This document shows positions 1 through 64,000 of a DNA stretch of 64,000 nt, one piece after another. The position numbers and the translations under genes are program-made. Each line of letters begins with the position of its first letter. Positions within the stretch are counted from its first letter, which is position 1. The notes below the pieces were generated by a model. The model had not been told where the DNA came from, made no database searches, and saw only the letters and a program-made list of their open reading frames with translations. The DNA comes from Scenedesmus sp. ARA3 (lineage: Eukaryota > Chlorophyta > Chlorophyceae > Sphaeropleales > Scenedesmaceae): NCBI GenBank assembly GCA_004335835.1, contig RWJK01001977.1, positions 188,335 to 252,334 of the forward strand, given 5' to 3'.

Positions 1-57
<57 letters not shown>

Positions 58-59
58 AG

Positions 60-188
60 TTTGGCGACCTGCTGGGCGCCATTGCGCAGAAGGCGCAGCA
101 CGACACGCTCATGCTGGGCAAGATGATCCAGCAGAAGGCGCAGCACGACATGGCCTCCATGCAGGACCCGGAGCACAAAACCGCTTGA
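60..188 (+). CDS. 3'-terminal coding exon of an unrecognised gene (partial)
   Basis: The window opens with about 19 CTG units ending in CAG, followed by an open frame of 42 codons to a TGA at 186-188. I read the CTG tract as the 3' end of an intron and 60 as the first exon base, because every other well-supported intron in the window with such a tract ends (CTG)nCAG. The peptide is hydrophilic and contains the segment QKAQHD twice, 39 bases apart, so the exon itself holds a small internal duplication. The family is not recognisable from this piece. If the tract is coding instead, it would give a poly-Leu run, which I consider less likely. A TGTAA polyadenylation-like signal lies near 632. Confidence 0.5.
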   Translation, partial: FGDLLGAIAQKAQHDTLMLGKMIQQKAQHDMASMQDPEHKTA

Positions 189-1241
189 TTGACATGATCA
201 TATGCGAATTTAGAATCACATTGGCCGCTATCTGCCAAGCAATGCATAGTAGCTGGTGCAGAGCAGCAGGGCAGTTGAGTGTGCCCTGGGGCCGAACAAA
301 AGAAGCGTGGCATGTTGCATGAGGAAGGTTTGCAGAAGTATGCTTCCAGCCGGCCTGACATGTGGCCAGGGGCAGAGCCTGCAGAGATACAGGGCAGACT
401 GTTTGCACATACGGTGTTTCGTCTATAATTGTGCATTGCATAAACCTGGTGCATACACATATGGGTGCTGGTCTGCGCAGCATTTGGGTAGGGTCCTGCA
501 GCATTGCGCATGCAAGGCCAGTGGATGGATGCATGAGGTGTGCAGCATGTTCCTGCCTGGTTTTCAGTATCCTTCTTCTCAACAGTTTTGGTGTCTGTTG
601 TACATAGCACCACTGCGGTTTTGCTTGCTTGGGTGTAATCATCATGGCCCATGCCGGGCGAGATGACCAGCATCAGGTGTGAACTTCAGCACCTGAGTGG
701 TGGGTTCAACTCGTCACCCTCCCTGCCCCGATCGTGCATCCGCATCACAATATGACACATCGTCATGGTAGACACGTTGATGGCTGCATCACCGCATGCC
801 GATAAACCATCTTGACATGCAGCTGCAGGTCAAAACCCCAGTCAGACTCTGACCCTGAGTTGGTGACAGGTGTTCAATGAACCGTGATGTCAGCCAGCAC
901 ACAAGGACGCTGTTAACGATCCCTTGCACCAGAAGCTTGCGTCTATTCATGCCACACAGTCTTTTTTTTGCGTATTTTGTCGCTGCCACAATTGAAGCAA
1001 ACGCAGCATCAGCTGAGTGCCCGACGCTATCCTTTGTCTGTCCAAGTGATAGTTTGGATTTGACAAGCAGCAAACAAGCTAGCTGCCGTTACGTAGAGCG
1101 TGCCGAGCAGGAGTGCAGGTGCAAAGCACACATGCTGCAAGCTTCATCTTGGAGCTGTACGGCCTGCAGGCCGTCGCAAAGATCACATAGGTAGGTATAG
1201 AAAAGTGTGGCATTGCCTAAAAAGGTCAGCTGTGCGAAAAG
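189..1241. other. Intergenic region, 3' UTR of the first gene
   Basis: No gene supported. The first part is probably the 3' UTR of the upstream gene, ending near the TGTAA at about 632-636. The rest should hold the promoter and possibly an unresolved 5' UTR exon of the zinc-finger gene that follows. The open frames here are short, lack splice logic and match nothing I recognise. Confidence 0.4.
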
Positions 1242-2775
1242 TTGTTCACAACAGTTTGCGTCCTCGTGGGCTTCTTCGCAACGCTTGTACAGGCAGCATG
1301 GCGCTGCAGGCATGGCGTTTCGCTCTACAAGATGATCACTGTTGATCCGTTTGATTTCTGCTCTCCCACGGAACGCTATCTGCTATGGGTCAGCAGGACA
1401 GCACCACCCCTACAGCAGCAGCAACGGCACACCTGTGTACTAGCACGAGCTGCCAAGGCCTCGAACAACAGCTTCGATGCAGAGGATGAGCTGGACAAGG
1501 ACTTGGCGGAGGAGCTGTCTCGCTTCAGGACACCAGACACCTTCAACAAAGTTGCACAGCACCTGGACCTGGTGTGGAAAATTGGCAGGGTGAGTGCCTG
1601 AACATGGAAGTATGCTGCAGCTGCCTGGAAAGTTTCAGAGCATAAGGTGATGTCATCAGCTTTGCAGTCTGCCATGCAGCTGCGTGCTGTGTTATGCTTG
1701 CACACCAAGAACATGCAACATAATTCTCCCATGGCTGGCGTCTCTTTGCACTAAGCTACAACAGCACGCTGAGGGTGCTGCAGCCCTAAGAAAGTGCAGC
1801 ACGAGTGGAATTTAACCATAATCCTCTCCTGTTTTGTATCCAAGCTGCTGGCAAAGCACAGTTTGTTGATGGGCGGACCTTATCAGCAAGCCTGCAGGGC
1901 GTGCATCTATTACTTGGCACTGCACCCACGCCATGCTCAAGCATATGGCCTTGACACCGCTTGTACTGCTCACGGATTGTGGTGCAGGCCCGCGGGAAGC
2001 GCTCAGTGTGCAGCTGCTGCCAGGGCAGTGGCGAGGAGGAGTGTGCGTGGTGCCACGGCACAGGTGCGCATGCAGTGGTGCTGGCTGATGTACATGCCTT
2101 GCTGGAACGCTTTGACAGCAGCAGCAGCAGTAGCAATGCATTATTTCACCGTGCAGTGTTGGGACAGGTGGGCAGATGTCTGCTTGCAGAATGGTACCTC
2201 CCCTGTCTGCAGTGGCAACAGCAAGGACGTGTCCCTGCTCACGCTACTGCAGCTGTGCTGCCTGCGGTCAGTTGCTGGGTGTAGCTGCCTGCACTGACAA
2301 CAGCTGCTGTTTGGCCCTTGCAGGAGCCATGATGGTAGGCGACACGCTGTTCCGATCATCCGATGGCAAAAGCCATTGCCCCATCTGCAAGGGCAAGGTG
2401 CGCAGCAGCAGGGTCAGCTGCTTCGCGTAGCACTTGCATAGCAACAGAACGAGCTGAGATCATCGCAAGCTCTTTTTAATCAGGATGTATGATATGCTAC
2501 AATATCCATGAGCAGTGGCGTGCAAGGCAACACAAGCCAGCTGCTCTGGCTGCACAGACGAACAGCAGCAGCGCACAGTTGGTCATACCGCTTGCAACCG
2601 GCACAACTGGTGCTCAGCAGCAGATCCTGCGCTGTGATGCCCGCTTACTCGTTCGCCTGCTGCTTGTGCTGCATTGCAGGGCTATGTGGCGTGTGAAAAC
2701 TGCAAGGGCACTGGGTACCGGGCGTCCTGGATGCAGGGGCCTGACCAGTGCAGGAACCCAAATGCAGCAACGTAG
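1242..2775 (+). CDS. BSD2-like DnaJ-type zinc-finger protein, probably plastid-targeted
   Basis: Four exons, 1242-1589, 1988-2063, 2324-2397 and 2680-2775, join in phase through GT-AG introns to give about 197 residues. The C-terminal half carries four CxxC elements: CSCCQGSG, CAWCHGTG, CPICKGKG and CENCKGTG. This is the cysteine-rich zinc-binding module of DnaJ proteins without a J domain, as in the plant BSD2 group, where members act as chaperones for Rubisco or photosystem assembly in chloroplasts. The N-terminal about 70 residues look like a transit peptide, with a possible cleavage context VLARAA. A short helical acidic stretch (DAEDELDKDLAEEL) precedes the zinc domain. The start codon is the weakest part; an upstream exon cannot be excluded. 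Which BSD2-family member this is, and its client, cannot be told from sequence reading. Confidence 0.82.
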
Positions 2776-4568
2776 GCTTGCACACTAGCACAAGCACCAG
2801 CAGCAGCAGCAGCAGCAGCAGTCACTTTCGGCTGCTGCTGTGTTTGGGCTTAGTACTAGTTGTTTTATGAAGTTGGGGGCAGTGCAGGCAGCGACGTGTG
2901 CCATGTCATCTGAGTAAGTTGTGGTGCAGGTGTGTTTTGACATGCTGTGCGTCCAGACCGCAACAGCCAGGGGCTGGGGGTGGGGTGTGCTGGTTTGCTC
3001 CTGCTGAAACAAGCAGGGGTTGGGACAGGTTGGTGTATAACAGGGGCTGTGCAATATCAGCACGCTGATTGTATTAGTGCATCGGGCACTGGGTGCGGCA
3101 CACCAGGCCATCTGTGTCAGATGTGATTTGCTGCCGCACCTTTGTTACATGTATGTACCTTACCAACGCATTGAAGGATGGCTTCTGTTTACTGGCTGTC
3201 TCCTTTTTTGTACCTGCTTGCATGGGGCAGGCAGGTGTGGCTTTATGTCACCCAGTGCACAGGGCTGGTTGGGTGGTGCGTGGTTGCTGTGCATCAGATG
3301 CTGCTTTGAGCAGGGTGAATGTTGTGGACGCATGTATGCAGCAGATGTCCCCAGCAATGCTTGCAGGAAGTTTAGCGCACAGAATGCACCTTGCAAGACA
3401 GGGCCCTGGCACAGCAGAAGCAAACTCTATGTCACATAGTTTCATATAGTCGGAGCGTTTGTTGCAAGGCCTGTGCTAGTTTGGGCCGGCCTTGGTTGCC
3501 ATGTTGACGGCATGCACTTGTCCCTGCGAAGCAGCTGCAAATGGCTGTTTTGCTTGCCGTGGTCCTATGTAGTGCCACTGGCAGCTGCAGGCAGCTGCTG
3601 TTGTGCACTGCAGCACAAGAAAGCCACTGCAGGTGGTCTTGCGCCTATCAGAGTTGTGCACCAGCATCTGAATGTGGAAGTGTTCAACACTTGCTGGCTT
3701 TCAAAAAACAGCTGTCTTGACTGTCAAGCTGCGTACCTGTCATTTGTCTAGCCAAGCTGTGCACTCCCCATTTCGTTGGGTTCTGGCATATGCATGCATG
3801 CTCAGGGGCAGGCAGATGCACACAATGCGCCTGGGCAGTATTTGCTGCACGTGACTATACTGTTTGCGAATGCATCTGCATGTGTGCAGCAGCCCTCTTC
3901 ACCGGGGTTTGGTAGTTCCTCTGAAGCTTTTTGGGTGCTCTGATGGTGCTAGCTCTAGCTTTAGTGACCTCAGTGTATGTGGTTGTACTTGTGCCACTGG
4001 CAGCACGGCTCCAAATAGTCTGCATCCGGCCAGCTGTTAACCACTGCTCCTTTTGCGGCGAATTGCAGAGGAGACGTTGCAGCTTTGCTGCAGCATGCTG
4101 CCGTTGCAGTGCGCTGTCGCCTGTTGCATGGTAAGCTGGAAGCGCTTGCATTTGTGACAACTTGTACCGCCGGTAGTACCATGGCTCCTCTGTGCAACGT
4201 CGCAATGCTCTAGCCGAGGCCAGCTGGCAGCTGTAATGCAACCTGCAGATAGGACACCTGTCTCTGCCAGGCACTATCTTAAGTTGGAAGTTTTCAACAA
4301 CCAGCAATTGCTACGCACCCATCACCAAAGCAACTGCTGCTGCAACATACTCGCACTGCACATGCGGGACAGCTTGATTGCATGGCAGCCCACTTGCCTG
4401 CCCACAACGATGACATCTGCCATGTGCCATTAACACCCAACTTGACTGCGGCACATCGAACCAGCCGTCACGCAGACACGCAGCCAGCACCAATATGCCA
4501 GGCCATCAGCTGTAGATGGGTACCCACTTACAAACATGCACGCACACATGCCCACACAAGCGCCTCGC
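2776..4568. other. Intergenic region between convergent genes
   Basis: Contains the 3' UTR of the zinc-finger gene and the 3' flank of the NASP gene, which converge here. A TGTAA motif on the minus strand (TTACA at about 4526) sits roughly 40 bases past the NASP stop and is a likely polyadenylation signal. Several open frames of 60-150 codons exist but none has a recognisable domain, a splice partner or low-complexity pattern like the real exons, so no gene is called. Confidence 0.45.
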
Positions 4569-6664
4569 TCACGCACGCGCCTTCTTTGGGACGGCATCTG
4601 GCTGCTGCTCAGCTGCTGACGCCATCACAGGCGCCGCCTTGCTGGCCACACCATCCGCCCCTGCTGCTGCTGCTTCGCCGCCATTCTCCTGGTCGCTAGA
4701 CACCAGATCAGACAGCGGCCGCTTCTTGCTGCCACCTTGCTCTGCAGCCTCACCATCAGCAGCAGCAGCAGCAGCAGGCGCCACTGGCACAGGTGCTACC
4801 CGCTTGCCCTTGCCGATCACTCCCATATCCTTCACAGGCCCTGCAGCTGCCAGGCTAGGAGCGCCAAACCCAACGCTCTCCACAACACCACCTGCTGCTG
4901 CTGCTGCTGAAGACCCAGCTCCTGCTGCTGCTGCTGCTGCTTCCTCTGGCTCCTCTGGACCGCCAGCAGCAGCCACCATGGCAAGTGTTGCTCGCAGCTG
5001 CTCCTTCATGCTTGCATGCGCCTCCTCGGCCGCCTTCAGCTCATCTATCTTGTCATCAATGCTCTCAATGAGCTCCCGAAGCTCGGCCGCCTCCTTCTGC
5101 TGCTTTGCAAGCGCTGCTGCTGCCTCTGCTTCTGCCTCCGCTGATGCCTTATCCTTGCCTCCCTCGTCTGCTGCTGCTGCTGCAGCAGCTGAGTCAGCAT
5201 CAGTCTGCTGCTGTGGCTCTGCAGGCTTGCTGTAGCTGGTGAGCACGGATGCAAATGCGGCAAAGGCAGCAGCGCCGGAGGCGTCGCCGGCTGCGGCGGC
5301 TGCAGCGCCGCTGCTGCCCGCCTTGCTGCTGCTGGCTGCCAGCTTGATGTTGACCTCGTTGAGGTGTGCCTGCAGGGCAGCATGGCATGTCACAGTTTGT
5401 GATTCAAAAACGGTACATCAGGCATAGACAAGATAATTTGCTTGCGGAAGTTGTTCGGCAAATCACAGGTTTGCTGCAGCCTCTGGGTCCAGTACCGTGA
5501 GCATAGCAAGGAGCATGGAAGGAAATCAGGAGAAATGCCCCATAGACTTTCTATGCCCACCTCTGGTGCATGTACTATACCAAGCGCGGCATCCCTCACG
5601 TCAGGGTGGTCCACCCCACAAACGCATCACTCTGATTTGGGAGGCTTGCGCGACACCAATGCACGACCGCCATTAACACATCACCTCTCCAGACACAAAC
5701 CATGTAAATGCGTCCTTTACATACCTGCAGATGTGCCTTGGCGCTGCGGATGGCTGCCAGCGCCTCGCCAGGCTTGTCGCTCAGCTGCAGCGCGTTGGCG
5801 CGCTTGACGTCCAGCTCAGCAGCACAACTGAACAGCAACCCCTCACACATAACGTCCGAACGACCATTGCATCCTCGTCTGATGCTTGGGATTCGCCTTG
5901 CTGGTAGAATATGTCGCCAGCCTGCTTGCATGCTTTACGATCACAGCCTAATCCTTGTTGACAGCTATCCGTTCAGGTATGTCAACGCACCTGCAGGTGT
6001 GCCTTGGCGCTGCGGATGGCTGCCAGCGCCTCCCCGGGCTTATCGCTCAGCTGCAGCGCGTTGGCGCGCTTGAAGTCCAGCTCAGCAGCACGCCGCCTGT
6101 GGCCCGCCAGGCCGCCCTCAAGCCTGCCCAGCAGCTCCACTGCGTTGGCATACTCAGGCACTGCCTCCTCAAACTTCTCCTGCAAGGGAGCAAAGGCAGC
6201 GGCGGAAGCAGCAGCAGCGGCAGCACGGGTTGTAAGATGGCTTGGATGTGGAAAGGCGCGCTTGAAGTCCAGCTCAGCAGCGCGGCGCCTGTGGCCCGCC
6301 AGGCCGCCCTCGAGCGTGCCCAGCAGCTCCACTGCGCTGCTGTACTCCGGCACGGCCTCCTCGAATTTCTCCTGCAGGTGATAGATGGGTTGGTAGCAGC
6401 GGCAGCAGCGGTTTAAGATGATTTTGCTGTGCACAAGGGCATGGAGGGTGAGCTACCCAGCAGCTCCACTGCGTTGGCATACTCGGGCACAGCCTCCTCA
6501 AACTTCTCCTGCGGGAGATCAAAATGGGAGCAGCAGCGTTTGTGCGGAGTGCAAACAAAAGTGTGAGCGTATGCACAGGTTGAGTGTTGGTGCCGCTGCT
6601 GTGCTGCTGTACTCAGGCACAGCCTCCCCAAACTTCTTATGCAGGTCAGTACATGGCAGCTGCT

Positions 6665-6697
<33 letters not shown>

Positions 6698-8763
6698 CGG
6701 CGGCGGCAGAAGCAGCAGGAAGCAAATATGTGCATTACTGCGCACAGCCCGCAACACAACCTCACATCCTGCTGCTGTTGCAGCCAAGACGGCTGCTCCC
6801 TCTCTCCACGCCACCAGCTCAAACGGGATGTTCGCCATGCACAAGTGGCACTCAGCCACCCCGCATGCGCTGCTGCAACGAGTGCAAATGCGACCACAAC
6901 CCTCCTCTCCTCACCCCACCTGCTCGCACAGGACGTCGGCGATGTACATGTGGCAGCCCACCCCTAAAACTACATGCACTGCCCACCCCGCACAGGATGT
7001 CGGCGATGTACATGTGGCAGTCGGCCACCACCCAATATCTTGCTTGCTTACTTAAATGCAGCCAAGTCAAGCCATCTCCTCCTGCCCTTGTCACCTGCCC
7101 CAACCCACCCGCTCGCACAGGACGTCGGCGATGTACATGTGGCAGCCCACCACTGTAACTATATGCGCTGCAGCCATTGCACAACACAAAATGCAGCGCG
7201 TTGCAGCCACTCCTGTCCACACACCTGCTCGCACAGGATGTCGGCAATGTACATGTGGCAGTCCGCCAGCTGGTCAGCATGTGCGGCAGCGCCGCCGTGC
7301 GCCTCATCGCTGGCGTAGATCAGGCGCGCCATCTCCAGCATCTCCCAGGCCAGCGCCATGTCGTCACTCTCGCCTGTGTGTTGGAGTGCGGGGGTGGAGT
7401 TAGATATTGTACGAGTCCAGCGCAGGCAACAGTAAAACCCGAAAGAGCGGGAATGCACAAGTGAGCAGCTATCATAGAAACGGTGAGCGCCATGTCATCG
7501 CCGTTGCGGCATGCACACTAAAATCTAGCGAGAGCGTGACGGGGCATCTGCCACTTCCAGGCAAGCAACACACTGGTCATAGTAATCAGAGCTGGACCAT
7601 ATGCAGCAGCAGCAGCAGTGGCAATCAAGAAGCAAGCACAGACGCCTTCACTACAAGCCCTACAAGCGCACTGCCTCACACATCAAAAGCAGCACGCCAC
7701 GCACCTGTCACCTCTGGTGCCTCTTCCTGGCCCTCGCCTGCTGCTGCTGCTGCTGCCTCGCCATCCTCACTGCCAACATCTTCGCCATCATCATCATCTT
7801 CATCATCACCATCTTCTTCCTCAGCCTGCTCATCATCAGCAGCTGCTGCTGCTGCAGCAGCCTCCTCAGCTGGCTTGTCATCCTTAGCCTCTGCTGCTGC
7901 TGCTTCACCCTCTGCAGCATCCGCTGGCTGATCTCCTGCTGCTGCTGCAGCTGGCTTGCCTGCTGCCTCATCTGCAGACTCCTTCATCTCTGCATCTGGT
8001 GGTGCTGCCTCATCCTCTGCTGCATCCTCTGCCTCCTCCTCATCTCCCTCTTCATCATCTTCATCTTCGTCTGCAGCAGCAGCAGCGTCGCCTGACGCGA
8101 TCTGGCGTGCCCGCTGCATCGCTGCGCTCTTCATCTGGTCCCCAAAGTAGTCTGTGTTGGCCTGCAAAAAAGGGAGCCGGCATAGCAGCATCTTAATGGC
8201 ATGCCACACGACTGTGATGCAGGGAGCAATGGCAGATGCAATGCAGAAACTGCTGGCGCTGTTGTTTGGCTTGTCCAACAAGCCGAGGTTTGATCTCTTG
8301 AGCCCAGCATGCCTCAGAGCCCTACAACATTACAGCAGGGCTAATTCTTCACGCAATTGCAGAAACCTGCTCCTAGTTGCTAGAAGCCAGCATGCATGAG
8401 GGGAATGCTGTGTGTGTAGCACACAGCACAGCAGCAGCTGCATGACTGGACATAGTCTGGCCCGCACCTGCGCCTGCTCAAACAGCAGCTCGCCATAGTG
8501 CAGGTAAACCTCTGCACACTCGAAGGCCTTCTCGCCGTATGCCTTGTTGCGGGTCTCTAGCACCTTGCCAAGCAGCTCGATGGCAGCCTCTGGGTCTGAG
8601 TCGCGCAGCTCCAGAGCCTGCAGCAGCGCCAAAGCATCAGCAATCGATAACATTTGTTGATTAAAAACTCAGACCGAGCAATCATCGACTGCAGACTGCT
8701 CACTTTCTTATATTGCTGGTTTGCCCCCTCCAGCTGCTCGGGGGTCACGTTTGCTGGCTCCAT
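4569..8763 (-). CDS. NASP/SHNi-TPR histone chaperone
   Basis: Six exons on the minus strand (8763-8704, 8617-8468, 8161-7705, 7373-7225, 6179-5991, 5369-4569) keep phase and give about 600 residues. Order: first TPR (AIELLGKVLETRNKAYGEKA, roughly residues 35-55), a long acidic/Ala-rich insert of Asp-Glu runs (about 95-215), then the remaining TPR units containing DCHMYIADILCEQEKFEEA and the SHNi-TPR-type stretch DKPGEALAAIRSAKAHL, a Lys/Glu coiled segment, an Ala-rich tail and a basic KKRP near residue 550 as possible nuclear signal. A TPR array interrupted by an acidic tract is the hallmark of NASP/Hif1/Sim3, which bind H3 or H3-H4 and supply them to deposition factors in the nucleus. Introns 3-5 are crowded with partial copies of exons 4 and 5, so exon choice there needs transcript evidence. 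Confidence 0.85.
5718..5830 (-). repeat. Diverged copy of NASP exon 5 (3' half) in intron 5
   Basis: This stretch repeats about 100 bases of the exon at 5991-6179, encoding nearly the same peptide (ANALQLSDKPGEALAAIRSA), and ends in its own donor GTATGT. It lacks the first half of the exon. If spliced in, it would add another half-TPR. Confidence 0.7.
6240..6650 (-). repeat. Three partial copies of NASP exon 5 start in intron 4
   Basis: Copies of the exon 5 beginning (peptide EKFEEAVPEYANAVELLG or close variants, each preceded by an AG acceptor) lie at about 6250-6373, 6455-6512 and 6600-6645, upstream of the full exon in gene direction. The first continues through GHRRRAAELDFKR; the other two break off after 40-60 bases. 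Sequence differences between copies show they are not simple assembly stutter. Confidence 0.7.
6910..7155 (-). repeat. Three partial copies of NASP exon 4 end in intron 4
   Basis: The last 12 codons of exon 4 (CHMYIADILCEQ) reappear at about 6916-6958, 6992-7032 and 7109-7152, each with the codons nearly unchanged and followed by a donor-like GTG. The genuine copy is at 7225-7268. Each block carries 30-60 bases of flanking intron as well. Confidence 0.75.
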
Positions 8764-9490
8764 GTTGGCGTGTTGCTGCGATCGATTGAATCGTGAACTA
8801 AATGAACCCGTGACGGGTGCTTCAAGGCTGCTGGCGTCTATGTAGGTCGAGGGCAACAACTGTTACCTTGCGTCGTTCAAACTGCAAACCCTTTTGGCCC
8901 TCCCGTTGCCCCTGTAGTGCCGTTCGGCTGCCTCATGCATGAATATGGTCTGCTTAAGCCAGTAGAACAGATGAGCGGCTATAGCACCGATGTGCCCGCC
9001 AAAAGTGCGTTCGAATAGCTGCAGCGTCTTCTCACAGCTGACAATTCACAGCAGCAACACTGAATCCCAGGTCAACACTGTGATAGATCAACTGGTGGCA
9101 CCAATTGCTGTGGCCTGCCCATGAGTCATGCAATGCATGCATGCTGTGCATGACAACTCCCTGGCATGATGCCATGAGCAGTGCGCACATGCAATCTCAG
9201 GCCAGTTGCATAACCATTGGCCTCAAAGCGCCCGCCCTGTTACCGGAAAAAAAAAACATAAAAGCTTCTAAGAAGGCTGCCATGTTGTCCCTGGTGCTTC
9301 CAGCTGACCACCCAACAGTGCACGCGCCAGATGGAGCTGCAAAAACTGCAGCTGCTGCACAGCAGCACACACCTCCCTCAATTTACGCACAGTTACAAAC
9401 ACCTGTTACTCCAGATGAGCTCAGATCGGCACACTGCAGCTGCTGCACTTGCCTGACCATGAACAGAACGCATTACGCCTAGGCAACGTC
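8764..9490. other. Intergenic region between NASP start and methyltransferase stop
   Basis: Probable NASP promoter/5' UTR and methyltransferase 3' UTR. A minus-strand TGTAA (TTACA at 9393-9397) lies about 95 bases past the methyltransferase stop and is a likely polyadenylation signal. No gene seen. Confidence 0.45.
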
Positions 9491-9726
9491 CTACCGAGCA
9501 GCAGCCTCCATAAGCTGCTGCTGCTCCTGCTTCTGCTGCTGTTGCTCCGAGCAAGAATCCTGCTGCTGCTCCTGCTGCTGCTGCTGCTGCTGTGTCTGTC
9601 CCAGCAGCATTGCTGCCCGCAGCTGCCTGCCTAAAGCTGCGGCCAGTGGTGGCGGCACTGCATTGCCGATCTGCCTGTGCCTGTGCTCAAAGCGGCCGCT
9701 GAACAAGTAGTGGTCGGGGAAACCCT

Positions 9727-9817
<91 letters not shown>

Positions 9818-11995
9818 ATCAAACTTTCATCTCCAAATGCACTACGTGCCGACCATCGGGATGGAGCAACACACTAGGCAGACGGCATCATTACGGATGC
9901 ACCGATGCACCAACCTCAGCAGTGACTTAAGTGCGTCCCGATTGCTGCCTGTGATGCTACTTTCGGGCTATGGCAGCCAGATGTCACTTGATGGTGCCCT
10001 GCAGACAATATATATCTTTGTTACACCTCACGCCCCTTCACATACACCCACCTGCGCCCGCGCAAACTCGCGCACACTGAGCATCCTGTCCTGGCAGAAG
10101 TGCAGCACCTGGCCCTGCTTGCGCTTGGGGCCAGGCTCAGTGGTGACGGTGCTGAAGTTGCCGGCTGCGTCCACGCGCCCAAACAGCCCCTTCCAGTCGT
10201 TGTTCTTGGCGCGGGTGCGCACCAGGTCCTCAGGTACTAGTGGTTTGCCGCTCTGCGGTTGACCAAGTGGCAGCAGCAGCGGCAGCAGCAGCAGCAGCAG
10301 AAGCAGAAGCAATGATCAGGATGCTGCGCATTGCACCAGGTCCACGCGCCCAAACAGCCCCTTCCAGTCGTTGTTGTTGGCACGGGTGCGCACCAGGTCC
10401 TCAGGTACTAGTGGTTTGCCGCTCTGAAGTCGATCAAGTGTCAGCAGCAGCAGCAATGACACGAGGTAAAAGGACGGATGTTAAGTTGTTCCGCATTGCA
10501 CCAGGTCCTCGGGTGCTAATGGCTTGCTGCTCTGTGGTGAAGATTTAGATTTGAACCCGGCAGCAGTAGCAGCAGCAACACAGTGTCACGGGTGGCAGCA
10601 CAGTCCTGGCTGCTGCGTATCAAGCGGCTTGGAGTATTCCTGTCGCTGCTGTGGCACAGCTGCAGGCCCCTGCCCGCACACTTTTGCATGGCAGGGCAGG
10701 ATGCAGATATAGCTGATTTAGGGGTGCTTGCTGGCACAGCCAGCCTCTGCTGCACTATGCTCGGGTGATGACAGCTCATCTGGTAGGCAAAGCAAAAAGC
10801 TTGTATAAAGTAGGTGGCACACCTGCAGGACCGCCCTGCTGGGGTCAGCTGCCGCCACCTGTTCCAGCACCCTCCAATCAGCGCCTGGCGTGTCCTTAGG
10901 GATGACCCTGCGGCAGCAGCAGCAGCAGCAGCAGCAGCAGCGGCAGCGGCGGCGGCGGCGGCAGTGTGACTGACCAGTGCAATTGCTGATGGGTTCTTTC
11001 CGCGGTAAATGGCAAACAGGTGCATCCGGCAGCTTGTCCAGGTACCATCAAGCTGGCCCTGCTAAACATCAGCATCAGCGGTCGCAGACGGTAGTCGCCA
11101 ACCATAGCCAGCTTTTAGTCATTTGCTCAGCAACACCAAAGCAAACAGAGGCAGCAGGCCTCACATGCATCGCTAACAACAGAGCAACGCAGATCAAGCA
11201 GGCCCCACATGCACCGCTAACAACAGAGCAACGCAGATCAAGCAGGCCCCACATGCATCGCTCTAGGTCGTCTGCTGTCAGCGCCTTGCAGGCGTGGTCC
11301 AGCAGCTGCTGCGCCTGCTGCCGCATGGCAGCCTGGTAGGCGCTCTGAGGGGGACCCGCGTACTCACGCACCCACCTGCAGCAGCAGCAGCAGCAGCAGT
11401 AGTGGCGGCAGCAGGTATGGACAGCACATCAGCACACACGTGCGAGGAAATTGTCAGGGGCAACAGCGACAACTCACAACAGCAGCACAGCCACAGCAGC
11501 CCACCTACCGTATATTTCTTTGACGCCAAAGTCCACAGCGCGCCCAGAAACCTCCATATATACACACACATTGCTGGACAATCTTCCACACAGAAGCGAT
11601 GCAATGTCAAGAAAAACACTATAAATCACTCACTCCTCCTCGCCGTTGCTGATGGGCGGCAGGTCCACTATGGTGTCGCGCACCGTGGTGGGCCGCAGGG
11701 GGGCGCCTGTTGTGCTGTTGTTTATTGCGCTGATTTGACAAACACCCCAAACATTCAAGCCTGAAGCAGCTGTTCAAGCGCACTTTCACATACTGCGGGA
11801 TGCTTTCTTTCACACTGTCTTGTACACACAACTGCAGCCAGCACTGCGCACTCACTGCTCTTCGCCGTTGCTGATGGGCGGCAGGTCTCCGATGGCGTCC
11901 CGCACCGTGGTGGGGCGCAGGGGGGCGCCCGTTTGACTGGTGTCAACGGCGCTGTATGTGACGCCGCCAGGCAGCAGAATGTTCTGCTGCTTCCT

Positions 11996-12033
<38 letters not shown>

Positions 12034-12117
12034 GCAGCAGTGGCAGCAGCAGTGGTATCAGGTGGCGGGGACGCTGCAGGTGACGCCGCCAGGCAGCAGG
12101 ATGTTCTGCTGCTTCCT

Positions 12118-12153
<36 letters not shown>

Positions 12154-14613
12154 GCAGCAGCAGTGGTATCAGGTGGCATGGACGCTGTATGTGACGCCGC
12201 CAGGAAGCAGGATGTTCTGCTGCTTCCTGCAGCAGCAAGCATTTTGCAGTAACACAACTCGATCCGTGATTGCCCAATGAGCCAGTCGCCGGCAGGCCAT
12301 TTCACGTCATGTAACATTAGGCACATGACAACAGCACATGAATAGCGTCAGCAGTACAACCAGGTGATGCGGACAGCACACACTAGACATAAGTACACGC
12401 GGTGCTGGTAGCTGAAGACAGCAAGTGTGTCATGTCAGGCACTTTAAGAGGAGGTAAATGACAAAGTAAATGCGTGCCCAGCCTCACCAATAGGCGTGGC
12501 GCGGCTGAGGCCACTCTGGCAGGGCCTCCCCAGGTGCTGCCCCCAAGGGTAACAGCGCCGAAAGATACAGCACTAGGCAGGTGTACATGTGATGTGGTGG
12601 TGCGTGCGGCAGATCACAGGCTACTTGAACCGCATTAAAGCAAAGCAAAGAGCGCCCCTCGCTGCCCAGTCTCACCAGTAGGCGTGCCGCGGCTGCGGCC
12701 ACTCGGGCAACTGCTCCCCTGGCGCTGCCGCCCAGATGAAGGCGCGCGTGCGCGACTGCGGCACGCCAAAGTGCGCCGCATTGAGTATGCCCACGCGCAC
12801 CTGCAGATGGGCAGGCAGTGTGCCAGATCAGTCACATGGTGACGTGGGGTTGATACTTATGACTCTGATAATGGTGCGCGTGCGCGACTGCGGCACGCAA
12901 AAGTGCGCCGCGTTGAGTATGCTCACGCGCACCTGCGGACGGGCAGACAGCATGAAACGGTCTCGCATTTGAGTTCTAATTCTGAGAATGGGGTGCGTGT
13001 GCGCAGCTGCGGCACGCAAAAGCGCGCCACATTCAGTAGTAACCCATGCGAGATTGCAGGAAGATAGTCAGCAGGATGCAGGGCCAGTACAACTGGATGA
13101 GGTACAGGTGGGGGCACAGGCCGGCCAGTTGCAGCTATTCAAACTGCTACGATTCAACCCGTCAGAAGCAGGGCAATGCGCACCTGCACAGAGGCATTTG
13201 ACATAAACTCAGGAAAAGTAACAGTCAGCGTGCCCAACCACGCACCTGGTAGCCCATGTCCAGCAGGCTGCGCAGCGCCAGGCGGGCTTTGTGTCCCGCC
13301 CCGTGTGAGCTGTCCCCTTACGTGTCCCTCACACACCAGCACCGCTGTGTCCCACCTGGTAGCCCATGTCCAGCAGGCTGCAAAGCGTCACGACGGCGTT
13401 GTGTTTTGCTGATGTGTCCCCTAAAACAAAACATAACGTGTCCCTCAACAATGGCCTCTATGAATAATAAGTGGGCAACTTTTGTGTAGCCCACTTGTTA
13501 TTCTATATGTCCCATCTGGTAGCCCATGTCAAGCATGCTGCGCAGCGCCAGGCGCAGCGTCATGCTGGCGTTGTGTCCCTCTAATGTGTCCCCCGACAGT
13601 GTCCCTATATGTGTCCCTCAACATTGGCCTCTATGTGTCCCACCTGGTAGCCCATGTCCAGCAGGCTGCGCAGCGCCAGGCGCAGCGTCATGCTGGTGTT
13701 GTGGCTGGCAAAGTTGCGCACGTTCTCCAGCAGGAAGTAGCGCGGGCGGTAGAAGTCCGCAAAGCTCAGGAAGGAGATGACCTGGAGGGGTGGCAGCAGC
13801 AGCAGGTGCAGCAGCAGCGGCAGCAGCAGCAGCAGCAGCAGTAAGAACATGGTCCACAGTGTCAGCTGCTGAGAAGGTAGAAGTCCGCACAGCTCAGAAA
13901 GGAGATGACCTGATGGGGTGGCAGCAGGGGCAGCAGCAGCAGCAGCAGCAGCAGCAGTGACACACATCAGGTAGCCTACCGGCTGATTAGAGCAATGGAA
14001 CCAGTGCTTGGAGCTAGCGCATGGTTGTTGCAGGCTGCTGACATCTGCTGGTGTCGGTCTAACTTGCTGTGTGCAGGTTCTGCACTGACTTGCTGACTGC
14101 CTCACCATGCTGTTCTTGTTGAGTGCCGCCTCGCCGCTCCTGTTCTTGTTCAGGCCGCTGAAGCCCTGGCAGCAGCAGCAGCAGCAGCAGCAGGAGGAGG
14201 AGATTTCAGATGGTGCGTTGGGAGTTAAATGTCAACAATTAAGTGCTTGCAAAGTTGGGAGCATGCTGCCACAGTGCCAAGGCGGAGACTCTGGCGGACA
14301 GTTGGCTGTGCTGGTGCAGCAGGCCACTCTGCAGTGCCATACCTATCCCGGCTGAAACTGCATTGCTGATGTAAGGATGCTCAGCTGTGAAATGCAGCCC
14401 TCGACTTGCAGCAGTTGACGCAACCATTGTGTACTAATTGACATAACGCTCACCTGGCAGGGTGGCCCGCCCACGATCAGGTCCACCTCCCCCGGCAGCG
14501 GCAGCTGCTCCAGCGCAGCAGCAGGCAGCGCGTCAGCAGCTGCAACAGCGCTGGCGCAGGCGCTGCAGTCGTCAGCCTGGCCTGCCTTGCGCATGGCGGC
14601 CTGAGCACATGCC

Positions 14614-14652
<39 letters not shown>

Positions 14653-15716
14653 ACATAATCAAAAGCTGTCTGTCTGGTGCGAGGGAGCATGCTTGCGTAC
14701 GGCGTTGTTGCTGCTGCTTCAGCTTGAATGCAGCAAAGCCATATGCAGCTATCGCTGGCACACCAGAAGACAGGCACAGCCAAGCACAGAGCATGCTGTA
14801 CGCGCAAGTGGAGGCGCTAACAATCGACCCCGGAGCACCAAGCCATACACCAGCAGCAGCAGCAGCTCACCAGCAGGATGGCATTGCAATCAGCAGCGAA
14901 CACCGCGGCGCCGGGGTTGTTCAGCGCAAACGCGTCAGCAGCAGGCGCCTCAAACTCAATTGCCCAGCGGCTGCGTGCTGCCCCTGCCTGGTGAAGCCCT
15001 TCCGACAGACCTCCACAGCCTGCAAAGATGTCTAGGCTCGCTAGTGGTGCCACATCCTGCTGCTGCTGCTGCGGTGGGCTGCGGCGGGCTGCGGCTGCAG
15101 GAGCTGCGTGATCGGCTTGCAGGAACTCCGGAGGTGGTGGGCCCAGCTGCTGGCTGGCTGGGTCGAAGCTGCCGAGCAGGGTGAAGCAGTCAAGCGCGTC
15201 AGATCCTGCAAGATGCAAGAACAGCCGCAGCAAAGGGTTGACAGCTACACCATGATGCAGAAAGTATGCTGCTGCGCATGCATGTCGACAAGTTTGGACA
15301 TTTGCACAGCTGCAGTTGCGCTTTGAAGCACCTGGCAATGCTCTGTGCAGAACAAGCACACGCATTGCGTGCAGGATGCACCTGCTGGCAAAATTAAACA
15401 GCTTATAACTGTCAAGTGCATGGCTGATATTTAGAAGACATGCTCATAACGTTTAGCAAGTCTGCTGCGGTGTGCCTGCGCATCGATAGCTCACCCTCAG
15501 GCTGCGCCCCAAGCAAACAGACAAGCTGCATGCACAGCTTTTACCTGATGTCACATCTATCCAGCAATATGAACACACTTCAGTGTACATCAGATAGACA
15601 CAGGCAGCTTAGATACACAGGCAGCTCACCGTCAGGCTGCCGCGCATCAGCTGCCATGACAGCACACTTGCCGACTACCTTGCTGGCATCCACCCACACC
15701 TCGCCACCTGGAGCAC

Positions 15717-15750
<34 letters not shown>

Positions 15751-18538
15751 GCTGCTGCTGCTGCTGTACCCCTGTGATGCTGCTCGCTCGCTGTCTGAAG
15801 CTACGTCTGCATCTGCTGCTGCTGCTGGTGCGTAGAGGTCCCACAGGTCTGCTGTGTAGGCCAGCTCGCTGCTGATGTCCTCAGGCCTGAAGAAGGGCTG
15901 CAGCCGCAGCCTGATCGATGACAGGCCAGCCTGCATGCGCAGCAGCAGCAGCAGCAGCAGCAGTAGCAGGAACTATTGATCTTCTGCAAGGACGTTGAAG
16001 TGACGCACTGCAGACATGATACAGTAGCTAAATTGATCGAGCAAATTCAGCAAATCGTGCACAGCATGCATTGATGCTATGCTGCCACGGTGCTGCTGTC
16101 GCTTTGGAGCGCCACTGAATGCGCACCTTACTGCTGCTGCTGCTGCTGTCGCTTTGGAATCCAGTGCTGCTGCTGCTGCTGCCGACCTCCACCAGCCGCG
16201 CCACCTGCCACGCCAGCAGGCCCTGCAGGCTGCCCTTGGTGGTGGCAGCAAACCGCGAGGCAACCTGCAGACCGCACACAGCAGCACACGAGCAGCAGGC
16301 CGCAACAGCACTTCAGTCACAAGATGAAACACCATTATGCCCTTGTTGGTGGCAGCAAGCCAAGAGGCCACCTGCAGGCCGCACACAGCAGCACAAGATG
16401 AACAGATTAATAAAACACCACATGCAGTACACGTATCTGCACAGACAGCACCTGGAATGCAAGAATCATGCTGCAAGATTGTGCCAGAGGCACCACTGGA
16501 ACAAGCGCAGTGATCAAGCACGCCATGCTGCCACTGCTGACCGTATGGGCGGGACAGATGCTGAGGCATGCGTCAGGCTGTGCTGCATTCCAGGCCTGCT
16601 GCTACATCTGTTCAAAGAACACAACATATGTGACTCAGAATTGTGCCCCATGTACGTGTGTGAGTCGCTGACGTATCGTAGCTGCCCGTCTCAGCTTACC
16701 CCGGGGTTGAGGTACACAAAGTCGCCCACCCTGCAGCAGCAGCAGCAGGGTGTAGTTAGAGGCAGAGGCTTTGCAGCAAACTGACTGAATAGTCCACCCG
16801 GGACGCCTTCAATGACATGTAGAGCAGCTCTCCAGCTGCGTGCTGAAGGCTGCAACCACACGCTGCAGGCTGCAAACACCATCCCCACCTACTACCAAAC
16901 GCATGACGTCGCCAAGCAGCAACAGCAGCCGCAGGAATAGACAACCCAGCTTACACCCATAGCACCAGCGATTGTGCACAAGTCTCTGCCCACCTGTACT
17001 GCACCCCTTCCTTGATGAAGCCCTGCCCACCAGGCAGCAGCGCCAGCGCCACCGGCGGCTGCTGCGGTTCAACATACGCCCCAAACCCTAGGTCGCCCGG
17101 CAGCGACGCAAACATGGCCTGCTGCGGCAGGTACAGGTGGCGGTAGAAACAGCGAGGCGGCTGCCCTGCAAGTGGGAAGACATGGAAGGATGAAGGAGAA
17201 GCCAGGGTCAGCAAGGACATGCTTTGCATGTGGAAATGCCTAAAGGTGCTGCGTCGTGTTTGGCAGCAAGTGCAACACGGTGGAACTCCCCGCAGCAACC
17301 ATGCTGACGCCAACACCGCACCAGAGTCCTAACCAACCACCCTGCCCCAACCTGTAGGCTGCTGCAGTGCAGATGTGACAATGCAAGATTAGGCTTATGT
17401 TGCACAGCACCAGCCACCCCAAGCACCACATTTCAGCGTCCACTATGCACACACATACACACAGCATGCAACCCACCACGCTCTACGGCTTCTGCATTTG
17501 CTGCGTGCAGCTCCGCATCCTCCTGCTGCTGCTGCAGCCGCAGCTCAGCACTGAAGGGCCGCTGCAGCCGGGAGATGCTCACAGCAGGGCCGCAAAGGCC
17601 TGCCAGGGGCAAGTCGATGTAGCAGCTGGTCAGGAAGAGCTCTGCCTCTGCTGCTGCATCACCCAGGAACGTGTCGCTGCCATGCAGCAGCAGGCGCACC
17701 TGTGAATGCAGCAATATTGAGAATACAGGGCGCAGATTCATGAGACGAGCACATCAATGCAGCAGCTGTTCAAGAAGAATTCTGCCTCTGCTGCAGCATC
17801 ACCCGGTAGTGTGTCGCTGCCATGCAGCAGCAGGCGCACCTGCGGGGGAGATGCAAGCAGCAACACAGGGTGCAGGTTGGGGAACAGAGGCACAGGATGT
17901 GCTGCCGCACAAGCACACACAGTGTGTACCCGCGCCTCGTGCATGCACCGCGCTGTTCTTGCAGCTGTTGCATGCTTGACGCCTCGCTACTCAACAGTCA
18001 AACGGTATAACTTACGCGTGCCAAGCAGTGCAACCCAAAACTAAGCAGGTCAACCAGTACAAGCCTGTCCCAGCGAGGGACAGCTGTCTGCCCTTGTGCC
18101 ATGGTTGCCATGCGCCAAGCCACACACCCAAACCAGGCCTTACTTACGCCAGCAGCACACAACAAGGAGCTGCTAACCGATATGAGGACACTGTTAAATC
18201 CCTCTGGCCAGCAGCAGCTGTCCTACCCTCATATCAGCTAATGCTAATGCCAACCGCAGCGGCCGTCTGTATGTCTGGCCTACCTGAGCCATCATCTCTC
18301 CTGACTCTGTCTCCCACATGCACTGCAGCAGACCAGTCAGCGGCTTCTGAACCAAAGACCGCACCAGCCCCTGAGGCAAGCCTCCTGCTGCTGCTGTTGC
18401 TGCTGCTGCCAGCTGTTTCCCGCTGAACTGCACTGCTGCGCCTGCTGTTGTGCTGCTGCCGTCCTGCAGCCGTGCCTTGAGGTATAGCTGCCGCCCCTGG
18501 CTGTCAGTGCTGCTGGCAGCATCAAGCCAGGCCACCTG

Positions 18539-18570
<32 letters not shown>

Positions 18571-19878
18571 GCAAGACAACCAGCAGTGAAAGGAACTATT
18601 GCACCAGCAGCAACAGCACAACATGGATGCTGGCAGCATCCAGCCAGGCCACCTGCAGCAGCAGCGAGGCCACCAGCAGTAAGACGACCAATTCACCAGC
18701 AGCCATCAACAGCCACACAACAAATGCTGGCTGGCAGCAACCAGCCAGGCCGGCTGCAGCAGCAGCAGCAGCAGCAGCAGCACAACCACCACGCAATCGA
18801 GCGGCAGCTTTGACACTACCCATGCATGCGCTGTAGCTGCAAACACACATTGTGTTGCAGAAAAGCACCAGTCTGTGCCCCGGCAATGTCACGTCGCTGC
18901 TAAACACCCGCCCCCTGCTGAACCCCTGCCAGCGCACCTGGTGCTGTTCAGCGCACCTGGTGCTGTTGCGCTGCTCCATCTGCTGCTGCTGCCTGCTGCT
19001 GCTGCACTGCAAGCTGCTGCTGCTCCGCCTGCTGCTGCAGCTGCTGCTGGTGCTGCGGACTGAAGTAGTTCTGCCACACGCTGCGGACTAAACTTGTGGT
19101 GGCAGCATCCATGCCGATGACGCCCTTCCTGCTGCTTCTGTAGCGGGCAGCAGCGGGTGAGGAGCCTGAGTAGTCGCTGCCGGCCTATGCGTGTGTGCAG
19201 ATAGACACAGCCAACAGAGACATCAGCAGACAGCCAAAAGAGAGAAGCAGCAGCAGAGCAGGCAAGGTGAGGCAGTGTCAAGAGAGCCTGAGTAGTCGCT
19301 GCCAACCTGTGCGTGTGCAGACACGAACACAGCCAACGGAGACAGCAGCACAGAGCCAACAGAGGCAAGCAGCAGCAGAGCAGGGAAGGTGAGTCAGCGC
19401 TAAGGGAGGCAGTGGGGGAGCCAGAGCCAGGCAGGGAGTGCCATGAGACTGTGACTGCGCCGCACCTTGAGAGGCACACAGCATGCAGGCGCAGCAGCAA
19501 AGTGAGGTGGGTTGACATGCAGCTGTTGTTCAAGCACCCTTGCATCCTCGCTGTTGATGCAAATTCCATTTAGGTACATACTCCCAGGGCATTGCACAGC
19601 ATCATCATCAGCAGCAGCAGCAGCAGCCAGTCTAGCAGATGTTCTAGCAGCTACACTCCATGGGCTACTTGCCTGGGCGCCAGAGCTCACTTCCTCCTCG
19701 CCATCACTCTCACTCAAAGTGCTGCTTAGTCTGCTGCTGCTGCTGCTACTGCTGCTAATGAAGTAATTGGAGGTGGTGCTACGGCTGCTGCTGCTGGTGC
19801 TAAGCTTCCTTGTTCGGCGCCTGCGGCTACTGCTGCTGCTGCTGCTGCTGCCATTACTGCTACCGTTGCTGCTGTCAA

Positions 19879-19913
<35 letters not shown>

Positions 19914-20836
19914 TTGATGCTACTGCTGCTGCTGCTGGTGCTGCTGCTGCTGCTGCAGCCACTCGCGCTGCTGCCATTGCTGCTGCTGCTGCCGTTGCTG
20001 CTGCCGTTGCTGCTGGCAAAGGACACACCACTGGACCCCTGCAGCAGCTGCTCTGGCTGCTTCCATGCTTCAGCCTCTACCACTTTCAGCAGCTGCTGCA
20101 GCCTGGCTACTGGCTGTCCATCTTGCAGGATGCAGCAGCTGCTTTTGTAGTCCTTCTTGACCTTCCGGCTAGTCATTGCCTCTAAGGTTGTTGGGCTGCG
20201 GAAGCACTCCCCTGTTGGCAAGCCTGTCTGCGGGTCAAGCTTGAATGCTGTCACTGTGTAGGGCTTTGGCTTGCGTGTTCTGCTGCTGCTGCTGCCACCA
20301 AAAACTACCGCCACTGCTGCTGCTGCAGCTGCTGCTGCTGGGTTAGGCACCACTTGCAGGACTGCCCTTGCAGGACCCTCTAGGCCCCCAGCAGCAGCAG
20401 GCTCCCAGTCCCCACATTCCACTAGCACCCATGCATCTCCTGGCACTGCATGTGCTTGCAGGAATTGTTCAGTTGCCTGCTGCTGCTCCTGGGTTGTGCC
20501 TGGTGCAGCTTGCAGGAGCGTTTCCTGCAAGCAGGACTGCAGGCTGCACTGTGCAGGCTGCAGGAGTTGTGCTGGGGCTGGAAGAGCTGCTGGGGCCCGC
20601 TCTGCAGGAGGTGCAGCTGCAATGACAGCAGCTACTGCTGCATTACAGCGGGTGGAATCCTGCGATGTACACAGCAGGAAGCACAGACGAGGAGAGTTGA
20701 AAGTTAGCACAGCTGGTGTGTGCATTACTGATGACCTGCTGCTGTCTGTGGGTCCTGCTAGGCCTGACCTGCAGCTCTCGGATGCCTCCAGAGATACTCC
20801 ATCCTTTGCCGGAGGTACGAGCTGCGGGTAGTGCAT
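9491..20836 (-). CDS. MET1/DNMT1-type DNA (cytosine-5) methyltransferase
   Basis: Eighteen minus-strand exons join in phase to about 1430 residues: 20836-19466, 19184-18957, 18535-18284, 17699-17477, 17165-16994, 16730-16700, 16264-16127, 15930-15630, 15205-14871, 14600-14454, 14165-14106, 13781-13644, 12800-12676, 11993-11856, 11375-11253, 10907-10823, 10252-10052, 9724-9491. It copies CG methylation onto new DNA strands in the nucleus. The linker [15 protein letters not shown] resembles the MET1 segment before BAH1. BAH1 holds [20 protein letters not shown]2 holds [10 protein letters not shown] and [13 protein letters not shown]. Catalytic motifs: [59 protein letters not shown]. The N-terminal exon is dominated by Ser/Asn/Gly runs and no RFTS domain is obvious; no CXXC finger, as in plant MET1. 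The true start may lie upstream, or an acceptor near 20664 may shorten exon 1. Confidence 0.9.
9725..9830 (-). repeat. Sense-strand (CTG)~29 tract filling an intron 3' end
   Basis: About 29 uninterrupted CAG units on the plus strand form, in gene sense, a CTG tract that runs straight into the CAG acceptor of the last methyltransferase exon. It is one of the longest perfect triplet tracts in the window. Confidence 0.9.
10320..10535 (-). repeat. Two partial copies of the methyltransferase exon at 10052-10252
   Basis: Segments at about 10340-10428 and 10497-10533 repeat the start of the exon (peptide [13 protein letters not shown] and onward in the longer copy), each next to a CTG-rich intron tract in gene sense. 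The copies are truncated before the conserved GNFSTVT part and cannot replace the exon. Confidence 0.7.
11155..11260 (-). repeat. Tandem ~44-53 bp units copying the exon end at 11253
   Basis: Units built from AACAACAGAGCAACGCAGAT plus AAGCAGGCCCCACATGCA occur two to three times in a row; the ATGCAT/GTGGGG part is the exon 3' end with its donor. The block extends the exon-intron junction as a short tandem array. Confidence 0.65.
12030..12240 (-). repeat. Two copies of the methyltransferase exon 14 start with CTG tracts
   Basis: Two blocks (about 12050-12120 and 12165-12235) repeat the first 40-50 bases of the exon at 11856-11993, including the acceptor and its preceding CTG tract. The unit is thus [CTG tract + AG + exon start]. 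Differences among the three copies are scattered substitutions. Confidence 0.75.
12487..13045 (-). repeat. Copies of both ends of the methyltransferase exon at 12676-12800
   Basis: About 12487-12545 repeats the 3' end of the exon with its donor ([10 protein letters not shown] region). About 12870-12945 and 12985-13040 repeat its 5' end with the acceptor side ([15 protein letters not shown]; note Cys for the Gly of the real exon). The genuine exon keeps the motif VIII arginines. Confidence 0.7.
13235..13640 (-). repeat. Three copies of the methyltransferase exon 12 end
   Basis: The last 10-20 codons of the exon at 13644-13781 ([12 protein letters not shown]) recur at about 13243-13285, 13353-13395 and 13514-13566, each with the donor GTGGGA/GTGGGAC and a run of GTGTCC-rich intron. 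A fourth, 5'-end copy lies at about 13870-13925. Confidence 0.75.
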
Positions 20837-22467
20837 GCCGATGCTGAAGCAGTGCGCTGCTGCTGCTGTGCTGCTGACAGGCCACACCAGCCCGCCTTGA
20901 AGAGCTGCATAGCAGCTGATGCAGCATACGGCATGTTGAGACACCGACACGGGGTATTGATCGCATGCTACGCCGATCGAAGTGGGATGGCGGTCGAGCG
21001 GGCTGCATCACTGCATTTGATTTGAACCTAGGCCTCAGGCCGCTGCCATTCGAGGCATCACTAACGTCTTGTATGGGTGCTTAGATGGCTTAGGCAAAGC
21101 AGAAGCAGAGTTTTGGAAACATTGGATGCAGCCGCTGCGTTACATGTACGGCGTAACATGTGACAACAATTCAAGTGCACTCCAGTCAGCCCGCTTTAGC
21201 TCGAGGGATGCATTGCAGCACCGTGATCCGCACTTCAAGTTGCTTTAAACACGCTGCTGCTCTGCTGCACAGCCTCGACCATGCAGTTAAGAACCAGAAC
21301 CTGTTGCCAAAGCTCAATGAGCTGCTGCAAGGAAGCAGGGCTGCTGGAGAGATTATGGGCAAAGAAAACTCAAAACCTGACACGCTGAGCAGACCAGCAG
21401 ACAGTGCCCAAAACCTGAAGCTGCGCCCTCTAGCCTGACACAGGCATCACGCGCTGTACATCTTTGCCAGCATGCAATGGTGACACACCGCAGCTGCAGC
21501 TGATTCGCTTGTTCGGATTCGTAGAGCATTGGGCGAGCCCTGTGAATGGGCTTCGTTCGCAAGAGAAGTGTTCGCAAGAGAAGTCTTCACCTGAAGGAGG
21601 AGAGGCAGGGCGGCAGCGTGCAGGTTGAGACCATCTGGTGCAGCATGCTACTGCTGCCAGAAAACAGCGACTGCAAAGTCTCCCAACGCAGTGCAAAGCT
21701 ACTTGGCAGCCAAGGCTGTAAAGTGCATGCCGCAGTGCTGGTGCTCTGCTCAGCAAGTGCATGCTGTGGACTGTGTATTGCTAGCAGAGCGTCGCATAAA
21801 AGCAGCTGAACAAGGTGCAGATGCTGTTGCTTTGCAGGAATTCCCCAAGTGCTCACCCTGAAGCAACCGAAAGCGGTAAACCAAGAGCGCTGCTGCAGCG
21901 GCATGCGGGCCTGGTCAGCAGCACCTTTTGAACAGCACCGCTGACCTGCCCACCAGCTTAGACGCCCGGTGCAAGGGGGCTAGCTGCTGCTGAGACGCCT
22001 GCTGCAGCAGCCCCTCATGAGCCTGAAGGGTAAAGGCAGCAACGCATTGCTGGAGGGGCGCACTGCAGCTGTGGGGGCACTGTGCTTCTGGCTGCCAAGT
22101 GCTGCTGCTGGCTGTTGCTGCTGGCTGCTGCTGCTGGCTGTTGCTGCTGGCTGCTGCTGCAGGTTGCTGCTGCTGGCCTGCTCAAGCCAAGGAGGTAACG
22201 AGCTACTCCGGGCGTTGGAGAGCGGCTGCTGCTGCTGCACATGCTGCTGCAGCTGCTGCTGGACGCTGTTGAACGGGGCGTGCCTGCCGATGGTGGTGCG
22301 GTTGGTGGTGGGCTGGTGCTGCTACAGCTGATGCTCACGCTGCTGCTGCAAAAGCCATAATGCCGCATAACAACCTGCTGCTTTGGTGCCAGGGAAGGCC
22401 AGCTGCTTGGTAAATTTTGCTGCTCAACATACTTCAAGCTGCTGTTGTTGACAGAGATTGTGTGCTT
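20837..22467. other. Region between methyltransferase and POP5; no firm gene
   Basis: Expected to hold the methyltransferase promoter/5' UTR and the POP5 3' UTR. A minus-strand Gln/Ser-rich open stretch (about 22330-22010, with LSNARSSSLPPWLEQASSSN) has exon-like codon use and could be an upstream methyltransferase exon or part of a separate small gene; I could not connect it in phase to anything. The remainder shows nothing I recognise. Confidence 0.35.
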
Positions 22468-23668
22468 TCAGATGTACAGCGCTGCAAGCTTCTCCTGCAG
22501 CATGGCTGCTGTGGCTTGTTGCTGCAGCAACGGCAGCAGCAGCGCGCACGAGGCAAATGGGGCAAGACAAGCAAGCCATGTGGGCTTTGATTTGATGTGC
22601 GTGTCAAGGCAGGCCCAGGAAGTAGAAACAGCAGATTACGCATGCAACATGAAGAAAACAACATGCGGAGGTAGTACTTTTGATGCAGATGGCATGAAAC
22701 GTGTGCCAGTACAGTGCTGGACAACAGATATGTGATACAGGAGGACAGTCTCAGGCTGACTGGCTATATGCGCTATTGACAAGCACAGGTGCGTAGCAAG
22801 CATGCACTGCAATGTTCAAAGATAGTATGTGACATTCCAAACAACGCATCAACGTACAGCACCATTGCAACACTTGGCACTCACGTCTGGCCCAAGTTTC
22901 AAGGGTGCCATTAGCTTGGCAATGTGCTCAGCTGCTGCAGTCTTCGCCACGTGGAAGGCACCTGCACGGCCACACCATGCAGACAGCTCAGCAGCAGGGG
23001 AGGACATGCTGACACCACAGCACGTCGCAGTGCATGCCTGCATGCCGTCACATATTGCAGCCCCCTGGGAAATAGCAGGCTCATCAATACGCCTCTTGTC
23101 TGCATACTTCTAGTGGCTCTGTGAGAGCAACAATGAACCTTCTACCGAGGAGCAGATTTGCATCATTTTAAGGTTAAAGAGAATAGCGCCTAATGCTCCG
23201 CAGCCGCTTTGAATATGTTTTTATACCTTCATACTATAAATTGATGTAACGCAACCAACACCCAGAGGTCGACAGTGCCTTATCTCAAATGTTTGTCAAG
23301 TTGCTGTGCTCTGTTTGCTACCAGTCTGTCAGGTTCTCAGGCTGTCGCCCACCTGTCAGCTTCAGCAGCTTCACAGTTACTCCCTTGTAGTCGACCAGCG
23401 TCATCTTCAGGCAGGATGACAGCACCTGCCAGCACACCACAGCAGCAGCGGCCAGCTCAGCAGCAGCACCACACACAAGCACTGCTTCAACGCAAACAGC
23501 AGCAGCAGCAGCAGTCGCTGCTGGTCTTTGCAGGATAAGCACCTGAGCTTGATGCCAGCCAGCGCTGTGCATCACTTTGGAGTGGCTTGCTGACCTGGCG
23601 AGGATGGCAGGCGCTACCCCGCTTCCTAGCGCTGCTCCTTACCATGTCGCTCAGCATGCTGCTGCTGC

Positions 23669-23703
<35 letters not shown>

Positions 23704-24104
23704 GCCGCTTACCTTAGCATGCTCGCTCCTTGCTATGCGCACGACAGCCACACCAGCCAGGTGGTTGTAGTGCAGCACTGCAGGCGAACAGCATGTGGCA
23801 GCACAGCCAGTCAATAGGAAGTTGTGAGAGGGAACTCGTGCATTTTCACATATGTTCAAACCTGGTGGTGCTTGAATGGTGGTGCCAAGCTGGTCTATGC
23901 ATCCTACAACATTTGAGCAACCAGTGACAGCAAGCTGCACAGCCAAACAACAAACAACAGACAACAAAGCAGCTGCTGGCACGTTGCATATGCACAGCTG
24001 CAGCTGCTGCCGGACCTGAAAGGCTGGGTGATGCTGCCTCCAGACCCGCCTCGCCCTGGTGCTGCAGTATGCTGCTACGGATTGCTGCAGGCAGTGCTGG
24101 CCCT

Positions 24105-24158
<54 letters not shown>

Positions 24159-24432
24159 CAAGGTAGTATTGTCATATGCAGGTTTTCGTATTGCTGAAAA
24201 GCGCTGCTATGGCAAACCTGGTCGAACAGAGTCGACTTTTGAGCCCAAGTTTGCGCGAGCCAGCATTGTTCCTACCTAGGGACTCGTGGGCTCGGCCGTC
24301 CTTTGCTTTCACGTACAGGATTAGGTACCTGAAAGCGCAGAAGCACGCTTAATGAATCAGCAGTTTCACCGACGTTGAGCTGACAGTAGGAAGGCATGCC
24401 AGCGTTGCTTGCCTGTTCTTGAAGCGAGCCAT
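22468..24432 (-). CDS. POP5: POP5-like subunit of RNase P/MRP
   Basis: Seven small exons (24432-24413, 24328-24276, 24102-24016, 23777-23713, 23425-23353, 22961-22885, 22521-22468) join in phase to 142 residues, close to the usual 140-165 of the family. The N-terminus MARFKNRYLILYV matches the near-invariant M-(V/A)-x-F-K-x-R-Y start of POP5. LHYNHLAGVAVVRIARSEHA corresponds to the central RNP-like strand and helix, and LKLTGAFHVAKTAAAEH to the segment usually reading SGTIRxCQ. POP5 is a protein subunit of nuclear RNase P, which matures tRNA 5' ends, and of RNase MRP. The first exon is only 20 bases and its intron appears to use a GC donor (AG|GCAAGC). Intron 2 ends in about 19 sense-strand CTG units. 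Confidence 0.82.
24103..24160 (-). repeat. Sense-strand (CTG)~19 tract at the end of a POP5 intron
   Basis: Plus-strand CAG units abut the acceptor of the exon at 24102-24016. Read on the plus strand this would be a poly-Gln frame, but no plus-strand gene is supported here. Confidence 0.85.
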
Positions 24433-24769
24433 GCTGTGCACAGCCCTTGTGCTTGGCCTTTACTGACAAAAGCTGGGACTGGAAGGGTGTGAAGCGGTGT
24501 TTTACAGGTCTATTACTAAGCTGCTTAGATATGATATCGGGAGAGCAGTTCTCCTGTATCCGGGCACCTGCAGCATGTCACAGACCAGCTGTCAATGACG
24601 AGGCGGTTCAGGTCAACTGTTTGAACCCTCAGCTGGAAGAGAGTACAATATTCAGTGGCTGTTACTCAGGTGTTTGCAGGTGTTGCTGTGAGTCATCCCA
24701 CTGGCGGTGAACACGGGATGCAAGTCATAGTGCAGTACTGCAGCTGTACCAGTTAGGTCCCCCCCCCCC

Positions 24770-24780
24770 NNNNNNNNNNN
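24770..24780. other. Assembly gap of 11 N flanked by a C homopolymer
   Basis: A run of C (from about 24759) ends in 11 N and resumes with CCC. The true distance between the POP5 side and the Ly6-like gene side is unknown. Confidence 0.98.
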
Positions 24781-25097
24781 CCCACCTGTCTTCCATTCCC
24801 TATCTTAACCTGGTTATTTGATTTGAACTGATCCCTATCTGCTCCCACACGAAGAACCTGCACAGGGTTCAGGTGTCAGGTGACCTGACATGTGTTGTCA
24901 GGAGTTGCACAGCCAGGCCTGCAGCAAATAGGCAGCGATTTAAACTCAACTTGAGAAATTTTGTCTGTTTGTTTTATTTGTTTGTTTGCTTATCTGTTGA
25001 TAATTGATCTGTTTTGAAATTAAAGTCAACTCACGGCAGCGCGGGATCTCGGTGTTTATCCCGCAGCAGGCACCACTCTTTGTAGCGGGCAGTGGAA

Positions 25098-25109
25098 GCT
25101 TCCGAGGCA
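25098..25109 (+). promoter_or_regulatory. Shared leader motif GCTTCCGAGGCA upstream of Ly6-like gene 1
   Basis: GCTTCCGAGGCA lies 20 bases before the start codon. Equivalent motifs precede the other two family members: GCTTTCGAGGCA at 27652-27663 and GCTTGCGAGGCA at 29861-29872. Each is preceded by a GGGC...TG(C/G)A element. It is either a retained duplicated leader or a functional element. Confidence 0.55.
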
Positions 25110-25128
25110 CGCTTAAGAGCAGAACAGC

Positions 25129-25713
25129 ATGACAGTAACTATATTTCTGCTCTGCTTGCTGTTCAGCACGCTGGTTGCAGCTCAGACAGATGCAGCAGCA
25201 GGAACAGCACGGCTGACATGCTACAACGTGGACTGGCCCACTTCAGGGCCTACCACTGCTACTGCTACAAGCTGCCCCATCACGGAGGATGTCGACACCT
25301 GCGTTCGCTACCAGTTCACGTGCACAGAAGGCGACCGCAGCTGCTCAGGCGTCCCTGTCGGCACTACCAAATGGGCCTACACCTTTGTGTCTGCTGCAAC
25401 CTGTGAGACCATGAAGAATAACAACTTGACGTACCCCAACACCCTGTGCTGCTCAACAGACCTGTGCAACAGGCCAGACCCTGCTTTGGACCCCGACACA
25501 CGAGTAGTAGACAGCCCAGTGCTAATAATTGGCGCCCAGCCCTCTCCCAGCCCCAGCCCTGCCATTCCTGCAGCACCAGCCTCGCCAGCAGCGTCATCAC
25601 TGCTGCCAGCAGCGCCCATAGCAAAAGGCAGCGCAGGAAGGAGCAGCAGCAGCTTGTTGCTGCTGGCGGCGGCGGCAGTGACTGCGGCAGTGAATGGTGC
25701 CATTGGCATTTGA
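25129..25713 (+). CDS. Ly6/uPAR-like GPI-anchored cysteine-rich protein, gene 1
   Basis: Intronless, 194 residues. A signal peptide (LLCLLFSTLVAAQ) leads to one cysteine-rich domain of about 95 residues: a first Cys in LTCYNVDW, then DTCVRYQFTC, a Cys in RSCSGVP, ATCETM and the closing CCSTDLCNRPD. The CCxxDxCN ending and the spacing of the preceding cysteines are the signature of Ly6/uPAR (LU, three-finger) domains. A Pro/Ser/Ala linker with PSPSPSP follows, then a small-residue site and a hydrophobic C-terminal tail (SLLLLAAAAVTAAV), which is the pattern of a GPI attachment signal. The product is therefore expected on the outer cell surface; ligand and role are unknown. It has one extra Cys (SCPI) relative to its paralogues. 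Family membership is inferred from the motif and Cys order, not from a search. Confidence 0.8.
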   Translation: MTVTIFLLCLLFSTLVAAQTDAAAGTARLTCYNVDWPTSGPTTATATSCPITEDVDTCVRYQFTCTEGDRSCSGVPVGTTKWAYTFVSAATCETMKNNNLTYPNTLCCSTDLCNRPDPALDPDTRVVDSPVLIIGAQPSPSPSPAIPAAPASPAASSLLPAAPIAKGSAGRSSSSLLLLAAAAVTAAVNGAIGI

Positions 25714-25797
25714 GGACAGCTGCCTGAAGTAGAACAGCGTGGCGCATGCTGCACGTGTGCAGTCAGCACAATGCGGGCGATAGAATCAGCCGCTGAG

Positions 25798-25880
25798 GGG
25801 GGTCAGCCGTTGCTTGCCTGTTCTTGAGGCAAACCATAATCTTCACAGTCCTTGTGCTTAGCCTTCAAGGTGAAGTTAAG
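25798..25880 (-). repeat. Degenerate copy of the POP5 first exon and leader
   Basis: About 70 bases here resemble 24395-24465 (shared GTTGCTTGCCTGTTCTTGA and CCTTGTGCTTGCC-like blocks). The POP5 start codon is changed, so it is not a second functional start. The copy lies on the other side of the assembly gap, in the 3' flank of the first Ly6-like gene. Confidence 0.65.
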
Positions 25881-27651
25881 TAACCGGTGCTGGATCCGTA
25901 AGGGCTATAGCTGCTGCTCAGCAGCGCCAGTGTGGTTTGTTACGGAGGCTTGAAGTTTTTGAAGCGCACAATCCTGGCTTTGTAAGCATGACCATTGCAG
26001 CATGCAGTGGGTGAACATGAGAGTCCACGCATGACATGAAACACAAACCCCGTTGACAACAGCTATCAGCTTAACAACAGCAATCTTTGCGTGCTTGGCA
26101 TGCTCTTACGGAGGGGTTGTTTTGTTTGCAGGTCCCAGCTGGGCACCTGGTTTCAAATGGTTTCAAATGGTGTCAGAAGGGTAGAAGTGCTACCCGAAAT
26201 ACTATGCTACAGTAGTCTGTGATTTGCAGCGCTCTGCTGTTGCTGTGCACTGCTCTGTGGTTGCAGAACCCTGAGTAACACATGCCATGCTCGGTGCTTG
26301 TTTATAGCCAGCACACTCGCAGTGAAACACTGTTGGGTGTTTGTTTGAGTTTCTCCTGTTTTGATGGTGCTTGGTTACTGGCTCATGTGAGTACGGATTA
26401 TGGCCACCGCTGTGCTGCATCTGCATGTCCCTGATTGATGTGGCTCTGTGCTTGTTGCAGGATTGTTTATACTGGCGCGCTTTGCTTGCATTGCCTGTCG
26501 GATGTTTTGTGCTGTTGTTGGCTTGTGATGGCTTGCTTGTGCCTCAGTCTTGTCTTCCCTTTTGGGTGGGGGTGAAGGGCTAGGCTACACACGGCGCTGA
26601 CTGATAGACCTAACTGTGAGCTTCGTGGTGTGAACTACTACAGCTGCAGCATGCTGTGAGTTTGTTTAAATTCATGCTGTGAGTTGTGAGTTCAGGATGG
26701 GAAGGTGTTACAGCTTCTGTGTGTACGGCTGCTGTGGTCAAAGAGTCAGCCTGAGGCACTACGCTTCTGGGTTCAGCTGTTATAACAGTGTTCTGTTGAG
26801 TCAGCATAACAGTTGCAGCTGCAGGTTATGAAATGCCGTGAGTTGGCAGGTGTGAAGAAGAGAAAGAAAGTGTGTTGCGACGCCGTCAAGCGTGTGCAGA
26901 CGATTTGGCCGTCGAATGTCACAAGGTAACAAATCCAGTGCTGCAACTATCCCTGAGCATGACATGAGTTAGCCACGGTCATCATGATAGTATCATGATA
27001 GCATCATGATGTCATCATGATGCATGCACAGCGCTTGCTGCGGATGTAAGCTGAGCGGCTGTTATTATGTCCACAGTCTTCTACTAGAAATGCCTAGGGC
27101 ACGTGCAAGGTGCAGTTGCATCTGCACAGCAGTGCTGTGACGTAGAAGACAGTCTTCTACGGTCACCGGGTCCTGGCTGGGTGTGCGTGAGTGGTGAACA
27201 TGCTGTCTATGTTCAATGGTAGCTATATCTCTGCCCTTCAATGTGTGTTGATGTGTTTTTGAGGGTAAATTGCAGTGTTGTGGAACACAGTGCAGGGCAG
27301 TGCGATTGTAGAAGGTTTGTTGATACTGTTGCACTTGTGCAGCCCTTTCGTGCAAGAGCCCTAGTGTTTCAGAAGATAGCTTGCCGAGTCATGGTTGCAT
27401 GTCGCATACTCGGGCAGAAGCAAAGGTTCGACCTAAAACCACAGGTTGTCACTTGCTGCAGCTTGACATGTGTAAATGAGAGGTTGACGACGCGCCCTCC
27501 TACTGCGAGGCAGCTCAGATACACTCAGTCATCCCCATAACTTCTTTCAGTGTTGCTGTGTCGTGTCTCGAGACGCACGCCGGCAGCTGGGCGGGGACCT
27601 GGCGTGTTTCTTCCGCAACAGTCGCGATTCTTTGTTGCGCGAGGGCTGCAC
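25881..27651. other. Intergenic spacer between Ly6-like genes 1 and 2
   Basis: Less GC-rich than the intron-rich genes and nearly free of CAG tracts. A TGTAA at about 25981 may end the gene 1 transcript. A cluster of ATCATGAT palindromes lies at 26980-27026. No coding region is supported. Confidence 0.4.
26980..27026. repeat. Cluster of ATCATGAT palindromes
   Basis: Four to five overlapping copies of TCATGA/ATCATGAT within 47 bases, giving potential for alternative small hairpins. Function unknown. Confidence 0.6.
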
Positions 27652-27669
27652 GCTTTCGAGGCACGGAAC

Positions 27670-28474
27670 ATGATGCACCGTACGATGTTACGTCTGCTTG
27701 CGATTTACGTGCTGTCCAGCACGCTGGTTGCAGCTCAGGCAGACGCAGCAGCAGGTGCAGCAAGGCTGACATGCTACGATTCGGATACCGTCGGGGCCCC
27801 CTCCAGGCCCTACCACTGCTACTGCTACAAGCTTCCCCATCACGGTGGAAGCAGACACCTGCGTGCGCTACTCGTTCACCTGCATGGAAGACAACGGCTG
27901 CTCAGGCATCCCTGCCAACACCACCAAGTGGACTTACACCTTCGCGCCTGCTGCCAACTGTGAGTCCCTGAAAAGCAGCGGCAACAGCTGGGCGTACCAA
28001 AATGTCCTGTGCTGCTCATCAGACTTCTGCAACAAGCCTGAGTCTTCTCTGGACCCTGACACCACAGCAATATGCAGCCCAGTGGTGATCATTGGGGCCC
28101 AGCCACAGTCCCCTGCCAGCCCCAGCCCTGCTGCAGCAGCAGCGCCGTCACCCAGCCCACCAACAAGTGACAACGGCAGCACTCCAAGCCCACCACCAGC
28201 AGCAACACCATCTCCATCACCAGCAACACCCAGAGCATCACCAACACCAGCAGCAGCTGCTGGCGCAGGATCCAGCCCAGCACCTATTAGTGATGACAAG
28301 GCAGGCCCTGCTGTGGCAGCCAGCAGCGGCCCAAGTGCAGCAAAGATTGTCACAGAGATGCAGGGATCCACTGTCATGAGCGGCAAGGGCAATGCAAGTA
28401 GCGCAGGCAGTGTTAGCTGCAGCGTGTTGCTGCTGGCAGCGGCAGTGACTCTGGCAGGCGCCGCGTTGATGTGA
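27670..28474 (+). pseudogene. Ly6/uPAR-like gene 2, frameshifted
   Basis: The start at 27670 (or 27673) encodes a signal peptide ending STLVAAQAD and the first domain Cys in LTCYDSD. The frame is then lost at the GGGGCCCCC run near 27793-27801. One frame over, translation resumes as the rest of the same domain: ADTCVRYSFTC, GCSGIPANTTKW, NCESLKSSG and CCSSDFCNKPES, then a Pro/Ser-rich linker of about 100 residues and a hydrophobic GPI-type tail (SCSVLLLAAAVTLAGAALM). A single-base length error in the G/C run would explain this, so it may be a sequencing error rather than a true pseudogene. No GT-AG intron around the break restores the frame convincingly. Its linker is longer than in the paralogues. 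Confidence 0.7.
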
Positions 28475-28484
28475 GCGCAGCGGT

Positions 28485-28612
28485 GCTACCGCTAGTAGTA
28501 AATATGCTTCACAATCCGCAGTTGCGCTGCAAAGCGCCTGCAGAAAAGTACCGCTAGTAGTACAGCTGCTTTTCAACTGGCATTTGCGCTGCAAAGCGCC
28601 TGAAGAAAGGCT
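28485..28612. repeat. Tandem duplication of ~75 bp after Ly6-like gene 2
   Basis: TACCGCTAGTAGTA and TTGCGCTGCAAAGCGCCTG each occur twice at the same spacing. The GCGCTGCAAAGCGC core is an imperfect hairpin. It could be part of the 3' UTR. Confidence 0.65.
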
Positions 28613-29750
28613 TGCATGAGAGCAGCAGACTCTGCAACGAAGAGAGCATCTGCATAGCGCAGCAGGTGCATTTGATATGTGTTGCTGTTGCCAGCGCACG
28701 ATGCGGTGCTGTTTAGGCCTTGAGTTTTCAGCGTTGTGCCTTGTCCACTGCCTAAGGATATGATACACATTGGAAGTTTGATTCTGCCGCATGTGCACAT
28801 GCCTGCACGACATTGCATTGAAGGGCTGTTGACAATGATGTTGCAACTTGCATGTGAGCTGCCTACATGCTGTGGCCACATGGGCCACGTGATGTGTTGG
28901 TGAATGAGAATAGATGCTCATGCATGCACCCGCATCTACGCTCATCATGCACGCCTGAGCATACATGCATTGTATCATGCGCGGGCGTGTTGGAATGCTG
29001 CGCTTCATGTGACAAGGACGTCGCCCTTTGGTGGTTCACCAAAATTCCTTCCAGTTTTGTAAAGAGTTGCAGAATGCATCTCAAGTTGTGTGTCACACCC
29101 GCCAGCATCAGTTGTGTATTTGTAACGCACACAGCACGGCAAGCAGATTTCACTGGTGACATGCATGAAGCTCGGTAAACTTACAGACAGAATGCAGAAG
29201 CCAGCCCACTAAGCGTGTTCGGTGATGCTGCCGTTGCCACCGCTCCAACATGCTTGCAATGCTGTGCGGAGCTGCTCAAGACAGAGGATCAAGCCAGCAC
29301 ACGCATCCAAACCACTAGCTGCAGCTGTTGTCAATCACGACGAGGCGAGGGGCTCACGGCAAACCCTGCAGCAACGAGGCAAGTCCAGCGCAATTTCCCG
29401 CCTGATAAGTGTTAGCGTTGTGCGGTTGCTGCCAGAAACACACTTGAGCAGCTGCACGGAATGTTGACGTGACTTGCTTGCGGCATGTCCACAGAGCTCT
29501 GTGGAACCCTTCAAGGTGCACCAGCTGTTGCGGTAGTGGTATGCTCAATTCGAATTGGGTGGCGCTTCAATACTGTTCACTGCTATTCAAAATAACATTG
29601 AGTATCATAGCTTATAGTTTTATAGTTTTCTCGCAGCTTCTCCAGTCCCTTTTGAACGACCTTCTGTAACACCTTCGCATTCACCTTCAGACTTTCTGGC
29701 GAGCCCGGCAATACCTTCGTATAGCAGGCGAAGCTGCCTTCGCAAACCCC
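28613..29750. other. Intergenic spacer between Ly6-like genes 2 and 3
   Basis: No supported gene. TGTAA motifs near 29057 and 29119 may serve gene 2. The last 150 bases are AT-richer, with repeated ACCTTC/CTTCG words, and grade into the gene 3 promoter. Confidence 0.4.
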
Positions 29751-29758
29751 TATATAAG
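29751..29758 (+). promoter_or_regulatory. TATA box of Ly6-like gene 3
   Basis: TATATAAG lies about 147 bases before the start codon at 29898, in an AT-rich upstream segment. Position and sequence fit a canonical core promoter. Confidence 0.55.
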
Positions 29759-29897
29759 CTGTGTTTTGCGATGCCTTTGGTGAAGGATTGGCGACGTCGC
29801 ATGTTCGTGCAGTGATCTTATAGTGATACGACACTAGATTATCAGCAGGGCGCACTGCAAGCTTGCGAGGCAGCTTCAACACCACTGCAATTATAAG

Positions 29898-30968
29898 ATG
29901 ATGATACGTTTATTAGCGTTATGTTTGGTCGCCAGCACGCTGGTTGCAGCTCAAGCAGAGCCATCATCAGAAGCAGCAAGGCTGACCTGCTACAACGTGG
30001 ACTGGCCCAGAACAGGGCCTTCTCCTGGCCCCAGCACGGCTACTGCCACCAGCTTCCCAATCACGGCCGATTCAGACACCTGCGTGCGCTACTCGGCCAC
30101 CTGTGACAGCAACTGCGGAGAGGTTCCTGTCGGCACCACCGTATGGGTATATGGTGTCGTGTCTGCCGCAGACTGCGAAACCACGAAGAGCAACAGCTGG
30201 GCATACCAGAACGTCCAGTGCTGCTCAACTGACCTGTGCAACAAGCCGGACCCTGCACTGAATTCTGACACTACAGCAGTAGACAGCCCAGTGCTGATCA
30301 TGGAGGGGCAGCCCCCTGCCAGCCCTAGCCCTGACACTCCTGCAGCAGCAGCCTCGCCGTCACCCAGCCCAGCAGCAGCGTCATCACCGCTGCCAGAAGC
30401 AGCGAAAACGAACAGCAGCGCAGCAATGCTGACATGTTACAACGTGGTGTGGCCCGAGTCGGGCCCTTTGCCTGGCCCCAGCACGGCAACTGCTACCAGT
30501 TTCCCAATCACGGCGGATGTTGACACCTGCGTTCGCTACTCGTTCACCTGCGCAAAAGGTGACAGCAGTTGCTCAGGCTTCCCTGTCGGCACAACCAAAT
30601 GGGCCTACACCATCGTGTCTGCTGCAACCTGTGAATCCCTGAAAAGCAGCAGCATGGCATACAAAAACGTCCTCTGCTGCTCATCAGACCTGTGCAACAA
30701 GCCGGACCCTTCCCTGGACCCCGACACTACAGCAGTCGACAGCCCAGTGCTGATCATTGGAGCGCAGCCACAGTCCCCTGCCAGCCCCAGCCCTGCTGCA
30801 GCAGCAGCGCCGTCACCCATGGGTGGGCTGGTCAGCCCACCATCAGCGTCACCACTGTCAGCAGCAGCAGCAGCCAAAGCGACAAGCAGCGCAGGCAGGA
30901 GCGGCAGCAGCTTGCTGCTGCTGGCGGTGGCAGTAGCTGGGGCAGCACTTGGTGTTATGTGCATTTGA
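29898..30968 (+). CDS. Two-domain Ly6/uPAR-like GPI-anchored protein, gene 3
   Basis: Intronless, 356 residues. A signal peptide (LLALCLVASTLVAAQ) is followed by two LU-like domains separated by a Pro/Ser/Ala linker. Domain 1 (about residues 29-118) has eight Cys: LTCYNVDW, DTCVRYSATC, SNCGEVP, ADCETTK and CCSTDLCNKPD. Domain 2 (about 177-272) has LTCYNVVW, DTCVRYSFTC, SSCSGFP, ATCESLK and CCSSDLCNKPD. A second linker and a hydrophobic tail (SLLLLAVAVAGAALGV) suggest GPI anchoring at the cell surface. The tandem domains echo uPAR-like architecture. The second domain is closer in wording to genes 1 and 2 than to domain 1, suggesting domain shuffling or gene fusion within the cluster. Function unknown. 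Confidence 0.85.
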   Translation: MMIRLLALCLVASTLVAAQAEPSSEAARLTCYNVDWPRTGPSPGPSTATATSFPITADSDTCVRYSATCDSNCGEVPVGTTVWVYGVVSAADCETTKSNSWAYQNVQCCSTDLCNKPDPALNSDTTAVDSPVLIMEGQPPASPSPDTPAAAASPSPSPAAASSPLPEAAKTNSSAAMLTCYNVVWPESGPLPGPSTATATSFPITADVDTCVRYSFTCAKGDSSCSGFPVGTTKWAYTIVSAATCESLKSSSMAYKNVLCCSSDLCNKPDPSLDPDTTAVDSPVLIIGAQPQSPASPSPAAAAAPSPMGGLVSPPSASPLSAAAAAKATSSAGRSGSSLLLLAVAVAGAALGVMCI

Positions 30969-30971
30969 GGA

Positions 30972-31110
30972 CAGCTGCTGATGGCGTTGATGCTATGGGC
31001 GTAACATAATGACGAGCTGCGTGATCAAGGACGGCATGCTGATGGCGTTGATGCTATGGGCGTAGCTTGATGCGTAACATAATGATGAGCTGCGTGATCA
31101 AGGACAGTAC
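30972..31110. repeat. Direct repeat of ~56-68 bp after Ly6-like gene 3
   Basis: GCTGATGGCGTTGATGCTAT through GCTGCGTGATCAAGGAC occurs twice (about 30975-31030 and 31040-31108); the second copy has a short insertion. Located just past the stop codon, probably in the 3' UTR. Confidence 0.75.
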
Positions 31111-31149
31111 GGCGCATGCTGCACAGCACAATGCAGGGTGATGATTTGC

Positions 31150-31432
31150 AGTGTGGTTAGTATGATCATGGTATGACAGCATTGTAGTATGATCAAGGCG
31201 TCACAGCATTGCAGTATGATCATGGTCACCATGCTGTTGTACACTGTGATTCGGTGTCACAGCATTGTAGTATGATCATGGTATCACAGCATTGTAGTAT
31301 GATCATGGTATGACAGCATTGCAGTATGATCATGGTATGACAGCATTGTAGTATGATAATGGTATCACAGCATTGTAGTATGATCATGGTATGACAGCAA
31401 TGTTAGTAGATCATGGTATGACAGCATTGAAT
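31150..31432. repeat. 27-bp minisatellite, about 10 copies
   Basis: The unit AGTATGATCATGGTATGACA plus GCATTGT repeats with small variations (GGTATCAC, GGCGTCAC). Each unit contains the palindrome TGATCA. Copies are contiguous, not spaced by unique sequence, so this is not a CRISPR array. Confidence 0.85.
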
Positions 31433-32130
31433 GAGCAACCAGTGCCATTGCGGCGAGTAACTGGCATGGTTGTATAAAGCTTGCAATTGGTCAACCTCTT
31501 CAGGTTGTGCAGCAGCTGCATGTGTGCTGTATCAGACAGTCGTGTACTACACAAGGTGTTGAGGTGCTAACAGACAGATCACAGTCAGGTGCATGCGCAT
31601 GCAAGCAGGCTGTTGATACGACAGTTGTTGATGTGTAGAGATGTACACAGGCGTCAAGGTTTAAAATTAAAGGTCCGATTACAGGCATGCACGTGTGGAC
31701 AAGGGCGCGTGAACCAAAGAAGTCATATGTAGGAAAGTTGAGAGGCTGTCACCGCCTACAATGGTGCATTGCAACAAGCTTGAGCCGAGATCAGGTTGAA
31801 GTCTCAACTGCCTGACCAGCGTGACATCAGAACTGAAGTCAGCCTTGGCTGATCATTGTCACTCCCCGTTGGAAAAAAACTTGGGCACTGTGTAACTGTC
31901 TGTGATGATCACTTGGCGGGCACGTACCAGATACACTGGCAACTAGCTTGTTGAGACATCTGGAAGACGACGAAAGGCAGCAGATTTACTTGACGGTGAC
32001 TTCCACAGTTGTCACGTAAGCCTGGAGTTCGCGCCAAGCATTTGCCACAACCGCTTTGCTCGCAAGCTTACGTGCTGTAAATGCAACCTCTTTGTCAACA
32101 ACTGCTACTGCGACCATAACTCAGTGCCAA
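31433..32130. other. Intergenic region between Ly6-like gene 3 and the aminotransferase
   Basis: No gene recognised. Likely 3' flanks of two convergent transcripts; a minus-strand TGTAA (TTACA near 31678) is a possible distant polyadenylation site for the aminotransferase. Confidence 0.35.
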
Positions 32131-32139
32131 CCACCAACA

Positions 32140-32140
32140 C

Positions 32141-32177
<37 letters not shown>

Positions 32178-32500
32178 ATTGTTGCTGCTGGCCAGCGTTG
32201 ATGTACGCCGCCAGCTTCTCAGACGCCGCATCCAGCTTCGCATCCTCCCTGCTGAACCACAGCTGCTGCTGCTATTGATGCTGCTGCTGCTGCTGCTGCT
32301 GGCCAGCCTTGATGAACGCTGCCAGCTTCTTTAGACCGCACCTAATAATGCGTCTTCGTTGCAGAAGCAAACATCCCTCTGCTGCTGCTGCTACTGCTGC
32401 TACTGCTATTGCTGCTGCTGGCCAGCTTTAATGTATGCCGCCTTGCTTCTCACATGCCGCATCCAGCTTGCTGTCCTCCTTGCAGAAAATCCTTGCTGGA
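32140..32500 (-). repeat. Three extra copies of the aminotransferase last-exon end
   Basis: Downstream of the stop codon, the end of the terminal exon (peptide KEDSKLDAACEKLAAYIKAG) is repeated in decayed form at about 32185-32255, 32298-32335 and 32420-32495, each followed in gene sense by a CAG tract matching the C-terminal poly-Gln. All lie in the presumed 3' UTR. Confidence 0.7.
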
Positions 32501-32542
32501 AACAAAACACTGCTGCTGCTGCTATTGCTGCTGCTGCTGCTG

Positions 32543-35190
32543 CTATTGTTGCTGCTGCCCAGCTTTGATATAAGCTGCCAGCTTCTCACACGCTGCATCC
32601 AGCTTGCTGTCCTCCTTACAAAAGCAAAACCGCACCAAGTTGTGTGGTCGCGCATCCGAGGCGTAAAACGCGCTCAGCGGGATCAATGTAACACCCGCCT
32701 CAACAGTCAGCCGCTTGCACAGCGCCACATCATCTTCCCCTGGCTTCAGCATGCTGCTCATGTCTGCTGTGAGGAAGTAGGTGCCTTGTGCCGGCAGCAC
32801 TGAGAGGCCTAAGGCTTCTAGCCGCGGCTGTAGCTGCTGCCGCTTGGCCTGCAGTTCTAGCCCAAGTCCCCTGCAGAGGCAGTGATGCGGGCGGCAAAGC
32901 CATGGCACGCAGCAGAGATCAGCAAAGCAAGAGGTCAGGTGATGAGGTGCAGCAGCAGCTGCTGCAGCACGGAGAGGCCCAGGGCTTCTAGCCGCGGCTG
33001 TAGCTGCTGCCGCTTGGCCTGCAGCTCTAGCCCAAGTCCCCTGAGGAGGCAGCAAGAACACAGTGACAGGCAGCACAGATCAGCAGATCAAGAGGCCCAG
33101 GGCTTCTAGCCGCAGCTGTAGCTGCTGCCGCTTGGCCTGCAGCTCTAGCCCAAGCTTCCTGAGGAAGCAGTTAATGCACGCAGCAAAGGCATGAAATGAG
33201 GCAGACGCGGCAGTGCTGTGGAAAGCGAGAACGCGGGGCAGCGCTGCACAAGCTGTGGGCTGCCCGCGGCGTGCAAACCTCTTGATTATGCGGCTGCTTG
33301 ACTGCAAGAAAAGACTTTGACAGGTCGCCATGACAGTGTACTTAAACGTAAACCGTCAAGCTGCAACTTTGCTGTTACATGCCATGGTACGTGACACTTT
33401 TGTAACACTTGCCCACCTGTAGAACCAGTCCGCCTCATCCAGGCCGTACGCCACTGCATGCTGCAGGTTGCTGGCCACTGTGGACACATGTGCACCCAGT
33501 GCTGGAATGTGTTTAATTGCAAATCTAACATGTTACATGACACTGTTGTGACAGGCTTACCTGTAGAACCAGTACGCCTCATTTAGGCCGTATGCAACAG
33601 CATGCTGCAGGTTGCTGGCCACTGTGGACACATGTGCACTCAGTGCTGGAATGTGTTTAATTGCAAATCTAACATGTTACATGACACTGTTGTGACATGG
33701 CCCACCTGTAGAACCAGTCCGCCTCATCCAGGCCGTATGCGACAGCATGCTGCAGGTTGCTGGCCACTGTGAAGACCAGGAACTGGTGCGCCTTGATGAT
33801 GGGGGCCAGCAGCTGCGCGGGTCCAGTCATCCAGCCCACCTGAATTGCAAAATGAGCAGCAGCAGCAGCAACAGCAGCAGGTGTGTTTCTTCACTATGTG
33901 GTACTGGTGCGCCTTGATTTTTGAGGCCAGCAGCTGAGCGCGGCCGGTCATCCAGCCCACATGGGCTGGAGAACAAAAGCAGCAGCAGATGCAGCAGCAG
34001 CAGCAGCAGCAGCAGCAACATTGAGGCATGTGTTTAGAATTTTGTACCACATTCATGTACAACTGCTGACAAGAAGACAACAAACATTGGCCGACAGCGC
34101 CCTCAAGCGCTTGTACTTGCACCCCTGGCAATTCAGCACACCATACTTATACCTGATGGCACCGAAGGGTCCTGCTGACGCTGCTGCTGCCGCCACCCAC
34201 CCTTCAAAGCCACACCTCACATCACAAATAAAGCAACAAACCAACCTTCCATGCAGTGAAGCTGAAGGTCTTGCCCGCGCTGCCGAGCCGTATTGTGCGC
34301 TCAGCCATGCCCGGCAGTGCCCGCAGCGACAGGTGCTGGTGCGGCTCAAACACCAGGTGCTCATACACCTCATCGGCTAGTGCGTAGGTGTTGTGGCGGG
34401 TGCAGAGGTCTGCGATGAACTGCAGCTCTTCACGCGTGAACACCTGCAGCAGGGTGAATGGCAGGCGCCCGGCAACAGTTGTGAGGGAGTGGTTTGCTGG
34501 CATGTGTGTGTGTATGCATGTGGCGGGTGCAGAGGTCAGCGATGAACTGCAGCTCCTCGTGCGTGAGTACCTGCGGTGCATTGAGGGCAGGCGGCGGCAG
34601 ACACGATCTGAGGGAGTGATGGCTGGTTGCCGGCATGTGTGTGCCTGTGGTGCGTATGCATGCTGATGTCACTACGGCTGTGTCTTGCTACTTGTTTTGC
34701 TTCGTGCCCTGTCCTGCCTTATTGCTTTTCTATGATAAACCGTTGCAGCTATGTTTCTCACCTTGCCCGTGGGGTTGTGTGGCGTGTTGACCAGGATGAA
34801 CTTTGTCTTGTCACTGAACGCCGCCTCCAGCTGCTGCCGCGGGATGTCCCAGTTGGGCGGCTGCAGCTGCACAGGCACCAGCTTCGCACCGACCTGCAGC
34901 GAGTGTAGCGACAAGTGCACCACACAGCAGCCACAGCCAAGACAGAGTCAGGCATGCGGGTGAAGGCAGCGGAAGTAAATCCCACTCGAAAGGCCGCTGC
35001 TGCACGGTGCTGTGAGCCGGGTGTATGGCAGCACACGTGTAAGCAATGGCAGCTCATGCAGCGATGACAGCGATGCTAGAAGCAATGCACACAAGACACC
35101 ACACTAACCGTCAGCCAAGCACCTCACCTGCTGTGCCATGCCTGCATAGCTGTCATACATGGGCTCAAACACCACCACCTGCGGCCAGGG

Positions 35191-35228
<38 letters not shown>

Positions 35229-37180
35229 GAGGTGAGCAGGAGCAAGGCCGCACGCAAGCAATGCACAAACATGTGTCACTAGCTTGTGTCATCGGCAACG
35301 CTGTGCACTGTAACTCAACCGGTAACATGTCACTTGCACAGCAGGTGTCCCCAGCAAGTGTCACTTGCAGGTGTCACCAGTGCCGAACCTAGTGACATCG
35401 TGTCACTTACGGCCCACTCACATCATCGCCGGGGTTCACCAGGCCCATGAAAGCCGTCGCGGTGCCCTCAGTGGCACCCACAGTGATGCTGTCACTAGCA
35501 TGTGTCACTAGTGACACGGTCACAGTGTAACTCTTTCCACGCTCACCTAACGCCTGGATTCACCAGCCCCATGAAAGCTGCTGCAATGCCCTCAGTGGCA
35601 CCCACAGTAATGAGTGTCTCACTGGCCCAGTCACACGGCAGCCCCTGGTTGGCCTCACTGTGGCGTGCAACAGCCTGACCAGCACCATGAAGGCTGCCCC
35701 CGTCACAAAGCTGTTACTAGCAGGTGTCACTAGTGCCACTGGCGCTATGTGTTATGTGTTGCAGTGATATTTTCCCCCTCTCACCTCATCGCCTGGGTTC
35801 ACAAGCCCCATGAAAGCCGCTGCAATGCCCTCAGTGGGTCCCACAGTGACCCCGACACAAGCATGTGTCACTAGTGACACAGTGTTACCCGCTGCCCAAT
35901 CGCACCTCATCACCGGGGTTCACAAGCCCCATGGAAGCCGCCGCAATGCCCTCAGTGGCACCCACAGTGATGCTGTCACTAGCAGAGATCTAGCAGGGCA
36001 CTAGTGACACCACAACTAGTGGCACCGTGTCACCAGCTCACCTCTCACCTCATCACCGGGGTTCACAAGCCCTATGAAAGCCGCCGCAATGTCCTCAGTG
36101 GCTCCCACAGTGATGAGTGTCACTAGCAGGTGTCACTAGTGACACCGTGTCATCGCATCCCCTCTCACCTCATCGCCTGGATTCACCAGGCCCATGAAAG
36201 CCGCTGCAATGCCCGTTGTGGCATCCACAGTGACGACACAGAATAGCCCCTGGTTGGCTTCACTGTGCCGCGCAACAGCCTGCCCAGCACCATGAAAGCT
36301 TCCCTCGTCACAAAGCTTTCACTAGCAGGTGTCACTAGTGCCGCTGGCGCTATGTGTTATGTGTTACATTTGAACATTCCCCGCACCTCATCGCCTGGGT
36401 TGACAAGCCCCATGAAGGCTGCTGCAATGCCCTCAGTGGCACCCACAGTGACCCTGTCGCTAGCAATTCTCACAAGCAATGTGTCACTAGTGACACCTTG
36501 TCACCGGGTCTTCTCTCACCTCATCGCCTGGGTTGACCAGTCCCATGAAAGCCGCTGCAATGCCCTCAGTAGCACCCACAGTGATGAGTGTCTCACTCGC
36601 CCAGTCACACGGCAGCCCTTGATTTGCTTCGCTGTGGCGAGCTACTGCCTGCCGCAGCTGCGGTACACCCAGCAGGCTTGGGTACTGGTTGCTCTGCTCG
36701 TACAGGGCCTTGGAGGCAATCTCCTTCATGCTTTCAGGGCCTTCTTGGTCTGGGAAGCCCTGCACAGTGTGAATGAAGAACAATAGTCTGGAATTGTTTT
36801 GGGTGATAGTACAGGGCCTTGCTCGCAGATCTTCCTGCTCTCAGGGCCCTCTGGGTCTGGGAAGCCCTGCAGGCAATGCAGCGTGGATGGAGCGCTGTTC
36901 TGGCATAAACCGTATGACCACTGCCCGTTGTAAAATTTCTGGGAAGATTTTAGCACCGTTGCGCTGCGCACCTTGCCCAGGTTGACTGACTTGAGTGTTC
37001 TGGTTGCTGTTCTGGCGCCAAATGTTTGACCACTGCTTGTTATGAACCTTGAAACAGGATCACGCATTGCTAAGCTGCGCACCTGGCCCAGGTTGACTGA
37101 CTTGTGCTCTGCTGCCAGCTTGCTCATGACCTCAAAGATGGTGGTAGCATAGCCGCTAAAGGCATAGTTCAGCGGCTTGC
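32543..37180 (-). CDS. Class-I PLP aminotransferase, kynurenine/glutamine transaminase type
   Basis: Seven minus-strand exons are firm: 37180-37083, 36759-36520, 35178-35128, 34893-34762, 34443-34246, 33839-33706 and 32870-32543, in phase, giving about 393 residues. The first coding exon (about 20-60 residues, perhaps a targeting signal) is not resolved. Family features: TTIFEVMSKLAAEH and NLGQGFPD at the N-terminal side, ITVGATEGIAAAF, NTPHNPTGK (substrate/PLP Asn), LADEVYEHLVF (PLP-contacting Asp and Tyr), SAGKTFSFTAWKVGW with the PLP-binding Lys, and HNLVRFCFCKED with the carboxylate-binding Arg. Such enzymes transaminate kynurenine, glutamine, methionine or related amino acids and some have cysteine-conjugate lyase activity; the substrate here cannot be assigned. 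The protein ends in a short poly-Gln. Confidence 0.88.
32985..33160 (-). repeat. Two copies of the aminotransferase terminal-exon start
   Basis: About 32985-33043 and 33100-33158 repeat the first 19-20 codons (LGLELQAKRQQLQ and onward) of the exon beginning at 32870, with the acceptor side kept. They lie in the preceding intron. Confidence 0.75.
33405..33700 (-). repeat. Two copies of the aminotransferase exon-6 end with intron sequence
   Basis: Blocks of about 125-140 bases (33414-33540 and 33550-33690) repeat the last 20 codons of the exon at 33706-33839 (SNLQHAV through EADWFYR) together with its donor and roughly 80 bases of intron, including TGTTTAATTGCAAATCTAAC. These two are highly similar to each other, so at least one duplication is recent. 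Confidence 0.8.
35400..36460 (-). repeat. About seven to eight copies of the aminotransferase exon-2 end
   Basis: The 3' end of the exon at 36520-36759 (TVGATEGIAAAFMGLVNPGD, plus donor) is repeated at about 35425-35480, 35560-35640, 35785-35850, 35910-35975, 36050-36115, 36170-36235 and 36390-36450. Some units extend further into the exon (copies of the DWASETL and QAVARH parts near 35610-35690 and 36245-36295). Between units lie CACTAGTG-rich spacers. Confidence 0.8.
35502..36496. repeat. Recurrent 16-bp perfect palindrome GTGTCACTAGTGACAC
   Basis: The palindrome GTGTCACTAGTGACAC occurs perfectly at 35502-35517, 35865-35880, 36130-36145 and 36481-36496, with near matches around 35722, 35992 and 36329. 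It sits at nearly the same place in each repeat unit of the aminotransferase intron. Confidence 0.85.
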
Positions 37181-37984
37181 CTGCACAGCACAACACAGCA
37201 CAGCAATATCAGATTGATTTGAGTGAATTTGTAATAATTCAACAGTAAGCGGAACAGCTGATGCTTGTCTGCTGCGACCGAGACGGCAGCTGCGTGTGAG
37301 CGTTGCACAGCTCCTGTAGTGCCGCCTGCCTAGGTGCAGCTACAGCTAGGTGGCTGGATGCCAGCACAGCGTGCCGATTGCAAGAGGCTGCTGCCGCAGC
37401 AGCACTGCTGCTGTCAAGCAAAGCTCAGGCTGAGTGCTTTAGGCAGCCATTTATTACTGTTGCGGCTCAGATGCTTCTCCTGCTGCAGCCACTGCTGCTG
37501 TTGCTACTGCTGATGCTGTTGCTGCTGCTGCTGCCACTGTTGCTGCTGCAGCACACAGCAGCAGGCGCTCACTCTGTTGTAGGCCATTTGCAGCGTCTGC
37601 AGGTGATTCTGACCCCATGCCGAGAAACTGAGCAACACTCTTTTTGCGGTGTGGTTGCACACTCTTCAGTTCCAAATGGATCGCAAAGGCTAGTGGATGC
37701 AATTAAGCAGTCCAGACATCGACATGAGTTGTTTACACGAATACAAAACATAGTTCACCAGCTCTAGCCTATCAGGGACGACAAACAGAATGCACACCAG
37801 GTAGGTCCCAGGTGTGACAAGTGCCACTTTTATACTGACAACTCTGAGCATCGCAAATTACCTTCATTGATGCAGCTGCATTGAAACACCACGATATGCG
37901 CACAGCAAGCTACACTGGCTGACACCCACTGTCTCGCTGCTTGCGGGTAGACGTATAGATACGTGATCCAGGATTACTGAAACC
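37181..37984. promoter_or_regulatory. Divergent region between aminotransferase and AspRS
   Basis: The two genes are head to head, with about 800 bases between the first resolved aminotransferase exon and the AspRS start codon. The missing first aminotransferase exon must lie here; a minus-strand frame beginning at 37702 (MHPLAFAIHLELKSV) is one candidate but I could not join it in phase. The remaining sequence, probably 37750-37980, is a candidate shared promoter. Confidence 0.4.
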
Positions 37985-40900
37985 ATGAGTGCAGAGGAAG
38001 CTGCAAATCTGTCACAGGAGTTGTCCGTAAGCGTGCTGCAGCGATCAAGGGTGCCGCCCTCCACGCTCACCGGCAGCAAACTGAACGCCGATCGTGTTGC
38101 ACGCCACAGGACAAGGCAGCCCTGAAGGCAGAAAAAGATGCAAAAAAGGCAGCCAAGGAAGCAAGGGTAAGCAGCGCTGAAGCAGGATTGTACGCTGCAC
38201 GTAGCTTGTACTTGCTGCTGGATTGCTCACCCACCCTCTGCCCAACTTGCCCACAGGCGCAGCAGCGTGGCGTGAAGCAGGCGGCACCAACACAGCCCGA
38301 TGCCGATGACCCGTGTGCGTCTCAGTGGGGCGACTACGCTCTGGTTCAGAGCCAGGAGATTACTGGCAGGAAGTGGACCAAGGTGGAGCAGCTGACCCCG
38401 GAGCTCTCAGGCCAGGAGGTATGCAGGGCCCCTGCTGCAGCTGGCTGCCGCAGCAACTGTGTTAAAGTGCCGACTGTTTGAGTTGCCTCAGATGCCAGGA
38501 CGGGTGCAGCAGGACAAGCGCAGCAGGAAGCAACCAGCCAAGGCGCAGCAGCTGGGCCTGCTGTCAGGCCATATGGTATGGTTAGTCTTTGGTCTCTCCT
38601 GCAAGCATCACGTTTGCAACAGCAGCGCTGCAACCTTCTTCTTGCTCAGCCCAGTGCTGCTCGACAGCACCTGACACAGCAGTTGAGAGGCATGGTACTG
38701 TTGCTGTTGGCGCCGTCCGCTGCCGCGCTGCTGCAGGTGCTTGTGCGTGGGCGGCTGTACACTGTGCGCGGCAAGGGCAAGTCAGCCTTCCTCATGATCA
38801 GACAGCGCACAGCAACAGTGCAGGTGCGGCATAATCTGAACTATCTTCAGCAGCATATGTTGCAGCATATGTAGGCAGGGGTGGTTGGGCATACCCCATC
38901 AACCTGCTTGCATAGCATGTGGGAGCAGCAACAGTGCAAGTGCAGCCGCAGCTGCAGCAGCTGCCTGCAGCATTGTTGGCAGCAGCTACGTGCAGCAACT
39001 GTGCTGGGGCAGCGGTGAACGGGTGCCTCCGGTGGACCCACTTACAGGACAGGGTGAAGCATAAAAATGAAGCAGCAGCCGATCTTCTGCTGGATCATCA
39101 GCAGCAAAAAGTGTCCTCGGGCTCAATCACAGCCAAAACGGATGTGCATTGCGGGTTTGCTGCGGATGATGATGATGCAAATACTGCCTGTTTCACTGCT
39201 CTCTCACCAGCCCACGAGCAATGCCTCAAAGCACCTTTGTCTGCTTGATGCTGTGCTGTGTGCCGCTGGCTGCCATGTTTGGGATGATGTGTAGGTGCCG
39301 CAAGGGCATGGTGAATCATGCATGCCTCAAAAAGCAATGCGTCTGTACAGCGTCAAGCTGCCTTGCATTCTGTGCTGTACTGTGCTGCAGGCTGTCATGT
39401 TTGCGGATGATGTCAAGGTGTCCAAGGGCATGGTCAAGTACGCATGCGGCATTCCCAAAGAATCCATCGTGGATGTGGGAGGCATCCTGACCTGCCCCGA
39501 GGCCAAGATCGAATCAGCCACACAGAAAGACGTGAGTGACGTTGCAACAGGCACTGGCTCGGTGTACGCCAATGGGCTTGTGCCGCTGCAGTGCAGTGTT
39601 GGGGCCGCTGGCTTCAAGGGCAGTGCTTGTAGTAGAGGCATCTGCAGTTGCAAAGCAGCAGTATTGTTGCATCCTTCTTGCATGCACGCTGTGTGCTGCC
39701 CTCGCTGTACGCTGCGCAGCTGCTTCACTATCTTGCTGTCTGGCGATTATGTGTCCCGGCAGGTCACCTTGATAACCTCCATCTGCATTAGTAAGTAACT
39801 GCTCTTCCTCTGCATCTGTTCTGCTTCTTTCTTCACTTTCTGCCTATATTTGTGCCGCTGCAGGTGGAGCTGCAGGTCACCTCCATCCGCAAAGCAATGT
39901 ATAACTACTGCTCCTCTGCTTCTGTCCTATTTCCGTCTTCGCCCTCTGTCTGTATCTGTGCCGCTGCAGGTGGAGCTGCAGGTCACGTCCACTTCAACCT
40001 TGTGCACTGCTGTTATCCGTATCTGGATTGGTTTTTGACTGTCGGCGGTTTTGATTCTGCTATGTCGCTGCAGGTGGAGCTGCAGGTCACCTCCATCCGC
40101 GTGGTCAGCCGCGCAGCAGCGCTGCCATTCGAACTGGTGGATGCGGCACGCAGCGACGTGAGTGGGCTGTGTTGTAAGGCTGCACAGCAGCAGCAGCAGC
40201 AGCAGCAGCCGCAGCAGCAGCAGGCCGACAGGCGCATGAATGCAGTCGGCAGTGTTATAAGCATGTTGCTTGCCGCGTGGTATTGCGAACCCAGCAGCAG
40301 CAGCAGCAGCAGTACTGACTCTGGGCAGAGGCACGCGGCAGCTAGCAGGGTGTATGTGGTCGTGCGGAAGGAGCAGCATCAGCGGTGAAAGCAGCAGCAT
40401 TGGGGCTACTCAGGGCTAGCTTCTTAGGGATACCCTTGGCAGCAGCAGCAGCAGCAGCAGGGAAGGGCGAGTGTGAGCCAGGATGTACGGCTGGACAGAA
40501 CCCCACCTTTCTGCCTCGACATCAAACCAACATCACTTTTGTGTTACTTTCTGTCACTAAATATCCTGAGATTGCAGCAGCAGCGGAGAAGGGCAAGGTG
40601 CTGGCGAGTGTGAGCCAGGATGTGCAGCTGCAAAACTCCTACATTCTGCCTGGCCCTCACCTGTTGTGTTACTTTGTCTGTCACTAACAGGCTGAAATTG
40701 CGGCGGCAGCAGAGAAGGGCGAGGTGCTGGCCAGTGTGAGCCAAGATGTGCGGCTGGACAACCGTGCACTGGACCTGCGCACACCCGCCAACCAGGCCAT
40801 CTTCAAGCTGCAGAGCGCTGTGTGCCAGGTGACTAGTGGTTGCTGTGTGATTCGTAGTGATAGTGGCCGGGTGTGTGACTGCAGTGCATGCAGCTGCCAA

Positions 40901-41693
40901 CCAGGCCATCTTCAAGCTGCAGAGCGCTGTGTGCCAGGTGTGTAGGCAACACCTGCAGGCCAGCAGAGGCTGAGTCTTTGTTTGTTACCGCCACACGCTG
41001 CAGAGCCAGCTGTGCCAAATTGACTGCTGGCTGATGCGGTAGTGCATGCGGATGTGCCATGCCATTCTGCAACCGGTCAACATGGGTTTAGTGCGCCAAT
41101 CATTGCGGCAAGTGCTCCAGCCACGACTGTCTGCAGCGTGCTTTGCTAGCGCCTGCACCAAACGCCTGCCATGTCAAACTCCCTCCTGCGTGCCTGCTGC
41201 TCTGGCTGCACTGTATCGCACTTTTCCTGCTGCTGCTGCTGCTGCTGCTGCCAGCTGTTCCGTGAGGCCATGCTGAGCCAGGACTTCCAGGAGATCCACA
41301 CACCCAAGCTCATCGCAGGAGCCAGCGAGGGAGGCGCGGCGGTGTTCAGGTGCGTGACCGTCTCTTGCTTTACAAGGACGAATCCATACACAGTACATGC
41401 AAAGCTGCGCACCTGCAGGCAAAGCTGGACCAGGAGTCTCCGCCCAAAGTCTCGTGACTTCTCCGATATGCTGTCAACATTGGAAGAGGAGCCTGCTCTG
41501 CTGCTTGGCAGGGGTTGGCAAGCGCTATTGCAGAATGTGGCGCTGCATGTGCTGCCTGTATGTGACTGAGTGCCGCATTGTGAGAGTGCAGAGTTGCTTG
41601 GACGCGCAAGCTTGGCCGTTGTAATTATCTTAGTGTGATCAGTGATTTATTATCTCAGTGATTATCTCAAATGTCACATGCCGACTTTGTTAG

Positions 41694-41726
<33 letters not shown>

Positions 41727-42904
41727 AGGTTTGACTACATGGGCCGGCCGGGCTGCCTGGCGCAGAGCCCGCAGCTGTACAAGCAGATGGCCATCTGCGC
41801 AGACTTTGACCGCGTGTTTGAGATCGGACCCGTGTTCAGGTGCGCTGTGTGTCCATGAGGCGCTTTGGGTTCGTGCTATGATTGTTATGGTTCCGACAAT
41901 CACGCAGAGTGTATGCTGTACACTTAGCCTGGCCGCTGCAGTTCTCACATCCTGAGGGAAGGCAGTTGCTCATGCATGCTTTATTGTAGCCACATCTGTT
42001 CAGCCTGTCGATGCGTTCTTGGGTTTGCCTGTAGCCAACTGGTCGCACCTGTGGGCTACCTGGTTACACCTTGTCTTTCGGTTGTATTTTTGTCGTGCAG
42101 GGCTGAGAACAGCTACACGCACCGCCACCTGTGCGAGTTCACCGGGCTGGACTTTGAGATGGCCATCTACGAGCACTACTTCGAGGTGCGCATTGACCAA
42201 CGTTTGACCAGCCATTGACCAATGTTTGACCGGCAGACATGCTGTTTTGGAGGTGTCAGCTGTGCGCACGTTGTCGACTGGACACTGTGGACTATCAGAG
42301 GGTTTGAATCGCCACACTTTTCACCTAGAACACTGTGCTGCGCTGCTGAAATGCATTGTGCTGCTGTGGTACAGGTGCTAGATGTGATTGAGCACCTGTT
42401 CATGCACATGTTCAACGGCCTGGCCACCAAGTACGCAGCGGAGCTGGAGGCGGTGCAGGCCCAGTACCCCTTTGAGCCCATCGCAGCCAAGCCAGTGCGG
42501 CTCACCTTCGCAGGTGCGCAGCGCATTCGCATACACCTTGCATGTACCTTGCTTCTTGGTATCTGCTGGCAGCTGTCTTGCCTGATCAAGCCAAGTGTGT
42601 GCGGCTCACCGTCGCAGGTGCGCTGCGCCCCCAATGTGCATCGTGTCTTGTTTGTTGGGCTCGTCTGGATCTGCTGTGTGGGCGGTGCTGCTTGCTGTTG
42701 TCGGAGGGTGCTTTGGGTGAACCTTGCACGGCACTTGGGCCCATGTTTACCACCACCATTGCATGCTCTTTTCAGTTGCATGTTTGCCTGCCCTTTGTCT
42801 TGCATGTGCCGTGCTGCTGCTGCTGCTGCTGCTGCTGCTGCAGAGGCCATCAAGCTGCTGCAGGATGATGGGCTGACTGACATGGTCTGCCGTGCTACTG
42901 CTGG

Positions 42905-42940
<36 letters not shown>

Positions 42941-44673
42941 GTATTGTCACCTATGTACCTGTACAGAGGGCATCAAGCTGCTGCAGGATGATGGCCTGAC
43001 TGACGTTGACCCGCTGGGTGACCTCAACACAGAGCTGGAGCGGCGGCTGGGCAAGATCGTCAAGGACAAGTACGGCACAGACTTCTACATCCTGCACCGC
43101 TACCCCATGGCGGTGAGTGTTACTCTGGGTTGTCACTAACATGTCACATGTATGATACGATTGCTGAGCGGGAATGACTGGTTGTTGGCAAGATCGTCAA
43201 GGACAAGTACGGCACAGACTTCTACATGCTTCACCGCTACCCCATGGCGGTGAGTGTTACTTTGTGTTACCAAGAGTGTTACAAACATGTTACTGTGGGT
43301 TGGATTGTGTTGGGTTGCTGGGCAAGATCGTGAAGGACAAGTACGGCACTTATTTCTACATCCTGCATCGCTACCCCATGGCGGTGAGTGTTACTTTGTG
43401 TTACAACAAGTGTTACATGCATGTTATTGTGGGTTGTGTTGTGTCGGGTTGCTGGGCAAGATTGTCAAGGACAAGTACGGCACATACTTCTACATCCTGC
43501 ACCGCTACCCCATGGCGGTGAGTGGCTTGTTTGTTACATGTCCGTTACAGCTGTTTCATTTGGTCTGTGCCATCTCTGAATTCTGAGCAAAACTAGTCTG
43601 TGCCTTCAATCACAGTTATCCCTAGTAATGCTTCTGGTCAACAATGTGATCCTGCAGATCAGGCCCTCCTACAGCATGCCGGCATGCTTTAGGAGGCACG
43701 GCGCCGTGCTCTGGCTTGACACTCAGCACAGCTCTGTGCCTGCTGCCGCTGCAGATCCGACCTTTCTACACCGTGCCCATCAGTTCCTCCTGTAGCACCT
43801 GTGCTTCTCAATTTGCTACCCCTATACCCAGCAACTTCTGACTGTGTCTCTTTTGGCACCTGCACAATCGGCCCCTTCTACACCATGCCCTGCCCTGACA
43901 ACTTCGCCTACAGCCGGAGGTTCGAATTCCCTTCTCAGCCTCTCCCTCAGCAAAGTCACGTGTTGCTGCTGCTGCTGCCGCAGATCCGGCCCTTCTACAC
44001 CATGCCGTGCCCCGACGACCCCGCCTACAGCAACAGCTTCGACGTGTTCATCCGCGGCGAGGAGATCATCAGCGGCGCGCAGCGCGTGCACGACCCGGAG
44101 CTGCTCACAAGTGCGTGGTGTGACTGTTACATAACGGTCACATGTGTTGTTTCTTGTTACTTCTGTCATTGCTGAAGTGACGTGTTCATCTGCGGCGAGA
44201 AGGTCATCAGCGGTGCACAGCGCATGCACGATTTGCAGCTGCTCACAAGTGAGACACGTTACATGTCATGTGATGTGTCACATATGGTCTGTTATATTGT
44301 CAAAAGACACACAGTGTGACTTCATCTACTGTGCAATATCTGACATAAGCAATTGTATGAGTAGCAAAGATCCTGCTGCACAACTTTAGCATGCTAAGAC
44401 ACCCATCCCCTTGCATAGTTGCTGCACTGAACTCTGCCTGTTCCACCCTGCCTGCCAACGCTTACATCTAAATGCAAAATCACAGCGCGCGCCATTGCGT
44501 GCGGCATCCCAGTGGACACAATCCAGGCCTACATCGACAGCTTCAAGCTGGGCGCCTCGCCACACGGCGGCTGCGGCGTGGGCATGGAGCGCGTGGTCAT
44601 GCTGTACTGCGGGCTGAACAACATTCGCAAGACCAGCATGTTCCCGCGCGACCCCAAGCGCCTGGAGCCCTGA
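37985..44673 (+). CDS. Aspartyl-tRNA synthetase, cytosolic (eukaryotic) type
   Basis: Fourteen exons in phase (37985-38026, 38110-38166, 38257-38418, 38737-38823, 39391-39531, 40074-40157, 40691-40828, 41255-41349, 41729-41839, 42101-42185, 42375-42513, 42967-43112, 43984-44110, 44486-44673) give 533 residues, close to animal and plant cytosolic AspRS. A Lys/Ala-rich N-terminal helix comes first, then the OB-fold anticodon-binding domain ([32 protein letters not shown]), then the class II catalytic domain: motif 1 region [34 protein letters not shown], motif 2 [20 protein letters not shown], and motif 3 [16 protein letters not shown] followed by the conserved [11 protein letters not shown] end. 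It charges tRNA-Asp in the cytosol. Several introns hold exon copies; the exons listed are those that keep the frame. Confidence 0.93.
39275..39325 (+). repeat. Decayed copy of part of AspRS exon 5
   Basis: TGATGTGTAGGTGCCGCAAG and the following GGCATGGTGAA resemble exon 5 around 39408-39440 but carry a stop and substitutions. It lies in the intron just before that exon. Confidence 0.6.
39775..40010 (+). repeat. Copies of the AspRS exon 6 start
   Basis: GTGGAGCTGCAGGTCACCTC, the first bases of exon 6, recurs at about 39864 and 39969 (each behind a CCGCTGCAG acceptor), with a weaker copy near 39762-39790. The real exon is at 40074. Confidence 0.75.
40440..40660 (+). repeat. Copies of the AspRS exon 7 start
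   Basis: About 40450-40500 and 40565-40650 repeat the first 20-25 codons of exon 7 ([18 protein letters not shown]) with altered residues and no intact donor. A copy of the exon 7 end ([14 protein letters not shown]) lies downstream at about 40896-40940. Confidence 0.75.
43186..43525 (+). repeat. Three copies of the AspRS exon 12 end with donor
   Basis: The last 22 codons of exon 12 ([20 protein letters not shown]) plus donor GTGAGTG recur at about 43186-43260, 43317-43392 and 43451-43524. Most base changes are silent; two copies change Asp to Tyr (GTYFYIL). Unit spacing is about 130 bases, close to a regular array. Confidence 0.85.
43750..43925 (+). repeat. Two copies of the AspRS exon 13 start
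   Basis: [11 protein letters not shown] is re-encoded at about 43756-43790 and 43868-43920 ahead of the true exon at 43984. A decayed copy of the exon 13 end is at about 44172-44252. Confidence 0.75.
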
Positions 44674-45410
44674 GCAGCAGCAGCAGCAGCAGCAGCAAGT
44701 ACTGCCGGAGGTGGTGGTACAACCCGCATCACCGTATACGCTGTACCGAGCTGAAAATCAATGGCAAGGTGCTGGGTTTGATGCGGCCAGTACAGCTGCC
44801 TATGCATGAAGAAGTTGCATGCAGTGCAATTGCAACAACCATTTTTCTGTTGAAGCAAGTTGCGGTCAGCATCTGATTGGCCTGCAGCTGAACTTGTGCA
44901 TGTGGATGTGCATGGCCATGCGGCATACAGCAGTATGTGTGGCTGCTGAAATGTTCATCCGGAACTGCTTGGCTCAGTGAGCAGTGGTGTGCAGGGCTGC
45001 AGCTGCATGACATGCAGGCTGGCTAGGAGGTTGGTTGCATGTGATGCGCAGCAGCTCTGGTACATAGTTATAGGAACGGCTGTATCCTGCGCACCGTTTG
45101 TGCTCACGTGGCATTGTGTGTGTGCTTGTGTCGATTTTTGCATGCTTTTGTGCTTCAATGCTTGTAATGTATGCAATCGGCAACTTTCTTTATACGGCAG
45201 GCTCGGTGTGTGCTGCAGGTGCTGGCAGCACGCCACCAGCTGGGGCTGTCATTGTCCATGGTTCCTTGTCCTGCGCTGTTTGAACGCTGTCATGACATCC
45301 CCGACACAAATACGCGAATTTGACCGCCGATGTATAGTCACGTTTCAGAGTATCCATGTTTTCAAGCCAGTGATGGATCAGCCTGCAGTTCGAGCTGCTT
45401 TTTCCCGGCC
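44674..45410. other. Intergenic region, AspRS 3' UTR and M3 peptidase upstream region
   Basis: Begins with a short CAG tract immediately after the stop. A TGTAA near 45164 is a candidate polyadenylation signal. No gene seen. Confidence 0.4.
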
Positions 45411-46406
45411 ATGCCCACAGCTCTTCGCGCGTCTGCTGCTGCTGCTGCGCCGTGCACCAGGCGCCCCCGTCTTAATGGCAGCCTAACTCGCAGAACATTC
45501 AAAACCACGCCATGCCAGAGGCAATGGGTATGCTGCGCCCAGCAGGAGCAGGATGCAGAGGCACCTGCAGCAGCAGTAGCAGCAGCAGCTCTGCTATGCA
45601 TAGACAGCCTCACGCGCCCCATAGACTGCCTCGCCGTGGCCCAGGACAAAACAAGCTGCGTTCAGCGCATGCTAGCTGCTGCTGGCCCTTCAGCTGACCC
45701 TCAGCTGGGTACGCAACGGCAACTGCTACTGCTGCTAATGCTGCCGCTGCCAGTCTTCCAGCAGCATGCCGTTATTGCAACAGCACTGCATTCGTAGTGC
45801 AAGCAAGTTAAGCAATACACAGGACTCATGGGTGACACAGACGGTGTCTTGTTTGTATTGCAGCAAAATGTATGAAGCTGTGCAAGCTGTGCGTGCTCAG
45901 ATTGCTATCACCCTGCAAACCAGTAAGCCTTCAGTGGCATGCTTGCTCTTCTGCTGCTGCAGTGCTTCAGGATGTGGAGCTGTGCAAGCTGTCGCTGCTG
46001 CCGGCACTGCAGCTCATTGCCAAGCAGCACCCGCAGCAGGCATGGCGGCAGGCAGCAGCAGCTGCTGCCGAGCTGCTGGTGCAGTCTGTGGACAGGTGTG
46101 TGCCATTAGTAGTACCAGCCAGAAGAGCTGCACACACGGACGTAATGCAGAAAGCACAAGGCAATGATGCATCTTGCTTGCACAAGTTGCAGTGCAACAT
46201 TGGCCAGCTGCAGGGCCAGTGCCACTGTCGACGGCTGCTATGGCAGAGCAGACTGGTGAACACTTTGCAAACTGTTGCTCACCTTGCATGCTCCAGCCAT
46301 TCGTATGATTGGAAGTACACGCCCTCCCAAGGTACAAGGTGCTACTTGGCTTCTGCTGCTGCGCTGTCTGCGATGATGCCTGCAGGCTGGCGTCTGACTG
46401 GAGCAG

Positions 46407-46499
<93 letters not shown>

Positions 46500-47535
46500 T
46501 GACCAGCAGCAGCTTCTACAGCAGCAAAACTGCCGACAACAGCAGGAGCAAGCAGGTCAGCAGGGGCAGCAGCAGCACCAGCAAGTAGTTCGGCAAGGGC
46601 AGCAGCAGCAGCAGCAGCAGCAGCTGTTGCAGCTAGGGCAGCAGCTTCAAGATTGGATCGATGAGCTGCGCTGCATGGAGGTTGCGGCAGCAGCAGCAGC
46701 ACTGCAAGTGGTGCACGATCCCTGCTGCTCCCCCCAGCTGCTGCTGAGTGCAGCAACAGCCCAACAGCACCCCCTGTGGGCGGCAGACTTCGCAGCATGG
46801 CAGCAGCAACAGCAGCAGCAGCAGATAGATGGCAGCCATGAGCCAAGCAGCAGGCCGTCAACCGCCAATCAAAGTAACAGTCAAAGTGACAACTCGCGGC
46901 TGCAGGTGCTGCTGCCGCCTGTGGCGCAGCTAGACATATGTGGCAATACAGCGCTGCCTGTCGCAGCTTACTACGCAGCAGAAATCCAGGCAGCTCCTGC
47001 GCTCCTACAACTATGCTCTTCTTCAGTATCACACTCTTCAACTGCAGCAAGCAGCAACTCACAGCAGCAAGAAGCCACAACAGCAGTTGTACTGCAGCAG
47101 GGTACAGGCCGTGACTGCCTAGCATGGCCGTTGACTGCTGCAGCAGCAGCCGCGCTGCTGGCAAGTCCTCCAGGGCTGCTGACTGAGCAGCAGCTGCAGG
47201 CGCTGCATGAGCTTGGGCTGGTTGCACGGCTGCAGGCGCTGGCAGCAGCAGTAGACCTGGGTCAGATGCTGCGGCAAGAGGTTGCCAGCACAGAGGTCAG
47301 CAGCTGAGAGACATGCAGATCTTCGACACTCTTGTGTGATTCTTATATTGCATGCAGTTGATGCTAGCATTGGAAAAAAGGAAGGTCAGTACAACTCTAT
47401 CCATGCAACAAGTGAAACGAAATGGCGTTCCTGTTGCTGCTGCCGCTGCTGCTGCTGCTGGTGTTGCTGCTGCTGCTGCTGCTGCTTCTCTGCCTGCAGG
47501 AGCGGCTGAGGGGCATTCTGAGTCAGCTGCCAACC

Positions 47536-47569
<34 letters not shown>

Positions 47570-49184
47570 CAGCTGCTTCCAACAAAGGCGCCATTGCCTC
47601 TGGTAGCACTACTGCTGCTCCTGCTGCTGCTGCCGCTGCTCGCAGCGCTTCTGGTCTTGCTGAAAGCAGCAGTTTGGCAGCTTGTGCAGTGGGCCACCCT
47701 GCAGTGGCAGCAGTTTTCCTGCAAGAGCTGGCTGCCTTCAGCAAAGGAGCAGCAGCAGGTGCGCCCAGGCTTATGGCACTTGCAGCAAGAATGCTCTGCA
47801 CTGCTGCTGCTGCTGCTGCTGTCATCGCACCCATGCTCCTTGTTTTTGTTTGGTTTCAAGAACTACGGATAACAATCATTTTGAAGGCTGTTTGTTTGTG
47901 CCGCAGCTGAGCTGGAGAGGTGGCTCGCCATCTGCCATGACCAGCAAGTTTTTGTTGCTGCACCTACACCTGGCAGCAACAGCAGCAGCAGCAGCAGAAG
48001 CAGCAGCAGTCAAGCATCACTGCTGCCGAGTGATCTCAGCAAGCTGCAGCCTTGGCAGGTTGAGAGTTTGAGGCAACTAGTGGCGCTAGTTGAGTGTGAG
48101 CGCTATGCTGCTGCTGGCCCAGCAGCAGCAGGTGACAGTCTGATGGCGCGGCTGCGGCGCGGCGCAGCAGCAAGTGACGCTTGGCTGCAAGACTATACAC
48201 ACACGTCACAGGTGATTGCAGGAACAGCCGTGGCATGGACGCAATGATGATGCAATGATGATGCAATGATGCGGCTGACTTGTTATGCCTGCTCAGTGCA
48301 ACGATGCAGATTTACAAGTGTGCTGTGTGCCTGCAAGGTGTGTGGCGTTGCGCATCTGGCTGTGCACAGCACCATGATCATCGGGGCATACCAGGCCGCC
48401 TGCAGCATTGCAAGGATGCACTCTTCTGCTCTGTGATGTAACAGAGTTGCAACAAGCATAAGGGTGACGTGCTGTGTCTCACCTGCTGCCGCTCTCTTGT
48501 GTGCCCCCTGCAGCTGCTGGCTGGTGCCTGTGAACTTCTCGGCAGCACCTTCAGCCTCACAATGAACCTCACAGCAGCCCCTGCAGAAACTTCCTGGTGT
48601 GAAGAGGCCTATGTCATCGCTGTGTCAGACGCACAGCCACAGCAGACAGCACATGTGCGCCACGGCAACAGTGGTGCTGCAACAGCAGCATCCCGCAGCA
48701 GCAGCAGTAGCAGCAGCAGGCGGGAGTTAGGCCAGCTGCTGCTGCTGTTTGACCCGCAACATGATGGCTTACCGTATACAACCAGTGTCAGGTGGGCAGG
48801 GCATGTTCATCAGATATGCATGCCGCACGACCGTCAGCCAAACAACTGTGGCAGTCATGCATACCGCCTCATGATGGTATGCGGCAACCACACTCGTGTT
48901 GATCAAAGTTTGACAAAGTGTGTGTGTCATCCCATGTGTGCATTAGCATTGCATCGTACCTGCTGTTGCTGCTCTGGCTGGTGCTCTGCAGCCAAGGAGG
49001 CCACTACAAGCTGGTGTCACCCAGCACCACTCGCAGCAGCAGCAGCAGCAGCAGCGGGCGCGTGGCTGACGACGTCCCAACCCCTGCAGCTGCAGCTGCT
49101 GCAGGTGGTGCTGCTTTCCAGCCTGGCACAGTAGCCATCATCTTCCCAGCCAGCTTCTGCAGCCAGCAAGACAGCAATGGAACA

Positions 49185-49232
<48 letters not shown>

Positions 49233-50299
49233 GACACTGGCAACCAAGCACAAGCCAGCAGCAGCAGCAGCAGCAGCAGTGCCAGCAAGCTCAGCACGCT
49301 GCTGCATGAGCTGGGCCATGCGCTGCACTTTTTGTTATCAGCAACAGCAGCAGGCGCAGCAGCAGGCGACTGCGGCTGCTGGGCTGGCAGTGATCTGTGT
49401 GAGACCGCCTCGCATGTAACCGAAAGGATGGCCAGGGACGTGCGCTGCTTGCAGGTGAGAGTGTGGCGGTGCGGATGTGAAAGGATCCATTTATCCGGCT
49501 TGTTGATTCCAAAGAATCAAGCTGATTGCATAGTTTCACACCTTCAAGAAATGCTGGACCAAAACATGATGTGCCATGCAAGCTCTTGCCTGTAGATGCG
49601 CCTGCAGTGAATGCATCCTAGTTTAACAAGCCGGCGGCAGGTTTGTGAACAGCGCCAGGGCTGGCAAGGAATGCAGGGCGGCGCTAGCGCATGCCACGCC
49701 CACACAAACACACATTCAGATGAAACATGTCACGCGCTTCGCCCTTATGAATGTAGTGCAGCAAACACGGCAGCAGTAGCAACTCACATTCGTCCTTTTG
49801 GGAATCTTTCTTTTGCATGCAGGTGCTGCTGCGTCACAGGGTGACAAGCCAGCCGCCGCCGCTGGCCCTCACTAGTCCTGACCGCTCCAGGCTTGTCCTT
49901 GGTAATGTTTCTTGTGTGTGTTTTTGCATTTGCTGCAGCTGCTGCTGCGCCACCGAGTTACAGGCCAGCCGCCGCCGCTGGCCCTCACGCGGCAGCTGCA
50001 GGCTGGTGTTGAACTATCGTGTTGTTTGTATTTCTTGTGTTGGCTGCGAGTGCTGCTGCGACACCAGGTGACGGGGCAGCCGCTGCCGCTGACCCTCACC
50101 AGTCATGACTGCCCCAGGCTCGTCCAGTAATGCTTTTTTGCTTTTATTATGTTGGCTGCAGGTGCTGCTGCGCCACAGGGTGACAGGCCAGCCGCCGCCG
50201 CTGGCCCTCACGCGGCAGCTGCAGGCGCAGCTGCTGATCAGCAGCAGGGGCGCCTTCCAGTGGCAGCAGCAGCTGATGGCTGCACTGACAGACGCCCGG

Positions 50300-50355
<56 letters not shown>

Positions 50356-51145
50356 GGATGGGGGCGGCAGCAGCAGCTGCTGGGATGTATTAGCAGAGGT
50401 GGTGGGGGAGTATGACCCACTTCCACAGAAGGTGAGATACTTCCTTCAGCTGCTGTTGGTGAGCTGCTTGCTGTGCAGCATTGTGCAGCATTGGGCCCTT
50501 TGTGACAGCAGTCGCCAGCTGTCAAGAACGCGGGACACTGCAGCAGGCAACTGAAGCAGATACAAGACCAAACGCGTGTTACAGCTGCGTTGGTGCTTGC
50601 GCTCGCTGCCCTGGATCAGCTGTTGGCTGCTGCTCCTGTGGGATTCTGTGGTGGATCTTCATTTGCAGCCGCTAGACACGGCAGCACACATCACACAAGC
50701 CGAGCCCCTTCTGCCTTGTGTCACAACACACAACTCCGTTGGCCTCACTGCACATGCAGGGCTTCCATGCCGCCCTGCTCAAGTACCTGCCTGTCTGTGG
50801 CGACCAGCTTTATGTAGCCACTTCAGTAGGGGACAGCTTGCCATCCTACATAATAATTTTCCTAACTCCGCTGCACCTGCAGGGGTTGCACCCGGCTCTG
50901 CTCAAGTACCTGCCAGGCGCAGCAGTGATGCCCGGCTGCGGCTACAGCTACGTGTTTGCTGAGCTGGTCTCAGCAGCAGCATGGGCATATTACTTGCAGG
51001 AGGACCCCCTGGATCCTGCTGCAGGCCTGGCACTGAGGCGGCGGCTGTTTGAGGCGAGTGCTGCTGCAGGCACTGCTGCTGTTGTGGAGGGACTGCTAGG
51101 AGAGGGCAGCATGATGCCACTGGCGGTGCCAGGTGTATCAGGGAT

Positions 51146-51183
<38 letters not shown>

Positions 51184-51257
51184 AGAGGGAGGAGGTGGTG
51201 GGTCTTGTGCCAAACTTGGAGCACCCAGCCTTTCAGGACATTGACTTGTGGGCCTGA
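45411..51257 (+). CDS. M3 family metallopeptidase, mitochondrial intermediate peptidase-like, with polyGln insert
   Basis: Nine exons in phase (45411-45708, 45963-46095, 46386-47295, 47500-47758, 47907-48211, 48514-48791, 48992-49454, 50162-50431, 50883-51257) give about 1095 residues, against about 700 for typical family members. The excess is low-complexity Gln/Ser/Ala. The N-terminus (MPTALRASAAAAAPCTRRPR) is Arg-rich and acid-poor like an organellar presequence. Catalytic Zn motif HELGHALH is near residue 832, with the third ligand in DLCETASH about 30 residues on. LQPWQVESL, LLLLFDPQHDGLP, RHRVTGQPPP and GYSYVFAELV correspond to conserved M3 blocks. MIP removes octapeptides from imported mitochondrial precursors. 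A run of about 29 Gln lies near residues 153-182. Organelle and exact orthology are inferred. Confidence 0.8.
45864..45929 (+). repeat. Probable copy of M3 peptidase exon 2 start in intron 1
   Basis: GAAGCTGTGCAAGCTGTGCG resembles GAGCTGTGCAAGCTGTCGCT of the exon at 45963 and has splice-like borders, but exon 1 joins the later exon in phase without it. An optional exon cannot be ruled out. Confidence 0.45.
46411..46497 (+). repeat. (CAG)~29 tract coding polyglutamine
   Basis: About 29 nearly perfect CAG units inside the third peptidase exon, read in the Gln frame. More Gln-rich sequence follows to about 46625. Confidence 0.92.
49815..50130 (+). repeat. Three copies of the peptidase exon 8 start
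   Basis: VLLRHRVTGQPPPLALT is re-encoded with variants at about 49823-49872, 49938-49990 and 50046-50105, each behind a (C)TGCAG-like acceptor, before the true exon at 50162. Spacing is about 110 bases. A copy of the exon 9 start (LHPALLKYLP) also lies at about 50757-50795. Confidence 0.8.
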
Positions 51258-51451
51258 GCAGCTGACTTGCCAGCAGTGCTGCAGGCACTACTGCTGCTTT
51301 GGAGGGGCTGCTGGGAGAAGGCAACATGGTGGCACTGGCTGCGCCAGCTGTAGCAGGGAGCAGCAGCAGCAGTGGTAGGAAGGAAGAGGTGGTGGGTCTT
51401 GTGCCTGACTTGGAGCACCCAGCTTTTCAGGACATCAACGTGTGGGATTGA
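51258..51451 (+). repeat. Tandem duplicate of the peptidase 3' coding end
   Basis: About 190 bases past the stop repeat the last part of the gene (from about 51056): GLLGEG, a shortened Ser run, EEVVGLVPDLEHPAFQDIN and a TGA. The copy keeps most of its reading frame but lies behind the gene's own stop, so it is presumably 3' UTR. Confidence 0.85.
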
Positions 51452-52821
51452 GCGGCTGAGTTGCCAGCAGTGTGGAGAAGCTGTGCTCAGTATGGTGCTG
51501 TAGAATGCCAGTTTTTTTTTGTTATTAGGGGGGGCGGACTCCTACTGGCTCGCTACCACAGCACATTTGGGCAAGCCCAATTGTCGGGAGCGGGAGGCAG
51601 TGCCTCATCAGCAGAACTCGTCACAACACCCTATACAGGAGGTGCCCAGCTCCCGGACGAAAAAATAAGCAGGGGAGTTGAAACCCCACACCCCCTTGGT
51701 GTGCTACAGCTCAATTGCATGCTGCACACACCCGACCAACACGCAGTGGCAGTCGCCCCAATAAAGTTTTCGTTTTTCTGTGTGCTGCCAGCCGCTGTGG
51801 CACAGTGAGCGCTCCAGCTGGCTTGTAACCACATGTGGTCCTCCCTCTGGTGTGTTTGCTGGAGACAGGCATGGATCGGTGCTAGAGCGTCTCATGAGCA
51901 TGCACTAACGCCCAGCACTGCAAGTTGCTGGAAGCTTTGGATGTTTGTTCAGAGTGTCACTGCACGCACGTGGCGCCGTGGGTTGCAAGGCCAACGACAT
52001 AACCGAAGAGCGTTGCGCTCGCTCTTTTTGTGCTCTGAAATAGAGTTGACATTCAATCTAGTGACCGACACAGGCAAACAGACGCAATTTCGCGGGCCGG
52101 GTGCCGGGGAGCAACGTTCAAGTGCTGGGTGAGCGTGGTTTCAGCAAAGCTCTCACACCAAATTACTATTTTTCAATACTAATAGCTTACTGAAACATAG
52201 TTGCGGCTGTGTTCAAACCACCCTGCTCTGACCTTCGTTTTGGGCCCGAGCGAACGGCAGTCCACCTTCGCCGGTCACCTGGCCTGACATGACAATCACG
52301 TATCTCCAACACGCTAACCTCTATATACCGAGTCCTGAAATCTTTAGCGATCATTGTCGGTGTTAACTGTGTCCTTAGCAGAGCAACCATTGCCACTGAT
52401 TTGAGCAGCACGCAGTTAGGAAGCAAAACAGCCTGTGCCTAGCAGACCCAGCGAACCCGCAGCAGCGCAAGATAGCATCTGGTAGGTGGCGCGAAAGCAA
52501 TGCGTTTTATTTTCGGCAGCTACAGTTCCTGATCTGGCACAGCTGGTGCACTCCGGTGCAGTGTGTGCTGATGCTTATCATCCCACCAAAGCCAGGCTCC
52601 TGCTGGCTGTCACTGTGCACGGTTTACACTCGAAATACGCACAGACGGTAATATAAGTCCTGATCGGGCCAACACTGGTCAGGATCCTGTCTCACATGCC
52701 TGTTGAGCAACATTGAATGTAACCCGCCACAATCCTGCTGCTGTTATTGCAGGTCTGATCTCCGTGCCAGTGGCTGCAACTCTTAGATAAGCCGCAACGC
52801 AAGCCAACAGCAGCACACAGA
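51452..52821. other. Intergenic region between peptidase and AP2 gene
   Basis: A 115-codon frame at 51461-51808 resembles nothing I know and is not called. TGTAA near 51826 and AATAAAG near 51760 are possible transcript-end signals. AT-richer sequence around 52130-52380 may belong to the AP2-gene promoter. Confidence 0.4.
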
Positions 52822-54089
52822 ATGTCCGATCAGCGCAGCAACAAGCCTGCTGCACCAGGTGTTGGAGTGGCACTGGACCCTAGGCCAGGAGCCAAGGTCT
52901 ACAAAGTGCGAGTGTACCACAAAGGGACTGTGCTGCACTTGGGCAGGTACGTGCTGATGTAGCACAATTGGTGCTGCTGTGTTTTGCTTTCGGCTGGCCT
53001 GGCATTGCGCGGCTGCCAGCTGTGGACTCAAGGCGCTGCATGCAGCGTGTTCCAAAAGCAGTGCCAGATGTTGCATCTTTCTGGTCTGCTGCCGTGCCAG
53101 TGTGCTCACCACCCTCCTGTTCAGCGTTGCGCCCCGTCTTACGCCGTTGATCTAATCTTTGTGCTTGCATTCCCTGCTGCATTTGCGCTGCCAGGTTTGC
53201 TGAGGCCCACGCTGCCAGGCTGGCATACGACCAGGCAGTGGTCTGCCTCAGCAGCCGCAAGCGCGTGAAAACAAACTACCCACAGGTACGTGCGTGTTTG
53301 CGTGCTGAATGAAAAACTGCACATAGCATGCTGGAGCGGCATCGCTGCATTGCATGCAGAGCAGCAGCAGCTGCAGCGATTGTGTTAGTTTCGCCCCTAT
53401 GCCTGCCTGCCACTCTCGTGCTGGCTGTCACTTACCCCTCCTTGCTGCTGCTGCTGCTGCTGCTGCTGTTGCTGTGTTTCAAACCTCTCCTGTAGGGCAC
53501 ATACGAGCTGTCCCCTGGTGGCAAGGACTTCAATCCCGAGGTGCAGCGCAAGGTGGATGCATTCCTAGGAAAGGAGCCTGCAGGCTGCTCAGACACAGAC
53601 GATGCAAGCGAGGGAGCTGCAGCAGCAGCAGCAGCCGCAGCAGCCGCAGATGAGCCGGCGGCGACACCAGCAGACAACGCAGCAGCGAGTGCCTCAGAGA
53701 CAGATCAAGACAGCAGTGAGCAGGAGCTCATGTCTACAAGCAGCACAGCCAGCGATGCAGGGGCAGCAGCAGCTGCTGAACCTGCCAGCAATTACGAGCA
53801 GCAGAGCCGTTTCGGCACCCCAACTAGCGACCAGCTGTGCATGACAGCAGCAACAGCAACTCCTCCAGGCACAGCCGGCACACCTGCAGCAGCAGCAGCG
53901 GCAGGCCCAGACTGGACAGCTTTCAGCGCAGCAGCAAGTAAGATGCCCCGCTGCAGCGGCAGCGATGCTGCGCTGCTGCTGTCAGATGATGCTGACTTTT
54001 GGCAGCTGCTGACTCTCGTGCCCAGCCGCTCTCTCTCGCTGCGGCAGGGCTCGGAGCTTGATCGGGCCCTGCAGCCGCTGCAGCAGCAG

Positions 54090-54135
<46 letters not shown>

Positions 54136-54998
54136 TAATGACAATGATGATGCCTCCTCCACCGCAGCAGCCGTCGCAGCAGCTGCAGCAGCAGCTGCTG
54201 GAGCCACAGCAGCTGCTGCAGAAGCACTTACAGGGTGTGGCAGCAGGGCAAGCAGGGGCAGCTGCGCCAGCAGCAGCACCAGTGATGAGCAGCTTCCAGC
54301 CTGTCACTTTCACCAGTACCACCCAGACAGCAGGAGCTGCTTTCACTGGCAGCACATGGGTCATGCCAGCACCTGCTGCTGCACCCGCTGCTGCTGCTGC
54401 CTCAGACCTTGCGCCGTTTGTGTTGAGCCAGCAGCAGCAGCTGCTGCAGCTGCAGCAGCAGCAGCAGCTCCCGCCACCTGCTAACATGCTGCATGGCTTC
54501 CTTGCGGAGCAAGGCACGGCAACAAGCAGCCGTCAGCTGCAGATGGCAGTAACCAACTACAGCAGCATGCGTTTCGGCAGCAGCAGCAGCAGCACACCTG
54601 GTATGCAGCCAGCGCAGATCTCTGCACAAGCGGCAGCAGCGCCAGCTGCAGCAGCACTGCAGCGCCCGGGAAGCAGCCAAGAGGCATGCGTGTTCGTGCC
54701 AGACACAAACCAGATTCAGGCCCCTGCTGGCGGCTGCGATTGCTTTGGGCTGGCTGATATTTCAGCAGCAGCAATCGCACCTGGTGCTGTCTGGTCTGAT
54801 GCTGCAGCAAGTGCAGATGTGCCTGAGGTCGATTGGGTGGACATGGATATGCTGCAGCTGGGGCCGTTTATTATGCAGCAGCAGCAGCAGCAGCAGCAGT
54901 CACCGAGGGCCAGCCGGAAGCGTGCCTTTTCCGCGTTGGATTGTTACCTTGGAGGCAGCACTGACCTGTCACTGCTGATCAGTTTCAGTAGCATGTGA
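52822..54998 (+). CDS. AP2/ERF-domain protein with low-complexity tail
   Basis: Three exons, 52822-52946, 53195-53285 and 53496-54998, join in phase to 572 residues. The AP2 DNA-binding domain sits at about residues 24-72: YKVRVYHKGTVLHLGRFAEA, then HAARLAYDQAVVCLSS and KTNYPQ. The GRF-AEAHAARLAYDxA helix and the closing N-(Y/F)-P are standard; the start lacks the usual YRGVR and the tryptophans of plant ERF proteins, as is common in algal AP2s. The rest is Gln/Ala/Ser-rich and acidic, a likely activation or interaction region, ending in SPRASRKRAFSALDCYLGG. Probably a nuclear transcription factor; targets unknown. Its CAG tracts are all in coding sense. No exon copies were noticed in this gene. 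Confidence 0.85.
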
Positions 54999-57118
54999 CC
55001 GCAGCAACCGCCCTGAACTGAAGACAACCAAGCGAGGTGTGAGATGCAGCAGATCTTTCGGAGAAGATGTCGCAGCTTGACTGAACAAAAGGGTGCAGCA
55101 GGAGAGCAGCGAACTGGCATCAGGGCTGTGGGCGGCGCAAGCAGTACTGCCGTTGTGACCTTGTGTGGATAGTGTAGTGTGCATCTATCAACCAACGTGG
55201 CAAAGACGTGTGCAGACCTGGATCCGTGGATCGTTGTGGTGGTGGGTGCGGGGGTGGTGTTGGTGTTTGGGAACTTAAAAGCTTGTTCTAGCGGCCTGCA
55301 GCAATGAGCTTGTGACAGTTTGTGAGGGGTAGTCGATCTGGAATGAGCTGGAGGCAGCCAGGGTGGGTCCAATTATATATATTCAAGGTGCTTAGGAACA
55401 GTCAAGTTTCTGGGCAGCAGAGGTTTTACTAGCTAGAGCTTATACCTGCAGCATTCTTGCAAGGGAGTCAGGCGCTTGTGGCAAGCCATTCCTTGCTACT
55501 GTGAACCAACAGTAGAGTTGCGTGCTGCTGTGAACCTACAGATTCAAACGACAACGGTGGCATTGAATGCAGTTTACATACACATGTGGTACAAAGCATT
55601 ACGCATGTTTGCTACGTACTTTCTTCCTTTTGACATGGTATAGGAGGCTCTGCTATCACACTATAGGCGGCAGCTGAACTTCAAGTGCCTGTGTGTCAGT
55701 AAGCTGGTTTTGCGGCTGCAGCTTGTGCTGAGAAAGCACACGCGTGCCCTAGACAGCATGTTTTGCCTATCTTGCAGCTGCAATACAGCTGCGACAAATC
55801 AAATGGCGGAAGCACGGACGCGCGGCAGGACTGCGCCCTGCTTACAATCCTCAGCTTGTTGAATGGTGCGAAGAATAGCTCTGGTGGTGAATCAAAGGGT
55901 GCATGATCAGGTGTTGTGGGTGGCGCTGCACTATAACGGTGTGGCAAAATTTTCAGTGTGCTTTCTCAGGTTTGCAGTCCAGTAGACACTGGAATTGCTT
56001 GCTGTCTCTAGCTCAAGCTTATTCTCAGTCTGAAGGGGCGCTCTCATTGCGGTTTCCTGCGGGGACGAGTGCTGCTGCGTTGGGCAGCGTTTCAACAAAC
56101 AGGAATTGCTGTTGACAAGGGTGTGCATGCACCAGGGGCAAGGCATCGCAGCAATGCAACTGTGGGGTGTGCTTTGCGGTGGCCTCCTCAAAGGCTGATT
56201 TGCAAGGTTTGACGCGTAGACAATATGCCGGGGCCTTCTTGTTTGCGGTGGGCAGTCTGCTGGGGGATGTCGCGACATATGTGAAGACAGTTTGCAAGCG
56301 CTTGCTTGTCTAGGCACCTATGTGTGTATAGCGGTCTGTTGCTGTTGGGATGAGGGACATGCGGCCCTGCAATCGCTCTTTGTATCTTTCAAGTTGCAAG
56401 CTTTTTGGTGTGGCACAGCAGGCTTTGGCTGCTTGAACTTCAGTTTGAAGTTCAGGTTGTGCCAGCATTGTTTGTAGACCGAAATGGGCATGATGCTGTG
56501 TTGGGCTTGTCAGTGCCACAAGGCTGTTACCAGCCATATCAGCAGTATTAACTGCAATATTACTTCTTACTTGAAGTTGCAGCCAGGCTTACTCAGCCTA
56601 GTAACTACCGTAATACGGTCGTCACGGTTTGGGTTGAAGGGTTGAGTGTGTGTTGCGTAGCGGGTGGAATGTTCACACCGTCCACCATCAGGTTGCTTCT
56701 GGATAAAGTGAAATTTGTCTCACGGGTCTTTCACTGGATTTGATCACAATCAAGCATGTTAGAGTGCAGACGTCCTGTCTGGCTTAGTGGGAAGGCACCA
56801 CAGTGCTGTGGGGGTGTTGATCACGTGGCAAGCAGGTTCAACTTTGATCAATGTAAGCACGCTGTCATTGCCAAAGACATCTTACTGTTTTCGGAAAAGA
56901 AGGTTGAGAAGGTGATGGCTCTTACAGCATCAACGCGTGAGCACCCACGACCTGTCATAAAGGACCCCACCTAACAGGTCACGATGGACCGATGCAGCAG
57001 CTGTAAGCCTTCTTCTAGCCTTTTCAACGCATTCAAAGGTCACATCAGGCTTGTCAACTGCTTGCCCTTGCAGTGAGCGAGCTGGGGTTGTTCCCTGTCG
57101 ACACCACTCACACCCAAC
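54999..57118. other. Intergenic region between AP2 and SHMT genes
   Basis: Over 2 kb with lower GC and few triplet repeats. Includes the AP2 3' UTR and the SHMT upstream region. Open frames are short and unsupported; no repeats, RNA genes or mobile-element ends recognised. Confidence 0.4.
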
Positions 57119-57794
57119 ATGCAGCTGCAGAACCGTCTCCAGGCCCAGCGTGGCCCTACTGTTGTGCGTGCTTCCCGCGACATGCACGTGGTCAGGGCCG
57201 CCGTCGCTGCCCCTGAGGGTGAGCGCTAGCTCAAGCTTTCTGTGGCATGCCGGAGTGTTGGCGACTCTGTAGCTCTGGGGCGTGATCCTGTGGTTTTCCG
57301 ACGACAAAAAGTTTGATAAGCATACTGGCCTGCTTTTTGTTTTCCTTCTGCCGTGTGTCACCACCAGCAGGCACCAAGAAGGAGCTGCTGCAGTATGACG
57401 GCCCCTTGTCAGAGGTGGACCCAGACATCGCAGCAATCATCAGCAACGAGAAGAAGCGCCAGGTACATGGCTTTCAAAGCTTGCAACAGCGCTTGGAGCA
57501 GCAGCAGCAGCTTGCAGCTTGCAGCTGGCTGGGGGCAGCAGCTGGGCTGCACGGCTGGTGGTGCAGGCATCAGAAGCAGCAGCAGCAGAACCAGCAACAG
57601 CAGCTGTCAGAGGCTGTTGCCCTGGAATGCAGCGTCCATCACACAGCTGCAAACCCCAGCACTCGTCACTCAGGAGTAACGTTGCGTGCGCGCTTGGCAT
57701 GTGCAGTGCCTGCGCACCCCTTTGCGCGTGTCGCCTGTCCTGGCCATGTTACTGTGACCGCAACCGAACATGTGTAACAACCATATTATGCATG

Positions 57795-57827
<33 letters not shown>

Positions 57828-60800
57828 GCTGCTGCTGCCTGCCAGGTGCGTGGGCTGGAGCTGATTGCCAGCGAGAACTTCACCAGCCGCGCAGTCATGC
57901 AGGCGCTGGGCAGCTGCATGACCAACAAGTACTCCGAGGGACGGCCCCATGCTAGGTAGGTGTGGGAAGGGGCAGCAGCAGGTGCCCGCTACTCGTTTGC
58001 CCTACGCTGCGAAGCAGCCCCATGTAAACTGCAAGGTTGTTGCCTCTGGCATGCCATTGTCATCGGCAGACGGGCTAAACATGTTCCGTTGTTGTCAGCA
58101 GTGCACGCTGCCGACTGTTGCAGCCAGCAAGATGATGGCCAATGGGCCGGCAGCTGCGCGCACGCTTGCGGTTTAAAAGGCTTGCACAGCTGGTTGTTGC
58201 CCAGGCAGTCGCTGATGCAGGACGCACTTGTCTTCATTGCCGACGTGCCACGGCCTGCTTGCTGTGCCCCTTCACTCTGGCTGCATGTGGCTGCACCTTG
58301 GTACGGCTGTTCAGGTACACCACTGCATGTGTTGAACTCGCGCACCAAACATGCTGCGCATGCTGCTGTAGGTACTATGGCGGCAATGAGTTCATCGACC
58401 AGTGTGAGGAGCTGTGCGAGTCACGCGCACTGGAGCTGTTTGGCCTGGACGCAGCGGAGTGGGGCGTGAATGTGCAGGTGAGAACAGCCAACCCTGTAGC
58501 AGCTGTCACGCTGTCTTGTGATGTTTTGCCTCTACCGCAGCCATAGCTACACCGTGTTGACGTATGTGCATGTGCTTCTGTTTTCGTGCCTGCTGATTAT
58601 GCTGTCGCCAGATGCGTCCCACAAACGCTTTCCGGCTCGCCCGCCAACTCGGCTGTGTACACCGCGCTGCTCACCCCCACAACATCATCATACGCTGATA
58701 GCTTACACCTGTTTCTCCTGCTGTGCCTACGTTGCCCTCCCGTGCCAACTCTGCGGTGTACACGGCGCTGCTCAATCCCCACAACCCGTAACATATACTG
58801 ACAGCTTACACATGTTTCTCCTGCCGTGCCTTCCGCGCCCCCCTTGCCTGCAGACACTGTCTGGATCTCTCGCCAACTTTGCGGTGTACACCGCGCCGCT
58901 CAACCCTCATGACCGCATCATACGCTGGTAGCTTACACCTGCTTCTCCTGCGGTGCCTTCTGCGCTCCGCTTGCTTGCAGACTCTGTCTGGCTCCCCCGC
59001 CAACTTTGCGGTGTACACCGCGCTGCTCAACCCGCATGACCGCATCATGGGCCTGGACCTGCCCCACGGCGGTCACCTGACACACGGCTTCATGACGCCC
59101 AAGAAGCGCGTGAGCGCGACAAGCATCTACTTTGAGAGCATGCCCTACAGGTGGGTAGTAATCAGGCATTGGTATGACTGAAATTATGGTAGCAGTTTTA
59201 CGTAGGCTTCATGACGCCCTAGAAGCGCGTGAGCGCCACATCCATCTACTTTTGAGAGCATGCCCTACAGGTCGCCGCTGTAGCAACAGCTGACGTAAGT
59301 ACCCTTGGTCGCCGCTGTAGCAACAGCTGACGTCCTGTACATTCAACATGTCTGTTTCTTCTGGACTTTCTAACGTACTTGCTCATGTACTTGCATGTAC
59401 ATCTCATGAACACCCAGAATAAACAGGCTACATTACGATGCGCTGCAGCAGCTTGCGCCTTTGACCAGTTAAATCAAGTCGGTAACCTCAACATCACATA
59501 TTCCTGCTGCTGCAGGCTGGACGAGTCCACCGGCTACATTGACTACGATGCGCTGGAGAAGAGCGCGGCGCTGTTCCGCCCCAAGCTCATCATCGCGGGT
59601 GCCTCCGCCTACAGCCGCAACATCGACTACAAGCGCATGCGCGCCATCGCAGGTGCAGCTGCTGCCTGCTGCTGATTCTGCCGCCATGGCGGCTGGTGTT
59701 GGTGCTGAGTAGTAGTGCTTGCAGCTAGCGGCTTGTGCATCGCATTTGCACTCGCATTTGCTGTGGAGCACTGTCAAGCGTGAGCGCCGGCTGCTTCGTA
59801 GTACAGGCTGTTGTGAGGATTTTGTTGTGTTTGCGAACTTGTGTTTGGTGGAACAACAGCGCATGCCCTGGCGCTGTTCCCCTTTTACGTTGTATCCATA
59901 CAAAACCATTCTGCTGCTTGCAGACTCTGTGGGCGCATACCTGATGTCCGACATGGCGCACATCAGCGGCCTGGTGGCAGCGGGTGTGGTGCCTTTTGGA
60001 CTCTTTTGACTGACACAACACCCCTTTGCCGGCTGCAGACTCTGTGGGCGCGTACCTCATGTCCGACATGGCGCACATCAGCGGCCTGGTGGCTGCGGGT
60101 GTGGTGCCCGGCCCCTTTGAGGAGAGCCACATCGTGACCACCACCACGCACAAGAGCCTGCGCGGGCCCAGGGGTGGCATGATCTTCTACCGCAAGGACC
60201 TCAAGGACAGGATTGACTCCGCAGTGTTCCCGGTGAGTGTGACTGTGTCACTTTGACTGTTACTTTGACTATCGGTTTGTGGCTGAGAAAGAGACTGTTG
60301 GGTGGCATGGGTGGCATGATCTTCTACCGCAAGGACCTCAGGGACAGGATCGACTCCGCGGTGTTCCCAGTGAGTTTGACTGTGTCTCTTGGACTATTAC
60401 TTTGACTGTACTTTGACTGTAGTTCTGCAGGTGTATAGTACTGCAATGCACGGCATGCTCTTCTACCGCTGTGTTGCAGTTCCAGCTATAGAACTAATGC
60501 TGACGCTGACTTATCGTGTGCCGCCCGTTTGCACCCAGCTCGATGCCTCTGCTCGCTGACGTTGTGTTATGCCGTGTTGCCTTGTGTATCCTGTCTGCAG
60601 GGCCTGCAGGGTGGCCCTCACAACCACACCATCTCTGCGCTGGCAGTGGCGCTGAAGCAGGCCAACACAGCAGAGTTCAAGCAGTACCAGCAGCAGGTGG
60701 TGGCCAACTGCCAGGCGCTGTCAGCGCGCATGCAGAAGCTTGGCTACAGCATCGTGTCAGGTAAGGGGCCGTCATATTGAGTGTTGGGCTCTGCGTGTAT

Positions 60801-61382
60801 GTGAGTATGTCTTTCGCATTCACCACCTGGTTTTTCGGCAGTTGGTTTTGAAAGTGGTTTTGAAAGTGTACCGATGTTTCAACTGCTGCTGCTGCTGCCG
60901 CGCATTGCGCATACACAGACATGCGGTCGATCTTGATGCAGCAGCATTTCAGACACAGCAATCAAGCTTGACCGCATGTCGTGTAGCTTGAGGTCCACCA
61001 CAATGTAGCATCCTGGTGGACCTCAAGCTGAGCGACATGCTGTCAATTTTGATTTGTGTGCTTGAAGCGCTGCTGCTGATGCTGATGCTGATACCAATGC
61101 GGCTTTGATACACTTTCTTCTTCTTTGTAGATTCGTTCTTATACTTTCATCACAAGCAGCACCGACAAACCCTCACAAGACACCTGATGCTGGTGGACCT
61201 GACGCCCACCAGCATGTGGCCAAATCTTACTCCTATCACCTGCTTCTGCTGTTGCTGCTGCTGCTGCTGCTGCTCCGGCACACCTCTTAACACAGGTGGC
61301 ACTGACAACCACCTTATCCTGGTTGACCTGAAGCCTAACGGCATTGACGGCACATCGTCGATCTGGGTTCCTGTACCTGAAA

Positions 61383-61416
<34 letters not shown>

Positions 61417-62388
61417 ACTTGCAGGCGGCACCGACAACCACCTCATCCTTGTTGACCTGAAGCCCAACGGTATCGACGGGGCGCGCGTGCAGACGGTGCT
61501 GGACCTCGTCAGCATCACACTCAACAAGAACAGCGTGCCAGGTACGCAGCAGTGTGCACAACCGTTGTTACATCTGCTTGCCAGAGCGAGCTTTGCAGCC
61601 AACATCCGCTACTAGAGCTTGCTGTGCAACTGGTGCCTGCACATGATGATTGACACCAAGCTGGCTGCAGCACTGTATCTTGTGTCGAATTGCAGTGATG
61701 CGGTTGTGCTGCTGTGTAGTTGTGCGTGGTGCAGTTGAGTACGGCTGTTGGCCTGGACCCAAATGTGCACACACCGCTGCTGCTGCTGCTGCAGGCGACA
61801 AGTCCGCAATGGTGCCGGGCGGCATGCGCATCGGCACGCCCGCGCTGACCACGCGTGGATTTAAGGAGGCGGAGTTTGTGCAGGTGGCTGACTTCATCGA
61901 CCGTGCAGTGAAGATCGCCGCCGATTGCCGCGACAAGACCCCAGCACCAGGTGGGTTTGGGGGTAAGGGGTAGGACAGCGTGTGGCATGCGGTATGTGCA
62001 TACTCCTGTGGTGTTGTCAGGGCAGGGCAGCTATCAACTGCTGGCTGTGTCGGCGTTGAACGCGTTCACGGGGTTTGTCGCATGCCGTGGCTGTGTGCTG
62101 GTGGGCTACGAGTGGGCTGTTGTTCGATGGAGGGCAACGGCAGACCATCTGGCAACGGTCATCCGTTGTACTACTGATGGATCCTCGCACAGTGTCATGA
62201 AGCTGGCTTTTCGTTTTTCCACTGCGTGCGTTGCTGACGAATCTGCTGCTGCTGCTGCTGCTGCTGCAGGCAAGCTGAAGGAGTTCAAGGCCTACATGGC
62301 TGCCGAGGGCGAGCAGCGGCAAGACATTGCGCAGCTGCGGCAGGAGGTGGAGGCCCTGGCCACATCATTCCCTATGCCAGGACTGTAA
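57119..62388 (+). CDS. Serine hydroxymethyltransferase, organellar
   Basis: Eleven exons in phase (57119-57218, 57371-57462, 57846-57955, 58372-58477, 58981-59150, 59516-59652, 60039-60232, 60601-60760, 61425-61541, 61795-61950, 62270-62388) give about 486 residues. It interconverts serine + tetrahydrofolate and glycine + methylene-tetrahydrofolate with PLP. Markers: [66 protein letters not shown] and [15 protein letters not shown], where the Lys (about residue 277) binds PLP. The C-terminal part has [15 protein letters not shown] and [14 protein letters not shown]. The first about 32 residues ([13 protein letters not shown]) look like a transit peptide, so plastid or mitochondrion is likely. 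Copies of exon parts fill several introns. Confidence 0.93.
58605..58940 (+). repeat. Three copies of the SHMT exon 5 start
   Basis: The block encoding [20 protein letters not shown] recurs at about 58614-58675, 58735-58795 and 58855-58925 before the true exon at 58981. The unit of about 115 bases also carries the CGCTGATAGCTTACACCTGT intron segment, so exon plus intron duplicated together. Confidence 0.85.
59196..59335 (+). repeat. Copy of SHMT exon 5 end plus a short tandem repeat
   Basis: 59196-59272 repeats the exon 5 end ([20 protein letters not shown]) with a stop replacing a Lys and a one-base shift. It is followed by GTCGCCGCTGTAGCAACAGC twice. Confidence 0.75.
59915..60000 (+). repeat. 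Copy of the SHMT exon 7 start
   Basis: [20 protein letters not shown] is re-encoded behind a CTTGCAG acceptor, ending abruptly after GVVP. A copy of the exon 7 end ([20 protein letters not shown]) lies at about 60300-60370, giving the exon a flanking half on each side. Confidence 0.8.
61165..61355 (+). repeat. Copies of SHMT exon 9 start in intron 8
   Basis: [19 protein letters not shown] is re-encoded at about 61290-61350 (behind AACACAG); a weaker copy is at 61185-61215. The true exon begins at 61425. Confidence 0.75.
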
Positions 62389-62451
62389 GCAGTCATGGAG
62401 ACACGCAATTGTTGAGGAATTGTTGTCAGCTGGAAGGCCAGCTGTTCCTGC

Positions 62452-62503
62452 GGTAGGAGGTGGAGGCGCTGGCCAGCTCATCCCCACGCCCGGGCTGTAA
62501 GCA
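62452..62503 (+). repeat. Copy of the SHMT 3' end after the stop codon
   Basis: AGGAGGTGGAGGCGCTGGCC through GGGCTGTAAGCAG repeats the last 40 coding bases, the stop and a TGTAA. It lies 70 bases past the real stop. Confidence 0.8.
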
Positions 62504-63612
62504 GCTGCGGTTACAGCGGCTTGCTCATGGTGTTTATGGTGTGTGTTTATGACTGTGGTGTGTGTGATAGAGAAGGATGCTGGCAGCTGGTGCAGCTGTT
62601 GCTGCTGGGGTACAGCAGCCTGCAGCCGCTGCGATGTTGCTGCGCTGCTGCCCTGTGCGGTTCAGGCGCTAGGGTTCCGCACTAGGGTTGGCTGCACTGT
62701 GCTGACTGTGCAGTGCCCTTGCTTGGTTCTGGGTGTTTGGGGTACAGGGTGGTGGACTTTTGAGTCAGCACTGGGCGATTCTGACCTCATGGCGTTGGCA
62801 TTGTGACGCAGCATGCTGCAGCAATCTGCTGCATCAGCTGCAGGGGCCTGTTGTGGGGCAGCATGTATATGCACGCATCAGCCTAGCCGGCTGTGCTGCT
62901 GTTCTGCCTGCTTGCACTCTGCGGGCGCTTTGTATGATATTGCCTCTACGAAACGTTAAGTTCTGCTGTTAGTGTGCTGGAGTGATTGTGCGGCAGGCAG
63001 TTGTGACCAGCAGCAGCCTTGTCATCTGTTCTTTGGTGTGATGACCATTAATGACGTGCTGCAACGATGGTGCTCATCTGAATGGGCCGTTTATGGGATG
63101 GAGAATCGTTTGTCAACATTCTCTGCCTTGAGAAGTCATCTGGACACGCAACAGGCATCTGCTGCCACCAGCAGATTTGACGTTGCATGTGTCCTGTAAC
63201 CATGGTTCCTTGGTTCCTGCTTGAGACAAAAGACTTTATGGTTTGCGACAAGAATATCACCAGACTGTGCGGTGATTCGAGTACGATGTGGAATGCCATC
63301 GTCTCTGACAGCGTGGCAACTGATGAGGGTCCAGGGTTGTCACCAGCACTGCTGATACAAGGCGCCACAGCCGGTTCCCTACAGTCGATACAACTTGACA
63401 TTGATCACGTTTAAATATAAGCCTAATATCCTCGCTGTACACTTCACGAGCTCCGGCCACAATAAATCACAAGTGAACCGTGAGCTGCTTGTGGTGGTGC
63501 AGCAGGGGATACGCTTCGTGTTTGACTTGAAATGAAGCTGTAAAATGTTTGAATAGTTGGCCCGGCTGCAGCGGCACAGGTGCTGCTGTTGTGGTGGCAG
63601 TCAGCAGCTGCC
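62504..63612. other. Intergenic region after SHMT
   Basis: No gene supported. 63187-63414 and the opposite strand hold open frames with no recognisable domain. Probably the SHMT 3' flank and the promoter of the last gene. Confidence 0.35.
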
Positions 63613-64000
63613 ATGCGTCCTCTGGCGCCATGGAGCGGCAGCATCAACAAAGGCTGCACAACAAAGGCTGTAGCGGAGCTTCGAAGGCCGGTGCTTCGAG
63701 TTCCTGGTCAGCAGCAACATGCAACGGTGCAGCAGTCACAGCAGCAGCAGTGGCAGCAACCTCAGCAGCTGGACGCTGGCCATACCCTGCAGGCAGACAT
63801 TGAGCAAGCCTTTGCAGGCACGCACAGCGTAGGAGAAGGTCAGCAGACACTGGACGCAGGCAGCAACAGCACACCCGAGCATCCCACAGGTCCAGGGCCT
63901 GCTGTGGTTGAGAAGCAGCAGCGCAGACAGCATCGACACACTTTAGCAGATACATGTCTGCAGCATGGCACCTTCAGCCACCTCAAGCAGCAGCAGCAGC
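63613..64000 (+). CDS. Gln-rich open 5' exon of an unknown gene (partial)
   Basis: From the ATG at 63613 the frame stays open for 129 codons to the window edge. The peptide begins MRPLAPWSGSIN, then is Gln/His-rich (VQQSQQQQWQQPQQLDAGH) and hydrophilic, ending in a poly-Gln from a CAG tract. Sense-strand CAG is what the known exons of this window show, which favours the plus strand over competing minus-strand frames. No domain is visible. It may be an N-terminal low-complexity region of a regulatory protein. Confidence 0.4.
   Translation, partial: MRPLAPWSGSINKGCTTKAVAELRRPVLRVPGQQQHATVQQSQQQQWQQPQQLDAGHTLQADIEQAFAGTHSVGEGQQTLDAGSNSTPEHPTGPGPAVVEKQQRRQHRHTLADTCLQHGTFSHLKQQQQ

What the first reader, a model, noticed from the sequence alone, without database searches (positions are those of the whole stretch)
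25129..30968. Cluster of Ly6/uPAR-like (LU, three-finger-type) GPI-anchored proteins in a green alga
Seen: three tandem intronless genes encode signal peptide, one or two Cys-rich domains with the order C - CxxxxxxC - C - C - CCxxDxCN, a Pro/Ser linker and a GPI-type hydrophobic tail. Known: CCxxDxCN with this Cys order is the classical LU-domain ending, a fold discussed almost only for animals (Ly6, CD59, uPAR, BMP/activin receptor ectodomains). Inference: this may be an algal surface-protein family of the same fold, by descent, transfer or convergence. Roles in mating, adhesion or defence are all open.
Basis: partly seen in the sequence, partly recalled or inferred. Interest (0 to 1): 0.88.

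Follow-up and report, generated by a model that had tools for sequence, protein, structure and literature searches.

The report
Algal three-finger-like surface protein family
A photosynthetic alga carries a sizeable family of probable cell-surface proteins whose cysteine-rich heads are predicted to fold like the three-finger domains known from animal receptors and snake toxins, which would mean this recognition fold is not confined to animals.

The parts
25129..25713 (+). gene A, 194 aa, single exon, one three-finger-like domain
   Evidence: relative P0003 94% identical over 94% of a 140-aa query from A
25129..25185 (+). gene A: hydrophobic N-terminal signal peptide (to ...VAAQ, cleavage inferred)
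   Evidence: best 12-mer hydropathy 2.86; no predictor run
25207..25509 (+). gene A: Cys-rich domain (residues 27-127)
   Evidence: alone: Toxin_TOLIP E 0.011, DUF7773 0.022, CD59 0.12, Activin_recp 0.14, all below cut-off
25510..25710 (+). gene A: Pro/Ser/Ala linker and GPI-type hydrophobic tail
   Evidence: best C-terminal 17-mer hydropathy 2.12, no charge in the last 17 residues
27670..27963 (+). gene B: frame holding the start, signal peptide and first domain Cys; leaves the domain frame before the second Cys
27785..28474 (+). gene B: frame holding the rest of the domain, Pro/Ser/Ala linker and GPI-type tail
   Evidence: CCSSDFCN at 28010-28033; Activin_recp E 0.04, below cut-off
29898..30968 (+). 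gene C, 356 aa, single exon, two three-finger-like domains
   Evidence: Activin_recp 28.3 bits vs cut-off 20.9
29898..29954 (+). gene C: hydrophobic signal peptide (cleavage inferred)
   Evidence: best 12-mer hydropathy 2.67
29976..30281 (+). gene C: domain 1 (residues 27-128)
   Evidence: Activin_recp E 0.05, below cut-off
30282..30422 (+). gene C: Pro/Ser/Ala linker between the domains
30423..30737 (+). gene C: domain 2 (residues 176-280); 30420-30743 was the stretch modelled
   Evidence: AlphaFold2 pLDDT 81.8, pTM 0.71, best of five; VIA-align 50 of 50 listed entries three-finger
30738..30965 (+). gene C: Pro/Ser/Ala linker and GPI-type tail
   Evidence: best C-terminal 17-mer hydropathy 2.64, no charge in the last 17 residues

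Best explanation
These are algal cell-surface proteins. Each has a signal peptide, one or two disulfide-stabilised three-finger (LU-like) heads, a Pro/Ser/Ala stalk of the hydroxyproline-rich glycoprotein type, and a GPI anchor. The head keeps six of the LU cysteines (LU bonds 1-5, 7-8 and 9-10 by position), ends in the LU-type CCxxxxCN, and carries an optional extra disulfide near the tip of finger 2. By analogy with LU domains, the fingers bind a partner at the cell surface, making them recognition or adhesion heads held off the membrane. Shown: gene anatomy, Cys pattern, family expansion, purifying selection. Predicted: the fold. Inferred: disulfide pairing, GPI anchoring, stalk glycosylation and ligand binding. 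The recognition role itself I put at about 0.45.
For: Pfam: protein C scores Activin_recp 28.3 bits (cut-off 20.9); of seven families listed for C at E<=10, four are three-finger families and one is DUF7773. Of 19 single domains, 13 hit Activin_recp and 10 Toxin_TOLIP at E<=1, against 0 and 2 of 38 Cys-preserving shuffles of the same 19 (made). PDB: 4 of 4 phmmer hits for protein C are three-finger toxins, best E 0.015; 4 of 5 for protein A are three-finger or CD59, best E 0.0033; 6 of 7 for the family profile, best E 0.066. Model: strands 3-10, 21-29, 35-43, 59-67, helix 68-76, strand 81-87, matching LU strands A-D, a helical E and F as described in PMC6600238 (section read). VIA-align: all 50 listed entries are three-finger proteins, single-domain ones aligned over most or all of their length. 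Cys parity: of 22 complete rows, 18 have 8 core Cys and 4 lack both C3 and C4; none lacks only one (with the sequences). All 26 genome domains end CCx4CN and then x-Pro. dN/dS 0.33-0.36.
Confidence: 0.7

Rival explanations
1. Convergence on the fold: an independent algal Cys-rich domain has reached a three-finger-like arrangement and a CCxxxxCN ending without common descent with animal LU domains. (Compatible with the best explanation; it concerns origin.)
For: Only six of the LU Cys are kept by position; LU bonds 2-3 and 4-6 have no counterpart (against the pattern in PMC6600238). Sequence similarity rests largely on Cys spacing and the C-terminal motif. The Asn after the last Cys may be a structural need of the loop.
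Against: The whole package recurs: Cys order, CN in 26 of 26 genome domains, helical strand E, GPI-type tail. Real domains out-score 38 Cys-preserving shuffles.
Confidence: 0.45
2. A different Cys-rich fold: the best model is a low-depth artefact and the domain pairs its cysteines otherwise.
For: Four of five models below pLDDT 63; Foldseek E no better than 0.43; weak second model; ET module gives the best single-domain Pfam E.
Against: 50 of 50 listed VIA entries three-finger, 38 of 50 for the weak second model (class by title, some by recall), Pfam and PDB hits to the same superfamily.
Confidence: 0.2
3. Structural wall or matrix proteins: the Cys-rich head cross-links hydroxyproline-rich glycoproteins and does not recognise a specific partner.
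For: Pro/Ser/Ala linkers with SP and PS dipeptides; long Gln/Ser/Ala linkers between domains in contig C1328; a pherophorin-type match in the genome.
Against: By analogy, conserved cores with variable finger 1 and multi-domain arrays look like LU recognition proteins; GPI-type tails would hold them at the membrane, not in the wall.
Confidence: 0.25
4. Horizontal transfer from an animal into an algal ancestor, followed by expansion.
For: PMC6600238 and PMC11595613 discuss the LU domain in metazoans only, in what I saw of them.
Against: No close animal sequence in the PDB: best E 0.0033. Paralogs are 23-43% identical to C domain 2, which speaks for an old family. Window genes lack the LU intron at the loop-2 tip.
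Confidence: 0.1
5. Secreted defence proteins comparable in fold to three-finger venom components, acting away from the cell.
For: Weak best matches among venom three-finger proteins.
Against: GPI-type tails in the three window genes and, by eye, in relatives P0002, P0003 and contig C71.
Confidence: 0.05

Closest known systems
Ly6/uPAR (LU) GPI-anchored proteins of animals, e.g. CD59, uPAR domain 3, GPIHBP1
   Different: Six core Cys plus an optional finger-2 pair in place of ten; LU bonds 2-3 and 4-6 absent by position; Pro/Ser stalk; single-exon genes in the window; longer domains in most paralogs (up to 158 residues from C1 to CN); host is an alga
Activin/BMP/TGF-beta receptor ectodomains (PF01064)
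   Same: Best Pfam family for protein C, 28.3 bits vs cut-off 20.9; P0004 21.7 bits
   Different: No kinase or transmembrane receptor architecture in the window genes; tails are GPI-type; different Cys set; single window domains below cut-off
Long-chain three-finger neurotoxins of snakes
   Different: Secreted, anchorless, animal, and (recalled) retain LU bond 4-6; the loop-2 bond is presumably independent
ET module (PF01684)
   Same: Best single-domain Pfam E-value, 0.00038, but in 2 of 19 domains only; P0004 E 0.042 over its CC-to-CN end
   Different: Minority and below cut-off where bits were shown (P0004, 14.6 vs 25); relation of this family to LU domains not checked
Pherophorins and other hydroxyproline-rich glycoproteins of green algae
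   Same: Pro/Ser stalk with a Cys-bearing globular head (recalled architecture)
   Different: No Pfam match of these heads to the pherophorin family

Membership tests
Ly6/uPAR (LU) domain family | Ten cysteines bonded 1-5, 2-3, 4-6, 7-8, 9-10 (PMC6600238, section read) | tested here: not met
   No row has the ten: of 22 complete rows, 18 have 8 core Cys and 4 have 6 (with the sequences). The review records frequent loss of 2-3 and rare loss of 7-8; I saw no mention of loss of 4-6 in the parts seen.
Ly6/uPAR (LU) domain family | Asn directly after the last Cys in CCxxxxCN | tested here: met
   Invariant in 19 of 19 rows of A1, 23 of 23 of A2; 26 of 26 genome domains, which were partly found by this motif. 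P0008 has Lys there and P0007 has lost the Cys before it.
Ly6/uPAR (LU) domain family | Three-finger fold, six strands A-F from a Cys core | tested here: met
Ly6/uPAR (LU) domain family | Profile match above curated Pfam cut-off | tested here: inconclusive
   Whole protein C passes Activin_recp (28.3 vs 20.9 bits) and P0004 just passes (21.7). The four window domains alone all fall below (best 18.1 bits). UPAR_LY6 itself: 3 of 19 single domains at E<=1, best E 0.0052.
Ly6/uPAR (LU) domain family | 60-90 residues | tested here: inconclusive
   From C1 to CN: 84, 85 and 88 residues for A, C1 and C2 (3 of 3 fit); of 14 paralog rows of A1, 3 fit and 11 are longer, 91-158.
Ly6/uPAR (LU) domain family | Disulfide pairing by experiment | not testable with these tools
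   No coordinates or chemistry available; pairing inferred from Cys parity and strand positions.
Ly6/uPAR (LU) domain family | Typical three-exon gene with an intron at the loop-2 tip | tested here: not met
   A and C are single-exon across the domains. Typical, not strictly defining.
TGF-beta/activin receptor family | Transmembrane segment followed by a Ser/Thr kinase | tested here: not met
   A and C end in GPI-type tails with nothing downstream; no kinase among their Pfam hits.
Pherophorin family (PF12499) | Profile match | tested here: not met
   Not among Pfam hits of the window proteins (E<=10) or of 19 domains (E<=1), though one match exists elsewhere in the genome.
GPI-anchored proteins | Cleaved N-terminal signal and C-terminal anchor attached | tested here: inconclusive
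   Hydropathy and charge fit in A, C and the B tail; no predictor or biochemistry.

The most novel reading that the evidence does not exclude
The three-finger (LU) fold is not an animal invention. Green algae hold an old, expanded family with a six-cysteine core (LU bonds 1-5, 7-8, 9-10) and a switchable finger-2 disulfide. It serves as GPI-anchored recognition heads on glycoprotein stalks, in arrays of about five domains, and perhaps in mosaic extracellular proteins beside leucine-rich-repeat and Ig-like regions (contig C1243, weak below-cut-off matches, gene model unproven). The six-cysteine form would then be a candidate ancestral or sister state of animal LU domains and TGF-beta receptor ectodomains.
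Probability: 0.3. Interest if true: 0.87.

Novelty: new variant of a known kind. Interest (0 to 1): 0.72.

Why it matters
A review and a research paper discuss LU/three-finger domains as metazoan: 'widespread in the Metazoa kingdom' (PMC6600238, conclusions read; [quoted passage not shown] A real three-finger family in a green alga would move the origin of a fold central to TGF-beta receptors, complement control, fertilisation and venoms far back, or give a clean case of convergence. The paired presence or absence of the finger-2 disulfide, and the missing LU bond 4-6, make the minimal disulfide requirement of the fold testable. [quoted passage not shown] a mosaic such as C1243 would bear on that if it is one gene. 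For algal biologists it is a candidate set for cell-surface recognition.

Tried and rejected
Animal contamination: rejected. The paralog contig C1328 carries chlorophyll-binding exons at 13.5-16.4 kb beside LU-like domains at 3.7-7.0 kb.

Chance Cys pattern or random ORF: rejected and by dN/dS.

Unrelated algal Cys-rich family: no Pfam support. ET module gave 2 of 19 hits with the best single-domain E (0.00038); not pursued, its relation to LU domains unchecked. The remaining non-LU families had one member each.

Viral origin: the BFVD structure search gave no match at E<=0.001 (85 at E<=10; the names shown tell little). The IMG/VR scan could not be run with this alignment.

Genome search with PF01064: nothing, controls silent, uninformative.

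Wider search for homologues: three protein searches gave 2, 2 and 8 hits, all from sources 'jgi' or 'lgn' without organism names, so the spread among named green algae is untested here. Literature: ten searches of open-licence PMC papers. No listed title is about LU or three-finger domains in algae. One search was too broad (8 of 9,022 listed), one search listed 12 of 33, and PMC8914287 was not opened. Automatic database annotation of such algal proteins may exist; I could not check. The species was not identified.

Limits of the Cys count: 22 rows are 20 of the 26 genome domains plus P0001 and P0002. Left out: B, four C711 domains (one of them, row 23, cut short by me) and the first C1176 domain. 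By eye three of those C711 domains have 8 Cys (one across a frame break) and one has 9; the C1176 one is unclear. Rows 11, 12, 21 and 22 are shifted in the alignment and were counted from their sequences. The Cys-preserving shuffles were first scanned as 19 of 38 and completed on checking.
Full report
WHAT IS THERE. Three tandem + strand genes lie at 25129-30968. A (25129-25713, 194 aa) and C (29898-30968, 356 aa) are uninterrupted from ATG to stop. Each begins with a hydrophobic stretch and ends in an uncharged hydrophobic tail behind a Pro/Ser/Ala linker. A has one Cys-rich domain, C has two. B is damaged in this assembly: start, signal peptide and first domain Cys are in one frame (27670-27963), the rest of the domain and the tail in another (27785-28474). 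The second part is stop-free with dN/dS 0.30-0.64 against the others. Contig C711, a paralog locus, seems to show a similar frame break (by eye), so an assembly indel is about as likely as a pseudogene. P0002, from a metagenome, is an uninterrupted protein whose tail resembles that of B (by eye).

NOT CHANCE. CCx4CN appears four times in the six frames of 64 kb, always in these genes. A stricter Cys pattern matched 6 overlapping times in the window and 0 times in 200 single-base shuffles; all 6 are in these genes. Domain dN/dS among A, C1 and C2 is 0.33-0.36.

A FAMILY IN AN ALGAL GENOME. The assembly has 87.27 Mb in 1567 contigs. Searches with protein C and with seven single domains, and reading of the ORFs, give at least 26 domains on 9 contigs: C1552 (the window) 4, C711 5, C1345 5, C1328 3, C1243 2, C1479 2, C1176 2, C71 2, C55 1. 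The recount found 27 motif sites; I dropped one, on the other strand of the C71 locus, as no domain precedes it. C1328 also carries four chlorophyll-binding exon matches at 13.5-16.4 kb, so the family belongs to the photosynthetic host. One pherophorin-type match fits a green alga; the restriction of that family to green algae is recalled. Architectures vary: GPI-tailed single or double heads (window, C71; P0002, P0003), long Gln/Ser/Ala linkers (C1328), arrays of five (C711, C1345). On C1243 one ORF with leucine-rich-repeat hits (best E 6.8e-7, below cut-off), two LU-like domains and two ORFs with weak Ig-like hits (E 0.00027 and 0.0069, below cut-off) lie on one strand within 7 kb. That this is one mosaic gene is inference.

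FOLD. Pfam: protein C reaches Activin_recp at 28.3 bits (cut-off 20.9); its other six hits at E<=10 (Toxin_TOLIP, CD59, DUF7773, HPIP_like, Toxin_cobra-type, ZZ) and all hits of A and of the B piece are below cut-off. Taken singly, the four window domains stay below every cut-off, best 18.1 bits. For 19 single domains, 13 hit Activin_recp, 10 Toxin_TOLIP, 3 CD59 and 3 UPAR_LY6 at E<=1, while the single best E-value, 0.00038, is for ET module in 2 of 19. The 38 Cys-preserving shuffles, two of each domain (half also keeping the final Asn), gave 0, 2, 1 and 1. Against the PDB the profile's hits are 6 of 7 three-finger, best E 0.066; a profile of 19 of the shuffles also gave 2 of 4 GPIHBP1 at E 3.5 and 6.9. 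So the similarity is real but thin, and Cys spacing carries part of it. Further phmmer searches: protein C 4 of 4 three-finger (best E 0.015); protein A 4 of 5 (best E 0.0033); a C1328 domain 1 of 1 (E 0.24); the C55 domain 1 of 3 (E 0.49, the other two Ras-type). Among the metagenome relatives, 5 of 8 hit three-finger families at E<=1; P0006-P0008 hit nothing.

CYSTEINES. C1, C2, C5, C6, C7, C8 and the Asn are invariant in 19 rows. C3 and C4 behave as a unit in the 22 complete rows counted: 18 have 8 core Cys and 4 have 6 with both missing; none lacks one only (read with the sequences; which domains were left out is told under Tried and rejected). So C3-C4 is probably a disulfide near the tip of finger 2, and the core is probably C1-C2, C5-C6, C7-C8, equal by position to LU bonds 1-5, 7-8 and 9-10. 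I had no coordinates to check this. LU bonds 2-3 and 4-6 have no counterpart. Loss of 2-3 is common and of 7-8 rare in animals; I saw no mention of loss of 4-6 in the parts read. Exceptions: A has an extra Cys; among the metagenome relatives P0004 domain 2 lacks C2 (5 Cys), P0004 domain 1 has C4 without C3 and may be cut at its start, P0007 lacks C8, and P0008 has 7 Cys and no Asn.

HOW IT LIKELY WORKS. By anatomy the protein would be secreted into the ER, oxidised, glycosylated on the Pro/Ser stalk, and moved to a GPI anchor that leaves the three-finger head outside the membrane. LU loops and the concave sheet face generally bind proteins (PMC6600238). I therefore favour a surface recognition or adhesion role, with expansion and variable finger 1 as signs of diversification. 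Mating, colony adhesion and defence cannot be told apart here.

MEMBERSHIP. The LU Cys network was tested and not met, so I do not file it as a Ly6/uPAR member. It is LU-like in predicted fold, in the CCxxxxCN ending and in architecture. Descent, convergence and transfer remain open; I lean to an old relationship or convergence over recent transfer, because identity is low and the family is internally diverse.

LITERATURE. Ten searches of open-licence PMC papers listed no title on algal LU domains. PMC6600238: abstract lines, passages and two sections seen. PMC11595613, PMC4839075 and PMC10267171: passages only (for PMC4839075 only reference-list lines matched). The rest: search listings only.

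Noticed in passing
G000 contig C1243 (L019:526-7001, - strand): One ORF with leucine-rich-repeat hits, two LU-like domains and two ORFs with weak Bact_surface_Ig-like hits, the LRR and Ig-like hits below cut-off, on one strand within 7 kb: possibly one mosaic extracellular gene.
   Followed up: partly
L018:4443-4531 (contig C711): What looks by eye like a frame break inside an LU-like domain, similar to that in gene B, suggesting residual indels in the assembly.
   Followed up: no
window 30975-31110: An imperfect direct repeat of about 60 bases just behind gene C (by eye).
   Followed up: no
P0003 against window 25207-25509: P0003, 94% identical to protein A, carries a five-residue insertion in finger 2 before the GTTKW motif, a possible allele or close species variant.
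   Followed up: no
domains matching PF01684 and P0004 residues 154-193: ET module, a Cys-rich Pfam family, gives the best single-domain E-value (0.00038, 2 of 19); whether that family is itself three-finger-like was not checked.
   Followed up: no
window 32543-33076 (-): ORF resembling the C-terminal part of an aminotransferase of the kynurenine type (by eye, recalled; not tested).
   Followed up: no
window 61109-62065: ORFs resembling serine hydroxymethyltransferase or its antisense (by eye, recalled; not tested).
   Followed up: no
L018:1306-2247 and P0008 residues 1-115: Unrecognised extracellular-looking regions upstream of LU-like domains, without Pfam hits.
   Followed up: no
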